A program made the translations under genes and the position numbers. Positions 1 through 64,000 of a stretch of 64,000 nt of DNA are shown piece by piece. The notes below the pieces were generated by a model. That model saw only the letters and a list, made by a program, of their open reading frames with translations. It was not told the DNA's origin and made no database searches. The stretch covers positions 1 to 64,000 of the forward strand of contig CANENS010000002.1 of NCBI GenBank assembly GCA_947428935.1. The letters are read 5' to 3'. Source of the stretch: an uncultured Candidatus Saccharibacteria bacterium (GTDB lineage Bacteria > Patescibacteriota > Saccharimonadia > Saccharimonadales > Saccharimonadaceae). Numbering within the stretch: position 1 is the stretch's first letter; every line of letters begins with the position of its first letter.

Positions 1-142
1 ACGAGACAACGTCAGATGCACCAAAGCGGAGACTGTACGCATAACGAAGATCAGACGAATTAGCCCGAAACGACCATCCGTAACCGTTGAGGCCAGAAAA
101 CCCCAAACGACCGCTATTGATGGTGATGAACCCGCTGCGAAC
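1..142 (-). repeat. Variable FISUMP/C-lectin cassette, copy 1 (cut by window edge)
   Basis: Reverse-strand cassette beginning at the conserved TTCGCAGCGGG (end near 142) and running off the left edge, so its 3' end is not visible. The frame reads SG, then a variable stretch with G-R-L, SGLNGYGWS, NSSDLRYAY, as in the other copies. No start codon or promoter abuts it. Confidence 0.8.
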
Positions 143-181
143 TACGAGTATGATATTTTGCTACATCTTTTGCCATGTGTC

Positions 182-370
182 ATTATTGTCTAGTTAGACA
201 GCGGAGGGAGAAGGCGTTATAACGATTAGCGTTATTGGAGGATCCTGCGATTGAGGGGCTAAGGCGGAAATTGAAGGCGAAGGGTACACTAGACATAGAT
301 TGGTTCCACCACCAGCCTAAGCTACTTAGCGAACCAAACTGGCTGGTCGTGATGCCAGGCGACCCGCTGC
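182..370 (-). repeat. Variable cassette, copy 2 (divergent)
   Basis: The most divergent copy. It begins TTGCAGCGGG rather than TTCGCAGCGGG and ends in a variant of the conserved tail (CCGCTGTCTAACTAGACAAT), giving F-S-L-R-C-L-T-R-Q then TAA. The frame is fully open for about 60 codons although there is no start codon or promoter. It lies about 30 bases beyond the CCA end of the tRNA-Arg on the same strand. Confidence 0.75.
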
Positions 371-399
371 AAAAAATAATATTAATTGTTCAATAAAAA

Positions 400-476
400 T
401 GGTGACTCGGGCGCGAGTCGAACGCGCAACCTTCTCCTTAGGACGGAGCTGCTCTATCCAATTGAGCTACCAAGCC
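400..476 (-). tRNA. tRNA-Arg (CCU)
   Basis: Reverse complement folds as a full cloverleaf: acceptor GGCTTGG with CCGAGTC, D arm GCTC/GAGC, anticodon loop GTCCTAA (anticodon CCT), T arm GCGCG-TTCGACT-CGCGC, and an encoded CCA at 400-402. Base 32 is an unusual G. It reads AGG codons. A divergent variable cassette follows it on the same strand. Confidence 0.95.
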
Positions 477-553
477 AACTTATTTAATTATATCATATTT
501 TATGCTTTAAGATGAGTTTATAAGTGAAGAAATCGGGCATTTTGGAAAGTCTG

Positions 554-765
554 GTTCGCAGCGGGTTTATTAACAAGAGTAGTGGTAGCGACGGGTTAAT
601 CAAGGCCGCAGGACAATATGGTTATGATTGGTCCTCACGATCCAATCGCACTGATGTTCGGCATGCTTATGTTCTCGGTATCTATGTACCCGATATGAGC
701 TCATCTTCTAATTTTAACCGCTGGTCTGGTTACCCCCTCCGCTGCCTAGCTAGACAGTAATAATA
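554..765 (+). repeat. Variable cassette, copy 3
   Basis: Runs from GTTCGCAGCGGG (554) to the tail CTAGCTAGACAGTAATAATA. Codes SG...YGYDWSSRSN...DVRHAY...RW.GYPLRCLARQ and stops at 758-760. An ATG-like start could lie at 524 (GTG) but there is no ribosome site. It is directly followed by copy 4 through a short linker that is repeated exactly between copies 12 and 11. Confidence 0.85.
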
Positions 766-787
766 GCCGTAAGCAAAAATAGCAGCG

Positions 788-985
788 CTTCGCAGCGGGT
801 ATATCAGTATCGATATCGGTCGCTTGGGGTACTCTGGTACCGGTGGTTACGGATGGTCTACGCGGACTAATTCGTCTGATCTTCGTTATGTATACATCCT
901 TAGTTTCTTCGCATCTGATGTCTACCCGTCCGGCGGCAACCATCGCTGGTACGGCTTCCCCCTCCGCTGCCTAGCTAGACAGTAT
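788..985 (+). repeat. Variable cassette, copy 4
   Basis: Starts CTTCGCAGCGGG and ends CTAGCTAGACAGTATATAAT. The stop TAA seen in other copies is TAT here, so the frame reads on to 1027. Codes SGYISIDIGRLGYSG, GGYGWSTRTNSSDLRYVY, RWYGFPLRCLARQ. Closest relative in the window is the stop-containing copy 6. Confidence 0.85.
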
Positions 986-1077
986 ATAATGTATGCAAGA
1001 ATTAATTTTTGTAACAACTTTTTCTAAAAAGGAAACTGATAGTGGTATAATGAAAGGAGCAGCAAGGGAGAATAATT

Positions 1078-2046
1078 ATGTGTACAGCTATATCTTATAA
1101 AAATCGATTTTTTGGACGTAATCTGGATTATGATTTTTCTTACGGTGAAGAAATTGTGATTACGCCACGGAATTATACTTTTAAATTTCGACGTGGTCAA
1201 GTACTGGAAAAGCATTATGCCATGATAGGTATAGCTTATGTGATTGATAGTTATCCACTATATTATGACGCGGTGAACGAGAAAGGCTTGGGTGCTGCCG
1301 GCTTGAATTTTGTGGGTAATGCGACGTATTTTCCGCCAGCCGAAGGGAAAGATAATGTTGCGCAGTTTGAATTTATTCCGTGGCTGCTTGGTCAATGTGC
1401 TAGTGTAAAGGAAGCACGGAGTTTGCTGGGTCGGATGAATTTTTTGGATGCATCTTTTAATAAAGGTTTGCCAGCTGCGGAATTGCATTGGATGATTGCG
1501 GATGAGAAGGAATCGATTGTGGTAGAATCGGTGAAAGATGGTTTGAAAGTTTATGATAATCCAGTTAATGTTTTAACAAATAATCCGCCATTCAACGAAC
1601 AATTTTTCAAATTGAATGACTATCAGAATTTATCAAATAAGAAGGCGGTGAATCGTTTTGCGCCAGCTGTGGAGCTAGAAGAATATAGTCGTGGGATGGG
1701 CGCGATTGGTTTGCCAGGTGATTTTTCTTCGTCTTCGCGTTTTGTGAAGGCGGCTTTTGTGCAAGCGCATTCGGTTTCCAAAGATGAAAAAAGAGCGGAT
1801 GTTAATCAATTCTTCCATCTATTACATTCGGTTGAACAGCCGCGTGGGGCTTGCGAATTGGAGCGCGGTCGTTATGAAATTACATTATATTCGGATTGCT
1901 ATGATTTGCAGACGCAGGAATTTTATTATACAAACTATGATAATCATCAGATCTCCATGGTCAGTTTGCGTAAAGAGGATCTTGATGGTATGAATTTGTA
2001 TAAGTTTCCCCTGGTCCAGACCGAGCAGATTCATATGCAAAATTAA
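1078..2046 (+). CDS. Choloylglycine hydrolase family protein (bile salt hydrolase / penicillin acylase-like)
   Basis: A 322-aa Ntn-hydrolase of the linear amide C-N hydrolase family, which hydrolyses amides such as glycine- or taurine-conjugated bile acids. The start MCTA exposes the catalytic Cys2 after loss of Met. Other family residues are in place: R14 and D17 (FGRNLDYD), N77 (GLNF), N168 (LTNNP) and R221 (SSSSRFVKAAF), matching C2/R18/D21/N82/N175/R228 of characterised bile salt hydrolases. No signal peptide, so it is predicted cytoplasmic. TATAAT lies at 1046-1051 and AGGAG precedes the start. It sits between variable cassettes in an accessory region, which fits acquisition by transfer. 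Substrate (bile salt or penicillin V or an acyl-homoserine lactone) cannot be decided from sequence. Confidence 0.9.
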   Translation: MCTAISYKNRFFGRNLDYDFSYGEEIVITPRNYTFKFRRGQVLEKHYAMIGIAYVIDSYPLYYDAVNEKGLGAAGLNFVGNATYFPPAEGKDNVAQFEFIPWLLGQCASVKEARSLLGRMNFLDASFNKGLPAAELHWMIADEKESIVVESVKDGLKVYDNPVNVLTNNPPFNEQFFKLNDYQNLSNKKAVNRFAPAVELEEYSRGMGAIGLPGDFSSSSRFVKAAFVQAHSVSKDEKRADVNQFFHLLHSVEQPRGACELERGRYEITLYSDCYDLQTQEFYYTNYDNHQISMVSLRKEDLDGMNLYKFPLVQTEQIHMQN

Positions 2047-2072
2047 CCGGTTGAGTGTTGGGAGCGTTGACT

Positions 2073-2600
2073 ATGAAAGAAGTGCAGACACCGGAAGAGC
2101 TGTTGGTGCAGATGACGGGTATTGAGTATGGGTATATTGATCGAGCAGGGAAGAAACATTTTGATGTTGATGAGCAATTTGACAAAGAGTATTTTCTGCA
2201 AAGTGCGGATGAGGTTGCGCACAGTCGGATCGGCGTCTGTTGGGATCAAGTCGAGTATGAGCGAAAGTTTTTCGAAAAATTCGGTTTGTCTTTTGAGACC
2301 TATTTCATCGTTTACTATACAGAAGCGGAATGTCCGTCGCATACCTTTTTGGTTTTTGAACGTGACGGAAAGTATTTTTGGTTTGAGCATTCTTGGGGTC
2401 AGCATCAAGGTATTCACGCTTATGATTCCAAGAAAAAGTTGCTGGCTGATGTGCGCCAGAAGTTTTTGGATTCGCATGGGCTGAAGGAGGTCAACCCGAA
2501 GAATTTATGCTTGAATGTATATAAGAAGCCGAAGTCGCATCTTGGCTGTTTGGATTTTTACCATTATCAGGAAGCTAGTCGAGAGGATAATGAAAATTAG
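2073..2600 (+). CDS. Transglutaminase-like / cysteine-hydrolase-fold hypothetical protein
   Basis: About 175 aa. I chose the ATG at 2073, with GGGAG eight bases upstream, over a GTG at 2055. The order Cys (GVCWDQ), His (SHTFLVFERDGKYFWFEHSW) and an acidic residue farther on resembles a transglutaminase-like or NlpC-like cysteine hydrolase fold, but I cannot place it in a named family. No signal peptide or membrane segment. It starts 26 bases after the choloylglycine hydrolase and is probably cotranscribed with it. Function unknown; the fold call is an inference from the Cys/His pattern. Confidence 0.6.
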   Translation: MKEVQTPEELLVQMTGIEYGYIDRAGKKHFDVDEQFDKEYFLQSADEVAHSRIGVCWDQVEYERKFFEKFGLSFETYFIVYYTEAECPSHTFLVFERDGKYFWFEHSWGQHQGIHAYDSKKKLLADVRQKFLDSHGLKEVNPKNLCLNVYKKPKSHLGCLDFYHYQEASREDNEN

Positions 2601-2637
2601 GTTAGTTTTGGGTTTGTAGGAGTTTGTTTTACGTTTG

Positions 2638-2725
2638 AACTTGTACAGGCTGTACAAGTTGACTTCGTTTTTATCCCTATAGAATCAGCTAGCTTTGACG
2701 TCAATAAAGCCGATTTTTGCTATAA
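2638..2725 (+). repeat. Palindrome-promoter repeat element, copy A
   Basis: A perfect inverted repeat, AACTTGTACA / TGTACAAGTT with a 3-base spacer (2638-2660), followed by a block that includes CTAGCTTTGA and AATAAA. Copy B at 30163-30235 has the same palindrome with a different spacer and the same downstream block. TTGACG and TATAAT are present at 2694 and about 2720 but are 20 bases apart. It could be a terminator hairpin for the gene to the left, or an operator. Confidence 0.6.
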
Positions 2726-2763
2726 TTTTTTCGGACGCTTCGCATCCTAGGCGTCAGCCGTTG

Positions 2764-2895
2764 TTACATGTGACGCAAAAGTAAGTGCTCTGCGTGGGCA
2801 GCCGCACGAATGGCCTTGTCAGAAACGCCCAGTTCGGGAAACGTATAGTATCGTAGGAAATTAACATAGAGATGACGAAAGATACGCTTATGCAT
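2764..2895 (-). CDS. Possible 43-aa protein following cassette 5
   Basis: A short frame of 43 codons starting ATG at 2895, three bases beyond the cassette-5 tail, ending TAA at 2764. The peptide (MHKRIFRHLYVNF..., ending AEHLLLRHM) is basic and amphipathic with natural-looking composition and could be the remnant of a longer protein. No ribosome site. I do not recognise it. Confidence 0.3.
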   Translation of the reverse strand: MHKRIFRHLYVNFLRYYTFPELGVSDKAIRAAAHAEHLLLRHM

Positions 2896-2897
2896 AT

Positions 2898-3099
2898 ATT
2901 ATTACTGTCTAGCTAGGCAGCGGAGGGGGAAGCCGTTCCAGCGAGCATTGCCATTAGATGGGCGGACGATAGATGCATAGAAATAGAGATGGTATGCCTG
3001 AGCAGTGATAGAAGAATTAGTATTTGACGACCATGCATAACCACCAATACCAGAATCTCTCAAGTGGCCACTATCAATGCTGATACGCCCGCTGCGAAC
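2898..3099 (-). repeat. Variable cassette, copy 5
   Basis: Reverse-strand copy with the full conserved head (GTTCGCAGCGGG ends at 3099) and tail (CTAGCTAGACAGTAATAAT). Open frame: SGRISIDSGHL, GGYAWSSNTNSS, QAYHLYFYAS, RWNGFPLRCLARQ stop. No start codon or promoter. The divergence from other copies is concentrated in NNY codons. Confidence 0.85.
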
Positions 3100-3142
3100 G
3101 ATTAGAAAGAATCAAAATCGTATGTTGTATGTTTTGTTAATT

Positions 3143-4774
3143 TTATTCTTCTTCAGGTTCCTCGGGGGCGATTGGCGTGAAATCGAATTCGAAGCCAACG
3201 TATTTTGGTTGTTTAGTGTCGAGATATTTCTTGAGCTCTTTGCGGAAGTCGTCCGACAGTTCATCGATTCGCTTAGCAGGCGCTTCGCTATTACTGCGAA
3301 CTAGCGGCGTGGTGTAGCGGACTTTCGACTTTATATCGGTACAATATTGTTTCTTTTTGATTGTATTGCTGGTGAAGACCGTGGTAGCGCGCTGGAACTC
3401 GCGGAAGGCGTCACTAATTTCCTTTTCGCCGCAGCTCAGGATCCATTCAATGACTTCGCGCTCGCTCATAGTGTAAAGGTCGTTCATAGTGAGACGCCCT
3501 CGTGCCATCATGCTACCGACAATGTCGGCGATAAATTGGAGACTGGCGCGAGTTTTTTCGTTGCTATAGCTAATAAAGACTGGTAAAGTGTCTTTGACGA
3601 AGCGTTCGCAGATGTCTTGGTCAGTAAAGCCGAGCTCGAGATTATTATCTTCATTTTCTAGGATTGTGATATTTTCGTAGATGGTGCGAATAGTGGCTAG
3701 ATCCCACGTTTCGTAGCAGAAAAATCCATTCGAGAAAGTGTACTCGAGACGGTCTGCAGCCAAGCGCGGAGTTTCATTGTCGGCGATTGGGTAAATTTTG
3801 TAGTCAGTGACCTCGCTAGACATAATGCCATCGCGCTTTAAGAGTTTCATAATGTTGCGCGAACCGCGGATAATGTCTCCAGTTTGTGCTTCGATTGACT
3901 CTTGTTTTTCGGAATCGTTATTCAGATAATCAATAGCGTGTTTAAATGCGGGCGAAGCGATGTCGTGGTAGAGCGCGGCGATAGTTTGGCGTTTGTCGTG
4001 AGTGAAATGCCAGACAATCAGAGCTGCGCCGATACTATGGCAAAAGGTAGAATTGAAGTCAGGGAAGCTATACAGGCTAGAATAGTCCATGGTGGTCATG
4101 CTAACACCGCTAAGACGCTGAAATTCGGGCACGGCGATATATTTCAAAAGCCAAGCCGGGAAGTCAGGGGAAAGGATGCGGAGATATTCTCGCGCTTCGT
4201 CGGTTAGAGGTTGCAGGCAGCGTTTATGGCAGGTCGTAATATCAAGGGTTTTCTCTGAGCCACTATCGTTGTTTTGGAAAACTTTCGACGGAGTACGGAG
4301 TGAAGGTAAGCTCTCTGCTCCGCTAGCGGTTTCAGAATTGATATTAGTATCAATCTTTGCAGAGGAAACTTGATAAGAATCTTTGTCAAAGACTCGAATC
4401 CATTTTTGGTCGATCCAGAATTTGATTTCTTCATAACAACCTTGAGAAACGGCAGGTACTTTGAGAATTTGGATATCGATTTTTTTGCCGTGATTGAGAT
4501 TATTGATTACGGCGTAAGTTAATTCCGAGAAAGCGCTCGGGCCGATATAGCCTTCGACACCGTTGCGATCTTCGTTCATGAGGAAAAAAGTGTGAGCGTC
4601 GTCAATGCTTTGATAGAAGTGCTGATAGATTTTGGTCATATTGGCGGAATAATTAGACTCCGGGGTTGGAACAGGCCAATCCAGGACTTCGAATCCTCGT
4701 CCCTCGAAGTATCCGCGCCAATAGGCGATTTGTTCGTGAAGTTTACGGCTGCCGGCAATAACGATTTTTTTCAT
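3143..4774 (-). CDS. Deoxyribosyltransferase-like domain fused to an HD-domain protein
   Basis: 543 aa. Residues 1-115 begin KKIVIAGSRKL and contain a fold typical of nucleoside 2-deoxyribosyltransferase-like/NDT-like proteins (SIDDAHTFFLMN, GPSAFSELTYA). A linker follows, then from about residue 225 an HD phosphohydrolase-like domain with H (FCHSIGAALIV), HD (ALYHDIASPAF) and a distal D (AADRLEYT), the usual metal ligands. HD domains hydrolyse phosphate esters such as nucleotides, so a role in nucleotide metabolism or salvage is plausible. The acidic C-terminus ends EEPEEE. It is transcribed alone and flanked by cassette 5. No homologous fusion comes to mind, so the combined function is unknown; a nucleotide-depleting defence role is possible but unsupported by neighbours. 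Confidence 0.65.
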   Translation of the reverse strand: MKKIVIAGSRKLHEQIAYWRGYFEGRGFEVLDWPVPTPESNYSANMTKIYQHFYQSIDDAHTFFLMNEDRNGVEGYIGPSAFSELTYAVINNLNHGKKIDIQILKVPAVSQGCYEEIKFWIDQKWIRVFDKDSYQVSSAKIDTNINSETASGAESLPSLRTPSKVFQNNDSGSEKTLDITTCHKRCLQPLTDEAREYLRILSPDFPAWLLKYIAVPEFQRLSGVSMTTMDYSSLYSFPDFNSTFCHSIGAALIVWHFTHDKRQTIAALYHDIASPAFKHAIDYLNNDSEKQESIEAQTGDIIRGSRNIMKLLKRDGIMSSEVTDYKIYPIADNETPRLAADRLEYTFSNGFFCYETWDLATIRTIYENITILENEDNNLELGFTDQDICERFVKDTLPVFISYSNEKTRASLQFIADIVGSMMARGRLTMNDLYTMSEREVIEWILSCGEKEISDAFREFQRATTVFTSNTIKKKQYCTDIKSKVRYTTPLVRSNSEAPAKRIDELSDDFRKELKKYLDTKQPKYVGFEFDFTPIAPEEPEEE

Positions 4775-5054
4775 TGAAATATATTTTCCTCTAGAGCTTA
4801 AATATTACTTTATTCCCCGAATAACTCCTTTGTGAAGTAATTTTACACTATTTTTGAAAAAATAGCTAGTCTTTTTATTAACATAAGAGTTATAGAGGTA
4901 GTATTGAGGTGTTTTGTTTTAAATACAATTTGAAAAAGTCAAGAGTCTTATGATTGAGACGGTAATCTGTAAAAATGGAATGATTGTGTTAGGAATACGT
5001 ATATGTTATAGATTTGGCTTGCTTGGAGAAGAAGAATGAATTATAATGGAAGGA

Positions 5055-5615
5055 ATGAAGGGAACAGAAAGGGCTGCGGTAGTTAGGTCGAGCGCGGCGA
5101 GGAGTGTGCAGGCAAAGCAAAGGTCTGGTTCTGCGCGAGCGGTGCAATCGGCAAAAACTGCGAAGGCCGCTAAGCGGCCGAAAAAAGGTACAAAAACTAC
5201 TGCTTCGGAAAAAGGTGGGAAGCAAAAACGTTTAGGCTTTAGTGAGGCCTGGCGTGAGGTGTGCAAAAAACAACGTCCGCTAATGATGGCGATGATCGGA
5301 TTGTTGGTGGTGAGCGTGGTGCTTTTGATTTTTTCTCTGGTGATGCTGCGACCGCAAGGATCTTTGGTGATTATCGGCTACGGTGATGTTTACGGTAAGA
5401 TCGTGGGGTTATCTGAAGGTTATCGCTATGGGAACTGGATGAATATGTTGGCTTTTCCGGCTTTAGCGTTGATGTTTGGCGTGATACATAATCTTTTAGC
5501 TTTACGAGTATATCAGAAATATGGTCGGAATTTAGCTTTGATTGTGGTTTATGCGACGCTTTTGTTGGTGGCGGGAACTTTTGTGGTGTTGTTTAGGTTG
5601 CTGGGGGAATGGTAG
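5055..5615 (+). CDS. Lysine-rich tri-spanning membrane protein, partner of GT2
   Basis: About 186 aa. A TATAAT at 5042-5047 lies seven bases before ATG 5055, so I take that as a leaderless start; an ATG at 5046 overlaps the -10. Residues 1-70 are strongly basic (many K, R, A, S) and likely cytoplasmic or nucleic-acid/phospholipid contacting. Three hydrophobic segments follow, at about 75-100, 130-150 and 160-185. The stop is one base before the glycosyltransferase start, so the two are translationally linked. Likely an accessory subunit of that enzyme; family not recognised. Confidence 0.65.
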   Translation: MKGTERAAVVRSSAARSVQAKQRSGSARAVQSAKTAKAAKRPKKGTKTTASEKGGKQKRLGFSEAWREVCKKQRPLMMAMIGLLVVSVVLLIFSLVMLRPQGSLVIIGYGDVYGKIVGLSEGYRYGNWMNMLAFPALALMFGVIHNLLALRVYQKYGRNLALIVVYATLLLVAGTFVVLFRLLGEW

Positions 5616-5616
5616 C

Positions 5617-7299
5617 ATGGCCGAGATTGAAGCGCCCAAAGCTGAGAAGGAATGGTCTGCGATCGATGATGCGAGCGTGCGTGGGTTGGAGATTCCGCTG
5701 GGGAAACGTACGAAGTTATATCGCTTTTTAGAGATTCTGCCGGGGGTGCTGAGCTATATTGTGGTGATTTTATTGTTTGTGCTTTCCTGGATTAGTCCGG
5801 TGCTCGGTGCGATTTATCTTTTGATCATTATTGCGGTAACTTTGGTGAAGGCGATTGGGGTGGCTTTCCGCACTATCCAGGGGTATAAGGTGATGAAAAA
5901 AGCCGAGCGAGTAGACTGGCGTAAGCGGTTGGAGGATTTGGAAAATCCGCAGGCTGCCTTTGAACGTTTGCAAGATCGCCATGATGATAGTTATGGGCTT
6001 TCGGAACATATTCAAAATCTGCGGATTATGGCGGCAGTTGAGGGCGAGAATAACCTGAACCCACATGAGGTTTTTCACGGGGTGATTATGGTGGCTTATA
6101 ACGAGGGTTTGGAGACTTTGGTACCTTCGGTTGAGGCGGTGCGAGATAATACTTTTCCGAATGAGCGGATTATTTTTGTCTTGGGGTATGAGGAGCGCGG
6201 TGGTGAGGAAATGAAACGAACCGCGCAGCAGCTGGCGAAACAATTTGCGGGGGTGTTTCGCGAGTTTATCCTGGTGAAACACCCTGATGGCGTGAAGGGG
6301 GAGATTGTCGGTAAAGGTCCGAACTTAACCTATGCTGGAAAAAGGTTGGCGGAATATGTGGCGAAGCAAAGTGATATTTTGGCCGAGAACGTCATGGTGA
6401 CTTCGCTTGATAGCGATAATCGTATGAGCCCGCGCTATTTGGACTATGTGGCTTATGAATTCGTAGTACGTCAAGACCGTCAGCACTATAGCTATCAGCC
6501 AGTTTCAATTTTTACCAATAATATTTGGGATGCGGCGGCACCGATGCGGGTGATCGCGATTTCGAATTCTTTTTTCAATATTATTTCAACCATGCGTCCG
6601 CACGTGTTGCGCAATTTCGCTTCGCATTCGCAGCCGTTAGCGGCGCTCGAAGGAATGGATTTCTGGAGTAAGCGGACGATTGTCGAGGACGGTCATCAAT
6701 ATTGGCGCTCGCTGTTTTATTTTGAAGGTAAATACGAGGTGGTGCCGATCCGAGTTCCGATTTATCAGGATGCGGTGTTGGAAGAAACCTTTTGGCGAAC
6801 GGCTAAGGCGCAATTTGTGCAACTGCGGCGTTGGGATTATGGCGCGAGCGACGTGGCTTATGTAGGCTCGTATCTGTTTTCGAAGAAGTGTAAGATTCCT
6901 TTTATCTCGTTGTTTCCGAAATTTATGCGTTTGCTGGACGGGCATGTGACGCTGGCGATTATGGCGCCGATTGTGGCCTTTGGTGGTTGGGTGCCGATGC
7001 TATTGAATCTTAGTTCGCGCGGGGCGGTGGCGTTTAATTTGCCGAATACGGTGGGGTTGATTCAGACGATTGCGATGGTCGGTACGATTATTACGGTAGT
7101 GGTTTCGTTGCAAATGTTACCGAAACGCCCAGCTAAGTATAAGAAGAAACAGAGTTTTTTCATGGTCTTGCAATGGATTCTCATGCCGGTGATCGCGATT
7201 GTTTATCAGAGTGCAGCGGCGTTTTATTCACAGACGCGGCTTCTTTTAGGGAAGTATATGGAAAAATTTGATGTGACGCGAAAAGTGGTGAAAAAATAG
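5617..7299 (+). CDS. Membrane family-2 glycosyltransferase (processive type)
   Basis: 560 aa, starting at ATG 5617 immediately after the upstream stop. Two N-terminal membrane segments (about 42-95), a cytoplasmic GT-A domain and three or more C-terminal membrane segments give the layout of cellulose/hyaluronan-synthase-like enzymes. Catalytic motifs are visible: VIMVAYNEG, LDSD (for DxD), IVED and QLRRW (QxxRW), the hallmark of processive beta-glycosyltransferases. It probably polymerises or transfers sugars for a surface glycan, using the small basic membrane protein encoded just upstream. The sugar and product cannot be told from sequence. Confidence 0.8.
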   Translation: MAEIEAPKAEKEWSAIDDASVRGLEIPLGKRTKLYRFLEILPGVLSYIVVILLFVLSWISPVLGAIYLLIIIAVTLVKAIGVAFRTIQGYKVMKKAERVDWRKRLEDLENPQAAFERLQDRHDDSYGLSEHIQNLRIMAAVEGENNLNPHEVFHGVIMVAYNEGLETLVPSVEAVRDNTFPNERIIFVLGYEERGGEEMKRTAQQLAKQFAGVFREFILVKHPDGVKGEIVGKGPNLTYAGKRLAEYVAKQSDILAENVMVTSLDSDNRMSPRYLDYVAYEFVVRQDRQHYSYQPVSIFTNNIWDAAAPMRVIAISNSFFNIISTMRPHVLRNFASHSQPLAALEGMDFWSKRTIVEDGHQYWRSLFYFEGKYEVVPIRVPIYQDAVLEETFWRTAKAQFVQLRRWDYGASDVAYVGSYLFSKKCKIPFISLFPKFMRLLDGHVTLAIMAPIVAFGGWVPMLLNLSSRGAVAFNLPNTVGLIQTIAMVGTIITVVVSLQMLPKRPAKYKKKQSFFMVLQWILMPVIAIVYQSAAAFYSQTRLLLGKYMEKFDVTRKVVKK

Positions 7300-7326
7300 G
7301 ATTTTTTGTTTAATTTTCTTTTTTGC

Positions 7327-7391
7327 CACTACAGATCCAGCCGAAACTAGCAGCTTACTTCTATATTAGCATAAGTGGTATAGAAAGTCAA
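7327..7391 (-). promoter_or_regulatory. Orphan copy of the cassette-gene promoter and leader
   Basis: Reads TTGACT (7391-7386), 17 bases, TAATAT, then the leader CTGCTAGTTTCGGCTGG and ATCTGTAGT, the same leader found before the two complete cassette genes. No coding region follows; transcription would run antisense into the end of the glycosyltransferase gene. Probably a relic of a lost or moved cassette gene. Confidence 0.65.
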
Positions 7392-7463
7392 GAGCGACGT
7401 ACTAAAACGAGAGTTCTGGAGAATGAAAAGCTCAATGCAAGATCCTTATGATATAATTTCTGT

Positions 7464-10190
7464 ATGGAGAATAATATAAAAGAGTGGGCAAAAGTTGAAG
7501 ATTCAGTGGAAGTAGAAACTTGGCAAAATTTAACAGCAAAAGATGAAATAGCAGAGCAGACGTCGTGGGACGATTTGCAGCAAGTGGAGTTCCGGGACAA
7601 AATGGAGTTTACCCCGAATGATATTTTGCCACGTGAAAAATTGCCGCGTTTGCCGTACGAAGTCCCAAAAAACTATAAAGGTTTAAGCAAAGAGGCGCTG
7701 GAATTGTGTTGCTATAACCCAAAATTGTTGGGAAGATGTGAAATGTTGGCGAAAAAATCGGGCGTGAATTTTGCGATATTGGAGAGGGTTTTGGCTAGGA
7801 AATACGACACATCGGACCGTTCTAACCTCAAAATGCTGGATGATGTCTCTGATCAGGGTGTGATTGAGTTGGCAGAAATGTATGATTATGTCGATATCTA
7901 TGCTGGTACTGGATTTGAGATTTTACACGAGAAGAGCGATAAAGAGATTGGCGAGACCTTTCGGAAGTTTGAGTTGATGCGGAAGGAATTTGGTGGTGAG
8001 GAAAAGCCATCAGAAGCGCAGAAGATGACGTTTTGGAATCGAGCAAAGATGAAATTCTTGCAGCTTGTAAAGCCGGATGAACGCAAACGGAATCGTGAGT
8101 TGGAGCGAGGGGAAAGTCAACGTCAGTTTTTTGCGCATTATTTGTTTTTTGAACAGAATGAAGTGGATTTGATGGACGATGAATCAGTGGTGGCATTGAC
8201 GAAGAAAGTGCGACGGAATATTGAATCGGAAAACGGTGATGAGCAGATGGAGCTGGTTAGGGTGATAGAAATTTCTCAGCGAGGTAAACGACCACTCAAA
8301 GAATGTGTAGATTATTTGGATATGCGTGAAGAAATTTCGGAACGAGCGATTGATAAGGACAGCGTGCGGTTACAGCAACAGGCTTTGAAAATATTTTATG
8401 AAGAATATGGTATGGAAGAAAATGATAAAACATATCTTCGAGAAACGATTTTACCGATGGTGGATAGTTTTGGCTTGCCGCTTTGGGGTAATATGGGGCC
8501 GCAGTCGGAGGCACTGTCAACTGCGTTAAAATGCTATGGGCATGATCAAGAAGGACGGGAGCGTATGAATCTTGCCTTGCAGGAACTAATGCCACTGGCG
8601 GGGAATTATATGAATTTGATAAATGGAAGGCGTGATGCGAAGAAGGAACTAGCGAATTTGTCTTTAATGAATTTTATTCTGAGCGAGCCGATGGAACTAA
8701 ATAAGATGCGAGAAATGACGGATTATTATCACGAAACGTTTGCGCCGATGTTGGAAAGAGCGGATGCGATGGGTGATAATGCTATGGATTTTGTTGAGAA
8801 GGCGTCTAAGACGACGGCCCGTAAATTGAGGGTTTTGGAGAATCCAGAAAAACGTCGTGAGACCGTAGACAATGATGCGATAAATGTGGAAAAGCTATTG
8901 ACATTTGTTAGTGAAGCCGATAATGAGATTGATTTGAGGACTTTTGAGGTTAGCGCTGAGGCAACCTGGGTGAGAAATGCGGCTGGCTTGCGGCTGGATG
9001 TTGCGCATTTGGCGATGAGCGAAGGTGTGCCGGAAGATTTCTTAGATTACATTAATAATGATTTGGATGCGAAAATTCGAGATAATGATCCGACCTTAGA
9101 ATGGATTTTGGGTTATAGAAATTTGCGAGGTGAAGAGTCCTTGAAAAATTATGAGTTTCGTTGCGTGACGACAAAAATGAGCCCGCGGAATTTGAATCGA
9201 CTTTTGTTGAGTCGTAGGGAGTTGCCAACGGGAAATGCGCATAAGCTGGAGCAAAATCGGATTGACGCTTTAGCGCTGGAGGGAAAATTGCTTGAGGATC
9301 ATGGCTTTATCCATGATGAGGAGCCAAAAACACATGAATTGCTAAGTACGATGTTGAATTATTATGAAGTACATCAGGATAAGAACCAAAACGAACAGAC
9401 AGTTTCGGAGGCAGATAAGGCGCTGAATCAGATTGTGGCGGAATGTCAACAGACAAAGCGTTATGGTGATTTGGCGAGCACAGTTTATGATTTAAAGAAC
9501 TATGAAATTTCAGTGAAAGGTCAAGTTTATGATGATCTGCGAAGTCGAGAATATGATGAAAAGACAGTTGACATTTTGCGGAGGTTGGTGGAGAATACGG
9601 AGCGCAACGTTTTGGAAAAGCCGGAAACTAAGGACGAAGTGCTAAACCAGCTGATGCGGGGGTTAGATATTAGCCCCAATCCAGCGGGTGGGATGTATGC
9701 GGATTTTGACGAAGTTGGGACCTTAGTTCAGTACATGAACGAATACTTGGTGACTCACCAAGGTGAATATGCTTCGACCGATCGACTAATGGTCGAAGCA
9801 GTGTCCTTTACAGAGCGGGCGGCAACTTATGCGATGCGAAATTTGATGGAGCGGGATCGTCAAGAGTTACTGTATGACCCAAGGTTGAAGGAATACGTGC
9901 GGTTTAACGATTTAACTTTTGGTTATGATGAGTATAGTGAGGGTAATTTCGAGGATTTCTGGCTGGGGGTGCAAAATTTACCGCTTGATAGTACTGGTGA
10001 TGTTGGCACGCATTATGGTAAAATTCAAGTGCACGTTTTGGAACAATTGAACAAATTAGCAAAAAAGTATAATTCGGAAATGCGATCAAACCTTGTGCCG
10101 TCGCTGTGGTCGGGAAATTTGGCACATGAATTAATTGGGTTAACGGAACCGCGCTCAGCGCAGACTTTGCGCGAGCGCTTGGACCAGTAG
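7464..10190 (+). CDS. Large soluble helical protein of unknown function (908 aa)
   Basis: TATAAT at 7452-7457 is six bases before ATG 7464, so the mRNA is probably leaderless. The protein has no signal peptide, no membrane segment and no nucleotide-binding or catalytic motif that I can recognise. It is rich in E, D, K and R and in long predicted helices, with repeated leucine-spaced stretches throughout. It is transcribed alone. Such long orphan cytoplasmic proteins occur in CPR genomes. It may be structural or regulatory; no function is proposed. Confidence 0.75.
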   Translation: MENNIKEWAKVEDSVEVETWQNLTAKDEIAEQTSWDDLQQVEFRDKMEFTPNDILPREKLPRLPYEVPKNYKGLSKEALELCCYNPKLLGRCEMLAKKSGVNFAILERVLARKYDTSDRSNLKMLDDVSDQGVIELAEMYDYVDIYAGTGFEILHEKSDKEIGETFRKFELMRKEFGGEEKPSEAQKMTFWNRAKMKFLQLVKPDERKRNRELERGESQRQFFAHYLFFEQNEVDLMDDESVVALTKKVRRNIESENGDEQMELVRVIEISQRGKRPLKECVDYLDMREEISERAIDKDSVRLQQQALKIFYEEYGMEENDKTYLRETILPMVDSFGLPLWGNMGPQSEALSTALKCYGHDQEGRERMNLALQELMPLAGNYMNLINGRRDAKKELANLSLMNFILSEPMELNKMREMTDYYHETFAPMLERADAMGDNAMDFVEKASKTTARKLRVLENPEKRRETVDNDAINVEKLLTFVSEADNEIDLRTFEVSAEATWVRNAAGLRLDVAHLAMSEGVPEDFLDYINNDLDAKIRDNDPTLEWILGYRNLRGEESLKNYEFRCVTTKMSPRNLNRLLLSRRELPTGNAHKLEQNRIDALALEGKLLEDHGFIHDEEPKTHELLSTMLNYYEVHQDKNQNEQTVSEADKALNQIVAECQQTKRYGDLASTVYDLKNYEISVKGQVYDDLRSREYDEKTVDILRRLVENTERNVLEKPETKDEVLNQLMRGLDISPNPAGGMYADFDEVGTLVQYMNEYLVTHQGEYASTDRLMVEAVSFTERAATYAMRNLMERDRQELLYDPRLKEYVRFNDLTFGYDEYSEGNFEDFWLGVQNLPLDSTGDVGTHYGKIQVHVLEQLNKLAKKYNSEMRSNLVPSLWSGNLAHELIGLTEPRSAQTLRERLDQ

Positions 10191-10272
10191 ATTTAGCTGA
10201 AAAATTGTTGATTTTTGCGGAGGCTATGTGCACTGAGTACATAACGAATCTTGGACTTGAACCCTTACTCTT

Positions 10273-10482
10273 TGGCGATAGCGAGAGGATTATGTCTTGC
10301 TAACGCAAGCCATTTCGCTGGGCGTCGGCTCGGAAAAGTTTGAACAGGCTCGACTTTTCACTCGCCTCCTACAGCGACCGAACCCAACACTAACGTGTTT
10401 CGGTTCGCAATCCATCTTTGATCTTAATCAAATAAAATAAATCCCGAAAAGGGATTTCTTTTATTTGGCGGAAGCGAGAGGA
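10273..10482 (-). repeat. tRNA-end hairpin element, distal unit behind tRNA-Ser
   Basis: Second ~200-base unit after tRNA-Ser. On the minus strand it has an imperfect large hairpin (arms with GTGAAAAGT / ACTTTTC), a small hairpin CTTGC-GTTA-GCAAG, then a degenerate copy of the tRNA-Ser 3' end (TCCTCTCGCTATCGCCA, 10273-10290, two mismatches). Unit spacing is 193 bases from the next copy. Confidence 0.6.
10427..10457 (-). terminator. Terminator after the duplicated tRNA-Ser end
   Basis: On the minus strand AAATCCC-TTTTC-GGGATTT is followed by TATTTTATTTG. It directly follows the second copy of the tRNA-Ser 3' end at 10466, as a terminator follows a tRNA. It may be the original tRNA-Ser terminator before element insertion. 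Confidence 0.75.
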
Positions 10483-10670
10483 ATGGAATTACTAACGTAA
10501 TTCCTTGACCACAGTCGTAGCGTCTAAAAAGTGAGCAAGCTCCCTTTTTGACTACAGCCACTCCTGCGTGACGAACCTCGCCTGCGGCGTCGGTTCTCAT
10601 CCTCTCGTATTTGAGTTAACTTAGTGTAAAAACAAGCCTCATTGGCATTCGGCTTGCGTTTATACTAAGT
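10466..10670 (-). repeat. tRNA-end hairpin element, proximal unit behind tRNA-Ser
   Basis: Starts at the CCA end of tRNA-Ser and ends in an exact 17-base copy of that tRNA end (TCCTCTCGCTTCCGCCA, 10466-10482). Between them, on the minus strand: GCAGGAGTGGCTGTAG, a degenerate hairpin with CAAAAAG/CTTTTT arms, GGTCAAGG, and a perfect small hairpin GGAATTAC-GTTA-GTAATTCC. The same order is seen behind tRNA-Val. This looks like a small element that targets and duplicates tRNA 3' ends. Confidence 0.7.
10627..10657 (-). terminator. tRNA-Ser terminator
   Basis: Minus strand hairpin CAAGCC...GGCTTG followed by TTTTT, 14 bases after the tRNA-Ser CCA. Confidence 0.7.
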
Positions 10671-10760
10671 TGGCGGAAGCGAGAGGATTCGAACCTCCGG
10701 TACGGGAAACCGCACACACGCTTTCCAAGCGTGCTCCTTAAACCACTCGGACACGCTTCC
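10671..10760 (-). tRNA. tRNA-Ser (GGA)
   Basis: Reverse complement: acceptor GGAAGCG/CGCTTCC, anticodon stem ACGCT-TGGAA-AGCGT with anticodon GGA, a long class II variable arm (GTGTGCGGTTTCCCGTACC region), T loop TTCGAAT, discriminator G and encoded CCA. Reads TCC/TCT codons. Its 3' end is duplicated twice downstream. Confidence 0.97.
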
Positions 10761-10842
10761 GTCTGGGTGTATTTTAGCATAAATCAGTGCGCTTTGCTAG
10801 TTCTTGGATAAATTTATGTGTTTATTGATATAATTTGAGTAG

Positions 10843-11238
10843 ATGAGTCCTGAAATTTTTCAAGAGGCACAGACAAAAAGAATCTTGTCGCATATTTTGC
10901 AATTTTATGGTGATGAGCCGGAGTTTTTATGGGAAAGGTCTCCGAAAACTTGTATCGTACGTAATGCGCACAGCGGAAAGTGGTATGGCATCTTTTTTAG
11001 ACTGAATGGTGATAAAATTGGGTTGGATGATTCGGATGAAGTTGAAATTTTGAATTTGCGATTTGAAAAAGGACTAGCGCGTGAGTTTGCAAGGAGTCAG
11101 ACGGGAGTTTTTCCGGGTTATCATATGAATAGGGCAAATTGGATTAGTATTTTGTTAAATGATGGTTTATCTGATGAGCTGATTTTTGAACTTCTTGAGC
11201 GAAGCTATTTGACGGCTAGTCAAGGTAAAGTGACTTGA
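10843..11238 (+). CDS. MmcQ/YjbR-family DNA-binding-like protein
   Basis: 131 aa. TATAAT at 10829-10834 is eight bases before the ATG (leaderless). The family pattern is clear: SPKTCIVRNAHSGKWYGIFF, a variable strand, LNLRFEKGLAREF, GVFPGYHMNRANWISILLN and a C-terminal SDELIFELLERSY helix. The CyaY-like fold of this family has a proposed double-wing DNA-binding mode but no settled function. Predicted cytoplasmic. A shorter relative lies at 15790. Confidence 0.8.
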   Translation: MSPEIFQEAQTKRILSHILQFYGDEPEFLWERSPKTCIVRNAHSGKWYGIFFRLNGDKIGLDDSDEVEILNLRFEKGLAREFARSQTGVFPGYHMNRANWISILLNDGLSDELIFELLERSYLTASQGKVT

Positions 11239-11386
11239 TTGGCTAAACCCGAACTAGATAAAAATAAGTTCAAACAACTTAAGAATTACAAAAACCTATT
11301 CAGAATTATAAACTTATTTTTAGTAAAATCAAAATTACAACAATAGTTTCAGAATTAAGAGCTTCATTTTTCCAAGAATGAACTTG

Positions 11387-11519
11387 ACACCAGATGCGAA
11401 GAAACTAAGGATGTATATATAACGAAGATCAGAAGAATTAGCCCGCGTAGACCATCCGTAGCCGTAGATACCAGGATGCCAAATCTAGCCGCCATCTATG
11501 CTGACGATCCCGCTGCGAC
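11387..11519 (-). pseudogene. Variable cassette, copy 6 (broken)
   Basis: Head (TCGCAGCGGG near 11519) is intact, but the copy ends inside the variable part and lacks the F-P-L-R-C-L tail. A TAG falls in the G-R-L region. The remaining text (GYGWSTRANSSDLRY.YILSFFAS) is closest to copy 4. The only clearly decayed cassette. Confidence 0.8.
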
Positions 11520-11601
11520 GGTGCGGAAGTGGTTGTAAGTTTTTTGGTTTTTTGGAAGAAAGGTAAAGCGATGAAAAATTAAAAATGAAAAGATTTTGTT
11601 C

Positions 11602-11715
11602 TTGATACTGGGAGTTGACATGATATAATAAGGACAATTGTGGACTGTACGGGTGGTTTTTATGACAGTTATGATTGATTAGTCAGATTTAGGCCTGAGA
11701 GGATGGAGTCACCCG
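11602..11715 (+). promoter_or_regulatory. Promoter and structured leader of the LiaF-like operon
   Basis: TTGATA (11602), 16 bases, TATAAT (11624-11629), then an ~80-base leader. CGGGTG at about 11648 can pair with CACCCG at 11710-11715, which abuts the GTG start, so the start region may be sequestered in a hairpin. GGATGGAG provides the ribosome site. Confidence 0.5.
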
Positions 11716-12411
11716 GTGAAAAAAGCTAGAGTTGGGAAATGGTTGTGGGGATTAGTGCTGGTGACGCTGGGTGTGATTTTGGGCTTGAGGGCTTTGGGTT
11801 TAGCGGAGATTGACATTTTCTTTCCTGGATGGTGGACATTATTCATTATTGTGCCGTGCGCAATTGGGGTGATATGTGATCGTGGTGAGCGAGTGGGGAA
11901 TTTGATCGGTTTAATGATTGGAGTAGGACTGCTTTTGGGGTGCCTCGGCGTGGTGAAATTTAGTATGATTTGGCGTTTGGTTTTGCCAGCGACTTTGGTG
12001 ATCGTTGGCGTAGCAATTATTTTTGGTGATTTGTTAAAGAAACAAATTCGGAAGGAAATGAAAGGTTTGCATACGCCGGAGGATAAAGTATATCAGGCCG
12101 TTTTTGGAGAACAAAAATTAAATTTTGATAATGAGGATTTTGAAGGGGCGAAATTGGAAACAGTTTTCGGTGGAATCAAATGTGATTTGAGGGAGGCGAA
12201 AATGAAGCAGGATGTCATGATTTCGGCGAATAGTGTTTTTGGTGGCGTGACGATTTATCCGCCAGAGAAGGTGAATGTGGAGGTAGTTTCGACTTCGGTT
12301 TTTGGTGGGGTGACGGATCATCGCCGTAAAGCGAAAGGGGAGAAGAAACAATATAAGCATACTTTGTATGTCAACGCAACTTGTTTATTTGGAGGGGTTG
12401 ATATTCGATGA
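11716..12411 (+). CDS. LiaF-like membrane protein (cell-envelope stress family)
   Basis: 231 aa. Three to four hydrophobic segments in the first 110 residues, then a soluble C-terminal domain with three VFGG/LFGG repeats (ETVFGG, NSVFGGV, TSVFGGV, CLFGGVDIR) typical of the LiaF C-terminal (cell-wall-active antibiotic response) fold. LiaF proteins of Firmicutes repress an envelope-stress two-component system; no LiaR/LiaS is next to it here. GTG start with GGAG site. It overlaps the next gene by four bases (ATGA), so the two are translationally coupled. Confidence 0.75.
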   Translation: MKKARVGKWLWGLVLVTLGVILGLRALGLAEIDIFFPGWWTLFIIVPCAIGVICDRGERVGNLIGLMIGVGLLLGCLGVVKFSMIWRLVLPATLVIVGVAIIFGDLLKKQIRKEMKGLHTPEDKVYQAVFGEQKLNFDNEDFEGAKLETVFGGIKCDLREAKMKQDVMISANSVFGGVTIYPPEKVNVEVVSTSVFGGVTDHRRKAKGEKKQYKHTLYVNATCLFGGVDIR

Positions 12412-13235
12412 ATTCGGTTTTTCGGATTGTGAAGACACTGGCGATAATTTTGGCTTTTTTGATTATTGGTAGCGTAGTGATGTTGACGGTAAATGCCGGA
12501 ATTTTGGCGAGTTGGATGACGGCGGATTGGAGCGAAAGAGAATGGGCTTATGCGGAATTAGAAGATGTGGCGGAAATTGGAAAAATTGAAGGGTTGGAGG
12601 TTTTAACGGTAAACACTAAGAGCGCTGGAGTGAGGATTGAATTAGGGGATAAGTTTCGGGTAGCCACCAATAATGCACATATGAGGGTAGTGCGCGAGGG
12701 GAAGAAGTTGGAGATTACTGAGGAGGAGTTTAATTTGCTTGACGATGCGGTCGATACGGAGTTGTTGGTGACCTTGCCAGTGAAGGCGAAACTTAAGGAT
12801 TTGTGGATAGAGACGGGTGCGAGTAAAGCGAAACTTGAGTGCTTAATGGCGGAGCGAATGAATTTGAAGATGGGGGCCGGTAGAGCTGAATTGAAAGAAT
12901 TGCGAATTTTGGATAAGAGCCAAGTGAGTGGCGGTGCGGGTTATTTGTTGGTTGAGGGTGGAAGCATGAATAATCTAGATCTAGATTTCGGTGTGGGTCA
13001 AGTGGTGTTGTCGGAAATAAAATTGCGTGGAGAGAGTGATCTTGACATAAAAATGGGTAGATTAGAAATGAGACTTTCCGACGAATTAGCTAATTATAAC
13101 TTAAAACCAAAAGATGGCGTAGGGAAAATTTTGCTGAATGGTCGGCAATTTGAGCCGGAAAAAACAACCGAAGAAGGGAAAAACTTAGTGAGTGTAGGTG
13201 GGGGAGTAGGATTGGTCGAAGTAACAACTAAATGA
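12408..13235 (+). CDS. Membrane-anchored DUF4097-like beta-helix protein
   Basis: 275 aa. One N-terminal membrane anchor (about 8-32), then an extracytoplasmic domain of short repeating beta strands (VNTKSAGVRIELG, ETGASKAKLECL, KMGAGRAELKEL, GGAGYLLVEGG, DFGVGQVVLSEI, KMGRLEMRL, DGVGKILLNG), the pattern of DUF4097/polymer-forming beta-helices. Start overlaps the stop of the LiaF-like gene. In other bacteria LiaF- and DUF4097-type proteins are often paired in envelope-stress operons, which supports a shared surface-monitoring role. Confidence 0.65.
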   Translation: MNSVFRIVKTLAIILAFLIIGSVVMLTVNAGILASWMTADWSEREWAYAELEDVAEIGKIEGLEVLTVNTKSAGVRIELGDKFRVATNNAHMRVVREGKKLEITEEEFNLLDDAVDTELLVTLPVKAKLKDLWIETGASKAKLECLMAERMNLKMGAGRAELKELRILDKSQVSGGAGYLLVEGGSMNNLDLDFGVGQVVLSEIKLRGESDLDIKMGRLEMRLSDELANYNLKPKDGVGKILLNGRQFEPEKTTEEGKNLVSVGGGVGLVEVTTK

Positions 13236-13360
13236 GAAATTTGTGAATAGATACTGCGGAGCTAAGAATTAAAGAACAATATAAAGAGGATCTATGGTGA
13301 ATTTCTTTGAGGTGGTGAAGTTATTTCTATTTTAAGGAATTATGATATAATCTGAAGAGT

Positions 13361-15181
13361 ATGGAGAAAATACGAGAAAAGCTGGAGAAGGTTGTTGGAC
13401 GGTTGTATGGCGAGAAAATCAAGCCTACTATGATGGTGGCGCCGGAGGAGACAGGCGCTGATTATGCAACCAATGTGGCGATGCAGCTGGCGAAGGTTGC
13501 TCGCAAAAATCCGCTTTTGATTGCTGAGGAGATCAGAGAGGCTTTGATTAATGAGGGTAAATGTAGCGAGTTTGAGTTGAGTGTGGCGGCACCAGGGTTT
13601 TTGAATTTTCGTTTGAAGGATGACTTTTTTGCGCGGGGTGCGAAGGAGCTGGTGGAAGTTTTGGCATCTGAAAAGTCTTACGATAAGGACAATGAAAATA
13701 GTGCTCCGATTATAGATTTTTTGAAAAGTGAATGGCATGGTAAAATGGTGGTAGCGGAGTTTTCTGACCCAAATCCGTTTAAAGTTTTGCATGTAGGGCA
13801 TCTGTATACTTCGGTGGTGGGTGATGCGATTTCGCGGCTTTTTGAAGTGGCGGGCGCAAGAGTGCGACGGGTGAATTTTGGTGGGGATGTGGGGTTGCAT
13901 GTGGGAAAGACTTTGTACGCGCTCTGGAAAAAGTGGATGGAAAAAACTGCCAAATCGGCATCTGATTTTGAAAGTTTTTTGCAAAATTTAACGATTGAGC
14001 AAATTGCAAAATGCTACGTTGTAGGCACAGCGGCTTATGAGAACGACGAGGAAGCAAAAGCAGAAATTAAGAGAATCAACCGTTTGGTCTATCGGATTTC
14101 AGAGATGGGACGAGCTGACGGCGAGGCTTTGACCGGTGATGATGCGAGTTTGGCACAGATTTATTGGCGTGGTCGCGAATTGAGCTATGTTTATTTTGAG
14201 GATTTTTATCGCCAGATTGGTGTGCATTTTGATAAATTTTATCCTGAGTCGAGTGTAGTTAGCAAGGGATTAGAGGAAGTGCGAGCACATGTCGGTCAAG
14301 TTTACGAAAAAAGCGAAGAGGCGATCGTTTATCGCGGCGAGAAAAAGAACTTGCATACTCGAGTTTTTATCAATCGTGAAGGGGTGCCGACTTATGAAAC
14401 CAAGGATGTAGGTTTGATTTTCACAAAGTGGCAAGATTGGCATTTTGATAAATCAGTGGTGATTACTGGAAATGAGCAAAAGGACTACATGAACGTGGTT
14501 TTGGCGAGCGTGGCGGAATATGCGCCGGAACTGGTTGAACGCACGAGTCATTTGACGCATGGGCTGGTGAAGTTGAAAGGTGGAGTGAAAATGTCATCCC
14601 GAAAGGGGAATTTCTTGAAAGCGGTGGACGTGATGGAAATGGTGCGGACGGCTTTTGCGGAAAGAGATAGTGAAGTGGTTCAGGCGGAAGATGTAGATGT
14701 GGACGAAAAAATCGTGTTGGCGGCGTTGAAATATGCCTTTTTGCGTTATAAAATGGGTGGCGAAATTATTTTCGATCCGCAAGAATCAGTTTCGATGTCG
14801 GGCAATTCCGGAGTGTATTTGCTGTATTCGGCAGTGCGGGCGAAAAAGATTTTACGAAAGTTGCAGCAGGGGAAGCAGGTGCAACTTGATCGAGATGAAG
14901 ACGGAGACACCGAAGCGGAAAGGCAGGCCGAGCGCGCCTTGAATAAAAAGCTTATACAGTACGTGGAGGTCTTGCAAGCTGCGGTCCGAGAGATGACGCC
15001 ACACTTAATCTGTACTTATTTGTATGAATTAGCGCAAGAGTTTTCGAGGTTTTATGAGCGGGTGCCAGTGGCGGGTAGCGCGCGCGAGGCCGAACGTGTG
15101 AAAATCTTGCGAGCTTTTCTGGCGGTAATGGAGCATGGTTTGGAAAAAGTGCTCGGCATCGAGATCCCGGAGGAGATGTAG
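13361..15181 (+). CDS. argS: Arginyl-tRNA synthetase
   Basis: 606 aa class I synthetase attaching arginine to tRNA-Arg. An N-terminal Arg-specific additional domain (1-110) is followed by FSDPNPFKVLHVGH (the HIGH motif as HVGH), NFGGDVGLHVGK, and KLKGGVKMSSRKGNFL (KMSK motif as KMSSR), then the DALR anticodon-binding domain at the end. Length is normal. TATAAT at 13346-13351 lies nine bases before the ATG with almost no leader. orn follows one base after the stop. Confidence 0.97.
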   Translation: MEKIREKLEKVVGRLYGEKIKPTMMVAPEETGADYATNVAMQLAKVARKNPLLIAEEIREALINEGKCSEFELSVAAPGFLNFRLKDDFFARGAKELVEVLASEKSYDKDNENSAPIIDFLKSEWHGKMVVAEFSDPNPFKVLHVGHLYTSVVGDAISRLFEVAGARVRRVNFGGDVGLHVGKTLYALWKKWMEKTAKSASDFESFLQNLTIEQIAKCYVVGTAAYENDEEAKAEIKRINRLVYRISEMGRADGEALTGDDASLAQIYWRGRELSYVYFEDFYRQIGVHFDKFYPESSVVSKGLEEVRAHVGQVYEKSEEAIVYRGEKKNLHTRVFINREGVPTYETKDVGLIFTKWQDWHFDKSVVITGNEQKDYMNVVLASVAEYAPELVERTSHLTHGLVKLKGGVKMSSRKGNFLKAVDVMEMVRTAFAERDSEVVQAEDVDVDEKIVLAALKYAFLRYKMGGEIIFDPQESVSMSGNSGVYLLYSAVRAKKILRKLQQGKQVQLDRDEDGDTEAERQAERALNKKLIQYVEVLQAAVREMTPHLICTYLYELAQEFSRFYERVPVAGSAREAERVKILRAFLAVMEHGLEKVLGIEIPEEM

Positions 15182-15182
15182 G

Positions 15183-15731
15183 ATGAAAAAAGCCAAATTA
15201 TTGTGGGTTGACCTTGAAATGACGGGATTGGACCCGATGAAGGATCGAATTTTGGAAGTTGCAGCGATTGCGACTGGTTGGGATTTGGAGCCCATGGCTG
15301 AGATGACGGCGGTAGTGAAGGTTTCACAGTGTTTGATGCGGGAGCGAATGATTGGTGAATTTTGGGAAAAGAATTCGGAGAGCCGGGCGGGTTTGATGGC
15401 ACAAAATACTGAGGGAAAAAGTCAACAGGTTGTAGAAGGGGAGTTGTTGGATTTTATGGATCGCTGGTTTGGTGAAACGATTATTTTAGCGGGCAATTCG
15501 ATTCATCAGGATCGCAAATTTATCGATCAGGAGTGGCCAGAGGTAGCGAAGCGTTTGCATTATCGGATGCTGGATGTAAGTGCCTGGAAGGTTTATCTTG
15601 AGGGTGCGTTGAAACAAAAATTTACCAAGCGGGAGGCGCATCGAGCCTTGGACGATATTCGTGGCTCGATTGCAGAATTACGTAATTACGCTTCGCAGAT
15701 CGATCCGAAACGACGGAAAAAAGAAGTATAG
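15183..15731 (+). CDS. orn: Oligoribonuclease (DEDDh 3'-5' exonuclease)
   Basis: 182 aa starting at ATG 15183, with GGAGGAG overlapping the end of argS. Degrades RNA di- to pentanucleotides left by other RNases. DEDDh residues are visible: D and E in LLWVDLEMTGLDP, D in NSIHQDRKFI, and H and D in HRALDDIRGSI. Length is typical. Coupled to argS with no gap. Confidence 0.93.
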   Translation: MKKAKLLWVDLEMTGLDPMKDRILEVAAIATGWDLEPMAEMTAVVKVSQCLMRERMIGEFWEKNSESRAGLMAQNTEGKSQQVVEGELLDFMDRWFGETIILAGNSIHQDRKFIDQEWPEVAKRLHYRMLDVSAWKVYLEGALKQKFTKREAHRALDDIRGSIAELRNYASQIDPKRRKKEV

Positions 15732-15789
15732 TCATTTACTTGTCATTTTGGCTGAGTATAATAAATATGAATGGATAAAAAGGTAAAAT

Positions 15790-16107
15790 ATGGAAATTGA
15801 GCAAATAACTGGAATTGGTGCTTTCAAAAAAGGTCAAAAAGATCTCAAAGGCCGAGCGGGAGAAGATTGGTATTATTGGACTCTGGGTGGAAAAGTGTTT
15901 TTGGTCGGGCGCGCCAATACGATTGAGGTGCGTTGCGATGCCAAGCTGAGTAAGGTTCTTTGCGAACAATACGAAAGCGTCATGCAGAGTCGTTATTTTG
16001 GGCGAGGCGGGATCGAGATTGTTTTGAGTGGTCAGCTGAGCGAATCGGAGATTGAGGACTTAATCCGCTTGAGTTATAATTTGAGTTTGGAGGAGGGACG
16101 TGTCTGA
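15790..16107 (+). CDS. Short MmcQ/YjbR-like protein
   Basis: 105 aa. The C-terminal half (FLVGRANTIEVRCDAKLSKVL, RYFGRGGIEIVLSG, SESEIEDLIRLSYNL) fits the MmcQ/YjbR pattern as in the gene at 10843, though weakly. A modest ribosome site (AAAAAGG) precedes the ATG. It overlaps the next gene by eight bases. Function not established. Confidence 0.55.
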   Translation: MEIEQITGIGAFKKGQKDLKGRAGEDWYYWTLGGKVFLVGRANTIEVRCDAKLSKVLCEQYESVMQSRYFGRGGIEIVLSGQLSESEIEDLIRLSYNLSLEEGRV

Positions 16108-16735
16108 GACAAAAATGCGCGAAATCAGCTTCGCGGAAAAGGTGCCGATTTTTCGGGCTTTGGGGTTGTTTATATTGGTTTCGACTTTTATTATTGCGAT
16201 TAATAGTTTTATGCGACATCGTTTGCGGGTCGATTTTTCGATCAGCCGTTATGTGGGACTGGAATTCTGGAGCGCAACCCTCTTTGCGATGGCGAACATT
16301 GTGGCAGCGAGTTGGATCGGCCGGTATCTTTACGAAATTGGTCAGCTTTGGCGTATGCCAAGGGTTTATTATTGGTTGGTGATTGGGGTGGCGGTCACGT
16401 TGATCGGACTTTCGATCTGTCCTCTGGGTTATTTCGACCGTTATACTGGTATGGGCGGCGCGAGTATTGTGCATCAGATTACTTCGCGCATGATGTTCAT
16501 TTTTATGGCCTTAGTCGTATTAACGATTATTTGCAATCGCTACGTTGGATGGCAGACTAGGGTGGTCGGGGTGATTTTTCTCTGTTATATGGTTATTTGT
16601 ATGGTCGGCCATTTTCTGAATTTAGAGTGGTTTTCTGGTCATTTCTTGATTTTCGAAGCTTTATATTTGATTAGTTTCATGGTCTTTTGCGCTTTCTGTC
16701 AAACGAAAAGTGGAATAGAACTAGATAAAAGATAG
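16100..16735 (+). CDS. Six-spanning membrane protein, DUF998-like
   Basis: 211 aa starting GTG at 16100 with GGAGGAGGG just upstream, inside the previous gene. About six hydrophobic helices spread over the length; polar loops are short. The pattern (VHQITSRMMF in the loop after helix 4) resembles DUF998-type integral membrane proteins of unknown role. No catalytic motif. Probably cotranscribed with the preceding small gene. Confidence 0.55.
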   Translation: MSETKMREISFAEKVPIFRALGLFILVSTFIIAINSFMRHRLRVDFSISRYVGLEFWSATLFAMANIVAASWIGRYLYEIGQLWRMPRVYYWLVIGVAVTLIGLSICPLGYFDRYTGMGGASIVHQITSRMMFIFMALVVLTIICNRYVGWQTRVVGVIFLCYMVICMVGHFLNLEWFSGHFLIFEALYLISFMVFCAFCQTKSGIELDKR

Positions 16736-16756
16736 AATTTGTGTTATAATGGGGGT

Positions 16757-17233
16757 ATGAGTAAGAAGAAACAGGCGGAAAAGGAAGCCAACCATAAAAT
16801 AGTGCTCGATCCGGTGGAAGCGGTGAAGGCGGTGACGAAGAGTCCTTTTTTGCAGGAATTTGGTGAATTTATTAATCGTGGAAATGTGGTGGAGTTGGCG
16901 ATTGGTGTGGCGGTCGGTGGCGCTTTTACCACTATCGTGAAGTCGTTGGTAGATGACATCATTATGCCGCTGGCGAGTTTGATGGCGGGCGGCTTGGATT
17001 TTTCGACCCTTTCGATCGATATTCCGAACGTATTTGGCGTTGATTCGACCGCTCATATTGCTTATGGTAACTTTTTGCAAAATATTGTGAATTTTTTGTT
17101 GATCGCTTTCACGGTTTTTGTTTTAGTGCGCACTTTGAACCGTTTGAATGACCGCGCCAAGGAGGCGAAAGAACAGGCCGAAAAAGCGCTTGAAAAATCC
17201 GAAGAAAAACCAAAAAATAAAAAGTTAAAATAA
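16757..17233 (+). CDS. mscL: Large-conductance mechanosensitive channel
   Basis: 158 aa starting at ATG 16757; TATAAT at 16745-16750 is six bases upstream (leaderless). Opens under membrane tension to release solutes. Shows FLQEFGEFINRGNVVELAIGVAVGGAFTTIVKSLVDDIIMP, the conserved N-terminal helix and TM1 pore helix with its glycine pattern, a periplasmic loop, TM2 (FLLIAFTVFVLVRTLN) and a lysine/glutamate-rich cytoplasmic helix. An extension of ~20 charged residues precedes TM1. Confidence 0.95.
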   Translation: MSKKKQAEKEANHKIVLDPVEAVKAVTKSPFLQEFGEFINRGNVVELAIGVAVGGAFTTIVKSLVDDIIMPLASLMAGGLDFSTLSIDIPNVFGVDSTAHIAYGNFLQNIVNFLLIAFTVFVLVRTLNRLNDRAKEAKEQAEKALEKSEEKPKNKKLK

Positions 17234-17235
17234 GC

Positions 17236-17611
17236 AGTCTTCAGATTGCGATATTGGCAGGTTCTGTTTTTACCTGAAAAAGTAAGTCAAAAAAGCTGAT
17301 TTTATATGATTTTGATGTAAAAGATTATAGTTTATTCTACACCTGTAGATTAACATAAGCGTAAACCCTTGCCTATATTCTTTATCTTACTCCTGTAGAT
17401 TAGGCTGAAATACGGTAAAATACCTACCCATGCGATGGTCGTCTGTCGCATGTTGAAAACCAAATCATTAGGTAAGTGGGCGAGTGCGGAATTTTGATTT
17501 TTGCTTCGCTTTGTCGCGACAATAATTGCGTGGCGTATCTAGTATATTTTCGGTAAGATGGTCGGCTTCATATCCCCGGCTTGAATTAAGGCCGGGGATT
17601 TCTATGTTTTT
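17236..17611 (+). other. Intergenic region with a hairpin and strong terminator (possible sRNA)
   Basis: About 400 bases without a gene. A hairpin CATGCGA...TCGCATG lies at 17429-17452, with TAAAAT at 17416 as a possible -10. A strong terminator closes the region: ATCCCCGGC...GCCGGGGAT (17572-17599) then TTTCTATGTTTTT. The terminator sits 340 bases after mscL, which suggests a separate transcript of ~180 bases. I recognise no known RNA family. Confidence 0.4.
17572..17611 (+). terminator. Rho-independent terminator
   Basis: Perfect 9-base stem ATCCCCGGC / GCCGGGGAT with a 10-base loop, then a T-rich run ending TTTTT. It separates the rightward genes from the leftward gene at 17641. Confidence 0.85.
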
Positions 17612-17640
17612 GTCAAGTTCTGTCTGTGTGGAATTATTTG

Positions 17641-18288
17641 TTAGGAGCCAAGATCGACAAAATTTTCGAAATTAGCGTGAATGACATTGAGATTGGAATA
17701 AAATTGTTCGAGGATAGACTTCAATGCTTCGTCATGAGTACGCGTATTGAGCTGAGAAATAATAGAGGTGAGGCGTGAAACTTGCAGGTTGATTTGGTTG
17801 GCATAAACCCGATCGAGTAGGCCATTGAGCTGTGCATTCTGCAATGAGGTATTAAGCTCATTCTTGATTTGCTCCTCTTCCTCGGCGGCTTTTTGCTCCT
17901 TTTTATCCTTTTTCTTGGATTTTTTCTTTTTTTGTTCGGATTCTTTGGTTTTATTATAATTTTCCATTTGAGTTAGGCCGTCGCTAAGGGCGCTAGAGAG
18001 CGAACTATTGATCGAGCGTAATTGCGACGATTTTAGGCGTGGTCCGTAAGTTTGGAGAGTGGCATTGAGATTGGTGGCGCGTGTGACAATTTGTTCGCGG
18101 AGTTCGCGGGTTTTCTTTGAAGTATTGCTTGAAATGATGCTCAGGCCGAGCAGTAGCACGAAAATAACTAGTCCGCACGCTAAAAACTTCATAATGCTTG
18201 AGCCAGAGAGCATACTGCGGAGACGGCTAGGTTTGGGCTGAGGCTTGGTGGATTGGGCAATCTGGTTAAGATACTCAAAATTATCCAT
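17641..18288 (-). CDS. Single-pass membrane protein with coiled coil
   Basis: 215 aa. Cytoplasmic N-terminus, one membrane helix at about 33-53 (FLACGLVIFVLLLGLSIIS), then a long helical extracytoplasmic region containing a highly charged K/E segment (about 115-142). No cysteine or catalytic motif. Minus-strand TACAAT lies seven bases before the ATG, so it is probably leaderless. Not recognised; a coiled-coil envelope protein is the best description. Confidence 0.6.
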   Translation of the reverse strand: MDNFEYLNQIAQSTKPQPKPSRLRSMLSGSSIMKFLACGLVIFVLLLGLSIISSNTSKKTRELREQIVTRATNLNATLQTYGPRLKSSQLRSINSSLSSALSDGLTQMENYNKTKESEQKKKKSKKKDKKEQKAAEEEEQIKNELNTSLQNAQLNGLLDRVYANQINLQVSRLTSIISQLNTRTHDEALKSILEQFYSNLNVIHANFENFVDLGS

Positions 18289-18379
18289 ATATATTATTGT
18301 ATCATAAAAAATTGCTGGATACAGATTTGGTTGTTTGATTCTTGTAAAATGAGGTTGGAAGACGTATTTGGAAGACGTA

Positions 18380-18444
18380 TTGACTTTTTAGCATAAGTGT
18401 GATAGGATAGAGATAAGCTGCTAGTTTCGGCTGGATCTGTAGTG
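18380..18444 (+). promoter_or_regulatory. Promoter and leader of complete cassette gene 7
   Basis: TTGACT (18380), 17 bases containing AGCATAAGTGTGA, TAGGAT (18403-18408), then leader with CTGCTAGTTTCGGCTGG. The same promoter and leader precede the complete gene at 34855-35256, and orphan copies lie at 7327 and 31594. Confidence 0.7.
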
Positions 18445-18816
18445 ATGCGATCAACTAAATACGACTCTTTACCACAAACTAAAGGGGCGCTTCGGCAACT
18501 GCCTACCAGCAACACCACGGATAATGGGTCGTTCTATGCACTGCTTGCTCCATATGGCATTGCTACAGGCATTAATAGCGGCACCGTGGAAAGCGCTGAT
18601 GGACAGTATAATATTGCCAAAGCGCCCCTTTATTTCGTTCGCAGCGGGTTTTATGGTCTTGGCTATGGTGGGCTAAGACATACTGGTCTCAGCAATTATT
18701 TATGGTCTTCTCGAGCTGCAAGTGTAGGCCGTGCATATAGTCTTGCTACGACTAGCTCGTCCAGTGATTATGGTCAAGATCTCGCCTTCCCCCTCCGCTG
18801 CCTAGCTAGACAGTAG
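18445..18816 (+). CDS. FISUMP/C-type-lectin-like variable protein, complete locus 7
   Basis: 123 aa from ATG 18445 (a GTG at 18442 is also possible). Residues 20-67 (LPTSNTTDNGSFYALLAPYGI, AKAPLYFVRSG) match the N-terminal part of the FISUMP domain; from R-S-G at 18637 it is the variable cassette, ending DLAFPLRCLARQ. There is no signal peptide, and the usual longer N-terminus is missing. AAAGGGGCGCTTCGGCAA (18480) and its near-exact inverse (18614-18631) bracket the N-terminal part. It has a promoter, so it may be the expression locus for cassette variants, but there is no ribosome site and it could be a truncated gene. No W-S-S triad is lost, but the interior is shorter than in other copies. 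Confidence 0.6.
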   Translation: MRSTKYDSLPQTKGALRQLPTSNTTDNGSFYALLAPYGIATGINSGTVESADGQYNIAKAPLYFVRSGFYGLGYGGLRHTGLSNYLWSSRAASVGRAYSLATTSSSSDYGQDLAFPLRCLARQ

Positions 18817-18921
18817 TAAATGTAGCAAAAAGGCTCGAGCTGGTAGTAATGTTGTTATTGTTGAAATGTATTTTTGATTGAAGAGGTGATAAGATCAGAT
18901 GAGAAATGGTATAATGTAGAT

Positions 18922-20535
18922 ATGGATGATGCGAAGGAGGAAATTCGGGCGCGGCTGCCGATTGAGGATGTGGTGGGCCAGTATGTGGAGCTGAAGCGGG
19001 TTGGACGGACGTTAAAAGGGCGGTCACCGTGGGGGGTAGACAAAACACCGTCTTTTATGGTCTCGCCGGAGAAGGGAATTTGGCATGATTTTTCTTCCAA
19101 TAAAGGCGGAGATGTGTTCTCGTTTATTATGGAGGTGGAGGGGATTTCTTTTCGCGAGGCTTTGGAAAAGTTGGCGACACAGGCAGGGGTAGAGCTGAAA
19201 AAATATGGCGGTGGTGATAAGGTAGTGACGGAGCGCAAGCAACGAATGAAGCAGATTTTGGAGCTAAGCTGTCGATTTTATCAGTTTTGTTTGACGAAGA
19301 GCCAAGTTGCGAAGAAGTATGTGGAAGAAAAGCGCGGAATGTTGCAGGGTACATTGGACACTTTTAGGATTGGTTATGCGCCGAATCAGGGAAAAGCGTT
19401 GGTGCAGTTCTTGGCTAAAAAGGGCTATAAGACGGCAGAGATCGAGGCGGCAGGTTTGTTGAATCGTTATGGTGGCGATCTGTTTCGGGGGCGGATGATG
19501 GTGCCGTTCATCGACACGAATGGCGTGATTGGTTATACAGCGCGGATTTTGGGGCAGGGAGAGCCTAAGTATTTGAACTCTCCGGAAACGCTCTTGTTTA
19601 ATAAAAGCCGCTTTGTGTTTGGTTTGGCGCAGGCGAAAGAGGCCATACGACAGCATAATTTCGTCGTGATTGTCGAGGGAAATATGGACGTAATTTCGTC
19701 ACATCAAGCTGGTGTGCGCGAGGCGGTTGCGACCAGTGGTACGGCTATGACGGATAGCCATCTGAAGATTTTGTCAAGAATGACTCCGGATGTGCGCTTG
19801 GCGTATGATGGCGATGAGGCGGGTGTGAAGGCGACTGAGCGGGCGATCATGCTAGCTGGTGATTTGGGGGTGAATTTGTCGGTGATTTCCGACTATCACG
19901 GCGCGAAGGACCCGGATGAACTGATTCAGGAAAGTGCAGATTTGTGGAAAAAAGCGGTTTCGGAATGTCGCCCAGCGGTGGAGTGGTTGCTAGAAAAATA
20001 TGAGGAGAATATCGATTTGACCTCTGGAGTGGGGAAACGCGAATATTCGGATTTGGCGGTGAAATTGTTGAGGAATGTGCAAGATGCGGTCGAACGTAAG
20101 CATTATGAGAAAATGGTGGCGCGTAAGTTGGATTGTGACGTTGAGGATTTGCGTGCGAAAAAAGTGGCAGAGCGGGCGCCGCGGCGATTGAAAAAAATCG
20201 ATGCGAAGGTGGAAATGGATATTTTGAAGGGGTTGCGGGAGAGTTTGCAGGCGATCTTGATTTATGGTAAAGTAACGGAAGTTAAAGGTGTTGAGTTGCC
20301 CGAGGAGGAGGACAAACTGGCCGAACTCGCAATGATCTTCGACGCAAGGTATAAAGGTTGGGAGCTTGATGCTTTGACGCAGGAAGCGCAGGGGCTGCTG
20401 GCGCGCTATAAGGATGAGGTACGCAGCCAAGAAGTGCGGGCTTTGAATGAGCAGCTGGCGCAGGCGGAAGATGCTGGCGATGAAGAAAAGGTTGAGGAAA
20501 TCTTGCGGCAGATTATGGTGTTGAAAAAGAGTTGA
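18922..20535 (+). CDS. dnaG: DNA primase DnaG lacking zinc ligands
   Basis: 537 aa from ATG 18922; TATAAT at 18910-18915 is six bases upstream. Makes RNA primers for replication. TOPRIM motifs are intact (VVIVEGNMDVIS, LAYDGDEAGVKA), as is the RNA polymerase domain (YLNSPETLLFNKS). The N-terminal CHC2 zinc module is recognisable (KTPSFMVSPEKGIWHDF, KGGDVFSF), but all four expected ligands are replaced: CPFH is SPWG (S35, G38) and HCFGC is HDFSS (D56, S59). A C-terminal helicase-binding region ends the protein. Template recognition must therefore work without zinc. Confidence 0.95.
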   Translation: MDDAKEEIRARLPIEDVVGQYVELKRVGRTLKGRSPWGVDKTPSFMVSPEKGIWHDFSSNKGGDVFSFIMEVEGISFREALEKLATQAGVELKKYGGGDKVVTERKQRMKQILELSCRFYQFCLTKSQVAKKYVEEKRGMLQGTLDTFRIGYAPNQGKALVQFLAKKGYKTAEIEAAGLLNRYGGDLFRGRMMVPFIDTNGVIGYTARILGQGEPKYLNSPETLLFNKSRFVFGLAQAKEAIRQHNFVVIVEGNMDVISSHQAGVREAVATSGTAMTDSHLKILSRMTPDVRLAYDGDEAGVKATERAIMLAGDLGVNLSVISDYHGAKDPDELIQESADLWKKAVSECRPAVEWLLEKYEENIDLTSGVGKREYSDLAVKLLRNVQDAVERKHYEKMVARKLDCDVEDLRAKKVAERAPRRLKKIDAKVEMDILKGLRESLQAILIYGKVTEVKGVELPEEEDKLAELAMIFDARYKGWELDALTQEAQGLLARYKDEVRSQEVRALNEQLAQAEDAGDEEKVEEILRQIMVLKKS

Positions 20536-20613
20536 AATGTTATGGTATACCCTGTTAGCTAGGTAGTTTCATGGTGAAAATTAGCATTTTTCGCAAAAAT
20601 AGCATAAATAGCA

Positions 20614-20642
20614 TTGACTTTTTGAGCGATGTGTGCTATAAT
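20614..20642 (+). promoter_or_regulatory. Promoter with extended -10
   Basis: TTGACT, 17 bases, TATAAT, with GTGC directly before the -10 (GTGCTATAAT). It drives the membrane protein at 20723. Confidence 0.8.
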
Positions 20643-20722
20643 GGAGGTGTAGGGCATTGAAAGAAGGATGCTCTGGCATTTCGTGTACTAATAATGAAAA
20701 ATACGGAAAGGGGGGAATTAAA

Positions 20723-21211
20723 ATGAAAGAAATGGTTAAGAAAAACCTTTTCACTGTGGCGCCGGAGAATGTTGAGGTGCTTGAGGGGCTCAAGACGGCT
20801 GCTTATGCTGCTTATATTGACGGTGCGAGATTCGTTGCGTTAGTGGCGGCGGTTTGCTCGGTCGGTTTTGGAGTGGCATGTGGCTTTATTTGGATGTGGA
20901 GTTGGCAGGCTTTTGGGAATCTCTTTTTGCAAGGATGTTTCTGTCTGGTTTGCGTAAACATGCGTATGTTGATGCCTCTTGTGGGAGACTACTTCCTCGA
21001 GGAGGAACTTAGATATTTCGACGCAAGGCCTGGGCAGGTAATAGCATGTATCATTGAGGGTCTGCTGTTGATCTTGGCAATGGCTTTGATCGTCGCGATT
21101 GCGGTTTTGGGTTGGACTTCCAGTTTGCCGGTTTTTCTCGGTTGGGCAGTGCTGAAGCTCGCCTTGATTGCTAGTTCTTTGATTGCGGTGCGCCGCAGTA
21201 TTTCATTTTAA
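20723..21211 (+). CDS. Small polytopic membrane protein
   Basis: 162 aa from ATG 20723, with AAGGGGGGAA as ribosome site, after an ~75-base leader. Four hydrophobic helices (about 38-62, 68-85, 110-132, 137-155) and a short polar N-terminus. No recognised family. A hairpin pair (ATCCGC...GCGGAT and CGGCCTCT...AGAGGCCG) follows and probably ends the transcript. Confidence 0.6.
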   Translation: MKEMVKKNLFTVAPENVEVLEGLKTAAYAAYIDGARFVALVAAVCSVGFGVACGFIWMWSWQAFGNLFLQGCFCLVCVNMRMLMPLVGDYFLEEELRYFDARPGQVIACIIEGLLLILAMALIVAIAVLGWTSSLPVFLGWAVLKLALIASSLIAVRRSISF

Positions 21212-21216
21212 AATTT

Positions 21217-21266
21217 ATCCGCAAGATTGCGGATAGGATAACGGCCTCTCTCTGAGAGGCCGGTTT
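21217..21266 (+). terminator. Tandem hairpins after the membrane protein gene
   Basis: ATCCGC-AAGATT-GCGGAT is followed at once by CGGCCTCT-CTCTG-AGAGGCCG and GTTTG. Weak T run, so termination is likely but not certain. Confidence 0.5.
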
Positions 21267-21330
21267 GCATGTTGGGTTACATACGATTGTTATGGCGTAA
21301 GGTTGAAAAATGATTGATGAGCATTGCGAT

Positions 21331-21534
21331 GTTCGCAGCGGGTATGTTAATATCAACAGTAGTCGTTTGAGGTACTCTGGCCTTGGTGGTTACGGATGGT
21401 CGTCGAGGGCTAATTCTTCTGATCTTCGTAATGCATACAGGCTCAGCTTCGATACGTCTGGCGTTGCCCCGTCCAACGACCTCAGTCGCTGGAATGCCTT
21501 CCCCCTCCGCTGCCTAGCTAGACAGTAATAATAA
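21331..21534 (+). repeat. Variable cassette, copy 8
   Basis: Head GTTCGCAGCGGG, tail CTAGCTAGACAGTAATAATA. Open frame: SGYVNINSSRLRYSGLGGYGWSS..., LSFDTSGVAPS, RWNAFPLRCLARQ, stop at 21528. An in-frame ATG at 21310 gives a 72-aa peptide, but there is no ribosome site and no promoter resembling the two complete loci. Confidence 0.85.
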
Positions 21535-21696
21535 ACATAATTGTTTTCTGGTTTGGTTATGATAATGATTAATTTGGAAAATAAGAAAACGGTTGAGATT
21601 GATTATGTATCGAACTATGCTATAACAGAAAGAGAAGGCGTGATAGAATAAAGGCCTTGGATGTTTTTAAATCGCTTTTGTGAAAAGGAGGGGAAA

Positions 21697-22116
21697 ATGG
21701 GCGATAAAATCAAGAAATTATTCAAGCAATCAATAAGTGTTGGCTGGCGGATTTTATTAGTGGTTGGTTTGTGCTTCGTGATATGGGGCGCTTTGCTTTC
21801 GGAGAAAGCAGTGCTGTTTTGTTTTGTAATATTAGCGATCGCAATTGCGACGATTGTATTCATTAACGCGAAGAAGACGAAGTTTTGGGCCAAAATTGCG
21901 GAAATGATTTGCGGTTGGTTGGTTTTGTTTTGGGTTTATCTTTTTCTGGCTGAGGTGACGCAAGCGGTTACTATGGGATTATCGGCGTGGCAGGGTGTAG
22001 AGATTAGCCTTGAGGTAGTTTTGTCATGGCCGCTGAAGTTCTTGACTGTACTAGTTAGCTTGTTGGCGACTTCTTGTGTGACGAAAGTGAAGAAGAAAGC
22101 GACTGAAGAAACTTGA
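21697..22116 (+). CDS. Small membrane protein, four helices
   Basis: 139 aa. ATG at 21697 is preceded by AAAAGGAGGGG, a strong site that decides the start over an upstream ATG at 21661. Helices at about 15-33, 38-58, 68-92 and 105-130; a K-rich end (KVKKKATEET). No known motif. It resembles the protein at 20723 only in general layout. A perfect terminator follows. Confidence 0.6.
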   Translation: MGDKIKKLFKQSISVGWRILLVVGLCFVIWGALLSEKAVLFCFVILAIAIATIVFINAKKTKFWAKIAEMICGWLVLFWVYLFLAEVTQAVTMGLSAWQGVEISLEVVLSWPLKFLTVLVSLLATSCVTKVKKKATEET

Positions 22117-22120
22117 ATGA

Positions 22121-22147
22121 AGGGCGATCGAGGATCGCTCTTTTTGC
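22121..22147 (+). terminator. Rho-independent terminator
   Basis: GGCGATC-GAG-GATCGCTC followed by TTTTT, five bases after the stop of the gene before it. Confidence 0.85.
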
Positions 22148-22257
22148 AATTTGGTTAGGAGAGGTTTGTTCAGACGGGGACTTTTAGAGATAATTATAGT
22201 TGTTTTTAAGGTTTTAGGGGTTGATGAAGCTGGTGCTGTTTAGTATAATGTGATGAG

Positions 22258-23232
22258 ATGGATGATAATAATGAAGAATTGCTAAAAAATAAAAATGTTG
22301 TCCTAGATGTAGGAGAACCGGCGGTCGAGGAACTTTCAGAAGAGGAGGAGCTGACCGATGAAGATTTGGCGATTACAGCTGACAACGTGGACGCTTTTGC
22401 GGACGATTCGGTGCGCATGTACTTGCGTGAGATCGGAAAAATCCCGCTATTGACGCAGGAAGAGGAGTTGGAGCTGGCGAATCGGGCGCTAGAGGGCGAT
22501 AAGAAGGCGAAGGATAAGCTAGCCGAGGCGAATATGCGTTTGGTGGTTTCGATTGCGAAGCGTTATAGTGGGCGAGGACTGGACTTTTTGGATTTGATTC
22601 AGGAAGGAAATACTGGGTTACTCAGAGCCGTGGAGAAATTTGACCCTGGGAAAGGATTTAAGTTTTCGACTTATGCCACTTGGTGGATTCGTCAGGCGAT
22701 TACGCGTGCGATTGCGGATCAAGCGCGAACGATTCGGATCCCAGTACACATGGTAGAGACGATTAATAAGGTTTTGCGAATGACGCGTAAGCTGACGCAG
22801 GAGTTGAATCGCGAGCCGACCAACGAGGAAATTGCTGAGGCCATGGGGATGGAGGTGAGCAAGATTGAGAACGTGATGCGGATTAAGCAAGATATTGCGT
22901 CGCTTGATGCTAGCGTGGGGCGGGATGGAGATGACGAAGAGTCGGTGTTGGGGGATTTTGTTGAGGACTCGGAGCGTGATTCGCCGGAGGATGCGACTGC
23001 GAATCAAATTTTGAAGGAGCAGATTGCGCAGATTCTGACGACTTTGAGTGAGCGCGAGCAGAAGATTATCCGTTTGCGTTTTGGAATTGGCGGCGGTCGG
23101 CCGCATACCCTGGAGGAAGTTGGCAATGAATTCTCGGTGACGCGTGAACGGATTCGTCAGATCGAGGCAAAAGCCTTGTCGAAACTACGCAAACATAAGC
23201 AGACGAAAAAGTTGCACGGATATTTAAAGTAG
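22258..23232 (+). CDS. rpoD: Primary sigma factor
   Basis: 324 aa from ATG 22258; TATAAT at 22244-22249 is eight bases upstream. Directs RNA polymerase to -10/-35 promoters. Region 1.2 ([17 protein letters not shown]), region 2 ([42 protein letters not shown] then [13 protein letters not shown]), region 3 and region 4 ([42 protein letters not shown]) are all present. The acidic region 1.1 is short (about 45 residues) and the non-conserved insert is missing, making it a compact RpoD. It follows dnaG at some distance, an echo of the common rpsU-dnaG-rpoD order. Confidence 0.96.
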
Positions 23233-23239
23233 GAGGATT

Positions 23240-23668
23240 ATGAGAAAACGAGTCGGCCAAAAGTTGAGCATGCGATTGAGAGTTTTGTGGATGAGTATGA
23301 TGACTCTGGTAGTAAGCTTGCTTTTGATGACTGGTTCGGCTTTTGCGGATGGGGTTGACAAGGTTGATACGAGTTGGTTTGGAGAAGTTGACCTTGGAGG
23401 AAAGGGGGAAGCAAAGGACGTATTTTTGAAGTTGCTTTATACCTTTGCAAATGTTTTGATTTACGGATTGGGGGCTTTGGCGGTGATTGGTGTAGTGATA
23501 GCTGGAGTGATGTATATTACAGCGGGTGATAATGAACAAAAAGCGGTAGCAGCGCGCAAACGTCTGATAGAGGTGGTGATTGGTCTAGGGGTTTGGGCTT
23601 TGCTTTATGGAATTCTACATCTTCTGATTCCCGGTGGCCCGAATCTTGAGACTATGGACACGAAATAA
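23240..23668 (+). CDS. TrbC/VirB2-like small membrane protein (pilin-like)
   Basis: 142 aa, AGGAGG site. An N-terminal signal peptide (to about residue 37, ending SAFA-DG), a short mature head, then two hydrophobic helices (IYGLGALAVIGVVIAGVMYITAG and VVIGLGVWALLYGILHLLI) separated by DNEQKAVAARKR. This is the layout of TrbC/VirB2-type proteins, which are common in CPR genomes beside type IV secretion ATPases; one is encoded at 51837. It may form or anchor a pilus-like structure; that is inference. Confidence 0.7.
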   Translation: MRKRVGQKLSMRLRVLWMSMMTLVVSLLLMTGSAFADGVDKVDTSWFGEVDLGGKGEAKDVFLKLLYTFANVLIYGLGALAVIGVVIAGVMYITAGDNEQKAVAARKRLIEVVIGLGVWALLYGILHLLIPGGPNLETMDTK

Positions 23669-23685
23669 GAAAAAAGGGGAAGGGC

Positions 23686-24621
23686 ATGGTGAAAAGACTA
23701 CTTTTAGTATATAATCCACGCTCTTCACATCACGAGGCGATTAAGCGTGAGGTGTTAGCGCCGTTGCGTGACCTGAAAGGTTGGATGGTGGGGAAGTATA
23801 TGGTCAAGGCGCAGGATTGGCAGAGAAACAAAGCAAATTTGGCACAGATAATCTCGGATGGTGATTTGGTGATCGTGGCGGGTGGAGACGGTACGGCCGC
23901 CATGGCGGCGAATGCAGTCCTAACTTCCGGGAAAGACGTTACGTTTAGCGCGCTGGGCTATGGAAATTTTAATGATGTCGCAGAGATGCTGGGAACTGCG
24001 GACTTGCGTAAAGGCGACGGAATCCGGGCGATCATCGGGAAATTCGAGCAGCAGGAATTCAAGACGATTTATCCGTTGGAAGTGAAGATTGATCATGCGC
24101 ATTGGCGTTATGCTTTGTGCTATTTGACGGTGGGTATGATGGCGGCGGCGACCACTGTTTTTGAGACGCCGGAGACGCGTCGGAAGTTGATGACTGGCAA
24201 GAAAGGGGTGGTGTTTTCGGTCCTTCTGTTGGCTGGCTGGTATTTTCGGAACTTGGGGCGGCGTTTTTTGCCGTTGATGCAGTTGAATAGGCAAGAATTG
24301 TCGAGGAAAACTAGTGATTATTTTGCTGTTAATAGTCCGCGCGTAGCCAAGATGATGCGGGGAGGGAATTGGTGTGAAAATGAACGGGAATTTGCTAGTG
24401 CAGCGGGGCGACTGGGCGGCTTGTTTGGGCTTTTGCGCTTTATGCTAAGAAGTATGACGAAGGAAATGCCGCTTAATAGCACTGATAGTGACTATGTGGA
24501 GTTTCTGGACGATAGGGTGAAGGTGGTACTACAAACTGAAGGAGAGAGTGAGACATTTGAAAAGTTGCAAAAAATCGAGGTAAAAAAGGCGCAGAAAACT
24601 TTGCGCATTGTACGGATTTAA
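23686..24621 (+). CDS. Diacylglycerol-kinase-type lipid kinase domain protein
   Basis: 311 aa. N-terminal DAGK catalytic fold: LVYNPRSSHHEA, VIVAGGDGTAAMAANAVL (nucleotide-binding GGDGT) and LGYGNFNDVAEML (for the family LGTGNDFA). These enzymes (YegS/BmrU/DagK) phosphorylate lipids with ATP on the inner membrane face. The C-terminal part has two weakly hydrophobic stretches. SD GGGGAAGGG. Only 17 bases after the small membrane protein gene, so probably cotranscribed. Substrate unknown. Confidence 0.8.
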   Translation: MVKRLLLVYNPRSSHHEAIKREVLAPLRDLKGWMVGKYMVKAQDWQRNKANLAQIISDGDLVIVAGGDGTAAMAANAVLTSGKDVTFSALGYGNFNDVAEMLGTADLRKGDGIRAIIGKFEQQEFKTIYPLEVKIDHAHWRYALCYLTVGMMAAATTVFETPETRRKLMTGKKGVVFSVLLLAGWYFRNLGRRFLPLMQLNRQELSRKTSDYFAVNSPRVAKMMRGGNWCENEREFASAAGRLGGLFGLLRFMLRSMTKEMPLNSTDSDYVEFLDDRVKVVLQTEGESETFEKLQKIEVKKAQKTLRIVRI

Positions 24622-24667
24622 GAATTAGCAATTAGCAATTAGTAATAGGTCTAGTTTAGATTCAAGC

Positions 24668-25240
24668 TCAGAAATTGATTTGCTTCAGGATGTCCCGGAG
24701 GTTGTTTTCGAGCTCAGTCATACTGCCGTCGTTAAGAATGAAGAAATCGGCCATAGCAATTGGGCCACCTTTTTCCATTTTTTCGATCTCGCCGTAGTCG
24801 CGTTCGCGAATTGCGTTAGCGTCAAAAGGACGATCAGGACGCTTAGCAACGCGTCGATAGCGTAAGGATTTCGTAGTTAAAATCGCCACAACTGTCAATT
24901 CGCCCGGAAATTCGTGTTTAATCGTTTTGTATTCGGTCCACGAATAAATTCCGTCTAAGACGATGCGTCTCTGGCCAGCGGCAATCAAATCTTTGATTTC
25001 GGCGATAGCTTGGCGTGCTACCCAATCTTGCCCCTCGGTCTCGCGAATCATCTCCCGGAAGGCTTTTTCGCTTTTTCCATCAGAGGTGCGTTCGATACCG
25101 CGCTTCGCCATCTCTTGATAAATCATATTACCGAAATGGACTTTAGGAATACCCTGTTTTGCCAGATAGTCAACTGCAACCGATTTACCGCTGCCGCTCA
25201 TACCGACGATCGCAATTATTTTTATGTCTTTTTCTTTCAT
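24668..25240 (-). CDS. P-loop kinase, UPF0200/dephospho-CoA-kinase-like
   Basis: 190 aa. Walker A IVGMSGSGKS at 10-19, FGNMIYQEMAKRG, VLDGIYSWTEY, a lid-like RRVAKRPDRPFD and RDYGEIEKMEKGGPIAMADFFILNDGS. This is the pattern of the archaeal UPF0200 family related to dephospho-CoA and adenylate kinases; proteins of this kind occur in CPR. Likely a nucleotide or small-molecule kinase; exact substrate open. AAAGAAAAAGACAT around the start gives a weak site; a short TATACT lies just upstream. Confidence 0.7.
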   Translation of the reverse strand: MKEKDIKIIAIVGMSGSGKSVAVDYLAKQGIPKVHFGNMIYQEMAKRGIERTSDGKSEKAFREMIRETEGQDWVARQAIAEIKDLIAAGQRRIVLDGIYSWTEYKTIKHEFPGELTVVAILTTKSLRYRRVAKRPDRPFDANAIRERDYGEIEKMEKGGPIAMADFFILNDGSMTELENNLRDILKQINF

Positions 25241-25467
25241 CTTCTCTAGTATAACATATGTTCGGCTGGTTTCTGAAAAAGAAGGAGTTTTTCGTAACTT
25301 AAATTATCTCGAAAGCATTTTAAAAATTGATTACGCATTGACTTTATAGGCTCTCTGAGCTTTTTGGCAGAAATGGTTATTGCGTAACTGGTTTAATATA
25401 CTTCCGATTTGTTTGGATCAGGTGCTTTCTATGTGTATTAAAAAAAACAAATAAGGTGTTTGGATGA

Positions 25468-25524
25468 TTTATATCATATATGATATAAAAATATTAGTAT
25501 AAATATATCACATGTGATATATTT
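25468..25524. promoter_or_regulatory. Two perfect palindromes upstream of polA
   Basis: TTTATATCATA/TATGATATAAA (25468-25489, 22 bases) and AAATATATCACA/TGTGATATATTT (25501-25524, 24 bases). Their centres are 34 bases apart and the half site TATATCA is shared. They look like operators for a dimeric repressor controlling polA or the divergent kinase gene. The 370-base gap holds nothing else I recognise. Confidence 0.55.
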
Positions 25525-25612
25525 TAAGAAAGTGGTTGAAAATAGGTTAGGAGACGACTGTTAAAGGTTAAGCTGTGATATAATGGGGAGAACTAGCAGA
25601 GCAGGAGGTTTT

Positions 25613-28324
25613 ATGAAGCGTTTGGTGATTATTGACGGCAAATCGGTATTTTATCGAGGATACTATGCGATGGGTGCACTTTCGACGAGTGAGGGATTGC
25701 CGACGGGAGGAATTTATGGTTTTGCGGCGATTGCGATGGATATTGTGGAACAATTGAAGCCAACGAAAGTGGTAGTGGCTTGGGATTCGAAAACCTCTGC
25801 GAATAAACGCAAGGAGATTTTTGCGGGCTATAAGGCGGGGCGGAAAAAACCGGAAGAGGATTTTTATGCGCAGATTCCATATTTGAAAGAGCTGATTTTG
25901 GCTTTGGGCTGGAATTTTGTCGAGTGCGAGAATTATGAGGCGGATGATATTATTGGTACCTTGGCAAAGCAGGCAGACGATAGCGATTTGTCTTCGGAGC
26001 GATCTACTGCGTTGAAGTCTGCGAGTGCCCCTTCGCAGGATAATGACTCTAGCTCATCCCAGCTAGCTTCGTCCGAAGAACAACTTAATAATTTTAATAC
26101 TCTTGATTCTAAACGTAAGCCTGATGGTAGTTTCGGGGCGCAATTTGCTGAGGCTAGTAAAAACTCGTCCGTAAGATTCGTCAAGGAACCTGAATTGCAT
26201 TCAGATCGGTGGGAAACGTTTATTGTTTCTTCGGATCTCGATATGCTGCAGATTGTAGATGAAAATACGCACATGTATCGGATCTTGAAGGGATTTTCGA
26301 AGTTGGAGCAGATTGACATTGTGGATATTGAGGCGAAATATGGTATCAAGAAGACACAGTTTCTGGACTTGAAGGCTTTGAAGGGGGATGCTTCGGATAA
26401 TATTCCGGGGGTGCCGGGAGTAGGAGAAAAGACGGCGGTTAAGTTACTTAATGAATACCAAGACCTTGATGGTGTTTATGCACATCTTGATCAGATTAGT
26501 GAGAGAACCAGGCAGAAGTTGATCGCTGGTAAAGACAGTGCGTATATGTCATATAATTTGGCAAAAATTCAGGATAATGCTCCAGTGAAATTAGAGGAAA
26601 TGATTGATTTGCAAATTAATGATGAGCGTATTATCGCAGCTTTGGAAAAACTAGAGTTTCGCTCACTAGTGCGCAAATTTTTTAAGCAAAAGCTAGATGC
26701 CGAAGGGCTTCTGGATGTGGAAAAACCTGTGGAAAAGTCGATTAAAAATAGTGTTCAAAATATGGGTGTTGTGGAAAACTTTGGTAAATCTGTGGAGAAC
26801 TTAGATAAAATAGGTATTCAAAATACCTCAAAAACTGCAAAACGTAGTAAAAAGTCGCAAAATAGCATGACAGAAGGGCAACAATTATTGGAAGCGCCAC
26901 AAAAGCAAGAGGGCGTATTGCTGAGCTGGGATATAAAAAATTTAATGCATCGTGATAAGCAGATTGCGCAAGATGTGCTCCAGGGAGGGGAATTTTGGGA
27001 TTTGGGGCAGGCAGAATTTTTGCTTAATCCTTTAAAGCGTGAGATCGTGCGCGAAGATGAACAAACCAGTTATACATGTCAAAAGGCGGAGTTGGAGGAG
27101 AACCCGGCGCTGTATAGGATATTTACTCAGTTTGATTTGCCATTGATACCGATTTTATATAAAATTGAGAAGCGTGGAATGTTGATTGACCGAGCTTATT
27201 TCACGAAAATGAAGACAGAGTTTGAGAAGGAAGAGCATTTGTTGGCGAAAACAGTGTGGAGAATGGCGGGGGAGCGCTTTAACATTAATTCGACGATTCA
27301 GCTGTCGCACGTTCTTTTTGAGCGTTTGGCTTTGCCGACGAAGGGAATCAAGAAGACCTCGCGCGGTTATTCAACTGGAGCAAAGGAGCTTGATAAGCTA
27401 GAAAAATTACATCCTATTATCGCGGCGATTAAAGATTATCGCGAAACATCGAAGCTGCTTTCGACCTATATTGTGCCTTTGCCGGAAATGGCGGATGAGC
27501 ATAATCGTATTCATACGACTTTTCGGCAGAATACAACCGCAACTGGGCGGCTCTCATCGATTAACCCGAATTTGCAAAATATTCCGGTTCGTACTGAGGC
27601 GGGGAAGAAGATTCGTGAAGGCTTTGTGGCACCGGAGGGGAAGGTGTTGGTGAGCGCTGACTATTCGCAATTTGAGTTGAGACTGGCGGCGGTGATGGCG
27701 AATGATTCGGAACTGATGAAGGACTTCAATGCCGGGATTGATATTCACACCAAGACGGCGGCCGAAGCTTTTGGGGTACCGATAAAGGAGGTAACGTCGG
27801 TGCAGCGGCGGGCGGCGAAAGTGGTGAATTTTGGAGTTTTGTATGGTATGAGTGTGCATGGGCTGACTGAGGCAACTGGCATGAGTTTTGGTGAGGCGAA
27901 GGCGTTTATTGCGAATTATTTTGAGTTGCGTAAGCCGATTAAAAGTTATTTGGAGCAAATATTGGAGCAGGCGAGGGAACGTGGTTACGTTGAAACCTTA
28001 TTCGGGCGGAGGCGGCCGACGCCAGACGTTTTGTCGAAGAATTTTGCAGTGCGGGCCGGGGCAGAACGAGCGGCGCAGAATATGCCGATTCAGGGCACGG
28101 AAGCGGATTTGATGAAGCGCGCGATGATTAAGGTGGATGCAAAACTACCAAGAGGGGCGAACTTGGTGATGCAGGTACATGATTCCACGATCGTGGAGTG
28201 TGACAAAGGGCAGGAAAAGACGGTGCAAACGATTTTGCGCGAGGAGATGGAGGGGGTGGCGCCGGAGTTAGATATTAAATTGGCCGTTGATGTGAAGACG
28301 GGGAAGAATTGGGGCGAACTCTAG
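25613..28324 (+). CDS. polA: DNA polymerase I
   Basis: 903 aa from ATG 25613, chosen because AGGAGG lies seven bases upstream; an earlier ATG at 25583 overlaps TATAAT. N-terminal 5' nuclease domain (MKRLVIIDGKS..., YEADDIIGTLAKQA, SSDLDMLQI, LDLKALKGDASDNIPGVPGVGEKTA) carries a serine-rich insertion of ~70 residues after YEADDIIG. The 3'-5' exonuclease domain is reduced to a linker without its acidic motifs. Polymerase motifs: A = ADYSQFELR (D683), B = RRAAKVVNFGVLYG, C = QVHDSTIVE with S858 in place of the usual Glu. No proofreading is expected. Confidence 0.96.
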   Translation: MKRLVIIDGKSVFYRGYYAMGALSTSEGLPTGGIYGFAAIAMDIVEQLKPTKVVVAWDSKTSANKRKEIFAGYKAGRKKPEEDFYAQIPYLKELILALGWNFVECENYEADDIIGTLAKQADDSDLSSERSTALKSASAPSQDNDSSSSQLASSEEQLNNFNTLDSKRKPDGSFGAQFAEASKNSSVRFVKEPELHSDRWETFIVSSDLDMLQIVDENTHMYRILKGFSKLEQIDIVDIEAKYGIKKTQFLDLKALKGDASDNIPGVPGVGEKTAVKLLNEYQDLDGVYAHLDQISERTRQKLIAGKDSAYMSYNLAKIQDNAPVKLEEMIDLQINDERIIAALEKLEFRSLVRKFFKQKLDAEGLLDVEKPVEKSIKNSVQNMGVVENFGKSVENLDKIGIQNTSKTAKRSKKSQNSMTEGQQLLEAPQKQEGVLLSWDIKNLMHRDKQIAQDVLQGGEFWDLGQAEFLLNPLKREIVREDEQTSYTCQKAELEENPALYRIFTQFDLPLIPILYKIEKRGMLIDRAYFTKMKTEFEKEEHLLAKTVWRMAGERFNINSTIQLSHVLFERLALPTKGIKKTSRGYSTGAKELDKLEKLHPIIAAIKDYRETSKLLSTYIVPLPEMADEHNRIHTTFRQNTTATGRLSSINPNLQNIPVRTEAGKKIREGFVAPEGKVLVSADYSQFELRLAAVMANDSELMKDFNAGIDIHTKTAAEAFGVPIKEVTSVQRRAAKVVNFGVLYGMSVHGLTEATGMSFGEAKAFIANYFELRKPIKSYLEQILEQARERGYVETLFGRRRPTPDVLSKNFAVRAGAERAAQNMPIQGTEADLMKRAMIKVDAKLPRGANLVMQVHDSTIVECDKGQEKTVQTILREEMEGVAPELDIKLAVDVKTGKNWGEL

Positions 28325-28360
28325 TGAGCTGAGCTTAGAGCATGTTATAATATAGGCAAG

Positions 28361-29347
28361 ATGCCGGAGTTACCAGAAGTCGAGACGATTAAGCGGGGTT
28401 TGGGGAAGTTTATTTTGCATGCGAAAATTGTGAAGGTGGAAGTTGATCCGAATTGTAAAAAGAGCTTCCTGGGGGAAGAAAGCCAAGTTGAAGGTGCGAG
28501 CGTTTGTAGTCTGCGACGGAGGGGGAAGGCTTTGCTGATTGAGCTTGATAATGGTATGACGATGCTAGTGCATTTGCGTATGACAGGTCAGTTAATCTGG
28601 AGGGGGAGCGAGTGTCAATTGGGAAACATGGTGGTGAATAAGGATTTTAACGATAATCGGAATGTTTTGAATACAAAAATTAAACTGCAAGATGGGGACT
28701 TAGTTGAGCAATTTGCGGCTGGGCATCCGAGTAAAAATTTTGTTGCCCCTCTCCCGAATGCTCAGACTCGAGTAACTTTTGTGTTCGAAAGAGGGAAGCT
28801 ATTCTTTAACGATCAGAGAAAGTTTGGTTTCGTGAAGGTAATGTTTACTGATGAAGTTGAACGGGATAATTTTATTGCAACGCTTGCGAAAGAGCCTTGG
28901 GAAATGACGGTTGATGAGCTGTATAAAAAATGCCAGCGACATGCGAAATCACCGATCAAAGCGGTATTGCTCGATCAAAAAGTGATTGCGGGGCTAGGGA
29001 ATATTTATGCCGATGAATCACTTTTTTATGCAAGTGTACATCCGAGCTTTTTGGCTGGTAGATTATCGAAAGAACAGGTGGCTTTGATTCTAGAGGGAGC
29101 TTGTAAAGTGATGGATGCTTCAATTGAGTCGGGAGGATCGACGATGGCGACTTATTTGAAGCCGGATGGGACGACGGGAGATTATCTGGAGAGGTTTGCA
29201 CAGGTTTTTCATCGACAAGGGAAGCCGTGTGTGCGCTGTGGACAACTGCTATTGAAGACTAAAGTCGCTGGGAGAGGGACGCATTTTTGCCCTAATTGTC
29301 AAAAAACGTCTGATTTTGTACTTGGGGAGTCGGAAAATGACTCTTAG
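28361..29347 (+). CDS. mutM: Formamidopyrimidine-DNA glycosylase
   Basis: 328 aa. TATAAT at 28346-28351, nine bases before the ATG. Excises oxidised purines. N-terminal MPELPEVETIKRGL gives the catalytic P2-E3; also HLRMTGQLIW, NDQRKFGF, DQKVIAGLGNIYADESL (helix-two-turns-helix) and an intact C-terminal zinc finger (CVRCG...CPNCQKT). An insertion of ~40 residues lies between beta strands at about 85-140 (LGNMVVNKDFNDNRNVL region), longer than in E. coli MutM (269 aa). Downstream of polA by 36 bases: a repair pair. Confidence 0.95.
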   Translation: MPELPEVETIKRGLGKFILHAKIVKVEVDPNCKKSFLGEESQVEGASVCSLRRRGKALLIELDNGMTMLVHLRMTGQLIWRGSECQLGNMVVNKDFNDNRNVLNTKIKLQDGDLVEQFAAGHPSKNFVAPLPNAQTRVTFVFERGKLFFNDQRKFGFVKVMFTDEVERDNFIATLAKEPWEMTVDELYKKCQRHAKSPIKAVLLDQKVIAGLGNIYADESLFYASVHPSFLAGRLSKEQVALILEGACKVMDASIESGGSTMATYLKPDGTTGDYLERFAQVFHRQGKPCVRCGQLLLKTKVAGRGTHFCPNCQKTSDFVLGESENDS

Positions 29348-29525
29348 ATACCTGTTGAACCGTTTTCGCTTAAAAGAGCCGTATCATGGCTGTTTTTCAA
29401 AAAAAGCGCTCAGGGAGGCTAAAGAGAAGCTTAGAAGCCAAAATAAGCTTGTTTTTTTTGCAAAAAGGCTAAAAAGCCGAGACGATACGCTTAAAATGAT
29501 CCCGAGAGGCGCGAGGAGGGCGTAG
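29337..29525 (+). CDS. Possible 62-aa basic protein between mutM and holA
   Basis: Frame from an ATG overlapping the end of mutM (29337) to 29525. Very rich in K and R (RFRLKEPYH, KKALREAKEKLRSQNK, FFAKRLKSRD) with no motif. It contains AAGCTT...AAGCTT then a run of eight T at 29453-29460, so the region could instead be a terminator for mutM. Kept as a low-confidence candidate. Confidence 0.3.
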   Translation: MTLRYLLNRFRLKEPYHGCFSKKALREAKEKLRSQNKLVFFAKRLKSRDDTLKMIPRGARRA

Positions 29526-29531
29526 AAGCTT

Positions 29532-30152
29532 ATGATAAAAATTGTGACGGGTGACGACCGAGTTGCGACGCAGAAGTTGATTAAACGTGAATTGGGGCCT
29601 AATTATGAGCTATTTGAGGGGGATAAATTGGCAAAAGCGGATTTATCGGATATTTTTCGCGGCACTTCGTTGTTTGGCACCGAGGAGCGGCGTATTTTGC
29701 TGAAAGATTTGAGTGAGAATGCGGAGGTTTGGGACGAAATTGAACAATATTTGGACACTGAGCACAAGGTGATAATCTGGGAGACAAAACTTGATAAGCG
29801 TTCGGTGATTTATAAGAAGTTGAAGGCTGAGAGGATTGAAATCCAGGAGTTTACTGGCCAGAAAGCGCCAGATATTGGGGCGGTGTTTGGGATTTTTGAT
29901 ACTGCGATGCGAGATGGCACGCGCGCGGTGAAGATGGCGAAAGAGATTGAGCTGACCAATGATCCGTATATGTTTTTTGGGTTGATGGTGACGCAGGTTT
30001 TGAAGAAATATCAGGTGGCAACAGGGGCGAATCGAGCACGGTGGACGCGGATTTTGCGTGCTTTGTCGGAGCTTGATATTCAGATGAAAACCAGCACTGT
30101 TGAGCCTTGGCTTTTGGTGGAAGGTTTTTTGTTTCGAGTTGGGAAGATATAG
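29532..30152 (+). CDS. holA: DNA polymerase III delta subunit-like protein
   Basis: 206 aa. Clamp-loader subunit that opens the sliding clamp. N-terminal IVTGDDRVATQKLIKREL, FRGTSLFGTEERRILLKDLSENAE and a C-terminal helical domain (LTNDPYMFFGLMVTQVLKKYQVATG, LRALSELDIQMKTST.EPWLLVEGFLF) follow the HolA pattern. It is much shorter than E. coli delta (343 aa), with a compact middle domain as in other CPR. Together with polA and mutM it forms a replication/repair run. Confidence 0.8.
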   Translation: MIKIVTGDDRVATQKLIKRELGPNYELFEGDKLAKADLSDIFRGTSLFGTEERRILLKDLSENAEVWDEIEQYLDTEHKVIIWETKLDKRSVIYKKLKAERIEIQEFTGQKAPDIGAVFGIFDTAMRDGTRAVKMAKEIELTNDPYMFFGLMVTQVLKKYQVATGANRARWTRILRALSELDIQMKTSTVEPWLLVEGFLFRVGKI

Positions 30153-30162
30153 GGTTTATCTG

Positions 30163-30235
30163 AACTTGTACATCCTGTACAAGTTCAACTCATTCTCATT
30201 TCTGTAAAATTGACTAGCTTTGAGGTTAATAAAAC
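30163..30235 (+). repeat. Palindrome-promoter repeat element, copy B
   Basis: AACTTGTACA-TCC-TGTACAAGTT (30163-30185) followed by a downstream block with GACTAGCTTTGA and AATAAA, matching copy A at 2638. It lies 11 bases after the holA stop and 170 bases before cassette 9. It may be a terminator or an operator. Confidence 0.6.
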
Positions 30236-30352
30236 TTTCTATAGTTTTGTCTTTCTTTTCCGAATCGACGACGGCTTTTATGTTTTCGTATTACGCACTG
30301 CGTCGGCTCGCAAGATAGAAAAGAACTTTTTATCTTTCTCGCTTCATTGTGC

Positions 30353-30556
30353 GTTCGCAGCGGGTTCGTCAATATCGGTAGCGGTCGTTTGGGGAGCTCT
30401 GGCCTCAACGGTTACGGATGGTCGTCGCGCAGCAATTCGTCTGATGTTCGTTATGCATACAACCTCACCTTCAATGCGTCTGGCGTCGGCCCGTCCAGCA
30501 ACAGCTATCGCTGGGTCGCCCTCCCCCTCCGCTGCCTAGCTAGACAGTAATAAATA
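30353..30556 (+). repeat. Variable cassette, copy 9
   Basis: Head GTTCGCAGCGGG, standard tail. Open frame SGFVNIGSGRLGSSGLNGYGWSS, NSSDVRYAYNLTFNAS, GPSSNSYRWVALPLRCLARQ stop. No start codon in frame at a sensible distance with a ribosome site. Repeat element B lies upstream on the same strand. Confidence 0.85.
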
Positions 30557-30760
30557 TAAGCATTTGGCTATTATGTTTTTGTCCGGAAACTTATGTTTTA
30601 ATCTTGAGTTATTTTTTTGGAAGAATAAAAAGGCGCGTCAAACTGGCGCGCTCAGAACAAGCTGCCTAGAAAAGCTGGGTTGAGGAGCGGTTCTAGAAGA
30701 AAAACTCAGTTTGGGAATAACCTATTGCATAGAAATTATTAACACAAAAAGTTTACGTTT

Positions 30761-30962
30761 ATTATTACTGTCTAGCTAGGCAGCGGAGGGGGAAGCCGTA
30801 CCAACGATTAAGACTATCGGATGCTGCAATGTCGGATTTATCGTAATGTAGACTGTATGATTTTTGGAAATCTACAGAATTAGTGCTTGAAGATCCAGAA
30901 TAACCGCTAACATTGGCATACCTTAGTTGTCCGACGTTTATGCCTATATACCCGCTGCGACG
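30761..30962 (-). repeat. Variable cassette, copy 10
   Basis: Minus strand; head GTCGCAGCGGG preceded by CACC as in copy 6, standard tail. Open frame SGYIGINVGQLRYANVSGYSGSSSTNS, SYSLHYDKSDI, NRWYGFPLRCLARQ. It has a serine where other copies have the conserved Trp of GYxW. The 200 bases from here to rpsT hold nothing I recognise. Confidence 0.85.
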
Positions 30963-31157
30963 GTGAGAGCGACATAGGTTGCAACAATGTACGGTGAGTT
31001 TTCTAGATTTTTGATGATTCAGGACGAAATTATACTAAATCCTCAGAGTCGATTTCAACGGAAGACATTTTTTGTAATCGTAATTGTTGCCAAGATAATC
31101 AATATTCCCCAAGGCAGAGGCCCTTATATGGAAAGCAAGATATACTAGGATAAGGTC

Positions 31158-31421
31158 TTAGCTTAATTTTTCGAGTTTCATGCCGGCTTCTTTGCCAATT
31201 TTGGCTAAAGAGGCTTTGCGACGCGAGGCTGTATTTTTCTTCAAAAGACCTTTTTTGGCAGCCTTATCGTACTCGGATTGGGCTTTGGCCATATTTTCCA
31301 TAGTCGGATTCGCTCTAAAGGCTTTCAACGCGGTCTTGATGTCTTTTTTGATCTGTTGGTTGTGCGCAGTGCGTTTTTCGGTCTGACGAGCAGCTTTTTG
31401 TGCAGATTTGATAATTGGCAT
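31158..31421 (-). CDS. rpsT: 30S ribosomal protein S20
   Basis: 87 aa, basic and helical: MPIIKSAQKAARQTEKRTAHNQ, IKKDIKTALKAFRA, DKAAKKGLLKKNTASRRKASLAKIGKEA. Binds 16S rRNA early in assembly of the small subunit. GAGG lies 11 bases before the ATG. Transcribed alone, as usual for rpsT. Flanked on both sides by variable cassettes and repeat elements, so an essential gene sits in the middle of the accessory stretch. Confidence 0.95.
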   Translation of the reverse strand: MPIIKSAQKAARQTEKRTAHNQQIKKDIKTALKAFRANPTMENMAKAQSEYDKAAKKGLLKKNTASRRKASLAKIGKEAGMKLEKLS

Positions 31422-31593
31422 TAATAAAAATCCTCGAAGGTTAAATTTTAAATAGTAATCTTATTTAATTGTATCTGATATGATAAGAAAAGTAAAGAGG
31501 GAAGATTGAATAAAAATAAAAAATGCAATATGGGGTTAAGTGTGTTCGGTTATTATGCCATATTGTACTATCGGTTAGAAAAGACAAACCGCA

Positions 31594-31658
31594 ACTACAG
31601 ATCTAGCCGAAACTAGCAGCTTAACCTTTATATTAGCACAGCTTATGCTTTTTGTCAA
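31594..31658 (-). promoter_or_regulatory. Second orphan copy of the cassette-gene promoter and leader
   Basis: TTGACA (31658-31653), 17 bases with AGCATAAG, TAATAT, then CTGCTAGTTTCGGCTAG and ATCTGTAGT. No cassette gene follows on the minus strand before rpsT. It could still drive rpsT from ~170 bases upstream, or be a relic. Confidence 0.65.
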
Positions 31659-31695
31659 TATTATTTTTTGTGTTTTTTACTTTTTGATCTGCTAT

Positions 31696-31807
31696 GGGGG
31701 TAATAATAGAAGACAGTGACACACTAAGTGATTAATTATGATAAACATTAAGCTTTCACTCATTAATATAATGTTTCTTTTAGTCGCTGTCTTCTATTAT
31801 TACCCCC
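31696..31807. repeat. 112-bp palindromic element (MITE-like or invertible promoter)
   Basis: Ends are a perfect 21-base inverted repeat (GGGGGTAATAATAGAAGACA... at 31696-31716 and its inverse at 31787-31807), extending to 24 of 25. A nested pair AAACATTA/TAATGTTT lies inside. The ~60-base core contains TAATATAAT, a possible -10. It lies between rpsT and cassettes 11/12. No second copy is visible in the window. Confidence 0.6.
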
Positions 31808-31861
31808 CACACATCACAACCTAAAACTCAAGCATAAAAACAATTTATGCTTATTCCATAC

Positions 31862-32063
31862 ATTATTACTGTCTAGCTAGGCAGCGGAGGGGGAAGCCAC
31901 TCCAACGACTGACGTGGCCGGATGGGTTGACGCCAGACGCATAGAAGTAGAGGAGGTATGCTCGAGCGACGTCGGAAGAGTTAGTTCGAGACGACCATTC
32001 ATAACCGTTGAAGCCAGAGTTCCACAAACGACCGCTATCGATACCGATGGCCCCGCTGCGAAG
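31862..32063 (-). repeat. Variable cassette, copy 11
   Basis: Minus strand; head TTCGCAGCGGGG, standard tail. Open frame SGAIGIDSGRLWNSGFNGYEWSSRTNSSD, LYFYASGVNPSG, RWSGFPLRCLARQ. Together with copy 12 it forms a head-to-tail pair whose linker is identical to that between copies 3 and 4. Confidence 0.85.
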
Positions 32064-32086
32064 CGCTGCTATTTTTGCTTACGGCT

Positions 32087-32288
32087 ATTATTACTGTCTA
32101 GCTAGGCAGCGGAGGGGGAAGGCGAAATGACGTTTGTTACTATATGATGGGCGTACTACAGACTCGTTGAATAGGAAGTGATACGAGTAGCCAAGATCGG
32201 ACGAATTGGCTCGCGAAGACCATTCGTTGCCATCAACAGCAAGATATCTTAACTTTCCAATATTAGTCAAGACATGCCCGCTGCGAAT
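32087..32288 (-). repeat. Variable cassette, copy 12
   Basis: Minus strand; head TTCGCAGCGGG, standard tail. Open frame SGHVLTNIGKLRYLAVDGNEWSSRANSSDLGYSYHFLF, RHFAFPLRCLARQ. Conserved Trp of the RW position is replaced by H. It precedes copy 11 in reading direction. Confidence 0.85.
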
Positions 32289-32415
32289 CGAGCTGCTATC
32301 ATGCTGACATAACAGCAATAAGTGAATTATTGGAAGTCATTTATGCTTTAGTTTTTTTGCCATGTTGGACTTAGGCGTGCTATAATAAACATAAGAGAAA
32401 TAAAAAGGATGGGAG

Positions 32416-33102
32416 ATGGATTGGTCAAGTATTTTGCCAACGGGGTGGGAGGTAGACTCGTTTCATATTTTTGTCTATATTTTGTCACAAGTTTTGGCGG
32501 TGGTGGAATATGGGTTGCTGGGAGCTTCTTATTTAGCCAAAAAGCGTAAAACGGTAGTAATTCTTGATATTGCTTCAATGACTCTAGGGATCATCGTGTA
32601 TTTATTGCTCGGTGCGGATTCGGGGTTGGCGATGTCGGTCGTGATTTTGTTGGCGAATTTCTATTATCTATATGATGAAAAGGACCAGGGCGAGAGTAAC
32701 AAGATGACTCTGCGGGATTATGTAGCGCTGGGGATTGTTTTGGTGACGATTGGAGTTTTGGCGGTCTTGACGTATGATGAGCCTTTGAGCTTACTTTCGG
32801 TGTTAGCGACAGTTTTGTACGAAATATCGATTTTTTGGCAGAATGGAAGCACAATGGTTTATCAGTTTTTGGGGATTCCAGTGGCGCTTTCTTGGATGAC
32901 GTACAATGGTTTTGCGCATTCGCCTTCTGGTGTGGTTTGCGAATTTTGTATGTTGGTGGCATCTACGGTTGGATTTGTGCGGGCGATTATTGCGGAGAGG
33001 AAGGCACGGAAGCGTAAGCGAGGAAAGGGAAGGAAGACCACTGCGAAGGCTAAAAGGGTGGCGAAGAGGACAGATAATAAGAAGCGTTCCGCTAAAAAAT
33101 AG
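32416..33102 (+). CDS. YgjV-like inner membrane protein with lysine-rich tail
   Basis: 228 aa. Six hydrophobic helices spanning about 15-195 (QVLAVVEYGLLGASYLA, LDIASMTLGIIVYLLLG, LAMSVVILLANFYYLYDEK, LGIVLVTIGVLAVLTY, VALSWMTYNG, FCMLVASTVGFVRAIIAERK) resemble the YgjV family of unknown function. The C-terminal 35 residues are almost all K, R, A and G. GTGCTATAAT lies at 32377-32386 and AAGGATGGGAG before the ATG. Stands alone. Confidence 0.65.
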   Translation: MDWSSILPTGWEVDSFHIFVYILSQVLAVVEYGLLGASYLAKKRKTVVILDIASMTLGIIVYLLLGADSGLAMSVVILLANFYYLYDEKDQGESNKMTLRDYVALGIVLVTIGVLAVLTYDEPLSLLSVLATVLYEISIFWQNGSTMVYQFLGIPVALSWMTYNGFAHSPSGVVCEFCMLVASTVGFVRAIIAERKARKRKRGKGRKTTAKAKRVAKRTDNKKRSAKK

Positions 33103-33422
33103 CTTGGTGTCTTGTATAATTTTTATTTTACCTCTGTAGGGTAACGATTTTATAAAAATATTGTTCAGCTAATTAAAAAAGTTGTTCAGTCGTTTGTGAT
33201 GCTCAAAAATATTAATCATAGACAGTAAGAGATTTATGCTAGTTTGAATTGTTTGCAAGGGTAAAATATCAACGGATTTATTTTGACGGATTGACATCGA
33301 TGATGTTGGTGTATCTAAAATTTTGTCTACGACAAAATTGCTGTTATCTTCGCATTGCGTCATAGCTTATCGATGATTCCGTTAAAGAAAAAATGAGCCT
33401 TACGGCTTCTTTTGAGGAATCT
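33103..33422. other. Gene-poor gap before the tRNA-Val element
   Basis: About 300 bases. A minus-strand frame of 64 codons (33169-33363) has no ribosome site, promoter or recognisable motif and I do not call it a gene. A minus-strand terminator is at 33386-33409. Confidence 0.4.
33386..33409 (-). terminator. Terminator after the duplicated tRNA-Val end
   Basis: Minus strand AAGCC-GTA-AGGCT then CATTTTTTC, 14 bases beyond the second copy of the tRNA-Val 3' end. Confidence 0.7.
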
Positions 33423-33597
33423 TGGTGGGTCGCGAGGGGCCGGCTTTTCTGCAGAAAAGCCTTGACCGCAGGAGTGGCTGTAGCTCAAAAAGAAAACTTG
33501 TTTGCTTTTTGAGCTACAGCCACTCCTACGTTACGCACACATGTTGATTTAATCCGCCTACAAAACAAAATAAAGTCCCAAAGGACTTATTTTATTT
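33423..33597 (-). repeat. tRNA-end hairpin element behind tRNA-Val
   Basis: Lies between tRNA-Val and an exact 18-base copy of its 3' end (33423-33440). Inside, on the minus strand: a terminator, GTAACGT, a perfect 23-base inverted repeat (AGGAGTGGCTGTAGCTC... at 33470-33492 against 33505-33527), GGTCAAGG and a perfect 20-base palindrome (33442-33461). The order matches the elements behind tRNA-Ser. Confidence 0.75.
33560..33590 (-). terminator. tRNA-Val terminator
   Basis: Minus strand AAGTCC-TTTG-GGACTT followed by TATTTTGTTTTG, directly after the tRNA CCA. Confidence 0.8.
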
Positions 33598-33674
33598 TGG
33601 TGGGTCGCGAGGGGCTCGAACCCCCGACCTTCTCGGTGTAAACGAGACGCTCTAGCCAGCTGAGCTAGCGACCC
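33598..33674 (-). tRNA. tRNA-Val (UAC)
   Basis: Reverse complement: acceptor GGGTCGC/GCGACCC, D arm GCTC...GAGC, anticodon loop TTTACAC (anticodon TAC), T arm GGGGG-TTCGAGC-CCCTC, discriminator A and encoded CCA. Reads GTN codons. Confidence 0.97.
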
Positions 33675-33788
33675 AATCAGTACTGTATTAGTATAGCATA
33701 TTTTTCTTAAATTGGGGGACTTTTCTTGGATAAGAGCATAAAATAACCGTTAAAAGTGGCATTGAAAAAGCGCTAGGATAGCCTAGCG

Positions 33789-34682
33789 CTAAGGCAGCAT
33801 GCTGCCTTTAAAAATATTGAGGGTTTTTAGCTCGTCGGTGTCAAAATAATCGTGAATGCGGCAAAATGTTTTGGACCCAGTATGAAGTACCAAAATTGGT
33901 ATTTCATACTGGTCAGACGCTCTTTTCGAATTATCGTCAATTTGATCAATACAAAGTACGCAATCCTGGGTGATAGGTGCCTGGTGAATGACTGGACCAA
34001 CACAAGTTACCCCCTGCGTTTTGACCGAGATTTGCGGATAAGTCTGATTCTGGAGTGATGCAGTGATTAGATCCTCGGCGTCCAGAAGTTCCTCTTCTTC
34101 TGCGCCTAGCTCCATACGATTTCTAGCCCAATTTCTAGTGTCGGCGTCCAGCGATTTAATCAATCCGATCATCTCGGCGACAATACCAGAGCGGTAGCCG
34201 TACCATACCAAACCAGGGAAGTGCGATAAATTCCGCTCACTATTTAGAGTGAAGCTTAAATAAGGACGTTCCTTGGCGGTTTCTTCAATTGTGGGCCGTT
34301 CGTAGTTAGTGCGTACGCGACTCAAGATATAGAACTTTTCGTCTTCGCAACTGAGATGTTGGACGGGTTTTTCAATCTTATCCACGGGGTAAAGTGAGTC
34401 GATGATTGATTGCGTGGCGTAGTCGCGGCATTTTTGGTAAGATTCCAGTAACGCTTGTCTGGTTTTGAAGGCGTTTTCCTTATCCTCTTTGCTCATGCAT
34501 TTTGCAAAATAAGACGACTCTGTGATCAACGAAGCTAAAACTAGTTCGTGCAGTTGTGTATTGACGTCTGCTTCGGTTAGATTAGCATAAGGGCTCATAG
34601 CCTTGAAAAAGGCACCGCCGTTGGCGTTTGCAGCCATGAATTCTTCTATGCTCATCGTGATTGCTTGTGATTTTTTGGCCAT
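33789..34682 (-). CDS. Hypothetical soluble protein (297 aa)
   Basis: Starts at ATG 34682 with AAGGAGGG upstream, one of the better ribosome sites here. No signal peptide or membrane segment. N-terminal half is helical (TMSIEEFMAANANGG, LHELVLASLITES, ALLESYQKCRDYATQS); the C-terminal part is mixed with C-x2-C-like spacing (CVLCIDQIDD). No catalytic pattern recognised. It lies between tRNA-Val and complete cassette gene 13. A hairpin AGCGCTAGG...CCTAGCGCT follows the stop. Function unknown. Confidence 0.65.
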   Translation of the reverse strand: MAKKSQAITMSIEEFMAANANGGAFFKAMSPYANLTEADVNTQLHELVLASLITESSYFAKCMSKEDKENAFKTRQALLESYQKCRDYATQSIIDSLYPVDKIEKPVQHLSCEDEKFYILSRVRTNYERPTIEETAKERPYLSFTLNSERNLSHFPGLVWYGYRSGIVAEMIGLIKSLDADTRNWARNRMELGAEEEELLDAEDLITASLQNQTYPQISVKTQGVTCVGPVIHQAPITQDCVLCIDQIDDNSKRASDQYEIPILVLHTGSKTFCRIHDYFDTDELKTLNIFKGSMLP

Positions 34683-34854
34683 ACATGACCCTCCTTTTCT
34701 GATAAAGAACTCCCTTTTCTATTTTGCCATACTTTACTATAGAAGTCAATAGAACTTTTTTGACTTTGTTGCAAATTGTTATCTTTCAAAAGCCTGAATT
34801 CGGGGAAGAAAACCTAATCCTTAGACTCGGATACATGATCATAATCCTTATATA

Positions 34855-35256
34855 TTACTGTCTAGCTAGGCAGCGGAGGGGGAAGCCGTACCAGCGACGG
34901 TCGTCGTGACTGGATGAGTCGACGTTAGATTCATTGAACCCAAGATGATGCGCATAACGGTTATCAGTAGAATCAGCTTTTGACGACCATCCGTATCCTC
35001 CAAGACCAGAATATCTCAGTCTAGCAATATTGGAAAAAAACATCCCGCTGCGAACGAAATAAAGGGGCGCTTCGGCAATATTATAGCTCTTCCCGTCCGT
35101 TCCAGTGCCAGTCACACTACCGCTATTAATTCCCGTAGCAATGCCATATGGAGCAAGCAGTGCATAGAACGACCCATTATCCGTGGTGTTGCTGGTAGGC
35201 AGTTGCCGAAGCGCCCCTTTAGTTTGTGGTAAAGAGTCGTATTTAGTTGATCGCAT
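34855..35256 (-). CDS. FISUMP/C-type-lectin-like variable protein, complete locus 13
   Basis: 133 aa from ATG 35256 on the minus strand. The first ~45 codons and the promoter/leader are nearly identical to locus 7, then GSVTGTGTDGKSYNIAEAPLYFVRSG and a different variable cassette (MFFSNIARLRYSGLGGYGWSSKADS...), ending RWYGFPLRCLARQ. A perfect 18-base inverted repeat (AAAGGGGCGCTTCGGCAA and its inverse) brackets the N-terminal part. The W-S-S and R-C residues of the FISUMP fold are kept. No signal peptide, so either a truncated or a cytoplasmic form. With locus 7 it is one of two copies with a promoter. Confidence 0.6.
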   Translation of the reverse strand: MRSTKYDSLPQTKGALRQLPTSNTTDNGSFYALLAPYGIATGINSGSVTGTGTDGKSYNIAEAPLYFVRSGMFFSNIARLRYSGLGGYGWSSKADSTDNRYAHHLGFNESNVDSSSHDDRRWYGFPLRCLARQ

Positions 35257-35292
35257 CACTACAGATCCAGCCGAAACTAGCAGCTTATCTCT

Positions 35293-35321
35293 ATCCTATC
35301 ACACTTATGCTAAAAAGTCAA
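35293..35321 (-). promoter_or_regulatory. Promoter of complete cassette gene 13
   Basis: TTGACT (35321-35316), 17 bases with AGCATAAGTGTGA, TAGGAT (35298-35293); identical to the locus 7 promoter. The shared leader follows. Confidence 0.75.
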
Positions 35322-35481
35322 TATATTTTTCTGGCTTTGATCTTCGAGCGTTACGTTAGTGGGATAAAAGTCGACAAAGCGGAATTTTGACCTTCGCTAA
35401 CTAGCGTGCTAAACTAGTCAGACAAGACTTGCGAAGACGGACGGGGAAGTTGGAACTGTAGTACTTTACGAGAGGAGGCAG

Positions 35482-36333
35482 ATGATGCCGAAACAGGAAT
35501 TCAAAGCAAACATGACGAAAGAGGAAATGCGGCGAGGTATGCGTATGGACTGTACGGGTCGGCTTTATGATGCGGAGAAGATGTATACTTTCCTTAAGGG
35601 TTATTTTATTGGACGAAAGATGAATGAAGCTTTGAAGGCGCTTGGTTATATGCGTGAGCATCATGCAGAGCAGTTACGTGCAGATGGGCAGCCCTATGAG
35701 ATTCATCCGCTAATGATGGCCTGTATGGCGGTGTATTTGTCGGATGAGGAGAATATCACGGAGGATGTTTATGTGACGATTCTCTTGCACGACGTGTCGG
35801 AAGAAACGGGTACACCGGTAGATGAATTACCATTTAGTTATAAGGCGCGTCGAGGCGTAAAATATATGACCAAGATGAGTTTGCCGGATGAGACGAAATT
35901 TGAGTTAAGACGGCGCTATTGTTACGAATTGCTTGAGAGCAAAGAGGCCACGATCGTGAAGGCGATTGATCGTTATGCAAATTTTCTGACTATGGTGGGG
36001 GCGCTGGGGATCAAGAGGATTATCAAAAATGTGGTCGAGACCGATATGTTGCTTTTGCCGGTTTTGCGCCAAGCGGAGCAAAAGTGGCCAGAACTATCGA
36101 ACCTTTTGCATTCGCTAAGGACTAATATTCAGGGTATTATGGAAACGTGTGCGAAAGAACACCATGTCAAATTGATCGATCCGAAGTTTGTGAATGCTTT
36201 GGAGGTAATAGATTTTTCTTATTTGATTACGGGTGCGGAACCGTCAGTGGAGGCTTTGATGGCTCTAGAGAAGGAACGTGTGTTTCGGGAGGAATTTTGG
36301 CCGAAGTGGCAAGCAGAACATCAACATAACTGA
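35482..36333 (+). CDS. RelA/SpoT-type HD hydrolase
   Basis: 283 aa. GAGGAGG site. Contains the RSH-type HD domain signature: GQPYEIHPLMMACMAV (for Y.xHP), TILLHDVSEETG (HD) and AIDRYANFLTM (distal D/N). No synthetase (RelA) or TGS/ACT domain. Such stand-alone proteins resemble small alarmone hydrolases, which degrade (p)ppGpp, but the sequence is diverged enough that another nucleotide substrate is possible. A strong terminator follows the stop. Confidence 0.7.
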   Translation: MMPKQEFKANMTKEEMRRGMRMDCTGRLYDAEKMYTFLKGYFIGRKMNEALKALGYMREHHAEQLRADGQPYEIHPLMMACMAVYLSDEENITEDVYVTILLHDVSEETGTPVDELPFSYKARRGVKYMTKMSLPDETKFELRRRYCYELLESKEATIVKAIDRYANFLTMVGALGIKRIIKNVVETDMLLLPVLRQAEQKWPELSNLLHSLRTNIQGIMETCAKEHHVKLIDPKFVNALEVIDFSYLITGAEPSVEALMALEKERVFREEFWPKWQAEHQHN

Positions 36334-36366
36334 GATGTAAGTACATTCGATCTCGTGACGAGGTAT

Positions 36367-36396
36367 GGGCGGTACTATAAGTACCGCCCAACTTTT
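36367..36396 (+). terminator. Rho-independent terminator
   Basis: Perfect GGGCGGTAC-TATAA-GTACCGCCC stem followed by AACTTTT, 33 bases after the RSH-type gene. Confidence 0.85.
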
Positions 36397-36472
36397 GTAT
36401 AGAAGGATGATGAGGTGTGGTATAATATAAAGAGTGAAATACTTTTAATGGATCATAGGAAAGGATAGGGCG

Positions 36473-38248
36473 ATGGGATCTTCAGGGAACGAAGTGGAGA
36501 AAATGCGGCATACGCTGAGTCATGTTTTGGCGGCGGCTGTGCAGGAGCTTTATCCGACAGCGAAGTTTGGGATTGGGCCGGCGATTGAAAACGGGTTTTA
36601 TTATGATATTGATTTTGGTAAAGTGAAAGTTTCGGAGGGGGATCTGGCGAAGATTGAGAAAAAAATGCGCGGGGTCATTATGCGTGGCTGTGAGATGAAA
36701 CGGCGAGTGGTATCGCGGGGCGAAGCGGTGGAGTGGGCCGAGGAACAGGACCAGAAATATAAGAAGGAGCTGATTCACGAATTGCAGAACGATGAGGAAG
36801 TGAGCTTTTATGATCTCTACGATGCACGAACGGGGGAAGTGTTGTTTACGGACCTTTGTAAGGGCCCACACGTGAAGAACTTGGAGGAAATTGGAGCTTT
36901 TCAGCTGTCGCGTCTTGCTGGGGCTTATTGGCGTGGTGATGAGAAGCGTGAGATGTTGACCCGGATTTATGGTTTGGCTTTTGCGACCGAGGAAGAGCTG
37001 GAGGCATATTTGGTGCGCCAGGAAGAAGCGAAGCAGCGCGATCATCGGAAGCTGGGGAAGGAGCTGGAATTATATTGTTTTTCGGATTTGGTGGGAGCGG
37101 GGCTGCCGATGTTCACGCCGCGAGGGACGATTCTGCGCAATATGCTGGCAGATTTCGCGAATGGTTATCGCGAAAGGTGTGGCTATCGGAAAGTTTGTAT
37201 TCCGCATATTGCCAATGTGGAGCTGTATAAGACCTCGGGGCATTATCAGAAATTCCCGGAGCTGCTCAAATTTATTAGTCAAGAAAGTGGTGATGAATTG
37301 GCTTTGAAGCCAGTGAATTGCCCGCATCATTCGCAGATTTTTGCTAGTGTACCGCGTTCCTACAAAGAGTTACCAGTAAAATATCTCGAAACCACGATGG
37401 TTTATCGTGATGAACGCAAAGGGGAATTAGGCGGGCTTTCGAGGGTGCGTGCGATTACGCAAGATGATTCGCATGTTTTTTGTACTGAAGATCAAGTTGA
37501 GCAAGTTTTTGGCGAGTTGATTGAGAGTGCGAAGGATTTGTATCAGAAAGTGGGGATGAAATTAAGCCTGCGATTGAGTTTTCGCGATGATAGTGATGGC
37601 TATATTGGGGATGAAAAGATGTGGGAAAAGGCGCAGGCGGCGATTGAGCGTATGGCGCGGAAGTTTGAGATGGAGTATAGTATTGGGCTGGGCGAGGCAG
37701 CGATGTATGGACCGAAGATGGATTTCATGGCGATGGATGCTTTGGGTCGGCAGTGGCAGCTTGCGACAGTGCAGCTCGACTACGCAATGCCAGAGCGATT
37801 TGGATTGGAGTATACGGATGCTGATGGTAGTAAGAAAACGCCGATTATGATTCACTGCGCGCTTTTAGGGGCGATTGAACGCTTTATGAGTATTTTCATT
37901 GAGCATACCGCGGGATGGTTCCCGTTGTGGTGTGCGCCAGAGCAAGTGCGGATTTTGACGGTAAATGACCAAGTCGAGGGCTATGTTGAGGAAGTTGAGG
38001 AGGTTTTGCGCGGAGTGGTGTTGCAGGAGCCGGTGGCGGAAAATCATTTGCGTTTTGAGAAAGATTTGAGCGACGATAGTCTTGGTAAGAAAATCAAGAA
38101 AGCCACGGAGATGAAGATCCCGGTAGTGCTGATTGTGGGGCCGAAGGACATGGAGGCGCGCGAAGTAAGCGTGCGGACGCGCGATGGGGAAGAGAAGGTG
38201 AAGCTCGAAGATTTGTCGGGGTGGTTGATTCGGCAAAATGGGCAGTAG
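36473..38248 (+). CDS. thrS: Threonyl-tRNA synthetase without TGS domain
   Basis: 591 aa class II synthetase charging tRNA-Thr. It starts directly with the editing domain (HTLSHVLAAAVQE, CKGPHV), so the ~60-residue TGS domain of E. coli ThrRS (642 aa) is missing. Catalytic motif 2 (TMVYRDERKGELGGLSRVRAITQDDSH), zinc-binding C/H residues (NCPHHSQIF), motif 3 (GAIERFMSIFIEH) and a C-terminal anticodon domain are present. TATAAT at about 36430 and AAAGGATAGGG before the ATG. Confidence 0.96.
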   Translation: MGSSGNEVEKMRHTLSHVLAAAVQELYPTAKFGIGPAIENGFYYDIDFGKVKVSEGDLAKIEKKMRGVIMRGCEMKRRVVSRGEAVEWAEEQDQKYKKELIHELQNDEEVSFYDLYDARTGEVLFTDLCKGPHVKNLEEIGAFQLSRLAGAYWRGDEKREMLTRIYGLAFATEEELEAYLVRQEEAKQRDHRKLGKELELYCFSDLVGAGLPMFTPRGTILRNMLADFANGYRERCGYRKVCIPHIANVELYKTSGHYQKFPELLKFISQESGDELALKPVNCPHHSQIFASVPRSYKELPVKYLETTMVYRDERKGELGGLSRVRAITQDDSHVFCTEDQVEQVFGELIESAKDLYQKVGMKLSLRLSFRDDSDGYIGDEKMWEKAQAAIERMARKFEMEYSIGLGEAAMYGPKMDFMAMDALGRQWQLATVQLDYAMPERFGLEYTDADGSKKTPIMIHCALLGAIERFMSIFIEHTAGWFPLWCAPEQVRILTVNDQVEGYVEEVEEVLRGVVLQEPVAENHLRFEKDLSDDSLGKKIKKATEMKIPVVLIVGPKDMEAREVSVRTRDGEEKVKLEDLSGWLIRQNGQ

Positions 38249-38283
38249 AACGAAAAATGGTTTTGTGATGGGACGGATTCATT

Positions 38284-38441
38284 TATAATGTTATGTGCAT
38301 CTAGGAGTTGAAAGCGTATGCTGACAACTCTAATGTCATGCGTGTCTTCCGGCATTTGGCAACTATCGGCCGTTTAGGCCACAGTGCATAGCTCTCGTTA
38401 AACTACCCCCGGCCAAACGGTCGGGGGATTCCTTTTTGGTA
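38284..38441 (+). ncRNA. Candidate small structured RNA between thrS and miaA
   Basis: TATAAT at 38284-38289, then ~110 bases without a frame, then a strong terminator. The 5' part folds as GAGTTG-AA-AGC-GTAT-GCT-GA-CAACTC, a stem with an AA/GA internal loop; a second hairpin CGGCC...GGCC follows. miaA has its own -10 further on, so this is probably an independent RNA. I recognise no known family; not SRP RNA, as the tetraloop core is missing. Confidence 0.5.
38406..38437 (+). terminator. Rho-independent terminator
   Basis: CCCCCGGCC-AAA-CGGTCGGGGG stem then ATTCCTTTTT. It ends the candidate small RNA. Confidence 0.85.
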
Positions 38442-38464
38442 TTTTTATGTTATAGTTTTAGATA

Positions 38465-39247
38465 ATGAGTTTTAATAAAACAATTGTGATTTTAGGCCCG
38501 ACGGCGTCGGGGAAGACGGGAGTGAGTATTGACATTGCGCGAGAAATCGAGCGGCGAGCGCTGTCGTCGCCGAAAGGAGAGTCCGCTGGCTTTACTGTGG
38601 TGGAAATCATCTCGGCGGATTCCCGGGCGATTTATCGGGAGATGGATATCGGGACGGCGAAGCCGAGCTTAGCGGAGCAGGTGGGAATTAAGCACTGGGG
38701 AATTGATTTGGTGAATCCGGGTGAGCGTTTTACAGTAGCAGATTGGAAGTCGTATGCGGAAGCGAAAATTAGGGAAATTCGCGGGCAGGGGAAGTTGCCA
38801 ATGGTTGTGGGTGGGACAGGGCTCTATATCGATGCTTTGATTTATGATTATAAATTTAGTGAACAGGCGAAGCGTACGCAAAATGATCGTAATGGGGACT
38901 GTGCAAAATTTTTAATCATAGGCGTAAAGTGGAAACCGGAAGACCTAAAGGCACGAATTACAGAGAGAGTGAATAAATTATTTACTCAAGAACTCTATGC
39001 GGAGATTGGACAACTTGTACAAAAATATGGGTGGGATAATCAGGCGATGAAGAGTAATATTTATCAATTTGCTTGGGGATATATGAAGGGGGATTATAGC
39101 CTGGAAAAAGCAAAAGAACTTTGTGTATACGATGATTGGCATCTTGCGAAACGGCAATTAACCTGGTTCAAACGGAATAAAAAAATTAATTGGTTGCCTC
39201 TTGATGAAATAAGGCCATATGTGATAAAATGTATACAAGATGAGTAA
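38465..39247 (+). CDS. miaA: tRNA dimethylallyltransferase
   Basis: 260 aa. TATAGT at 38451-38456, eight bases before the ATG. Adds dimethylallyl to A37 of tRNAs reading UNN codons. P-loop LGPTASGKTG at 10-18, SADSRAIYREMDIGTAKP (with R for the usual Q) and VVGGTGLYIDALIYDYKF are clear. The substrate-binding insert is reduced, and the protein is shorter than the E. coli one (316 aa). Overlaps the next gene by eight bases. Confidence 0.92.
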   Translation: MSFNKTIVILGPTASGKTGVSIDIAREIERRALSSPKGESAGFTVVEIISADSRAIYREMDIGTAKPSLAEQVGIKHWGIDLVNPGERFTVADWKSYAEAKIREIRGQGKLPMVVGGTGLYIDALIYDYKFSEQAKRTQNDRNGDCAKFLIIGVKWKPEDLKARITERVNKLFTQELYAEIGQLVQKYGWDNQAMKSNIYQFAWGYMKGDYSLEKAKELCVYDDWHLAKRQLTWFKRNKKINWLPLDEIRPYVIKCIQDE

Positions 39248-39869
39248 AGAAAATAATACTCCAATAGAAAAATTGTTCGGTTCGAAAACGCGGGCGAAGC
39301 TTTTGGAGCTGTTTTTCGAAAATACTACGAAATCTTATTATGTACGTGAGATTACACGCGTGATTGAGGAGCAAATTAATTCGGTGCGGCGGGAGTTGAT
39401 GAATTTGGAGAGTATTGGGATTGTGCGTAACGAAACTTATGATAATAAGGTCTATTATTCGGCGAATATGAAGCATCCCTATGCGCACGCTTTTCAAGAG
39501 ATTTTTGGACGTAAGGTGACGCCGGCGAAGGTGCAAGAAGTACGGCAGGCGGCGACCAAAGGAGCTTGGGACGATTATATTCGACCGGTGGCGAAATATT
39601 TGCGTGCTATGATGATCACGAACCGCTTGCCGGGGCAGGATGGAGTTGATATGCTTTTGGTGGGGGATGATCGGACCAAGAAATTAACGCGTTGGGCAGA
39701 GGTGGTGGAGAAGAAACGGGGAAAGCCGATGAATTACGTGATTATGGGGCGGGACGATTTTCTATATCGTAAGAGTGTGCGTGATCGCTTTGTGCTGGAA
39801 ATTTTAGAGATGGAGATGACAGATTTGTATGATCCAGAGGGAATCATTCGGAATGAAGTCGAGTATTAG
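39240..39869 (+). CDS. Winged-helix regulator with nucleotidyltransferase-like C-terminus
   Basis: 209 aa. TAAAAT at 39225-39230 is nine bases before the ATG, inside miaA. Residues 1-75 are an ArsR-like winged helix (SKTRAKLLELFFENTTKSYYVREITRVIEEQINSVRRELMNLESIGIV, then a wing). The rest (VDMLLVGDDRTKKLTRWAEVVEKKRGKPMNYVIMG) resembles the nucleotidyltransferase-like domain that follows such wHTH regions in many CPR and archaeal proteins. Probably a transcription factor; target unknown. Confidence 0.7.
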   Translation: MSKENNTPIEKLFGSKTRAKLLELFFENTTKSYYVREITRVIEEQINSVRRELMNLESIGIVRNETYDNKVYYSANMKHPYAHAFQEIFGRKVTPAKVQEVRQAATKGAWDDYIRPVAKYLRAMMITNRLPGQDGVDMLLVGDDRTKKLTRWAEVVEKKRGKPMNYVIMGRDDFLYRKSVRDRFVLEILEMEMTDLYDPEGIIRNEVEY

Positions 39870-39966
39870 GGGGTTTCGTATTTTGTTTTTTTGGACTAGT
39901 TGAAATCTGTTGGCTTTTAGGGTTCGGTTAAGTTAAGGCGTGGTATAATGAGGAAAGGAGGCAGAA

Positions 39967-40422
39967 ATGTTTGAAATTGAAAGTAAAAATCCGGATGAAG
40001 TAACGATTGTAGTGAAGGGACGCGCGATTAAATTTGATTTCGTCAAGGGGGAGGTTAATGCTGATCTTGAGGTGGGAACGATTGTTGGGCCGGGAGAATT
40101 TGAGATTGGCGAAGCGGCGATTCGAGGGATTGCAACCGAGAATAAACAGACGATTTATGATGTGGTGATTGGAAAAGTACACATTGGTATCATTGGCGGG
40201 AATGAGGAGGCGATTGCTTTGGATGAGCTAGGGGTAGCGGATATTTTGTGTACGTCCTCGGTGCGAGCGGTGCGCGAAATTGAGCCAAAAATAGTAATCG
40301 CGACTGGGAATATTGATGGTATGGTGACGGAGCTGAAGTTGACGCCGAAGACCGAGAAAAAGTTTAAGGTGAAGAGCTTGGATGCTCTGCCGGCGGCGAT
40401 GGAAGTGATCGCTTTGACGTAA
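39967..40422 (+). CDS. Half-length MBL-fold (UlaG-like) protein without metal site
   Basis: 151 aa with GGAGG site. Sequence blocks match the C-terminal half of UlaG-like metallo-beta-lactamase-fold proteins: IVGPGEFEIGEAAIRGIAT, IYDVVIGKVHIGIIGG, LDELGVADILCTSSVRAVREIEPKIVIATG. The HxHxDH metal-binding motif of the N-terminal half is absent. The N-terminal 40 residues are a short substitute. It cannot be a conventional hydrolase; a binding role or structural function is likely. Precedes the M50 protease by 12 bases. Confidence 0.6.
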   Translation: MFEIESKNPDEVTIVVKGRAIKFDFVKGEVNADLEVGTIVGPGEFEIGEAAIRGIATENKQTIYDVVIGKVHIGIIGGNEEAIALDELGVADILCTSSVRAVREIEPKIVIATGNIDGMVTELKLTPKTEKKFKVKSLDALPAAMEVIALT

Positions 40423-40434
40423 CGAAGGAGTGGT

Positions 40435-41073
40435 ATGGCTCAGTTGATCAGCCTTTTGATTGTTTTTGCAATTATTCTGTTATCGATGATGCTGCACGAG
40501 CTGGCGCACGGGTTGGTGGCGTATTGGCTAGGGGATAACACGGCGAAGGCAGAGGGGAGATTAACGCTCAATCCCTTGAAGCACTTGGATCCGATTTTGT
40601 CGGTTTTGATGCCGTTGATGCTTTTTCTAAGTGGCGGGCCGATTTTTGGTGGCGCTAAACCGGTTCCGATTAATACGCGGAATCTGAAATATGGGGCTTG
40701 GGGAATGGCTCTGGTAGCGATCGCGGGTCCAATTACTAACTTTTTGATTGCTTTTGTGGCCTTTCTGATTGGATATTTTAGTGGTGGCCTGTTTGCGGCG
40801 GGGTTGATGGGCACGATCTGGGGCTATCTCGTGTCAGTGAATCTGGGTTTCGGTGTGTTTAATCTGATTCCGATTCCGCCGCTTGATGGTTCGCGAGTGC
40901 TTTATGCGATTGCGCCGGATGGAGTTCGGGAAGTGATGACAAAGATGGAGCAGCTCGGTGTATTCTTGATTATGATTATTGTGGTGGCGTTTCCGAGTGT
41001 GATTTCAACGATTATGGGCGGAGGTGTTGATGCGATCCTTAAGGCCTTTTTCTGGATTGTTGGGGTAAGATAG
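40435..41073 (+). CDS. Site-2 protease family (M50) intramembrane metalloprotease
   Basis: 212 aa. Five hydrophobic segments. Zinc motif HELAHG (HExxH) in the first membrane helix, and NLIPIPPLDGSRVL (NPxPPLDG-type) in the second catalytic helix. GGAKPVPINTRNLKYG is the conserved loop of the YwhC/compact S2P subgroup. No PDZ domain. These enzymes cleave membrane-embedded substrates such as anti-sigma factors. AAGGAG precedes the ATG; coupled to the MBL-like gene. Confidence 0.88.
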   Translation: MAQLISLLIVFAIILLSMMLHELAHGLVAYWLGDNTAKAEGRLTLNPLKHLDPILSVLMPLMLFLSGGPIFGGAKPVPINTRNLKYGAWGMALVAIAGPITNFLIAFVAFLIGYFSGGLFAAGLMGTIWGYLVSVNLGFGVFNLIPIPPLDGSRVLYAIAPDGVREVMTKMEQLGVFLIMIIVVAFPSVISTIMGGGVDAILKAFFWIVGVR

Positions 41074-41182
41074 AATATTCAGGTTTATAGAGTGGATTCC
41101 GTCGTCAGTTTGGCACTGATCGTCTCAGTGTGTAGTAGTGTGTATATATTTGCGTATGCAGTGGATTTGGATTTCGAAAAAA

Positions 41183-41340
41183 TGACTAACGGTCAATTTT
41201 GGTTATTTTCCAGAGGCGAAAATATTGACCGTTGGTCAATATTTTGATAGAAATTATTGACTACTGGTCATTTCTAAGGGAATTACTGACCAATAGTCAT
41301 TTTGCGAAAATTCCAGAGGAAAAATAATGACTGTTGGTCA
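41183..41340. promoter_or_regulatory. Cluster of five TGAC(C/T)-N3-(G/A)GTCA palindromes
   Basis: Sites at 41183, 41226, 41258, 41287 and 41328 (13 bases each), with a sixth at 41628-41640. The second lies in a perfect longer palindrome AATATTGACC/GGTCAATATT. Centre spacings are 43, 32, 29 and 41. They look like operator sites or iterons in an AT-rich 700-base gap upstream of the Nudix-RNase H gene. No regulator gene adjoins. Confidence 0.65.
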
Positions 41341-41462
41341 ATATTGTAAAATTGATCATTGGGTATTATATCAATACGTGGCATAATATTCTTGTGGAAG
41401 GGAATTTTGAAATAAAATCGATATTGGGAAGTTGATTTTTTCTCTTTTGAGAGGAAATGTGC

Positions 41463-41775
41463 TATAATGAAAGTGTCCCTAGTGGCGGCATGATTTTCCT
41501 GAATAATCATGTTTAGGGATTTCGTGGCTCATTTCCGTGGAAATGTCGCATAAGATTTTACCCACCTTGTATATACTACAGGGAAAACATCGTTGCTAGG
41601 GGTATTTTGGTGTGGGAGAGTCGATAATGACCATTGGTCATGTGGGTGCGATGTTTGTGGTGGAAAATAGAGACTGGATTCTTGATCGTTCGATTTGAGG
41701 AGGTAGCTTGAGAGAACGATTGAAGATCTGGGCTCTAGGTTTTGGCAAATAAAAAGATTATTTAGGTAGTAAGTT
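41463..41775 (+). promoter_or_regulatory. Promoter and ~300-base structured leader before the Nudix-RNase H gene
   Basis: GTGCTATAAT ends at 41468. The following leader folds: TCCCTA (41476) with TAGGGA (41514-41519) enclosing CATGATT/AATCATG, then ATTTCC-GT-GGAAAT. Another TGACCATTGGTCA site lies at 41628. Long structured leaders suggest regulation by an RNA switch or a separate small RNA. No known riboswitch consensus recognised. Confidence 0.45.
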
Positions 41776-42627
41776 GTGAAACAAAGAATACGAGTGGCGG
41801 CTTTGATCCGGAATAAGGGTGGGGTTTTGCTCATGAAGCGCAGTCAGGGGCGGATTGATGGTGAGCCGGTATGGGAATTGCCGACTGGAAAAATTAAATT
41901 TGGAGAACAACCGGAAGAAGCGATTGGCCGGGCTTTGGAGGAATTTTTAGGAATCAAACAGACGGAGCAAAGCGTTCTGCGCGATGTGACGACTTTTGTG
42001 GCGCCGCAGGGGGCTAGCCAGTTGAGTAATCTATATATTATATATGATATTAAGCTGGCGGATGAGACCAAAATTGAGCCGAGGGAGCGCTATTCCGCTT
42101 ATAAATACATCGATCCGGTTGAGGTGCGTAATTTTTGTATGGATGGCGCTAGTCTTGCGGTTTTGGAGATTGAAGAGCGTATTGATGGCGTAAAATCGAA
42201 TTATAAGGAGGTGGCGAACAGTGCGACGGTTTATGTTGACGGCTGCAGTCGCGGGAATCCGGGGCCTTCGGGGGTTGGTTACCATATTGTAGGGGAGAAT
42301 GGCGAAATTTTGGCGACTGGCGGTGAGTTTATTGGATTTGCCACGTCTAGAATTGCGGAGTATTATGCTTTGAAAGCCGGGATTGAGCAAGCGTTGGCGC
42401 TTGGGCTAAAGTCGGCGCGTTTTGTGGGTGATAATTTGATGATGATAAATCAGATGAATGGAGTGTATAAAATTAAAAATCGAGATCTTATGCCGATTTA
42501 TGATGACATTCAGGAATTGTTGAAGCAGTTTGAAGCTTGTGCTTTTGTGCATGTTTTGCGGGAGCAGAATAAGGAAGCTGATCGACAGGCGAATTTAGCG
42601 GTTGATCAGCGGTTCGAGCTAGAATAG
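41776..42627 (+). CDS. Nudix-like domain fused to RNase H type 1
   Basis: 283 aa, GTG start. Residues 1-130 are a Nudix fold (VAALIRNKGGVLLMKRS, WELPTGK). Its Nudix box keeps G38, E44, R52 and E56 but two catalytic Glu positions are A53 and F57, so hydrolase activity is doubtful. Residues 150-280 are RNase H with all four acidic residues: D155 (VYVDGCSRGNPGPSG), E195, D219 (VGDN) and D269 (KEADRQAN). It can cleave RNA in RNA-DNA hybrids. The upstream region has operator-like palindromes. The fusion suggests nucleotide-sensing control of RNase H, which is inference. Confidence 0.85.
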   Translation: MKQRIRVAALIRNKGGVLLMKRSQGRIDGEPVWELPTGKIKFGEQPEEAIGRALEEFLGIKQTEQSVLRDVTTFVAPQGASQLSNLYIIYDIKLADETKIEPRERYSAYKYIDPVEVRNFCMDGASLAVLEIEERIDGVKSNYKEVANSATVYVDGCSRGNPGPSGVGYHIVGENGEILATGGEFIGFATSRIAEYYALKAGIEQALALGLKSARFVGDNLMMINQMNGVYKIKNRDLMPIYDDIQELLKQFEACAFVHVLREQNKEADRQANLAVDQRFELE

Positions 42628-42791
42628 TAGAAATTTTCTACATTTTATGCTTAAGATTTTTTGTGTAGCAAGTTTGATGTGGCTTCTGGATGCTAATAAA
42701 AGCCTTTGTCAATTCCATGTTTTTTGAGGAGTCTACTCACTATGTGCGTTATTTTTTGATAAAAAATGAAAATATATGTTATAATGAGGGC

Positions 42792-43262
42792 GAGCCCGAA
42801 AGGCAATCGCTTGGGAGCTATTCCAAGAGGAAAGTCCGGGCAGCATAGGGCGCGGCAGTCGCTAACGGCGACCGTTCGAAAGAATAGGGAAAGTACCACA
42901 GAAACTTATACGGCCGGTTCTTTGGCACCGATTACGAGATTATGGTATCATGATTGTATGTTGGGTTTGTTTATGAAACTACAAGCGTAATTAGTGTTTA
43001 CAGATCTTTACTCTGCGTAATAGCATGATCCTGTGATCGGTGACCGAAGGATTGGTAAAGGTGAAATGAGTGGGGTAAGAGCCCACAGCGTTGTATGGTG
43101 ACATATGGCGGAGGTAAACCCTGCCGGCTGCAAGGAGCGCTAGGAAACCTTGACCCGAGGATGCGCGTTTACCGCTGGAGCCGAAGAGCAATTTTCGGCC
43201 TAGATAGATGATTGCCAGCCTTCTTTTGGGAAGGCTACAGAACCCGGCTTACTGAGGGCTCC
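42792..43262 (+). ncRNA. rnpB: RNase P RNA
   Basis: Bacterial A-type RNase P RNA, the catalytic subunit that matures tRNA 5' ends. Conserved blocks: GAGGAAAGTCCGGGC near the 5' end, the GTGAAA... and CAGCGTTGTATGG core, AACCCTGC and ACAGAACCCGGCTTAC near the 3' end. P1 forms from GAGCCC (42792) and GGGCTC (to 43261). Promoter TTGATA (42756), 18 bases, TATAAT (42780-42785) puts transcription start at the first P1 base. No protein subunit gene is adjacent. Confidence 0.95.
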
Positions 43263-43713
43263 TTTGTTTTTGGTGTAATTTAGCCTGCGCGGTCGAAACA
43301 TACTCCACCCGGTTGTTTCATTCCTTCTCCTATGGCGTTGGACGCGTAGTGTTCTGGGCACTAGTCGTTGCTTCGCTTGAGAAATACGTCTACTTATCTC
43401 TTAAGTCTCGGGCTTCTTTGGCGTTCGGCTCTGGAGAAAACGTAAATGTTTTTTTGAGCGAGTCCATTCTTAGATAATGTAAGTTATGTTTGTTTTAAAC
43501 TTGTTTGGGCTGGTTTTTTTAATATCTTATTCTTGAGTAACTTTAGTTACGCTTGTATTTAGTTTGTTGTGGTTAAATCTCTTCCCGATATTTCGCCCTT
43601 GGGTAGTATTAAATATATGTTTGTCTTGGGTTCATAGCGACTAATTCTCCACCATCAAAAAATAACCACTATCAAAAATAGACCCTCCTCCCGGATGGCC
43701 TATTTGAATATTC
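43263..43713. other. 450-base gap between rnpB and rpmB
   Basis: No frame of useful length and no clear promoter or terminator. Composition is T-rich with pyrimidine stretches in the second half. I see nothing I can name. Confidence 0.4.
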
Positions 43714-43908
43714 TTATTTCTGGATAATACCTTTTTTCTTCAGTGTGCGCAAAGTCGAAGTTGCAACATTGGCTTTGACCTTTTTCCCATTGATAATCAA
43801 GGTTTTCTTTTGGATATTTGGCTTAAATACCTTGCGGGTTTTGTGCTGAGAGAATGAAACATTGTGCCCATACATTTTGCCTTTGCCGCTGATTTCACAA
43901 ATCGCCAT
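43714..43908 (-). CDS. rpmB: 50S ribosomal protein L28
   Basis: 64 aa. MAICEISGKGKMYGHNVSFSQHKTRKVFKPNIQKKTL matches L28, though the usual CQVTGK has a single Cys. Large-subunit structural protein. The start overlaps the rplT stop by one base, so it is the last gene of an infC-rpmI-rplT-rpmB operon; rpmB is not usually in that operon. Confidence 0.93.
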   Translation of the reverse strand: MAICEISGKGKMYGHNVSFSQHKTRKVFKPNIQKKTLIINGKKVKANVATSTLRTLKKKGIIQK

Positions 43909-44258
43909 TACTTTGTCTCCTTTATCGTGTTAACGATTACCTTGAACGCTTCCGGTTGATTGACGGCTAGTTCGGCAAGAATTTTGCGATCGATCGTGAC
44001 GTTGTTTTGTTTGAGACCGGCTATCAGCTGTGAATAGGAAAGACCTAATTCTCTTGAAGCGTTATTGATGCGAGTAATCCATAGTGCACGTAGGTCGCGC
44101 TTGCGATTGCGTCGATCGCGATAGCTGTAGCGCAGAGATTTGATGACACCTTGTTTAGCAAGGCGATAGCTGCGCCTGCGATAATGCTGCATGCCCTTGG
44201 CGGCCCTTAAAGTCTTCTTATGTTTAGCTCTAGCGGCTACTCCACGTTTTACTCTCAT
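43908..44258 (-). CDS. rplT: 50S ribosomal protein L20
   Basis: 116 aa. MRVKRGVAARAKHKKTLRAAKGMQHYRRRSYRLAKQ, then RDRRNRKRDLRALWITRINNASRELGLSYSQLI. Binds 23S rRNA early in assembly; in many bacteria it represses its own operon by binding the mRNA leader. One base after rpmI. Confidence 0.97.
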   Translation of the reverse strand: MRVKRGVAARAKHKKTLRAAKGMQHYRRRSYRLAKQGVIKSLRYSYRDRRNRKRDLRALWITRINNASRELGLSYSQLIAGLKQNNVTIDRKILAELAVNQPEAFKVIVNTIKETK

Positions 44259-44259
44259 G

Positions 44260-44457
44260 TTATTTGGCTCCTAATGCATTTTTGACGTTTTTAGCAATTT
44301 TGCCGTTGATCGATGCGGCAGTATTAATTTTACGTTTGCGTGATTTGGATTTCTTAGCCAGAATATGGTTTCCAAAAGCGTGTTCGCGCATAAGTTTGCC
44401 GGAAGCGGTGATTTTGACGCGTTTAGCGGTGCCTTTGTGAGTTTTTAGCTTAGGCAT
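44260..44457 (-). CDS. rpmI: 50S ribosomal protein L35
   Basis: 65 aa: MPKLKTHKGTAKRVKITASGKLMREHAFGNHILAKKSKSRKRK. Standard length and sequence for L35. Followed by rplT without a gap. The 200 bases upstream, to infC, hold no gene but could carry the L20-binding leader. Confidence 0.96.
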   Translation of the reverse strand: MPKLKTHKGTAKRVKITASGKLMREHAFGNHILAKKSKSRKRKINTAASINGKIAKNVKNALGAK

Positions 44458-44671
44458 ATTTTTCCTTTAGTTTAATTAAGATTAATATTGTGCCGTATTG
44501 ACTGAACGGCTAAAAGTGCGATCAACTAGCCTAGAAAGTAGGAAAATGAAAATACTTTTTTCGTGCTGGGCTGATTTTTTATGGTGCAGATGGCTTTAAA
44601 ACTAGAATTTTTGATTGCGTACCTGAGCTTAATTTAATCGTACTAGGGAGACGGTACGAAGGTTAACGTGT

Positions 44672-45199
44672 TTAGGTTTTGCGCCGGACGCTGACGGAGA
44701 GATTCCGCCCTGCGAATTGCGGTTTGCCTTCCACGATTATCTCGTTATTTTCGGAGATTAGTGTAACGACTTTGTCTAGCATCGTTTGCCCTAACTCTTT
44801 GTGCGCCATTTCTCGCCCACGGAAAATGATCATAATTTTGACACGATCTCCGTCTTCGAGAAAACTTCTAATTTTACGTACTTTGATTTGTAGATCGTTG
44901 TCACTGATTTTGAGGCCGACTTTCATCGTCTTGAGCTCGGATTGTTTTTCGCGGGCTTTTTTACGATTTTTAGCCTCTTCTTTCATCTTTTGGTATTGAT
45001 ATTTTCCCCAATCAATGATTTTAACGACTGGCGGATCTGCGTTACCTGCAATCTCAACCAAATCTACACCTTGTTCTTTAGCGATTTTTTGGGCTTCCCG
45101 ACTCGACATAATGCCAAGTTGCTCTCCATTAGTTCCTATTACGCGGACAGATGAGTAGCGAATTTCGCCGTTGATTTTCGTGTGCGTTGTTTTACTAAT
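44672..45199 (-). CDS. infC: Translation initiation factor IF-3 with AUU start
   Basis: 175 aa. The usual N-terminal domain (INGEIRYSSVRVIGTNGEQLGIMSSREA) lies upstream of the first ATG. In that frame the only possible start is ATT at 45199, with AAGGA eight bases before it and an in-frame TAA six codons further up. AUU is the known start codon of infC in E. coli, where IF-3 represses its own translation by rejecting AUU; the same autoregulation is likely here. The C-terminal domain (KVGLKISDNDLQIKVRKIRSFLEDGDRVKIMIIFRGREMAH) is normal. First gene of the ribosomal-protein operon. Confidence 0.93.
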   Translation of the reverse strand: MSKTTHTKINGEIRYSSVRVIGTNGEQLGIMSSREAQKIAKEQGVDLVEIAGNADPPVVKIIDWGKYQYQKMKEEAKNRKKAREKQSELKTMKVGLKISDNDLQIKVRKIRSFLEDGDRVKIMIIFRGREMAHKELGQTMLDKVVTLISENNEIIVEGKPQFAGRNLSVSVRRKT

Positions 45200-45451
45200 G
45201 AGTGGATTCCTTTCGCTTTAATTTAAGTACTACACTATCATTTTAACAAATTTTTAGATAATGACAAGGGTTTTTCTCTGTTATTTTTTACTATAAATCA
45301 CCCACTCTTATTATTTATTGTTAAAAATAATCAGTGAAGAAAGTTTGGTTTAGTTGAGGAGTGAGATATTGGAGTGTTTTACTGATTTTTGGTTCTAGAA
45401 TTATGATTGTTCGTTAAATAAAATATGTGAACAACGTGGTAAAATTTGTAT

Positions 45452-47083
45452 TCAATGTAGTTGGTTACGCATCGCTAATGCTTCAGAAATGTGTTCAGTC
45501 TTCACCCCTGTAGAATGATCTAAATCTGCAATTGTTTGAGCAACTTTGATTACTTTGAAATAGCTGCGAGCAGATAGCTTGAGCTTCTTCGCAGCTTGCA
45601 ATAATAGCATTTTGGCGTCTGAATCGATACGAATATATTGATTGATTTCGTGTGATGAGAGTGAACCGTTAAAGCGTTTTTCGCTGTGAAAACGCTGGTT
45701 TTGAATTTTTATCACTTCTGTTATAGTATTTTTGACAATGGAATGTTCACAGGATTCTGAAGAATCCGGTGTTGCAGTGTCGCTTGGCTTTATTTTTGCC
45801 TCTGTTTCAGTTTTTTTGACAATAGGCTTTGTCGGAGCTTTGGTGGCTAAGTTGTCTATTTCGACTGGCTCCACGTTAATAATGAGATCGATCCGGTCGA
45901 GGATCGGGCCGGAGATTTTTCGTTGATAATGCTCGATTTGAGTAGTGCTGCACTTGCAGGCATGTTGCGTGGAGCCTAAATAGCCGCATGGGCAGGGGTT
46001 CATAGTGGCGATTAACATAAAATCGGCTGGATAAGTGAGGCGTTGTTTTGCCCGTATAACCGTGACTTTTTTGTCTTCTAGTGGCTGACGGAGAGCCTCG
46101 AGGACATGACGGGGAAATTCTGGGAGTTCGTCAAGAAAAAGTACGCCGCGGTGGGCAAGAGAAATTTCACCAATAGTTTGATTAGCGCCACCGATCATGG
46201 CAGCGAGACTAGCGGTGTGATGGGGTGCGCGAAAGGGGCGTTCAGTACAAGATTGGCCAGCGGTGGAAGCGAGGGCGTGGATTTTTGTAATTTCTAGTTT
46301 CTCCGAGGCGCTGGGCGGGGGCAGAAGGTTGGCCGCAGTATGGGCCAGCAGGGTTTTTCCAGAACCTGGAGGGCCAGAGAGTAACAGGTTGTGGCGCCCG
46401 GCTAAGGCGACGATTAGGGCGCGTTTTGCTAAAGCTTGCCCCTTGATGTCGTCTAAAGTGGGCTGGTTTGAGTCTTCCAGGGTTACAGTTTCTTTGACCA
46501 CTGTTTCTGTATTTTTGACATAATAAAGGGTCGGATCTTTTGATACCTCTGCAGCAGATTGAGTTTCGGTGTATTCGCCGATTAGCCGCAAAAATAGTTC
46601 TCGGAAGTTACGGATGCCGATGATTTCGATATTATCGATTAGTCGTGCTTGAACGGCGTTTTCTAGGGGCAGATAAACTTTTTTAAACCCGGAATTCTTG
46701 GCGGTTTCGACGATATTGATAATACCGCGTACTGGCTTGGCAAGGCCGTCTAGAGAGAGCTCGCCAACGAAGAGGGAGTTTATGAGGTGTTTTGATTGGA
46801 GCTGTTTAGATAAAACTAGAATAGCGAGCGCAATCGGAATATCTAGATGTGAGCCGTCTTTCATGAGCTCGGCGGGAGCAAGGTTGATGGTGGCTTTTTT
46901 GCTAGGAAACGAGAAACCGGAATTAGTGATGGCCGAACGCACTCGTTCTCGTGACTCGGAAATGGTTTTATTGGCCATACCAACGATATTGAAGGCGGGT
47001 AAGCCGTTACTGAGGTCGCCTTCGACCTCGATCAGTCGACCTCCGTAGCCATAGGGAATGGCGGAATATATTTTTGCAATCAT
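45452..47083 (-). CDS. comM: ComM/YifB-family AAA+ ATPase (Mg-chelatase-like)
   Basis: 543 aa. ComM is a hexameric helicase that extends branch migration during natural transformation. N-terminal Lon-protease-like ChlI domain (MIAKIYSAIPYGYGGRLIEVEGDLSNGLPAFNIVG), Walker A GPPGSGKT, Walker B GVLFLDELPEF, sensor ATMNPCPCG. Three short linker insertions encode VKNTETVV, VKKTETEA and VKNTITEV; at DNA level each is a copy of a repeat that is also found in the neighbouring intergenic DNA (45714, 45799, 46497). Insertions are in frame and between domains. Suggests the cell may take up DNA, useful for cassette exchange. Confidence 0.92.
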   Translation of the reverse strand: MIAKIYSAIPYGYGGRLIEVEGDLSNGLPAFNIVGMANKTISESRERVRSAITNSGFSFPSKKATINLAPAELMKDGSHLDIPIALAILVLSKQLQSKHLINSLFVGELSLDGLAKPVRGIINIVETAKNSGFKKVYLPLENAVQARLIDNIEIIGIRNFRELFLRLIGEYTETQSAAEVSKDPTLYYVKNTETVVKETVTLEDSNQPTLDDIKGQALAKRALIVALAGRHNLLLSGPPGSGKTLLAHTAANLLPPPSASEKLEITKIHALASTAGQSCTERPFRAPHHTASLAAMIGGANQTIGEISLAHRGVLFLDELPEFPRHVLEALRQPLEDKKVTVIRAKQRLTYPADFMLIATMNPCPCGYLGSTQHACKCSTTQIEHYQRKISGPILDRIDLIINVEPVEIDNLATKAPTKPIVKKTETEAKIKPSDTATPDSSESCEHSIVKNTITEVIKIQNQRFHSEKRFNGSLSSHEINQYIRIDSDAKMLLLQAAKKLKLSARSYFKVIKVAQTIADLDHSTGVKTEHISEALAMRNQLH

Positions 47084-47160
47084 AGCTTCAGGGTAGCATC
47101 ATTTTTGTAAAAATTACAACCCTTAGGTTCAAAAAAAAGACTGAGGGAGTTTTTGCTGCT

Positions 47161-47264
47161 GTTCATGTATTTTTGACAATGGAGTATTTGGTGGGCTTCG
47201 GAAATAGAGAGCAAGACGGGCGTTTAATTTTGTTTTACCTCTGTTTTAGTATTTTTGACAATGC
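47161..47264 (+). repeat. Two intergenic copies of the GTATTTTTGACAATG repeat
   Basis: Copies at 47161-47183 and 47237-47264, consensus CCTCTGTTT-A-GTATTTTTGACAATG. Further copies: 45714, 45799 and 46497 inside comM, and 50651 and 50741 beyond the structured RNA region. All point the same way. Confidence 0.6.
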
Positions 47265-47294
47265 GTACTCAAAGAGAGGGATATAATAAAAATC

Positions 47295-47323
47295 TTGTTT
47301 ATGGATCTTGATTATGGTACAAT
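47295..47323 (+). promoter_or_regulatory. tmRNA promoter
   Basis: TTGTTT, 17 bases, TACAAT; initiation would fall a few bases before the mature 5' end of tmRNA. Confidence 0.7.
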
Positions 47324-47333
47324 GAAGGTAGTT

Positions 47334-47690
47334 GGGGCTGACAAAGCTTAGACGGATTATTAACAGACATCAGGCGTGACGAGTGATACCGTAAGTATTG
47401 AATAAGTGAAAAAACCACTTCGAAGCATGTGCTTTATGCACCTGCGTATGCTTAATTAGATATTTTAAGCTGGTTCGACACCGAGTCTCCGTAGGTGGCG
47501 AATTATTAGATTACGGTGATAGTATAAGTGGAGTTGATTAGTCCCTTGTGCGAATTTTATAATCAGGGCACTTGAAGTTTGGTTGCTTGCAGCTTCAAGG
47601 TTTTGCCGACTTAAAAACAGGCAACTACGCACGTAGAATGGTGTTATGGAGATTTTTCGGACCCGGAGGCAGTATCCGGCAGCTCCACCA
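47334..47690 (+). ncRNA. ssrA: Transfer-messenger RNA
   Basis: 357 bases. GGGGCTG at the 5' end pairs with CAGCTCC before the encoded ACCA. The tRNA-like half has TTTTTCGGACC...GGCAGCTCCACCA as in E. coli, though its T loop (GAGGCAGTATC) is atypical. Resume signal AATAAGT-GAA resembles the E. coli AATAGTC-GCA. The tag then reads EKTTSKHVLYAPAYA followed by TAA TTAG (about 47410-47456). It frees stalled ribosomes and marks proteins for degradation. The tag end AYA differs from the common LAA. Confidence 0.93.
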
Positions 47691-47870
47691 ATTTAATCAG
47701 AACTATATATCGCTTGGCGGTATATTTTTTTGTGATGGTTATTATTCTCGTCGACGCACGGTGCTAAAAAATGGCTAATTGGCATAATTTATATGCAGCC
47801 AAAATTCGAAATTTGCCTGTGGAAAACTCTTAAAAAAATTTATAAAAAAAGTATTCAAAAACTATTGACG

Positions 47871-48027
47871 CTAACGTTTTTTTGGATTATTATAGAGATA
47901 GCTTTTGAATAAAAATGTTATACAGACTAAATCAAAAGCCAAAAACAAAAAACAGAACCTTAGCCAAAAAATAACTCCACACTCTACAGAAGACCGGTTT
48001 TCCTCGCAGTTACCGGTCTTCTTTCTT
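47871..48027 (+). ncRNA. Candidate A-rich small RNA
   Basis: TTGACG (47871), 17 bases, TATTAT; then ~95 bases of A-rich, unstructured sequence and a strong terminator. No frame. The A-rich part (CAAAAGCCAAAAACAAAA) resembles the start of the next long RNA candidate (AAATCAAAAACAAACACGG). Independent promoter and terminator support a real small RNA. Confidence 0.6.
47990..48027 (+). terminator. Rho-independent terminator
   Basis: AGAAGACCGGT...ACCGGTCTTCT stem of 11 bases followed by TTCTTG. Confidence 0.85.
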
Positions 48028-48100
48028 GTTAAGAAATGAACAACTGTGATTAAAAAGCACTATGATGTTGCAAAATGGTTGTGGTATGTGAAAAACAGGG

Positions 48101-48323
48101 AAAAGCCTGTGTTGTGAAAAATACAACACAGGCTTTTCTAATAGTGAATAATTAGGGGAAGGAAGCGTTTATGATTACATGTTTTAATGTTGTGAACTTT
48201 ACAACATTTTTCGTTGACTAAGGAGATAAATACAGTGTTATTTTAGTTCGTTGTAGAATTTACAACATAATATATATCGTAAATAACAGAGGCAATTTGA
48301 ATACTGTTGTAGAAAATACAACA
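48101..48323. promoter_or_regulatory. Array of four TGTTGT-N7-ACAACA palindromes
   Basis: Sites at 48110-48128, 48188-48206, 48249-48267 and 48305-48323; the third has a C in place of the first T. Inner bases are always A/T-rich. The first is the core of a 15-base-arm hairpin (AAAAGCCTGTGTTGT...). The array ends 19 bases before the -35 of the long RNA promoter, so a repressor binding here could control it. Confidence 0.7.
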
Positions 48324-48341
48324 TTTTCTAAGAAAAAAGCC

Positions 48342-48376
48342 TTGTATTTTTAGCATAAGCGTGCTATGATGAAGAC
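48342..48376 (+). promoter_or_regulatory. Promoter of the long structured RNA candidate
   Basis: TTGTAT (48342), 17 bases ending AGCATAAGCGTGC, TATGAT (48365-48370). The spacer motif is the same as in the cassette-gene promoters. Confidence 0.75.
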
Positions 48377-50185
48377 AGTCCAAATCAAAAACAAACACGG
48401 ACCATAAAAAAGTACTTTACAAATTAGTTTAATGATCAAGCGGTATCCACAAGCGAAAAGGTAATTTCTAGCCATAAATTACAATTGAGGAATTACCTAA
48501 AGCTTGCGGAGACCTTGAGCGTTTTCCAATTGGGTTAGTATTGACGAGATGTTAGTATTGGATCCAGAAGCTACTAGGAAATTTTTCTAGAGACGTTTCG
48601 TAAAGGAGTTCGACTAAATATGTTTGATAGACTGACAGTTCGTTGAGAACAAGCAGTGTTTTTGAATAATATGAGGTAGGATTTCAGGAGCATGTATAGA
48701 GAAGAATTTCGATCGGGGGATGTCGGCTTTATTGGTACGAGATAATAACTTTGTTGATAGGCGAATCATATCCCGCGACAGTGGTTTAGCTGTAGGCAGC
48801 AGCGAAAGTCTATCATATTAGGGAACTTGAATTTATCTTTCGAGATAAACTCAGTTTACTAGGTTAATGATTGTGCTAAAGGGAAGCAGGAAGATTTATA
48901 GCAATATAAGATCGACCGGAAACTCGTAATCTGAGATGCTGGACTAATGCTATCCTTGTTGGTAGCTGAGGTTTGGAATCGACGAATACTACTGGAAAGT
49001 TGATAGAAGTCTATGAATAAGTAAGGTGGGATTCTCTAAGATTGCAAAAGTCGATAAGATGGAAGGAAATAGCTATTGTTTGATTGTAAGAATCTATCGA
49101 TCGGGCGTTCAAACAGGAAACTGAGGGGCGCGAAGATGCCGGATGGAGTCTAAACATATTCACTTTGGTGATTCAGAGGTGATTTTGGGGCGTGAGTCTT
49201 AGAAGAATCAATGGAGTCGAGGGCAGGAAACTGTTGGAGAGATATGGTTAGTGTTCGGTGAGCGTGGAAACAAAGTTTCGGACGTCAAGATAGTAGTTCA
49301 AGTCGAAGTTGAGGATTTTATCCTTAACCAGGCGTTTTTGCAAGAGATAACTATGGAGAATTATACCAACGATATAGCTGGAAAGTTTAAGGATAAACAG
49401 GGAAGGACCATTTTTGAAGAATTTCTTGTACCGTGAGCGAAAGTATTAGTGTTTTGCGAGTTAGCACATTTTGATATCAGAACGAGCAAACGAAGAAGCT
49501 AATGCTTGACTGTGCCCCACAAAAAGTGGAGCGGTCAATAAACTTAACAGAGGGTGGGTAAAGTTGTGGCCCAAAGTAATCTGTATTGTTCGCCAGATAA
49601 CTTGCCCATTCTCTCTATGGGGAGAAGAGCGGAGATGCTAGGATCCCCTTTGCCTGATAAGGTGGCTTTTTTGAGCGACTTTACTAAGGCTTCGTGATAA
49701 GATTTTAGATGCTGAACCCTTCGGGGCTTGGCGTCTAAAATCCGTCTTGTTGAATCAGGGGAAGATGATATGCGCCGGAGAGGCGACGCAGAAATTAGTG
49801 ACCTTTGTATTTATATCTGTGACCGGGTGCGATTCCAGTGGCTTTGCCAGACGGAGTTGTTGTTCAAACACTAAAAAGTGATGAGAGCGATGTGAAAGGC
49901 AGATTAGCTTTTCACATGACCCGGGAGGGGAAGACCCCGATTCTATCAACTGCGCAATTCAAAACCTGTAGAAGGGGATGTTTTGCGGGTTGCAGCTTTG
50001 GAAAAAAATCGCGCTAGATTTGTGCTGGAAGGCCGTGGTGGGCAGAGAGGGAAGCGCGAGATGTTAGAGGGGGCGTGACGGTGGGTTGCGCTGATTCCGG
50101 GAAAGCTGAATGGGGTAGGAGTTGACGAGCGTTGGCGACGATGATCGGCAGGCAGTTCCCTGGACTGTATCGGAATTTTTGGTAG
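48377..50185 (+). ncRNA. Candidate giant structured noncoding RNA (~1.8 kb)
   Basis: No frame over ~61 codons on the plus strand in 1.8 kb of a gene-dense genome, yet a strong promoter precedes it. Many stable hairpins with stable loops occur: TTTATCT-TTCG-AGATAAA (48833), GCTATC...GGTAGC (48948), GCCCCAC-AAAAA-GTGG-GC (49512), CCCAT...ATGGG (49607), a 12-base stem GATTTTAGATGC/GCGTCTAAAATC enclosing CCC-TTCG-GGG (49701-49742), GTGAAAGGC...GCTTTTCAC (49896) and GGGG-AAGA-CCCC (49926). Runs of purine-rich linkers (GGAAA, GAAG) resemble large ornate RNAs such as GOLLD, ROOL and HEARO, but I cannot match it to any. The 3' end is uncertain; a hairpin then AATTTTT lies at 50135-50186. Confidence 0.6.
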
Positions 50186-50249
50186 AGTGTGGAGCTCGAG
50201 ATACAGTTTGGGGATGACGCAGGACGAGATTTTGTGCTATAATAAGCTC

Positions 50250-50603
50250 ATGCCTAAACACCTGATTCCAGTTATGAGTACTTTGGCGGCAGTAGTGATA
50301 CTGGCGATGTTGAATTTTACAACTCCGGCGGCGGTGGGTCCGCTCGGGGGTTTGGTTTTTTTTACAATGCTTTATGTCGTAGCGCTGGGAATATCGACCG
50401 CGATCGTGAAGCTGTTTGTGAAGGCTATGGGGCGGCAAATGGGCAAGAAAGAACAACTTTATGCGGCGGTAATCGCTTTCGGTCCGATTATGCTTATGCT
50501 CGCGCAATCGCTAGGAACTATGAATCCGCTCACCATCGTGTTGACGGTGGTGTTTGTCTTTTTGACCTGTTTTTTGATTAGCAAAAAGAGCGCGCGGGTG
50601 TGA
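50250..50603 (+). CDS. Small membrane protein, three to four helices
   Basis: 117 aa from ATG 50250; GTGCTATAAT ends at 50243, six bases upstream (leaderless). Hydrophobic segments at about 5-24, 29-58 and 67-113, with a KAMGRQMGKKEQ cytoplasmic loop. No recognised family. Transcribed immediately after the structured RNA region but from its own promoter. Confidence 0.6.
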   Translation: MPKHLIPVMSTLAAVVILAMLNFTTPAAVGPLGGLVFFTMLYVVALGISTAIVKLFVKAMGRQMGKKEQLYAAVIAFGPIMLMLAQSLGTMNPLTIVLTVVFVFLTCFLISKKSARV

Positions 50604-50650
50604 ATTAAGACGAAGGCTTTTGGTGCGGCTGATTTTTCCGTAATAGGGTT

Positions 50651-50767
50651 ATGCATATGTATTTTTGACTAGAGAAAACCGTAAGACATAAACGTTTTAC
50701 TGGGTGTGAGTCCAAAAAAAGCTCGATTTTTGGCTTTGTACCTCTGTTTATGTAATTTTGACAGTGG
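50651..50767 (+). repeat. Two further copies of the GTATTTTTGACAATG repeat
   Basis: Degenerate copies at 50651-50674 and 50741-50767 (TACCTCTGTTTATGTAATT then TTGACAGTGG). Same orientation as the copies in and near comM. They lie on the far side of the structured RNA. Confidence 0.5.
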
Positions 50768-50981
50768 TTATTTGGGGATTTACGAATGAATTTTTAGGCG
50801 CGATTAAGCTTTTAGTTAAAAATATTATACGCTTGATACGGATTTTTTGGTCGGTAAAGGCTAAAAAAGGGATTAATTGATTATGATTAAAATGATTGTA
50901 CAGCTAAAATGGTTAGTTTTGCTAAAAATGATTATTGTTAAAAAATGTGAACGATACGAAAAATTGTGTTAGAATAAGGTT

Positions 50982-51830
50982 ATGAATATCCAAGGGAAGT
51001 TGGCAGCACGTAAAGCGGCGCAGGATTTGACCAAAGAGATCGAACAGGCCACTAGCGCTGCTATTACTCCGGAAATTAAGGCGGTAAATACAGAGAGAAC
51101 AAAGGCCGCTATCCAGGGTCTAGGCCAGAGTGGACTAAAACAAGTGTCGCTTTCGGAAAAAATGGAAAAAGCTAATCAAGATAGCTCAGTGGTTGTTTCG
51201 CCGGGAAAAATACCCCAGAATGGGGTTGAGGGGCACTTGGAGGGGCCTGTAGGCACTTCGAACGAAAATGTGGGTCCGGACTCCACTAAAATGTCAGAAG
51301 GACTTCTGGTGAGTAATACGGAGCAAGAATGGCTTACGGAGAGCGCTTCTAACACCACTCTGGGCGAAAAGGCGACCATGAGTGCGGAAATGGATCAGAA
51401 TGGGCTTCGAAGTGATTTTGGAGGTTCTGAAGATTATTCTAGGGGTGGCGTTGATTGGAAAGTCGGGAAAGCATCGGAAACGTTTGCTTTGCCAGGACAG
51501 GAACAGATGGTGCAAAGTGGAGCAGAGCAAGAATTGGGGCGGGATGAAGCTGAGTTGTTGCAGGCGCAGAATTTTGTGGGTGAGGAGAGTCCCGAGCAGG
51601 TTCAGGAACGTTTGGCGGAAGACCGTGAGGATTTTGAGCAAGAGTTGAAGGTTGAAACTGGGAGAGCGAAACTGACAGCAAATCAGGAGCGGTTGACAGA
51701 TGAAGCGGTAAAACATATTGAGCAAGTGGTTGCGGAGACGGCGGATCGTCCAGGTGAGTTGGAGCGGGCTTGGTTCTTGGGGATGACGAAGTTTATCAAA
51801 AATAGTTATGGCCGTGATTTTGGAGATTGA
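50982..51830 (+). CDS. Acidic, low-complexity protein preceding the secretion ATPase
   Basis: 282 aa. TAGAAT at 50970-50975 is six bases before the ATG. Rich in E, Q, S, G, without membrane segments. Residues 1-50 and 195-282 are predicted helical (ELGRDEAELLQAQNF, EQVQERLAEDREDFEQELKVE); the centre is disordered. It ends six bases before the type IV secretion-type ATPase gene, so it is probably its cytoplasmic partner. Not recognised as a family. Confidence 0.6.
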   Translation: MNIQGKLAARKAAQDLTKEIEQATSAAITPEIKAVNTERTKAAIQGLGQSGLKQVSLSEKMEKANQDSSVVVSPGKIPQNGVEGHLEGPVGTSNENVGPDSTKMSEGLLVSNTEQEWLTESASNTTLGEKATMSAEMDQNGLRSDFGGSEDYSRGGVDWKVGKASETFALPGQEQMVQSGAEQELGRDEAELLQAQNFVGEESPEQVQERLAEDREDFEQELKVETGRAKLTANQERLTDEAVKHIEQVVAETADRPGELERAWFLGMTKFIKNSYGRDFGD

Positions 51831-51836
51831 AATTAG

Positions 51837-54812
51837 ATGCCTTGGATTTTGACGATAGTAATTACATTGGCAGTAATCATAGCCGTATCTGGTATGGTGC
51901 TGGGAGTTTTTGTTAGTAAACGCCGGAAGGCGAAGAACTATGAACGTGGCCTCAAGATGGTGCCGATGCTGATTCATTTGCCGCCTTCGACTGATGATAT
52001 TCAAGGGGGCGGGCGAGATGAGCGTGATGTGACAAATGAGGCACTTTCTCAGGCGCAAGTTATGTATTCAATCATCGCTTCAACATTAATTAAAGGCTTT
52101 AAGGCTAGGGTTTATGGACAGCGGCATATTTCTTTTGAAGTGGTGGCGACTAATGGTTTGATTAGGTATTATGCGGTGGTGCCGGCGGTGATCACGGAGA
52201 CGGTAAAGCAGGCGATCCTTTCGGCCTATCCTACGGCGCGGCTGGAGGAAATTGAGCCCGAAAGTATCTTCGCTAAGGGTGTGACTAGTGCGCAAGTGGC
52301 AGGCGGCGAAATGCGGCTTAAGAAAGAGAGTGTTTATCCGATTGCGACTTATGAAGATAGTAGGCGAGACGCAAGTCTGGCAATTTTAAATGCAATGTCG
52401 GTGGTGAAACAGGACGAAGGTGTGGTTGTACAAATTTTGTGTAGACCGGCGGATGAAAAGTGGACTGAAAAGTCGAAACAGTGTATACAAAATATACGAG
52501 ATGGCAAGGAAAAGAAATCGGGTAGTATAAAAGTTTTATACGCCTTGAGTAATTTTATTAAGGACTTGATTCAGGCTTTTCGGGCTGATCCAAATGAACA
52601 CAAAAATGATGAGCGTAAGCCATTAACTAGTTTGCAAGAGGAGGAAGTTGAGGCGATCGGCAATAAGACCAAGAGTCCGGGTTTCGAAACTTTGGTGCGG
52701 GTGGTGGCGAGTGCACGAGAACGGGAACGGTCAGAGGCGGTTCTGGGCGGTGTAGTGGCGGCTTTTGCGCAGTTTGACTCACCGAAATATAATGGCCTGA
52801 AATTTGAAGCCATGAAGGATACAAAAAAATTGGGCATTGATTATGTCTTTCGTTTTTTCCCGCAGGGGACGAAAGATAATATATTAAATGGCGTGGAATT
52901 GGCAACGCTTTTTCACTTGCCAGCGCAGAATGCGATTCCGACTTCACAGGTTGAGCGGCAGGCGATTAAGCAGGTAGATGGACCGGCGCGATTGGTGACT
53001 GAAGGAGTTTTGCTGGGAGTGAATGAGTTTCGGGGGGTGCAAAAGGAGATTCGCTTAAGCGAGAATGACCGTAGGCGGCATACTTATGTGATTGGTTCTA
53101 CAGGTATGGGTAAGTCGGTTTTACTGACTAATGTAGCGTATCAAGACATGGTTGAAGGGCGCGGCTTCGCCTTCATCGATCCACACGGGGATGCAGTAGA
53201 ACTATTATTGTCAAAGGTGCCTGAAAATCGAGTTGATGACGTGATCTATTTCGATCCGGCGGACATTGAGCATCCGCTAGGGATGAACATGTTTGAATTC
53301 GCCTCAGAAGACCAGAAGGATTTTATCGTACAAGAAGGTATCAACATGCTGGTGAGCTTGTTCGATCCGGGCGGGCAGGGCTATTTTGGTCCGCGAGGTC
53401 AGCATATGTTTCGTAATGCAGCGCTGCTACTCATGAGTGACCCAAATGGCGCGACTTTTATTGATATTCCACAGTGTTTCACTGATCCAGAATTCGTGAA
53501 AAGCAAATTGCCATATGTAACTGATAAAGCAGTATATGACTATTGGACGAAGGAATTCCCGGCCTCACAAAAATCGAATGACGCCGGCGAAGTAGTGACC
53601 TGGTTTGCTTCGAAATGGGGACCATTCCTCAGTAATACGATCATGCGTAATATTCTTGGTCAGGCTAAAAGCGGTTTTAATATTCGCGAAATCATGGATG
53701 GACAGAAAATTTTCTTGGTCAACCTTTCAAAGGGGCGTTTGGGGGATATTAATTCGAACCTGCTTGGGATGATTCTGGTGATGAAGTTTCAGGCTGCGGC
53801 TATGAGCCGAGCGGATATTTCAGAGCACGAGCGGAAAGATTTTTGTCTCTTTGTGGATGAGTTTCAGAATTTTGCGACTGAGAGTTTCGAAAGTATTTTG
53901 TCGGAGGCCAGGAAATATCGCTTAAATCTGTTCTTAGCAAATCAATTTATGACTCAGTTGACTGATAAAATTCGCGAGGGGATTTTGGGGAACGTGGGAA
54001 CGATCATGTCTGGGCGGCTTGGGGTGACGGACGCAGAGCTGATGGAGAAAGCGTTTACGCCGGTTTTTAACGCGGAGGATTTGCATAAACAGGGCAATTT
54101 CCAGGCGATTGCGACGGTGATGATGAATAATTTGCCGACTGCGCCGTTTACTATGAAGTTGTTGCCGCCGATGGGTGAGTCTGACGCGGAATTAATGGCG
54201 CGTATGAAGGAGTTTGTGGCGGTGAAATATGGACGTACGCGGGCGGAGGTTGAAGCGGAGATTAAGGCGCGTTGGAAAACGGTGAAAAAAGAAGAAAAAC
54301 AGGTTGAAAAAACTGGTGACCAGGGTCCGATTGGTGAGCTTGAGGCGATTCAGGGAAAAAAAGTGGCTACGGTACGGACGGAGATTGAACAGAAGGAAAA
54401 AACAGCGCTGAAAACTGGATTTTTAGATTCTTGGCGAGCAAAACGCGCTAAAATGACCTCTCAGGGCCCTCCAGAAGCTCGAGAAGAGGGTTCTGGGTCT
54501 GAGGTGTGGTCTGATAGCGTTAAAAGTTTAGAGAGGTCTGGTGTGGCTTCTGGAGAGCCCGAATCCCTTGCGAAAACGCCGCTAGGGCCAATTTCGGGGC
54601 AAAAGCTTGGTATGCCAGCGGAGAAAACGCAGGCGGGTCTTAACGGTGATTCTAAGGCTTCTGGAGGGCACCCTAAGGGGGTTGATCAGTCAAAGACGCC
54701 AGAAACATCAAAAGTGGCACAAGCACCTAGCGTTCCAGAGGCGCCAGATGTATCACCGGAGCCAAAAACGCAAAATAATGACGAAATCGTATTTCAAATT
54801 CGCAAAAAGTAG
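51837..54812 (+). CDS. Type IV secretion/conjugation-type ATPase (VirD4/TraG/VirB4-like)
   Basis: 991 aa. N-terminal membrane helix (4-28), a domain of ~350 residues, then a P-loop ATPase: Walker A IGSTGMGKS (about 420-427), FAFIDPHGDAVELLL, Walker B FCLFVDEFQNFATE (about 668-680) and a SEARKYRLNLFLANQF helix, which is the TraG/VirB4/HerA-like arrangement. The C-terminal 200 residues are a disordered K/E/P/S-rich tail. In CPR such ATPases occur with TrbC-like proteins (see 23240) and may power pili or transfer of DNA or effectors into the host. No relaxase or other mating genes are nearby. Confidence 0.85.
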   Translation: MPWILTIVITLAVIIAVSGMVLGVFVSKRRKAKNYERGLKMVPMLIHLPPSTDDIQGGGRDERDVTNEALSQAQVMYSIIASTLIKGFKARVYGQRHISFEVVATNGLIRYYAVVPAVITETVKQAILSAYPTARLEEIEPESIFAKGVTSAQVAGGEMRLKKESVYPIATYEDSRRDASLAILNAMSVVKQDEGVVVQILCRPADEKWTEKSKQCIQNIRDGKEKKSGSIKVLYALSNFIKDLIQAFRADPNEHKNDERKPLTSLQEEEVEAIGNKTKSPGFETLVRVVASARERERSEAVLGGVVAAFAQFDSPKYNGLKFEAMKDTKKLGIDYVFRFFPQGTKDNILNGVELATLFHLPAQNAIPTSQVERQAIKQVDGPARLVTEGVLLGVNEFRGVQKEIRLSENDRRRHTYVIGSTGMGKSVLLTNVAYQDMVEGRGFAFIDPHGDAVELLLSKVPENRVDDVIYFDPADIEHPLGMNMFEFASEDQKDFIVQEGINMLVSLFDPGGQGYFGPRGQHMFRNAALLLMSDPNGATFIDIPQCFTDPEFVKSKLPYVTDKAVYDYWTKEFPASQKSNDAGEVVTWFASKWGPFLSNTIMRNILGQAKSGFNIREIMDGQKIFLVNLSKGRLGDINSNLLGMILVMKFQAAAMSRADISEHERKDFCLFVDEFQNFATESFESILSEARKYRLNLFLANQFMTQLTDKIREGILGNVGTIMSGRLGVTDAELMEKAFTPVFNAEDLHKQGNFQAIATVMMNNLPTAPFTMKLLPPMGESDAELMARMKEFVAVKYGRTRAEVEAEIKARWKTVKKEEKQVEKTGDQGPIGELEAIQGKKVATVRTEIEQKEKTALKTGFLDSWRAKRAKMTSQGPPEAREEGSGSEVWSDSVKSLERSGVASGEPESLAKTPLGPISGQKLGMPAEKTQAGLNGDSKASGGHPKGVDQSKTPETSKVAQAPSVPEAPDVSPEPKTQNNDEIVFQIRKK

Positions 54813-54882
54813 TTGATTATTGTGCGAGATCGTAGTAATCTAAGGATAGAAGTTGGTGGTGGGAAATAAAAAAGGAGGTAAA

Positions 54883-54999
54883 ATGCAAAAACAGACAGTA
54901 GGTAGCTTCGGTTATCGTGAAGGTGATTTTATCAGTTTTGGAAACCGCAGGGGCGCTTTTGGGTTGACCGGTATGATGGGTCGGATACTTGTCGCATGA
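54883..54999 (+). CDS. Possible 38-aa peptide gene before gyrB
   Basis: ATG 54883 with a perfect AAGGAGGT six bases upstream, a frame of 38 codons and TGA at 54997. The peptide MQKQTVGSFGYREGDF... is glycine- and phenylalanine-rich and ends GMMGRILVA. It lies in the 230-base gap between the ATPase gene and gyrB. The ribosome site is stronger than most here, which is the main reason for listing it. It might be a leader peptide for gyrB. Confidence 0.45.
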   Translation: MQKQTVGSFGYREGDFISFGNRRGAFGLTGMMGRILVA

Positions 55000-55046
55000 A
55001 GATTTGTGCGCTATAATATAAGAGGTAATAAATAAGGGTACAGTAA

Positions 55047-57047
55047 ATGACTGCAAAACAAACAAGTGATGGGCGTGACGATTACGATAGTTCGAAAATT
55101 CAGGTTTTGGAAGGTCTGGAGCATGTGCGCGTGCGGCCGGGAATGTATATTGGTTCGACCGGTTTTGATGGGCTACATCATCTTTTGAAGGAAATTGCGG
55201 ACAACTGTATCGACGAGGCGATTGCTGGTTATGCTAATAAAGTAGAGATTATTTTATTAGAGGATGGCGGGATTAAGGTAAGTGATAATGGCCGCGGTAT
55301 TCCAGTGGATTTACATCCGAAGACGAAGAAATCGACTCTGGAAACGGTTTTGACGGTATTGAACGCGGGGGGAAAATTCGGCGGTGGTGGTTATAAGGTT
55401 TCTTCAGGTTTGCACGGGGTTGGTTCTTCGGTAGTGAACGCTCTCTCGACCAAGATGATCGCAGAAGTGCGTAAAAATGGTAAGGTGCACCATATTGAAT
55501 TTGCAGTGGGGAGGACCCAGGGGAAAGGTTTGGAAGTAGTTGGTGAGACGAGTGGCACGGGGACGACGATTATATTTTACCCTGATCCGACGATTTTTAA
55601 GGAGACTACGACTTTTGATTATAATTGGGTTTTGAATTATGCCAGGCATCAGGCCTATCTGACGAAGGGGATTTTAATTTCGGTTGAAGACCAACGGACT
55701 GGCGCCAAAGAGTCATTCTATTTTGAAGGTGGAATTCGGAGTTATGTGCGGAAATTGAATGAAGGTAAGGAAGTTTTGACTGATGGGATTTTTTATATCG
55801 AAAAAGAAATTGAGGATTCCGAGGTAGAAGTCGCTCTACAATATAACGACACTTATACTGAGACGATTAAACCGTTCGCAAATAACGTTTTGACGCCGGA
55901 TGGCGGGATGCATGTGGTCGGTTTTCGGACGGCTATGAACCGGGTTCTGAATGATTATGCGCGCAAGAATGGTCTTTTGAAGGAAAAAGAGCCGAATTTG
56001 ACTGGGGACGATATTAAGGAAGGTCTGACGGCGGTGATTTTAGTGAAGCTACCGGATCCGCAGTTTGAGGGGCAGACCAAGAATAAATTAGGTAATCCAG
56101 AAGTAAGAAGTTATGTTGATCGAGTGATGAGCGAGTACTTTGCCTATTATTTGGAAGAAAATCCGGCGGTGGCGAAGAAGATCGTTAATAAAGCGACTTT
56201 GGCGGCGCGGGCACGAAAGGCGGCGCGAGCAGCGCGAGATAGCGTGATTCGAAAAGGAGCGTTTGAGGGTTTGAATTTACCGTCGAAATTGGCGGATTGC
56301 TCGAGCCGCAACCGTGAGAATTGCGAACTTTTCATCGTCGAGGGTAATTCGGCGGCAGGTTCGGCCAAGGAGGGCCGCAACCCTCAGATTCAGGCGATTT
56401 TGCCTTTGCGAGGAAAAGTTCTCAATACGGAGCGCGCGCGCCTGGACAAAATGTTGGCTAATCAAGAATTAGTGAGCTTGATTAAGGGGATTGGTGTGGG
56501 GATTGGCGACCAATTTAACCTCGAGGGGTTGCGTTATGATAAAATTATTTTCATGACTGATGCCGACGTTGACGGTTTGCATATTGCTACTCTTCTTATG
56601 ACTTTCTTTTTCCGCTATATGCCAGAGGTGATTAAGACGGGCCATGTTTATTTGGCGAAACCGCCACTGTTTGGGCTATCGAAAGGAACCGGTAGCAATC
56701 GGAAAATTGATTATGTTTATGACGAGGTGGCGTTAGAGAAAAAGTTGACCGAGAAAATTGAGGAACGCAAGGCGGCGGGTACAAAAATTGATCCGACGCA
56801 GGAGCGGTTTAAACAGGCGGGTTATACGGCGCAAAATCGTTTCAAAGGTTTAGGCGAGATGGACGCTAAGCAGCTCTGGGAGACGACCATGGATCCGGAG
56901 AATCGGGTGTTAGTGCAAGTGCATATTGATGACGGCGAGAAGGCCGATGCAGTCTTTACGAAGCTCATGGGGGATCAGGTGGCTTTGAGAAAGAACTTCA
57001 TCCAGGCAGGGGCAGCAACAGTTAATCTTGATGAATTGGACTTTTAA
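55047..57047 (+). CDS. gyrB: DNA gyrase subunit B
   Basis: 666 aa. ATPase subunit of gyrase, which supercoils DNA. GHKL ATPase motifs: EIADNCIDEA, DNGRGIPVDLHPKTKKS, GGKFGGGGYKVSSGLHGVGSSVVNALS. TOPRIM: LFIVEGNSAAGSAKEGR and FMTDADVDGLHIATLLM. C-terminal QRFKGLGEMDAKQLWETTMDPENR. Length is that of short GyrB types. Promoter GTGCGCTATAAT ends at 55017. gyrA follows 15 bases on. Confidence 0.97.
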   Translation: MTAKQTSDGRDDYDSSKIQVLEGLEHVRVRPGMYIGSTGFDGLHHLLKEIADNCIDEAIAGYANKVEIILLEDGGIKVSDNGRGIPVDLHPKTKKSTLETVLTVLNAGGKFGGGGYKVSSGLHGVGSSVVNALSTKMIAEVRKNGKVHHIEFAVGRTQGKGLEVVGETSGTGTTIIFYPDPTIFKETTTFDYNWVLNYARHQAYLTKGILISVEDQRTGAKESFYFEGGIRSYVRKLNEGKEVLTDGIFYIEKEIEDSEVEVALQYNDTYTETIKPFANNVLTPDGGMHVVGFRTAMNRVLNDYARKNGLLKEKEPNLTGDDIKEGLTAVILVKLPDPQFEGQTKNKLGNPEVRSYVDRVMSEYFAYYLEENPAVAKKIVNKATLAARARKAARAARDSVIRKGAFEGLNLPSKLADCSSRNRENCELFIVEGNSAAGSAKEGRNPQIQAILPLRGKVLNTERARLDKMLANQELVSLIKGIGVGIGDQFNLEGLRYDKIIFMTDADVDGLHIATLLMTFFFRYMPEVIKTGHVYLAKPPLFGLSKGTGSNRKIDYVYDEVALEKKLTEKIEERKAAGTKIDPTQERFKQAGYTAQNRFKGLGEMDAKQLWETTMDPENRVLVQVHIDDGEKADAVFTKLMGDQVALRKNFIQAGAATVNLDELDF

Positions 57048-57062
57048 GGAAGGGAAGAGAAA

Positions 57063-59705
57063 ATGGCAGAAAAAACCAACAGAGATGACGAAAACGAAGA
57101 ATTACGTAAAAAGTCGGAAAAATCCGAGCAAAGTAGAGAGAGTTTGCCTTTAGACGCTTCTACAGGCTCTATGGACGGTCAGGAGAGTGGAGCTGGTTAT
57201 GATCCCAGTGCGGAAGCAGAAGGGGCTTCTGGGGCTTCTGGTGAGGTCGTGACTAGCGGGATTGAGGAAAAAGCCGTTGAAAACACTATGGAAAATTACT
57301 TCTTGCGTTATTCCATGTCGGTGATTATTGATCGAGCTTTGCCGGACGTACGCGATGGTCTGAAGCCGGTGAATCGGCGGATTTTGTATGCCATGAATAA
57401 GAACGGCTGGAAGGCGCCGCACGCCACGGTGAAGTCGGCCAGGATCGTCGGTGAAGTAATGGGAAAATACCACCCGCACGGCGATTCGTCAATTTATGAC
57501 GCGATGGTGAACCTGGCGCAGCCTTGGAAAATGCGTTATTGCTTGGTCGAGGGGCAAGGTAACTTTGGCTCAATGGACGGCGATGAAGCGGCGGCCTCGA
57601 GGTATACCGAGGCGCGGATGGATAAGATTGGTGCGGAGCTTTTGACTGATATTGAGAAGGAGACGGTGGACTTTCGTGATAATTTCGATGGTTCGGAGAA
57701 GGAGCCGGTGGTTTTGCCGTCGGCGGTGCCGAATATTCTGCTGAATGGTCAGATGGGGATTGCGGTGGGGATGGCGACGAATATTCCGCCGCATAATCTG
57801 GGGGAATTGGTCGATGCGACGGTGGCGCAAATTGATGATCCAGAGATTGGCTTGGATGGTTTGATGAAATATGTTAAGGGTCCAGATTTTCCGACGGGGG
57901 CGGAGGTTTACGGTGGAGCGCCGATGCGTCAGGCCTATGCAACCGGGAAAGGCTCGGTAGTTATCAGGGCAGTGACCAATATTGAGCAGAAGAAAAACGG
58001 CCGTCATAGTATCGTGATTACCGAAGTGCCATATGGAATGAGCAAAGAGGGCTTTATTGAGAAAGTTCGAGAATTGGTTTTGGCGAAAAAGTTAGATCAC
58101 ATTGCTGATGCGCGCGACGAAAGTGCACGTGGTAAGATTCGGGTAGTGGTGGAGCTGAAAAAGGACGCTTTTCCGAAGAAAATTCTCAACCAGCTTTATA
58201 AAATGACGGCTCTCCAGACTACTTTTCATTATAATATGTTGGCTTTGATCGACGGGGTGCAGCCGCGCGTTTTGGGTCTGAAGGAAATTCTGGCAGAATT
58301 TATTAAGCATCGCCAGAAAGTTGTGCGTCGTAGAACGGAATATGATCTACGGAAGGCGAAAGAACGTGCGCATATTCTTGAAGGTTTGAAAATTGCGCTT
58401 GATAATATCGACGAAGTGATCAAGACGATTCGTGAAAGTTATGATGATGCTGATAAACGCTTGATGGAGCGGTTTGGCTTGTCGGAAATTCAGGCGGCGG
58501 CGATCTTGGCTATGCAGTTGCGCCGTTTGCAAGGGTTGGAGCGTGATAAGATTGAGGCCGAACTGAAGGCATTGATGGCGCAGATTGCGGAGTATGAGAA
58601 AATCTTGGCTAGCGAGCAGGAGATTTTGCGCGTGGTGAAGGAAGAACTGTTACAAATGAAGGAGAAATATGGTGACCCGAGGCGCAGCAAGATTTTTAAC
58701 CATGAGGTCGGAAAGTTTTCGGAGGAGGAATTGATTCCAGATGAGGAAAGTGTGATTTTGCTGACCACCGAGAATTATATGAAGCGGGTTTTGCAGAGTG
58801 ATTTCAAACGGCAGAATCGTGGTGGCAAGGGTCGCAAGGGAATGACGACCAAGGAAGAGGATGTGATTGCGCAGCTCGTGACCGCGAGTTCGCATGATTA
58901 TTTGTTGTTTTTTACGAATCAAGGTCGGATTTTCCGTTTGAAGGCGTATGAAGTGCCACAGGCTTCGATGGTGGCAAAGGGGACGGCGGCAGTTAACCTA
59001 TTGAATATGCATCCAGACGAGAAAGTGACGACGATTATCAAGCAAGGCGCAAATACAGAAGAAGGCTATCTCTTTATGACTACTAAAAAAGGTACGATTA
59101 AGAAGACCGCCATGAAGGATTATCTGAATTTGCGAGCGAATGGCATGATCACGATTAAGCTTGATGAAGGTGATGAATTGAAGTGGATTCAGGAAACTAC
59201 GGGTGAGAATGATGTGGTGATTTCGACGTCGGCGGGGCAGGCGGTGCGTTTTAATGAAAAAGATGTTCGTGCGATGGGGCGAACAGCGCGAGGGGTGCGT
59301 GGGATTCGTTTGCGTCCGAAAGACGAAATCGTCGGTATGGATATTATTCAAGAAAAAGGTCAAAAACTGTTGGTAATTTCGGCTAATGGTTACGGAAAGG
59401 CAACTTTGGCGGCGAATTTGCCGGCGCATAAGCGCGGTGGTGTTGGTATTAAGGTGGCTGCGGTGACCGAAAAAACTGGCCCACTAGTAGCAGTACATAC
59501 TCTCGATCCGGTGGCGAAAGAAGTAATTATGATGTCGACTAAGGGGCAGGCGATTCGAGTGGCAGTGAAGGAAATCCCAACCTTAGGGCGTGCGACACAG
59601 GGCGTGCGGATTATGCGGCTAAACAAAGGTGATTCAATAGCCTCGATCGGTATCGTTATGCCGGACGAAGAAGAGGCTGATAAGATGGTGGAAAATCTAG
59701 CCTGA
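57063..59705 (+). CDS. gyrA: DNA gyrase subunit A
   Basis: 880 aa. DNA breakage-reunion subunit. Catalytic tyrosine Y181 in [10 protein letters not shown] (E. coli Y122), quinolone-determining region [13 protein letters not shown] with wild-type Ser and Asp, GyrA box QNRGGKG (so gyrase, not topoisomerase IV), and a six-bladed C-terminal domain. An acidic, serine/glycine-rich extension of ~60 residues precedes the usual start ([17 protein letters not shown]). GGAAGGGAAGAG site. Confidence 0.97.
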
Positions 59706-60156
59706 AAGTAAGGGGCTTTTGGGCCGGGGTTCAGCATCACGCATGATTTAGCTTTTGTGAAAACGCAGGATAAGCTTCAATTTGCGGTAATGGGACCATA
59801 TTAGTAAGGTATGGTTCTATTTTGACTGGTTTGAGGAAAGTGATAGAAGCCAGCGATTTACTCAGCTAGATAATATATAGAGTTAAAAAGGAATAGTACG
59901 GTTAAAACAAAACGTGGGGCGTGTAAAAATATATTTATATAATCATTGAGGCCAGCCAAAAATTACATGCTGATGCCTGCATAAAACTTTATGAAGATTG
60001 TATAAATAATTTATTCAATCTAATATTTTGTATAAAATATTTGTACAAATTCCCTAAAAAGGCGGCAAAATGATGATTTTAATGTACTAGTGGTTGTATT
60101 TTTGTTAAAAATTTTGTTACACTCGCTGAAATATTAATTTAATTGCGAGGAAAAGC
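59706..60156. other. 450-base gap after gyrA
   Basis: AT-rich, no frame worth calling. A possible promoter for the surface protein (TTGTAT... with TTACAC near 60116) lies in the last 60 bases. Otherwise nothing seen. Confidence 0.4.
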
Positions 60157-61596
60157 ATGAAAAAAATACCAATTGCTTTGGCGGGTTTGTCGATTTTGGG
60201 AGCGGCCAATAGCATGTTAATAAACTCAACTTGTGCCGCGACGGAGGACATTCCAATAGTGGTTCAGAGTAACAACGATACTTTATATATGGGTGCGAAT
60301 CATTATGATTCGCGATTTAATCTCGACTTTTTTATGCTCACCACTTCGGTGATGCGGTTCAATGTTGATTTTAGTGCTACTAATCAATACATCAAACGTA
60401 TGGTTTTGGTCTATTACGATTACGAAAATGGTGTAACAGAGACAGAAGCTGATGCGGAATTGCCGAATTTGGGTAAAGAGGCGTATGATAATTGGGCAGT
60501 GAAGATTGACGATATGGACGAAATGCGGGCCGGTAAGCCTACAACTACGGTTTTGAATAGTAATTCGTACGCCAGAGCAATCGATAATAAAACTGATTTG
60601 ATATATTATGCGGTGGAATATGGAACTAAGGAAACGATGCCAAACGGCGCAACGAAGTGGTCGGATACAGCTTGGATTCGAGGGAAGCTTGATTATCGCA
60701 GATGTGTGCATTCGGCAGGCGTTGACTTGACGAAGGGTCCAATTTGTACTGGTAAAAAGGATCCTAATTCAGACAAAATTGCGCTTTTTGTGAAGGATAA
60801 GCCCGTAGACCAGAATGTAATCTCTTGGCCAGAGGAATGGCGCGAAATTCAGGCGGAGAGATTGGACCGCTTAGAAAAAGCTATTGAGGAGCTGGAAGAG
60901 CTGGATGAGGAGGGTAACCTAACATTTGAGTTGTTGGAAGAAGCATCGGAATCTCTTGATCAACTTTTTGATTCTCTAGGTACTACCTTGCCAAAGACGG
61001 AAGGTGTGGAGAAGATGCTGGAGAAATTGCGCGATTTGGCTGATCGTTATGATAAACTTTGGATGAAATATGACATAGATGACGAGGATTCGGATGATGA
61101 GGGCAACGAAGGGGATGGATCTGATGGATCTGGCGCTAATACCGACGATTCAGTTACTGGGAGTGGTAATAAACCGAGTACTCCGGGTTCAAATAGCTCA
61201 AATAGTTCAAATAATTCTAGTGCCTCAAATAACTCGGGTAATTCAAATAACTTTGAAAGTTCAAATAACTCTACTAGTTCAAAGAATAATTCTGGTGGAC
61301 AAGAGGTGGTTGCTGCGAGAAATAATGTTGGTGGGAGCAGGGTTGCGTATACGGTTTCCAACCAAAATCAGGCTAAAATGGCGGAAAATGCTGAAAGTAT
61401 GTCCGAAGCTTCTCAAGACAGCTCAAAGATTGGCTCTGAATCAAGTTTGAAAACTAACCAAAAACAAGATGATGAAGTTGATTTGCCGGCTTTGGGTGGG
61501 GAAAATCACTGGCATCGTTACCTTTGGCTACTAGTACCGGTGATTGGTACCTTTGTGATGTTTATATTATGGTTGAAACGCCGAAAAAAGGCTTAA
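60157..61596 (+). CDS. Wall-anchored surface protein with Ser/Asn stalk
   Basis: 479 aa, GAGGAAA site. Signal peptide (KKIPIALAGLSILGAANSMLINSTCAA, cleaved near 28); a ~200-residue globular domain with a paired C (RRCVHS...PICTG); a helical E/L-rich segment (about 225-305); a D/E run; a Ser/Asn-rich stalk (about 340-395); then LPALGG at 443, a membrane helix (LWLLVPVIGTFVMFILWL) and RRKKA. This is a sortase-type sorting signal, close to LPxTG. Likely displayed on the surface and may contact the host bacterium. No sortase gene is in the window. Confidence 0.75.
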   Translation: MKKIPIALAGLSILGAANSMLINSTCAATEDIPIVVQSNNDTLYMGANHYDSRFNLDFFMLTTSVMRFNVDFSATNQYIKRMVLVYYDYENGVTETEADAELPNLGKEAYDNWAVKIDDMDEMRAGKPTTTVLNSNSYARAIDNKTDLIYYAVEYGTKETMPNGATKWSDTAWIRGKLDYRRCVHSAGVDLTKGPICTGKKDPNSDKIALFVKDKPVDQNVISWPEEWREIQAERLDRLEKAIEELEELDEEGNLTFELLEEASESLDQLFDSLGTTLPKTEGVEKMLEKLRDLADRYDKLWMKYDIDDEDSDDEGNEGDGSDGSGANTDDSVTGSGNKPSTPGSNSSNSSNNSSASNNSGNSNNFESSNNSTSSKNNSGGQEVVAARNNVGGSRVAYTVSNQNQAKMAENAESMSEASQDSSKIGSESSLKTNQKQDDEVDLPALGGENHWHRYLWLLVPVIGTFVMFILWLKRRKKA

Positions 61597-61654
61597 GCTT
61601 CTGGATAAGGCGCATTTTTCTAATATAAGCGTAAAAGGTGTTATAATGAAGGCT

Positions 61655-62152
61655 ATGATGGGATTGTTTACGCAGTTTTCGGAACATCGTTTGGATCTGA
61701 GTGTGCTTTGGTTTGCGGTGTTGGCTTTTGTGGTAGGTTTTCTGGTTGCGCAGGTTTGGAAAACGGTGGCGGGGCTGCTAAAACGGCCGAGGGGTTCCAA
61801 GAAGATGACTTTTGGTGAAGCGGTTGCCTATTTTTCTCGTTCGGGTGGGATGCCTTCGGGCCATAGTGCAAGCTTTACGGCCTTAACGGTTTATTTAGGC
61901 AATGTTTATGGTTTTGATTCGGGGGTTTTCATCCTTGCTCTGGGGTGTTTGGCGATTGTGCTTTATGATGCGACTCACGTGCGCTATGCGGTAGGGCTGC
62001 AGGGTGAGGCTTTGAATCGAATTTTGGAGAAAAATGGCGAAAAACCACTACTTTTGGTGGAGGGGCATACTATTTTGCAGGTTGTGGTGGGTGTTTTGAT
62101 AGGGATTTGCGTTGGCATTTTGGTCTCGAGCTGTTTAAGGCTGCCTGTTTGA
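61655..62152 (+). CDS. Divergent PAP2 family protein (DUF212)
   Basis: 165 aa. TATAAT at 61642-61647; ATG 61655 is seven bases on and is preferred over an ATG that overlaps the -10. Motifs of DUF212: GGMPSGHSASFTALTVYLG, VLYDATHVRYAVGLQGEALNRIL, LLVEGHTILQVVVGVLIGI, equivalent to the PSGH and SxxxH sites of acid phosphatase/PAP2 enzymes. Three to four membrane helices. Probably a lipid phosphatase. Stop is 335 bases before 16S rRNA. Confidence 0.85.
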   Translation: MMGLFTQFSEHRLDLSVLWFAVLAFVVGFLVAQVWKTVAGLLKRPRGSKKMTFGEAVAYFSRSGGMPSGHSASFTALTVYLGNVYGFDSGVFILALGCLAIVLYDATHVRYAVGLQGEALNRILEKNGEKPLLLVEGHTILQVVVGVLIGICVGILVSSCLRLPV

Positions 62153-62249
62153 GTAGATTTTGTCATCTATTTTATTAAAATAGGGATGATGAAAAATAGT
62201 TTTTAACGGGGGTGGGACGAAGAAAAGTTAAAAAAGTCTAAAAAAAGTA

Positions 62250-62278
62250 TTGACATTTGGCGCGAAGTGCGCTAAGAT
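62250..62278 (+). promoter_or_regulatory. rRNA promoter
   Basis: TTGACA, 17 bases, TAAGAT; perfect -35 and GTGCGC before the -10. It lies ~200 bases before the 16S start, leaving a leader for RNA processing. Confidence 0.85.
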
Positions 62279-62483
62279 GGGAGTAGCCTAGAGGTTACGA
62301 GGAGTATGAGGGGAGGGGTGTTTGAGTAAGTTTTAGGTAGGAAATTAACAGTTTGATTGTGCAATTATGGTTTGTGGACTGAATTTGTTTTTACAATGGA
62401 AGTTTGCAAGCTTATCATCGTCAGTCTTTTATTTGAGTGAATCAAATTTAAAATTTGTTCTGGAGGCTTCGGCCAATGGGACA

Positions 62484-64000
<1,517 letters not shown>

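Follow-up and report, generated by a model that had tools for sequence, protein, structure and literature searches.

We lean toward the view that the two tandem units behind tRNA-Ser(GGA) in this window (the whole 64,000-nucleotide stretch analyzed here, part of contig C2 of genome G000, which comprises 1.10 Mb in 27 contigs) belong to a family of small mobile elements, non-coding and non-autonomous, that target tRNA 3′ ends for insertion in Saccharibacteria of the ruminant gut and are moved by trans-acting strand transfer. On our best reading, this tRNA-tail-targeting family is new, and its mechanism matches no known mobile system. A search of open-access papers found no earlier description of these elements, although one may exist elsewhere. 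If this interpretation is correct, epibionts with reduced genomes carry an active, gene-less element family that can dock at most of their tRNA genes, does so with no recognizable enzyme, and leaves the tRNA unharmed.

The host gene, identified by ARAGORN and by the Rfam tRNA family, is intact and lies at 10671..10760 on the minus strand, as do both units; the end that is duplicated corresponds to its last 17 to 18 nt (10671-10688). Unit 1 (10466-10670, 205 nt) opens with a terminator-like hairpin, T1, that abuts the CCA (10618..10670, recognized from sequence). It is followed by an inverted copy of the tRNA-Ser T-arm, CGAGAGGATgaGAACC (10592..10607), a tRNA-specific arm of 16 nt that complements GGTTCGAATCCTCTCG of tRNA-Ser itself at 88%. 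Next come the 5′ piece of the T-arm in direct orientation, GGTTCG, and a large core hairpin (10504..10577), which is a variant with GTGGCTGTAG..CTACGAC and scores 22.6 bits with our covariance model, R1. A small hairpin recognized by sequence and folding, GGAATTAC-GTTA-GTAATTCC (10485..10504), precedes the duplicated tRNA-Ser 3′ end (10466..10482), which matches at 17 of 17 positions. Unit 2 (10273-10465, 193 nt) repeats this layout. Its terminator-like hairpin (10431..10465, from sequence) abuts the CCA of the first copy, and its inverted T-arm, GGATTGCGAACC (10402..10413, from sequence), is decayed. GGTTCG and a core hairpin with conserved TAGGA / GACGCC internal loops follow at 10309..10384; this core scores 76 bits with R1, a value that is not independent because the core is among the nine training sequences of the model. 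The small hairpin CTTGC-GTTA-GCAAG lies within 10293..10312 (sequence and folding), and the tRNA-Ser end at 10273..10289 is decayed, with 15 of 17 matches. The initial annotation had described two tandem units of these sizes, each with a large hairpin, a small GTTA-loop hairpin, and a copy of the tRNA end, exact at 10466 and with two mismatches at 10273, and all of this is borne out. It did not mention the terminator-like hairpin at the start of each unit, the inverted T-arm, a second unit-bearing tRNA gene (tRNA-Val), or the recurrence of the arrangement across the genus. The tRNA-Ser flank with both units folds far more stably than shuffled sequences (z = -8.3).

The second unit-bearing host in the window is tRNA-Val(TAC) (33598..33674, minus strand, ARAGORN). 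Its unit (33423..33597, same strand) has a terminator at 33562-33597, a palindromic core at 33467-33530, a small hairpin at 33442-33461, and an exact copy of the tRNA-Val 3′ end at 33423-33440 (18/18). This unit is 95.6% identical to the one behind tRNA-Lys(TTT) on contig C12. The initial annotation had suggested a scan of all tRNA 3′ flanks for the same order. Using ARAGORN tRNA calls, we found that 9 of the 44 tRNA genes in this genome have a copy of their own last 17 nt, with at least 15 matches, within 500 nt downstream (copies 110 to 390 nt downstream), compared with 0 of 44 upstream. When tails of other isotypes were searched on the same flanks, at least 15 matches occurred in 8 of 1,810 comparisons; given both controls, the copies are not due to chance. 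The carriers are Ser-GGA (with two tandem units), Ser-CGA, Ser-TGA, Lys-TTT, Lys-CTT, Arg-GCG, Val-TAC, Gln-TTG, and Thr-CGT, with Leu-CAA and Tyr as weaker cases, and the arrangement recurs across the genus.

Outward from the tRNA, the order of a unit is a terminator-like hairpin right behind the CCA, an inverted T-arm, a three-base loop with the direct T-arm piece, the core hairpin, the small hairpin, the tRNA-end copy, and then the next terminator. The terminator is present in every unit, and orientation is nearly fixed. Units encode no genes and range from about 50 to 205 bp; core-less ones are as short as 65 to 67 nt, copy included. Minimal units of about 80 nt with the copy consist essentially of a terminator and a hairpin resembling an acceptor/T-stem minihelix with CCA, and compact Ser units likewise resemble such a minihelix behind a terminator. 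The inverted T-arm typically carries a two-base change (GGATgaGAACC versus GGATtcGAACC), and the direct piece is GGTTCG, or GGTTCA or AGTTCG where the host tRNA reads so.

Both arms are matched to their tRNA. Inverted arms agreed with their own host at 6.67 of 8 positions of an 8-mer, compared with 5.24 after shuffling (0 of 300 permutations). With an 18-nt window this test was weak because the left segment is cut at the core, and shorter windows were then chosen; all four window lengths tried gave 0 of 300. For the direct arm, the 7-mer values were 6.49 and 5.61 (0 of 1,000 permutations). The predicted fold of fresh units is a closing stem, formed by the inverted arm and the copy, with three hairpins. 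Its mean predicted free energy was -55.3 kcal/mol with the unit's own arm and -50.3 with swapped arms, a mean gain of about 5 kcal/mol, and the own arm beat the swapped mean in 31 of 40 units. At the sequence level, the inverted T-arm and the GGTTCG piece are clearly tRNA specific, and they are predicted to pair with each other and with the copy.

The limits of the duplication are sharp. Across 40 units, the right copy matched the host tRNA at frequencies of 0.95 to 1.00 at positions 60 to 76, 0.82 at position 59, and 0.30, the chance level, at position 58. The left direct piece, compared in the same way in 40 units, matched at 0.97 to 1.00 at positions 52 to 57 and at 0.11 at position 58. Since the match drops at position 58 on both sides, the two pieces amount to a pseudo-tRNA 3′ half broken exactly at A58. 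The duplication thus spans 17 to 18 nt, tRNA positions 59 to 76, lacks A58, and ends exactly at CCA; past CCA there is no continued identity, tandem units excepted. The copy is perfect in 31 of 65 units, a duplication of 17 to 19 nt is also found in 14 of the 16 units without a core of the model type, and units with copies of at least 14/17 involve 13 isotypes.

The core hairpin is a structured and narrowly distributed element. Among 98 distinct copies recovered with the covariance model, 95% of pair cells were paired and 15 of 16 pairs showed two-sided changes. Covariation was 0.642, compared with 0.193 in shuffled alignments and at most 0.126 with slid partners, in an alignment fitted to the model; with a MAFFT-only starting alignment, the values were 0.635 and 0.253. 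Covariation of this kind demonstrates strong base-pair selection on the predicted fold. The conserved letters are those of the internal loops (TA, GA, GA / GA, GA, GCC), and the flanking helices vary. In the apical stems, G.T outnumbers A.C (41 versus 22), which suggests that the tRNA-sense strand is the folding strand. A search of 23 loci against Rfam 15 at a lax threshold found no family beyond tRNA and rRNA at the gathering score, the other matches being attributable to chance. R1 matched 29 places in our genome. Among 60 relatives, it matched most genomes of the same genus and gave one marginal match among 24 genomes of other families. When the exact core pattern was searched in 84,980 species representatives, about 75 of 80 among the loci listed belonged to Saccharibacteria, and the remainder of those listed were single high-G+C matches, as expected by chance. 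Matches in named genomes were to Candidatus Saccharibacteria, chiefly from the guts of ruminants and other herbivores, and 2.9 million viral contigs contained no match to the pattern. The core is essentially restricted to Saccharibacteria. About 70% of the pattern-derived matches lie directly behind a tRNA gene, and most of these have a copy of that tRNA's own end, typically 18 to 25 nt past the core.

Related cores also occur away from tRNA genes. In the window, one lies at 30287..30361 on the minus strand (R1 search, E = 4e-6), at the edge of a silent FISUMP-like cassette, and cores occupy the 5′ edge of such cassettes at loci L106, L107, L109-L111, L114, and L121 as well. These cassettes are silent, promoterless C-terminal segments (..VRSGFI..GYGWS..NRWxGFPLRCLARQ), found at 1-1027 and 30150-30520 of the window and at L106, L107, L109-L111, and L114. 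They lie dispersed through the genome, several of them downstream of a tRNA gene and many bearing a core hairpin at the 5′ edge, and they look like a gene-conversion reservoir. In three genomes (L079, L084, and L085), a core lies just upstream of the 23S rRNA 5′ end, where it is possibly part of the rRNA processing stem. Cores are also found beside the -35 TTGAC of putative dnaK and clpC heat-shock promoters with CIRCE-like operators (L087, L088, L125, and L132); these promoter-side cores have a short direct repeat on both sides, for example GCACTCTTGAC. Given its occurrence at 23S rRNA genes, promoters, and cassettes, the core may be an independently mobile hairpin module that the tRNA units adopted.

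Comparison of orthologous sites among draft metagenome assemblies shows that units are present in some genomes and absent from others. In about 51 genomes, tRNA-Val(TAC) has an exact or near-exact copy in 16 and none in 34. Filled and empty tRNA-Val(TAC) sites share the same genes on both sides in L291 and L293 (proteins 86% and 65% identical), and further filled/empty comparisons with shared flanking genes are L268 with L293, L305, and L292. At tRNA-Ser(GGA), the readable genomes divide about evenly between filled and empty sites. Units also move between species: L126 (G006) and L127 (G018) carry the same Val element, identical at 170 of 171 positions, next to a neighbor protein that is only 44.6% identical. 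The acceptor stems of these two hosts differ (ATCACCC and ACAACCC), and in both the distal copy agrees with the resident tRNA. Five pairs in which similar elements occupy unlike hosts are informative, and in all of them the copies have the host's letter wherever the position is diagnostic; the pairs include Val/Lys within our genome and Val/Glu between genomes, and they are not fully independent since two share one partner. Insertion polymorphism at orthologous tRNA genes, transfer between species, and a duplication of host type are thus established.

There are exceptions to the last of these. In L129 (tRNA-Val of G010), the distal copy reads ACAACCC and the host ATCACCC; the copy equals the tRNA-Val end of other species. 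It is a fossil or a foreign end, and an element-borne copy may apply to some events. Two Tyr units share a CCA-to-CTA change in the distal copy, which, like the L129 copy, hints at element-borne ends. Tandem units recur, and the distal one is often more decayed. Besides tRNA-Ser(GGA), they occur at L077 (downstream of tRNA-Leu(CAG)), L207, and L186; the second unit of L077 is an almost exact repeat of the first, which indicates a recent duplication of the whole unit. Serial insertion, as proposed in the initial annotation, gains support from these tandem units together with the filled and empty sites. The same annotation had considered that flanks fixed in all relatives would instead point to an RNA-processing signal; this fails because orthologous sites with both flanking genes conserved are found filled and empty, units occur in tandem, and near-identical units are present in distant species.

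We looked for an enzyme whose distribution follows that of the elements. Cas1 is present in 6 of 60 genomes and absent from most carriers; our genome's Cas1 belongs to a CRISPR locus (L074, G000:C9) with a Cas9-like end, Cas2, a Csn2-like ORF, and 66-nt spaced repeats. No RVT_1 reverse transcriptase was found in our genome, to which this search was confined. No intact Y1_Tnp match was found in 36 genomes of the genus, and fragments occur only in G000 and G040; one is a broken Y1 (IS200-type) transposase pseudogene at G000:C8:52024-52364 (L312), in two pieces with a stop in each frame. At least one PF00589 tyrosine recombinase is encoded in all but three of the 60 genomes. Of the five matches in our genome, three were set aside; they come from regions (C21, L122; end of C4, L124) where short tyrosine recombinases accompany Firmicutes-like genes and which are probably bin contamination, and the assembly seems to hold some foreign contigs. 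Overall, a Cas1/casposase, a Y1 transposase, a dedicated tyrosine integrase, or, in our genome, a reverse transcriptase showed no pattern fitting a mover.

In the scenario we favor, the element would travel as a folded single strand, and its tRNA-complementary arm would recognize the T-arm of the tRNA gene to be entered. A strand-transfer enzyme acting in trans would then open that gene between A58 and A76, leaving an 18-nt stagger. Filling of the gap would double the host's own tRNA end, so that the tRNA would stay intact and be followed by the element's terminator. Tandem arrays with the oldest unit furthest off would build up as such events recur. Saccharibacteria are naturally competent (PMC10633639), and single-stranded DNA taken up from other species would explain how units reach them. 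Four points stand against this scenario: the tRNA-specific arms seem to need refitting whenever the target changes, a feature that simple transposition leaves unexplained; no enzyme was found that tracks the elements; the distal copies of L129 and of the two Tyr units hint at element-borne ends; and some cores lie away from tRNA genes, hence another habitat for the core. More tentatively, the units might represent a class of elements that retarget through their tRNA-complementary arms and renew an 18-nt copy of the host tRNA, whether through strand transfer guided by the T-loop or through tRNA-primed copying stopped at m1A58; they would then be gene-less tRNA parasites, guide directed or similar to LTR retroelements. 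With its exact limits at 59 and 76 and a copy that follows the host, the mechanism lends itself to direct testing, and cultured, naturally competent Saccharibacteria offer an available experimental system.

A dedicated enzyme would be dispensable if units, once taken up by natural transformation, spread mainly through homologous or homology-facilitated recombination anchored in the tRNA genes, and if selection for a functional tRNA, together with mismatch repair or gene conversion, fitted the copies to the host. We consider this rather unlikely. The competence of Saccharibacteria (PMC10633639), the movement of units, terminator included, between the same isoacceptor across species, the empty searches for a mobilizing enzyme, and the foreign distal copy in L129 all agree with it. 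Against it, the stretch from GGTTCG through the core to the small hairpin is almost unchanged between Val and Glu units (about 96%, read off the alignment), although their arms and tRNA ends differ. In addition, the sharp limits at A58/59 and A76 are hard to obtain from microhomology alone, and the copy is perfect in nearly half of the units (31/65).

The position of the break suggests another route, namely, copying primed by a tRNA, in the retroviral manner. The strand opposite the copy would serve as an 18-nt primer-binding site for the host tRNA, the polymerase would stop at (m1)A58, and the product would recombine at the tRNA gene. In retroviruses, m1A58 stops plus-strand synthesis and sets the 18-nt length of primer-binding sites. 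Since the duplication ends at position 59, at this very stop point, the model is a real rival: it predicts the 3′-terminal 17 to 18 nt without A58, a classical primer-binding-site length, and it directly accounts for host-following copies, because copying the tRNA 3′ end up to (m1)A58 would renew the copy from the host tRNA in every round. We nevertheless judge it improbable: our genome has no RVT_1 reverse transcriptase, and the fixed distance from T-loop to CCA gives any 18-bp duplication measured from the end the same look.

The initial annotation implied a classical attachment site, at which a tyrosine recombinase would insert a small circle whose attP bears the tRNA 3′ end, displacing the original end downstream. 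The choice of tRNA 3′ ends, which are the usual attachment sites, the tandem serial layout, the nearly fixed orientation, the wide occurrence of tyrosine recombinases (all but three of 60 genomes), and the distal copy of L129 would suit such integration. Yet this model is not supported and is very unlikely: both copies follow the host in 5/5 informative pairs, many isotypes are used, each with its own end, and the T-loop sequence beside the distal copy is not conserved. Moreover, in most carriers no more than one conserved Xer-type recombinase, of the housekeeping kind, is encoded, and in G044, which bears elements, none was detected. Least credible is a cis-acting RNA element of the tRNA transcription unit (a 3′-processing signal or back-up minihelix), one that descends vertically and is renewed through local duplication and fold-back replication. 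Such an element would fit the terminator-plus-minihelix layout of the minimal units (about 80 nt), the strong pairing, the G.U bias, and the terminator in every unit but is opposed by patchy presence at orthologous sites, by a near-identical unit in distant species, by the same core at promoters, before 23S rRNA, and at gene cassettes, and by the terminator preceding the hairpin, so that little of the hairpin should be transcribed with the tRNA.

Several known systems share parts of this behavior. Phages, ICEs, and satellites with tyrosine integrases also exploit tRNA 3′ ends, of which a direct repeat remains after integration, whereas the units described here are far too small, lack an integrase, involve many isotypes, and have a copy that follows the host tRNA. 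Integron cassettes and their attC sites likewise involve folded single-strand hairpins and serial insertion at a fixed site, the oldest furthest off; in contrast, our units lack cassette genes, and their “attI” would be any tRNA. No attC-like GTTRRRY/RYYYAAC layout was seen by eye in the units, and the PF00589 search identified no integron integrase. REP/BIME elements, with their RAYT (Y1) transposases, and bacterial MITEs are similarly short, non-coding, palindromic, non-autonomous, and numerous per genome. The units differ from them in being tied to tRNA ends, in their long host-derived duplication and target-matched arms, and in the absence of an intact Y1 transposase from the genus.

Mitochondrial mobile hairpin elements (double-hairpin elements and sponge RHEs) are also gene-less hairpins with presence/absence polymorphism whose enzyme is unknown; neither duplication of tRNA ends nor tRNA-matched arms are known from them. 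The primer-binding site of LTR retrotransposons and retroviruses is an 18-nt match to a tRNA 3′ end that is likewise bounded by position 58. Unlike these retroelements, our units have no LTR or, in our genome, any reverse transcriptase found, and they adjoin the tRNA gene itself. In target choice, the best-known analogue is provided by casposons, with which the units share a duplication of the tRNA 3′ end (here 17 to 18 nt, positions 59 to 76). Family 2 casposons, such as that of Aciduliprofundum boonei, target tRNA genes at the 3′ end, where they produce a 14- to 15-bp target duplication, and their casposase recognizes the leader motif TCAAATC located 8 bp upstream of the duplicated sequence (PMC6614799). 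We note that this motif resembles a tRNA T-loop. Casposons possess terminal inverted repeats and genes for Cas1-solo and PolB, whereas the units described here are gene-less, show no terminal inverted repeats at their junctions, and mostly reside in genomes without Cas1; their duplication ends at CCA, they use many isotypes, and they carry arms matched to the tRNA behind which they lie.

Follow-up and report, generated by a model that had tools for sequence, protein, structure and literature searches.

A probable non-coding RNA gene kept across Saccharibacteria and lengthened in one lineage

Introduction

In the genome of an uncultured Saccharibacteria bacterium we found a locus that most probably (we put it at about 0.7) is a stand-alone gene for a structured non-coding RNA, ancestral to Saccharibacteria, carried once by nearly every genome of the order and expanded in the copy described here. 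Saccharibacteria are tiny, reduced, parasitic epibionts that occur in animals as well as in many environments, and their regulation is poorly understood. From the sequence comparisons below, they appear to rely on this conserved RNA. The locus also illustrates clearly how a small RNA has passed 1 kb in a single lineage through insertion, and so bears on the origin of large RNAs. Transformable cultured strains of Saccharibacteria exist (PMC10633639).

Results

We analysed a window of 64,000 nt (the whole stretch of DNA under study), in which 48377-50240 holds no credible gene and about 2.5 kb are gene-free between tmRNA and the gene of a 117-aa membrane protein, MPKH (Table 1). The first-pass annotation had described 48377-50185 as lacking a credible gene, and this was confirmed: the longest ORFs with ATG, GTG or TTG starts in this interval measure 61-64 aa, and tblastn searches of 18 relatives with all 29 of its frames that reach 35 aa returned, among the matches listed, essentially only the conserved RNA blocks. 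A conserved protein in the gap was rejected, since no frame was kept outside these blocks in the same searches.

Table 1. Features of the locus, in window positions.
Feature	Position	Strand	Basis
comM/yifB-type gene, constant upstream neighbour	45452..47083	-	ORF and tblastn synteny
tmRNA, upstream neighbour in the window's family and some others	47334..47690	+	RF00023, E = 1.3e-25
Four perfect GTTGT-N6-TACAAC palindromes (starts 48111, 48189, 48250, 48306) ahead of the RNA promoter, probable operators	48111..48322	.	
RNA promoter, TTGTAT-17-TGC-TATGAT, extended -10	48342..48370	+	Sequence; segment kept in close relatives
5′ hairpin GUCC...GGAC with A-rich loop (CAAAUCAAAAACAAACAC)	48376..48403	+	Sequence
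Conserved 5′ core	48446..48510	+	Genus homologs; compensatory changes
Lineage-specific insertion of ~920 nt between 5′ core and 3′ domain	48515..49435	+	Unmatched in relatives; folding z = -1.7
Conserved 3′ domain (R3 model match 49499-49614)	49436..49640	+	Covariance-model searches
Hairpin P2, GAC-UGUGCCCCAC-AAAAA-GUGGAGCG-GUC, then conserved CAA	49508..49536	+	Covariation in A1, A4, A5
Stem P3 with internal loop (GGGUGGGUAAAGUUGUGGCCCAAAGUAAUC...GCCAGAUAACUUGCCCAUUCUCUC)	49550..49620	+	Covariation in A1, A4, A5
Species-level 3′ extension, including a 15-bp stem at 49701-49742; ends TTTGGGG beside the next gene's promoter	49641..50213	+	Folding z = -4.14
Next gene's promoter, ATGACG-18-TG-TATAAT, ending 6 nt before the ATG	50214..50243	+	Sequence; nearly all relatives arranged alike
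117-aa small membrane protein (MPKH), constant downstream neighbour	50250..50603	+	Family search and synteny

Transcription of the RNA is predicted to start near 48376-48378. A strong promoter had been proposed at this place; TTGTAT-17-TATGAT does lie at 48342-48370, within a conserved block, but its -35 element is weaker than that proposal implied. In loci from other families, the pattern TTGAC[AT]-17-TANNNT precedes the RNA in 12 of 20, and a terminator-like hairpin with a U-run follows P3 by 20-70 nt in 11 of 20, compared to 0.9 expected from shuffles. Neither the window nor most of its genus shows a clear terminator. Because a sigma-70-like promoter before and an intrinsic terminator after the RNA recur in many families, the RNA is most likely a stand-alone non-coding RNA. 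The next gene in the genus has an extended -10 of its own, located a few nucleotides before the ATG in nearly all relatives; since this promoter ends 6 nt before the ATG in the window, the mRNA is probably leaderless. CTTGGGGG was rejected as the -35 of this gene because its distance to the -10 is too variable.

The RNA had also been placed right after tmRNA and a small RNA. Rfam confirmed the upstream tmRNA, which likewise sits beside the RNA in the relatives scanned with Rfam; the "small RNA" was not confirmed, and what stands there is a set of terminator-like hairpins together with a 17-bp palindrome in four copies. With at most one mismatch, GTTGT-N6-TACAAC matches 11 times in the window on both strands (0.7 expected) and, genome-wide (G000), 14 times on the forward strand, against 0 for a reversed-pattern control. 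It is a probable operator of some regulator. A further copy of the palindrome lies before comM, at 47104-47120. The tmRNA itself (47334-47690) was found by Rfam and missed by ARAGORN; its tag, read by hand, would end in ...HVLYAPAYA.

By blastn, the region was recovered in 50 of 100 relatives, all from the same genus, as two blocks (48342-48511 and ~49460-49618), and 48453-48504 is 90-96% identical in many of these relatives. When named genomes were searched for exact occurrences of the core pattern, at least 115 stretches were obtained, and among the matches listed all were Saccharibacteria, many from the ruminant gut. A viral, phage or plasmid origin was rejected, the core pattern being absent from viral contigs, the region from phages and the core from plasmids. 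Covariance-model searches reached much further. The first model (R1) was built from a MAFFT alignment of 41 sequences of the 3′ domain (A1), and R2 and R3 are the second and third rounds of its refinement. R1 found the 3′ domain in 152 of 174 genomes of the genus (107 of the 110 good ones) and gave weaker matches in other genera of the family, which, where checked, always lay between comM/tmRNA and the same gene. With R2, it was detected in 32 of 40 genomes, most of them picked from other families. Across the order, R3 matched 332 of 393 genomes (among good genomes, 281 of 317), nearly always just once per genome. Among the good genomes, three in the genus and 36 in the order lacked a 3′-domain match; some of these may carry divergent copies. 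In a sample of 381 genomes from the phylum, which doubles as a false-positive control, matches fell within the order, plus one genome of the same class (G565, E = 1.5e-4), and no 3′-domain match was found outside that class, which is named Saccharimonadia (PMC12102498). An RNA found once per genome and at the same place in 130 of the 156 genera sampled from the order is probably important, and yet it is listed in no RNA library.

The order comM, RNA, small membrane protein was seen in every family examined. We collected 124 distinct loci, and all those that could be checked read comM (reverse), tmRNA when present, RNA and small membrane protein. In other families, the upstream flank is comM or infC, the neighbour of comM, and the downstream flank the same kind of 110-130-aa membrane protein. 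As tmRNA is not always found between comM and the RNA, its linkage is incidental. MPKH matched no Pfam or NCBIfam family. The stretch that begins with it (50250-54812) continues with an unknown protein of 282 aa and a coupling ATPase of the conjugation type (991 aa; Pfam T4SS-DNA_transf), then gyrB and gyrA.

Alignment of the 3′ domain revealed two helices, P2 and P3, supported by covariation. In A1, 9 of 17 pairs carry two-sided changes, 99.3% of the cells can pair (89.6% after shuffling) and two-sided cells number 92 (26 after shuffling). An alignment of 39 sequences drawn from many families (A5) gave 97.3% paired cells versus 73.9% when shuffled and 143 two-sided changes versus 40.3, with 0 of 500 shuffles reaching these values; in slid controls, pairing dropped to 36-49%. 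Covariation in A4 was similar to that in A5. Pair counts from R2 and R3 lean towards the structure of the earlier model, because their alignments were fitted to it, a bias from which the MAFFT-based A1 is free. Across the order, P2 takes the form CGCUC..GAGCGGUCAGUC and P3, with its internal loop, AAGCGCU...AAUAGU...AGCGGAUUU. In other families, too, the RNA starts with an A-rich leader resembling AAACAAAAAC, which often forms a small hairpin.

Sequence conservation of the 5′ core is confined to the genus level. The core consists of an outer helix (48446-48454/48502-48510) and an inner 12-bp helix (48459-48470/48487-48498) that encloses UUUCUAGCCAUAAAUUACA. Compensatory changes in the helical part of the 5′ core are few but real: A-U to U-A three times, U-A to C-G, and A-U to G-C. 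The enclosed UUUCUAGCCAUAAAUUACA is almost invariant even in species that have lost the 3′ strand of the inner helix, which suggests that this part of the 5′ core is recognised by its sequence as well.

A micro-ORF is often present in the 5′ part of the RNA. An ATG ORF with a ribosome binding site was present in 89 of the 124 loci, compared to 14.8 expected from base-shuffled leaders. These ORFs have mostly 4-12 codons, are rich in Lys and Arg (MKYK*, MKKFKT*, MKKKRFKARNKP*) and stop shortly before the core helix (for example in loci L023, L021 and L029); in the window copy the micro-ORF is weak or absent. Its presence is kept across loci, but the peptide sequence mostly is not, and a conserved peptide was rejected because the synonymous fraction (0.22) is near that of random changes (0.19).

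With 1.25-1.85 kb, the window copy is the longest among the 124, and the distance from core to MPKH is 1791 nt in the window versus 262-1177 nt at other loci. The expansion is mainly the 920-nt insertion (48515-49435), plus a well-folded tail of 570 nt. No nucleotide match to the insertion was found in relatives, where its site is a variable segment of a few to several hundred nucleotides. The abundance of stems reported for 48377-50185 holds for 48301-48600 (z = -3.4), 49501-49800 (z = -5.3, the fourth lowest of 213 window tiles) and the tail at 49641-50210 (z = -4.14, 0 of 100 shuffles), all of which fold beyond chance, but not for the tiles of 48601-49500, whose z-scores of -1.5 to +0.7 are no better than chance; the insertion taken as a whole (z = -1.7) is marginally below its shuffles. 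The hairpin pointed out earlier at 49701-49742 is present, with a stem of 15 bp. The tail (49641-50213) is not conserved in relatives and may be part of the transcript, which would end either close to 49640 or close to 50213.

Discussion

The reading of this stretch as an undescribed structured RNA is borne out by the lack of a matching Rfam family, the covarying helices in Saccharibacteria homologs and the RNA's own promoter; among the points on which that reading was to stand or fall, covarying pairs were found and coding conservation was absent. We propose that the RNA would be transcribed alone, possibly under the control of a regulator binding to the upstream palindromes, and would fold into the 5′ A-rich hairpin, P2 and P3. 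It would then act as RNA, most likely either scaffolding a small ribonucleoprotein or serving as a trans-acting regulator, and its partner would be recognised through conserved unpaired motifs, namely GGUCAGUC together with AAUAGU and GGAU in P3. The RNA would tolerate insertions between its 5′ and 3′ parts, much as RNase P and SRP RNA do in their peripheral domains, and such an insertion would have lengthened the window copy. A bolder version, which we think improbable, would make it an essential RNA of all Saccharibacteria, part of a class-specific ribonucleoprotein that replaces a seemingly missing housekeeping RNA, with GTTGT-N6-TACAAC defining a regulon and, in one genus, the 5′ part occupied by ribosomes through an ORF of 4-14 codons.

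A tenable, if doubtful, alternative is that the RNA is a cis-acting leader, a riboswitch or attenuator of the membrane-protein gene, in which P2/P3 would sense a ligand and the hairpin would gate transcription. In every family examined the same gene follows the RNA in the same orientation, as it would with such a leader, the terminator-like hairpins of 11 of 20 loci stand between RNA and gene as they do in known attenuators, and some families have no obvious promoter for the gene. However, comM is equally constant on the upstream side, so that synteny by itself says little in favour of a leader. In the genus, moreover, the gene has its own extended -10 near the ATG, giving a leaderless promoter, and no terminator lies in between. 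Examined for antiterminator pairing, the left arms of 13 terminators showed no consistent excess of pairing with the RNA over shuffles (fractions 0.045-0.835).

The 1.85 kb of the window copy could represent a genuinely giant ornate RNA that uses both the 920-nt insertion and the 570-nt tail as functional, structured domains comparable to those of GOLLD, ROOL, HEARO and OLE. The tail beats 100 of 100 shuffles, and several near relatives are also long, with 450-850 nt from the core to the 3′ motif. Like these RNAs, ours is a long structured bacterial RNA with its own promoter and large differences in size between species. We nevertheless consider this reading unlikely, since the insertion is unconserved in relatives and folds only marginally better than its shuffles, and most species dispense with both insertion and tail. 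In contrast to the four giant families, the RNA gave no sequence or structure match to them in Rfam, occupies an ordinary single-copy chromosomal locus within one bacterial class, and has a small core, so that large size is not a property of the family. The modelled core comprises 112 positions and the basic length is about 150-260 nt in most families; the first-pass annotation's term "giant", based on 1.8 kb that is mostly lineage-specific, does not describe the family. With an insertion that is neither conserved nor unusually folded and a tail that is not conserved, the term fits the lineage and not the RNA family.

The RNA belongs to no known family, although the way in which it acts may yet prove to be a familiar one. 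In Rfam 15, no family matched it when the window was searched at gathering scores, searches of the region at E up to 10 gave chance-level matches only, and none was found in 18 relatives or, at E up to 0.5, in 15 loci from across the order. No description of the RNA was found in the open literature searched. As an identity, SRP RNA, 6S RNA, tmRNA and RNase P RNA are all disfavoured or excluded. The RNA resembles tmRNA in that tmRNA is its neighbour in several families and in that the RNA of most species in the genus also carries a very short ORF; it differs in having neither a tRNA-like end nor a tag ORF common to all families, and the true tmRNA adjoins it, the RF00023 match covering 47334-47690 alone.

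That the RNA is a divergent SRP or 6S RNA of Saccharibacteria, missed by existing models, is very improbable. RF00169 found no match in seven genomes and RF01854 none in eight (G000, G040, G026, G064, G083, G084, G094 and, as the eighth, G318), and 6S RNA was matched weakly in one; with both sets of models nearly matchless, these roles look vacant, and SRP is possibly absent from these genomes. A universal, single-copy RNA would suit either role, its expandable periphery recalls bacterial SRP RNA and its basic length is similar to that of 6S RNA. The consensus, however, lacks the helix-8 signature of SRP RNA (a GNRA loop and an AGCA symmetric loop), as judged by inspection of the conserved columns of A1, A4 and A5, and a regular-expression search found no Ffh/FtsY GTPase motif in the single-contig genome G094. 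A loose scan for SRP motifs in G094 was too noisy to be of use; the one match with five mismatches that was taken further lies just before an apparent rpsF-like ORF and scored no SRP family. As for 6S RNA, RF00013 did not match the RNA, which forms several hairpins and not one long bulged rod. One Saccharibacteria family does have a 6S-like match below the cut-off (E = 5e-7), close to comM and tmRNA (G083, C15:7775-7926), and this match lies apart from the RNA described here (C15:13535-13650).

The least credible explanation, a decaying intergenic region with chance hairpins, would suit the appearance of the 920-nt insertion taken by itself and is refuted for the conserved parts by covariation, order-wide presence and fixed synteny.

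Two other places in the window also fold strongly. At 33467-33530, beside tRNA-Val, a nearly perfect inverted repeat of 31 nt with a 2-nt loop has the strongest folding of the window (z = -10.4), and 41174-41345 contains clustered, related inverted repeats with units resembling TTGACCGTTGGTCAA (z = -4.7).
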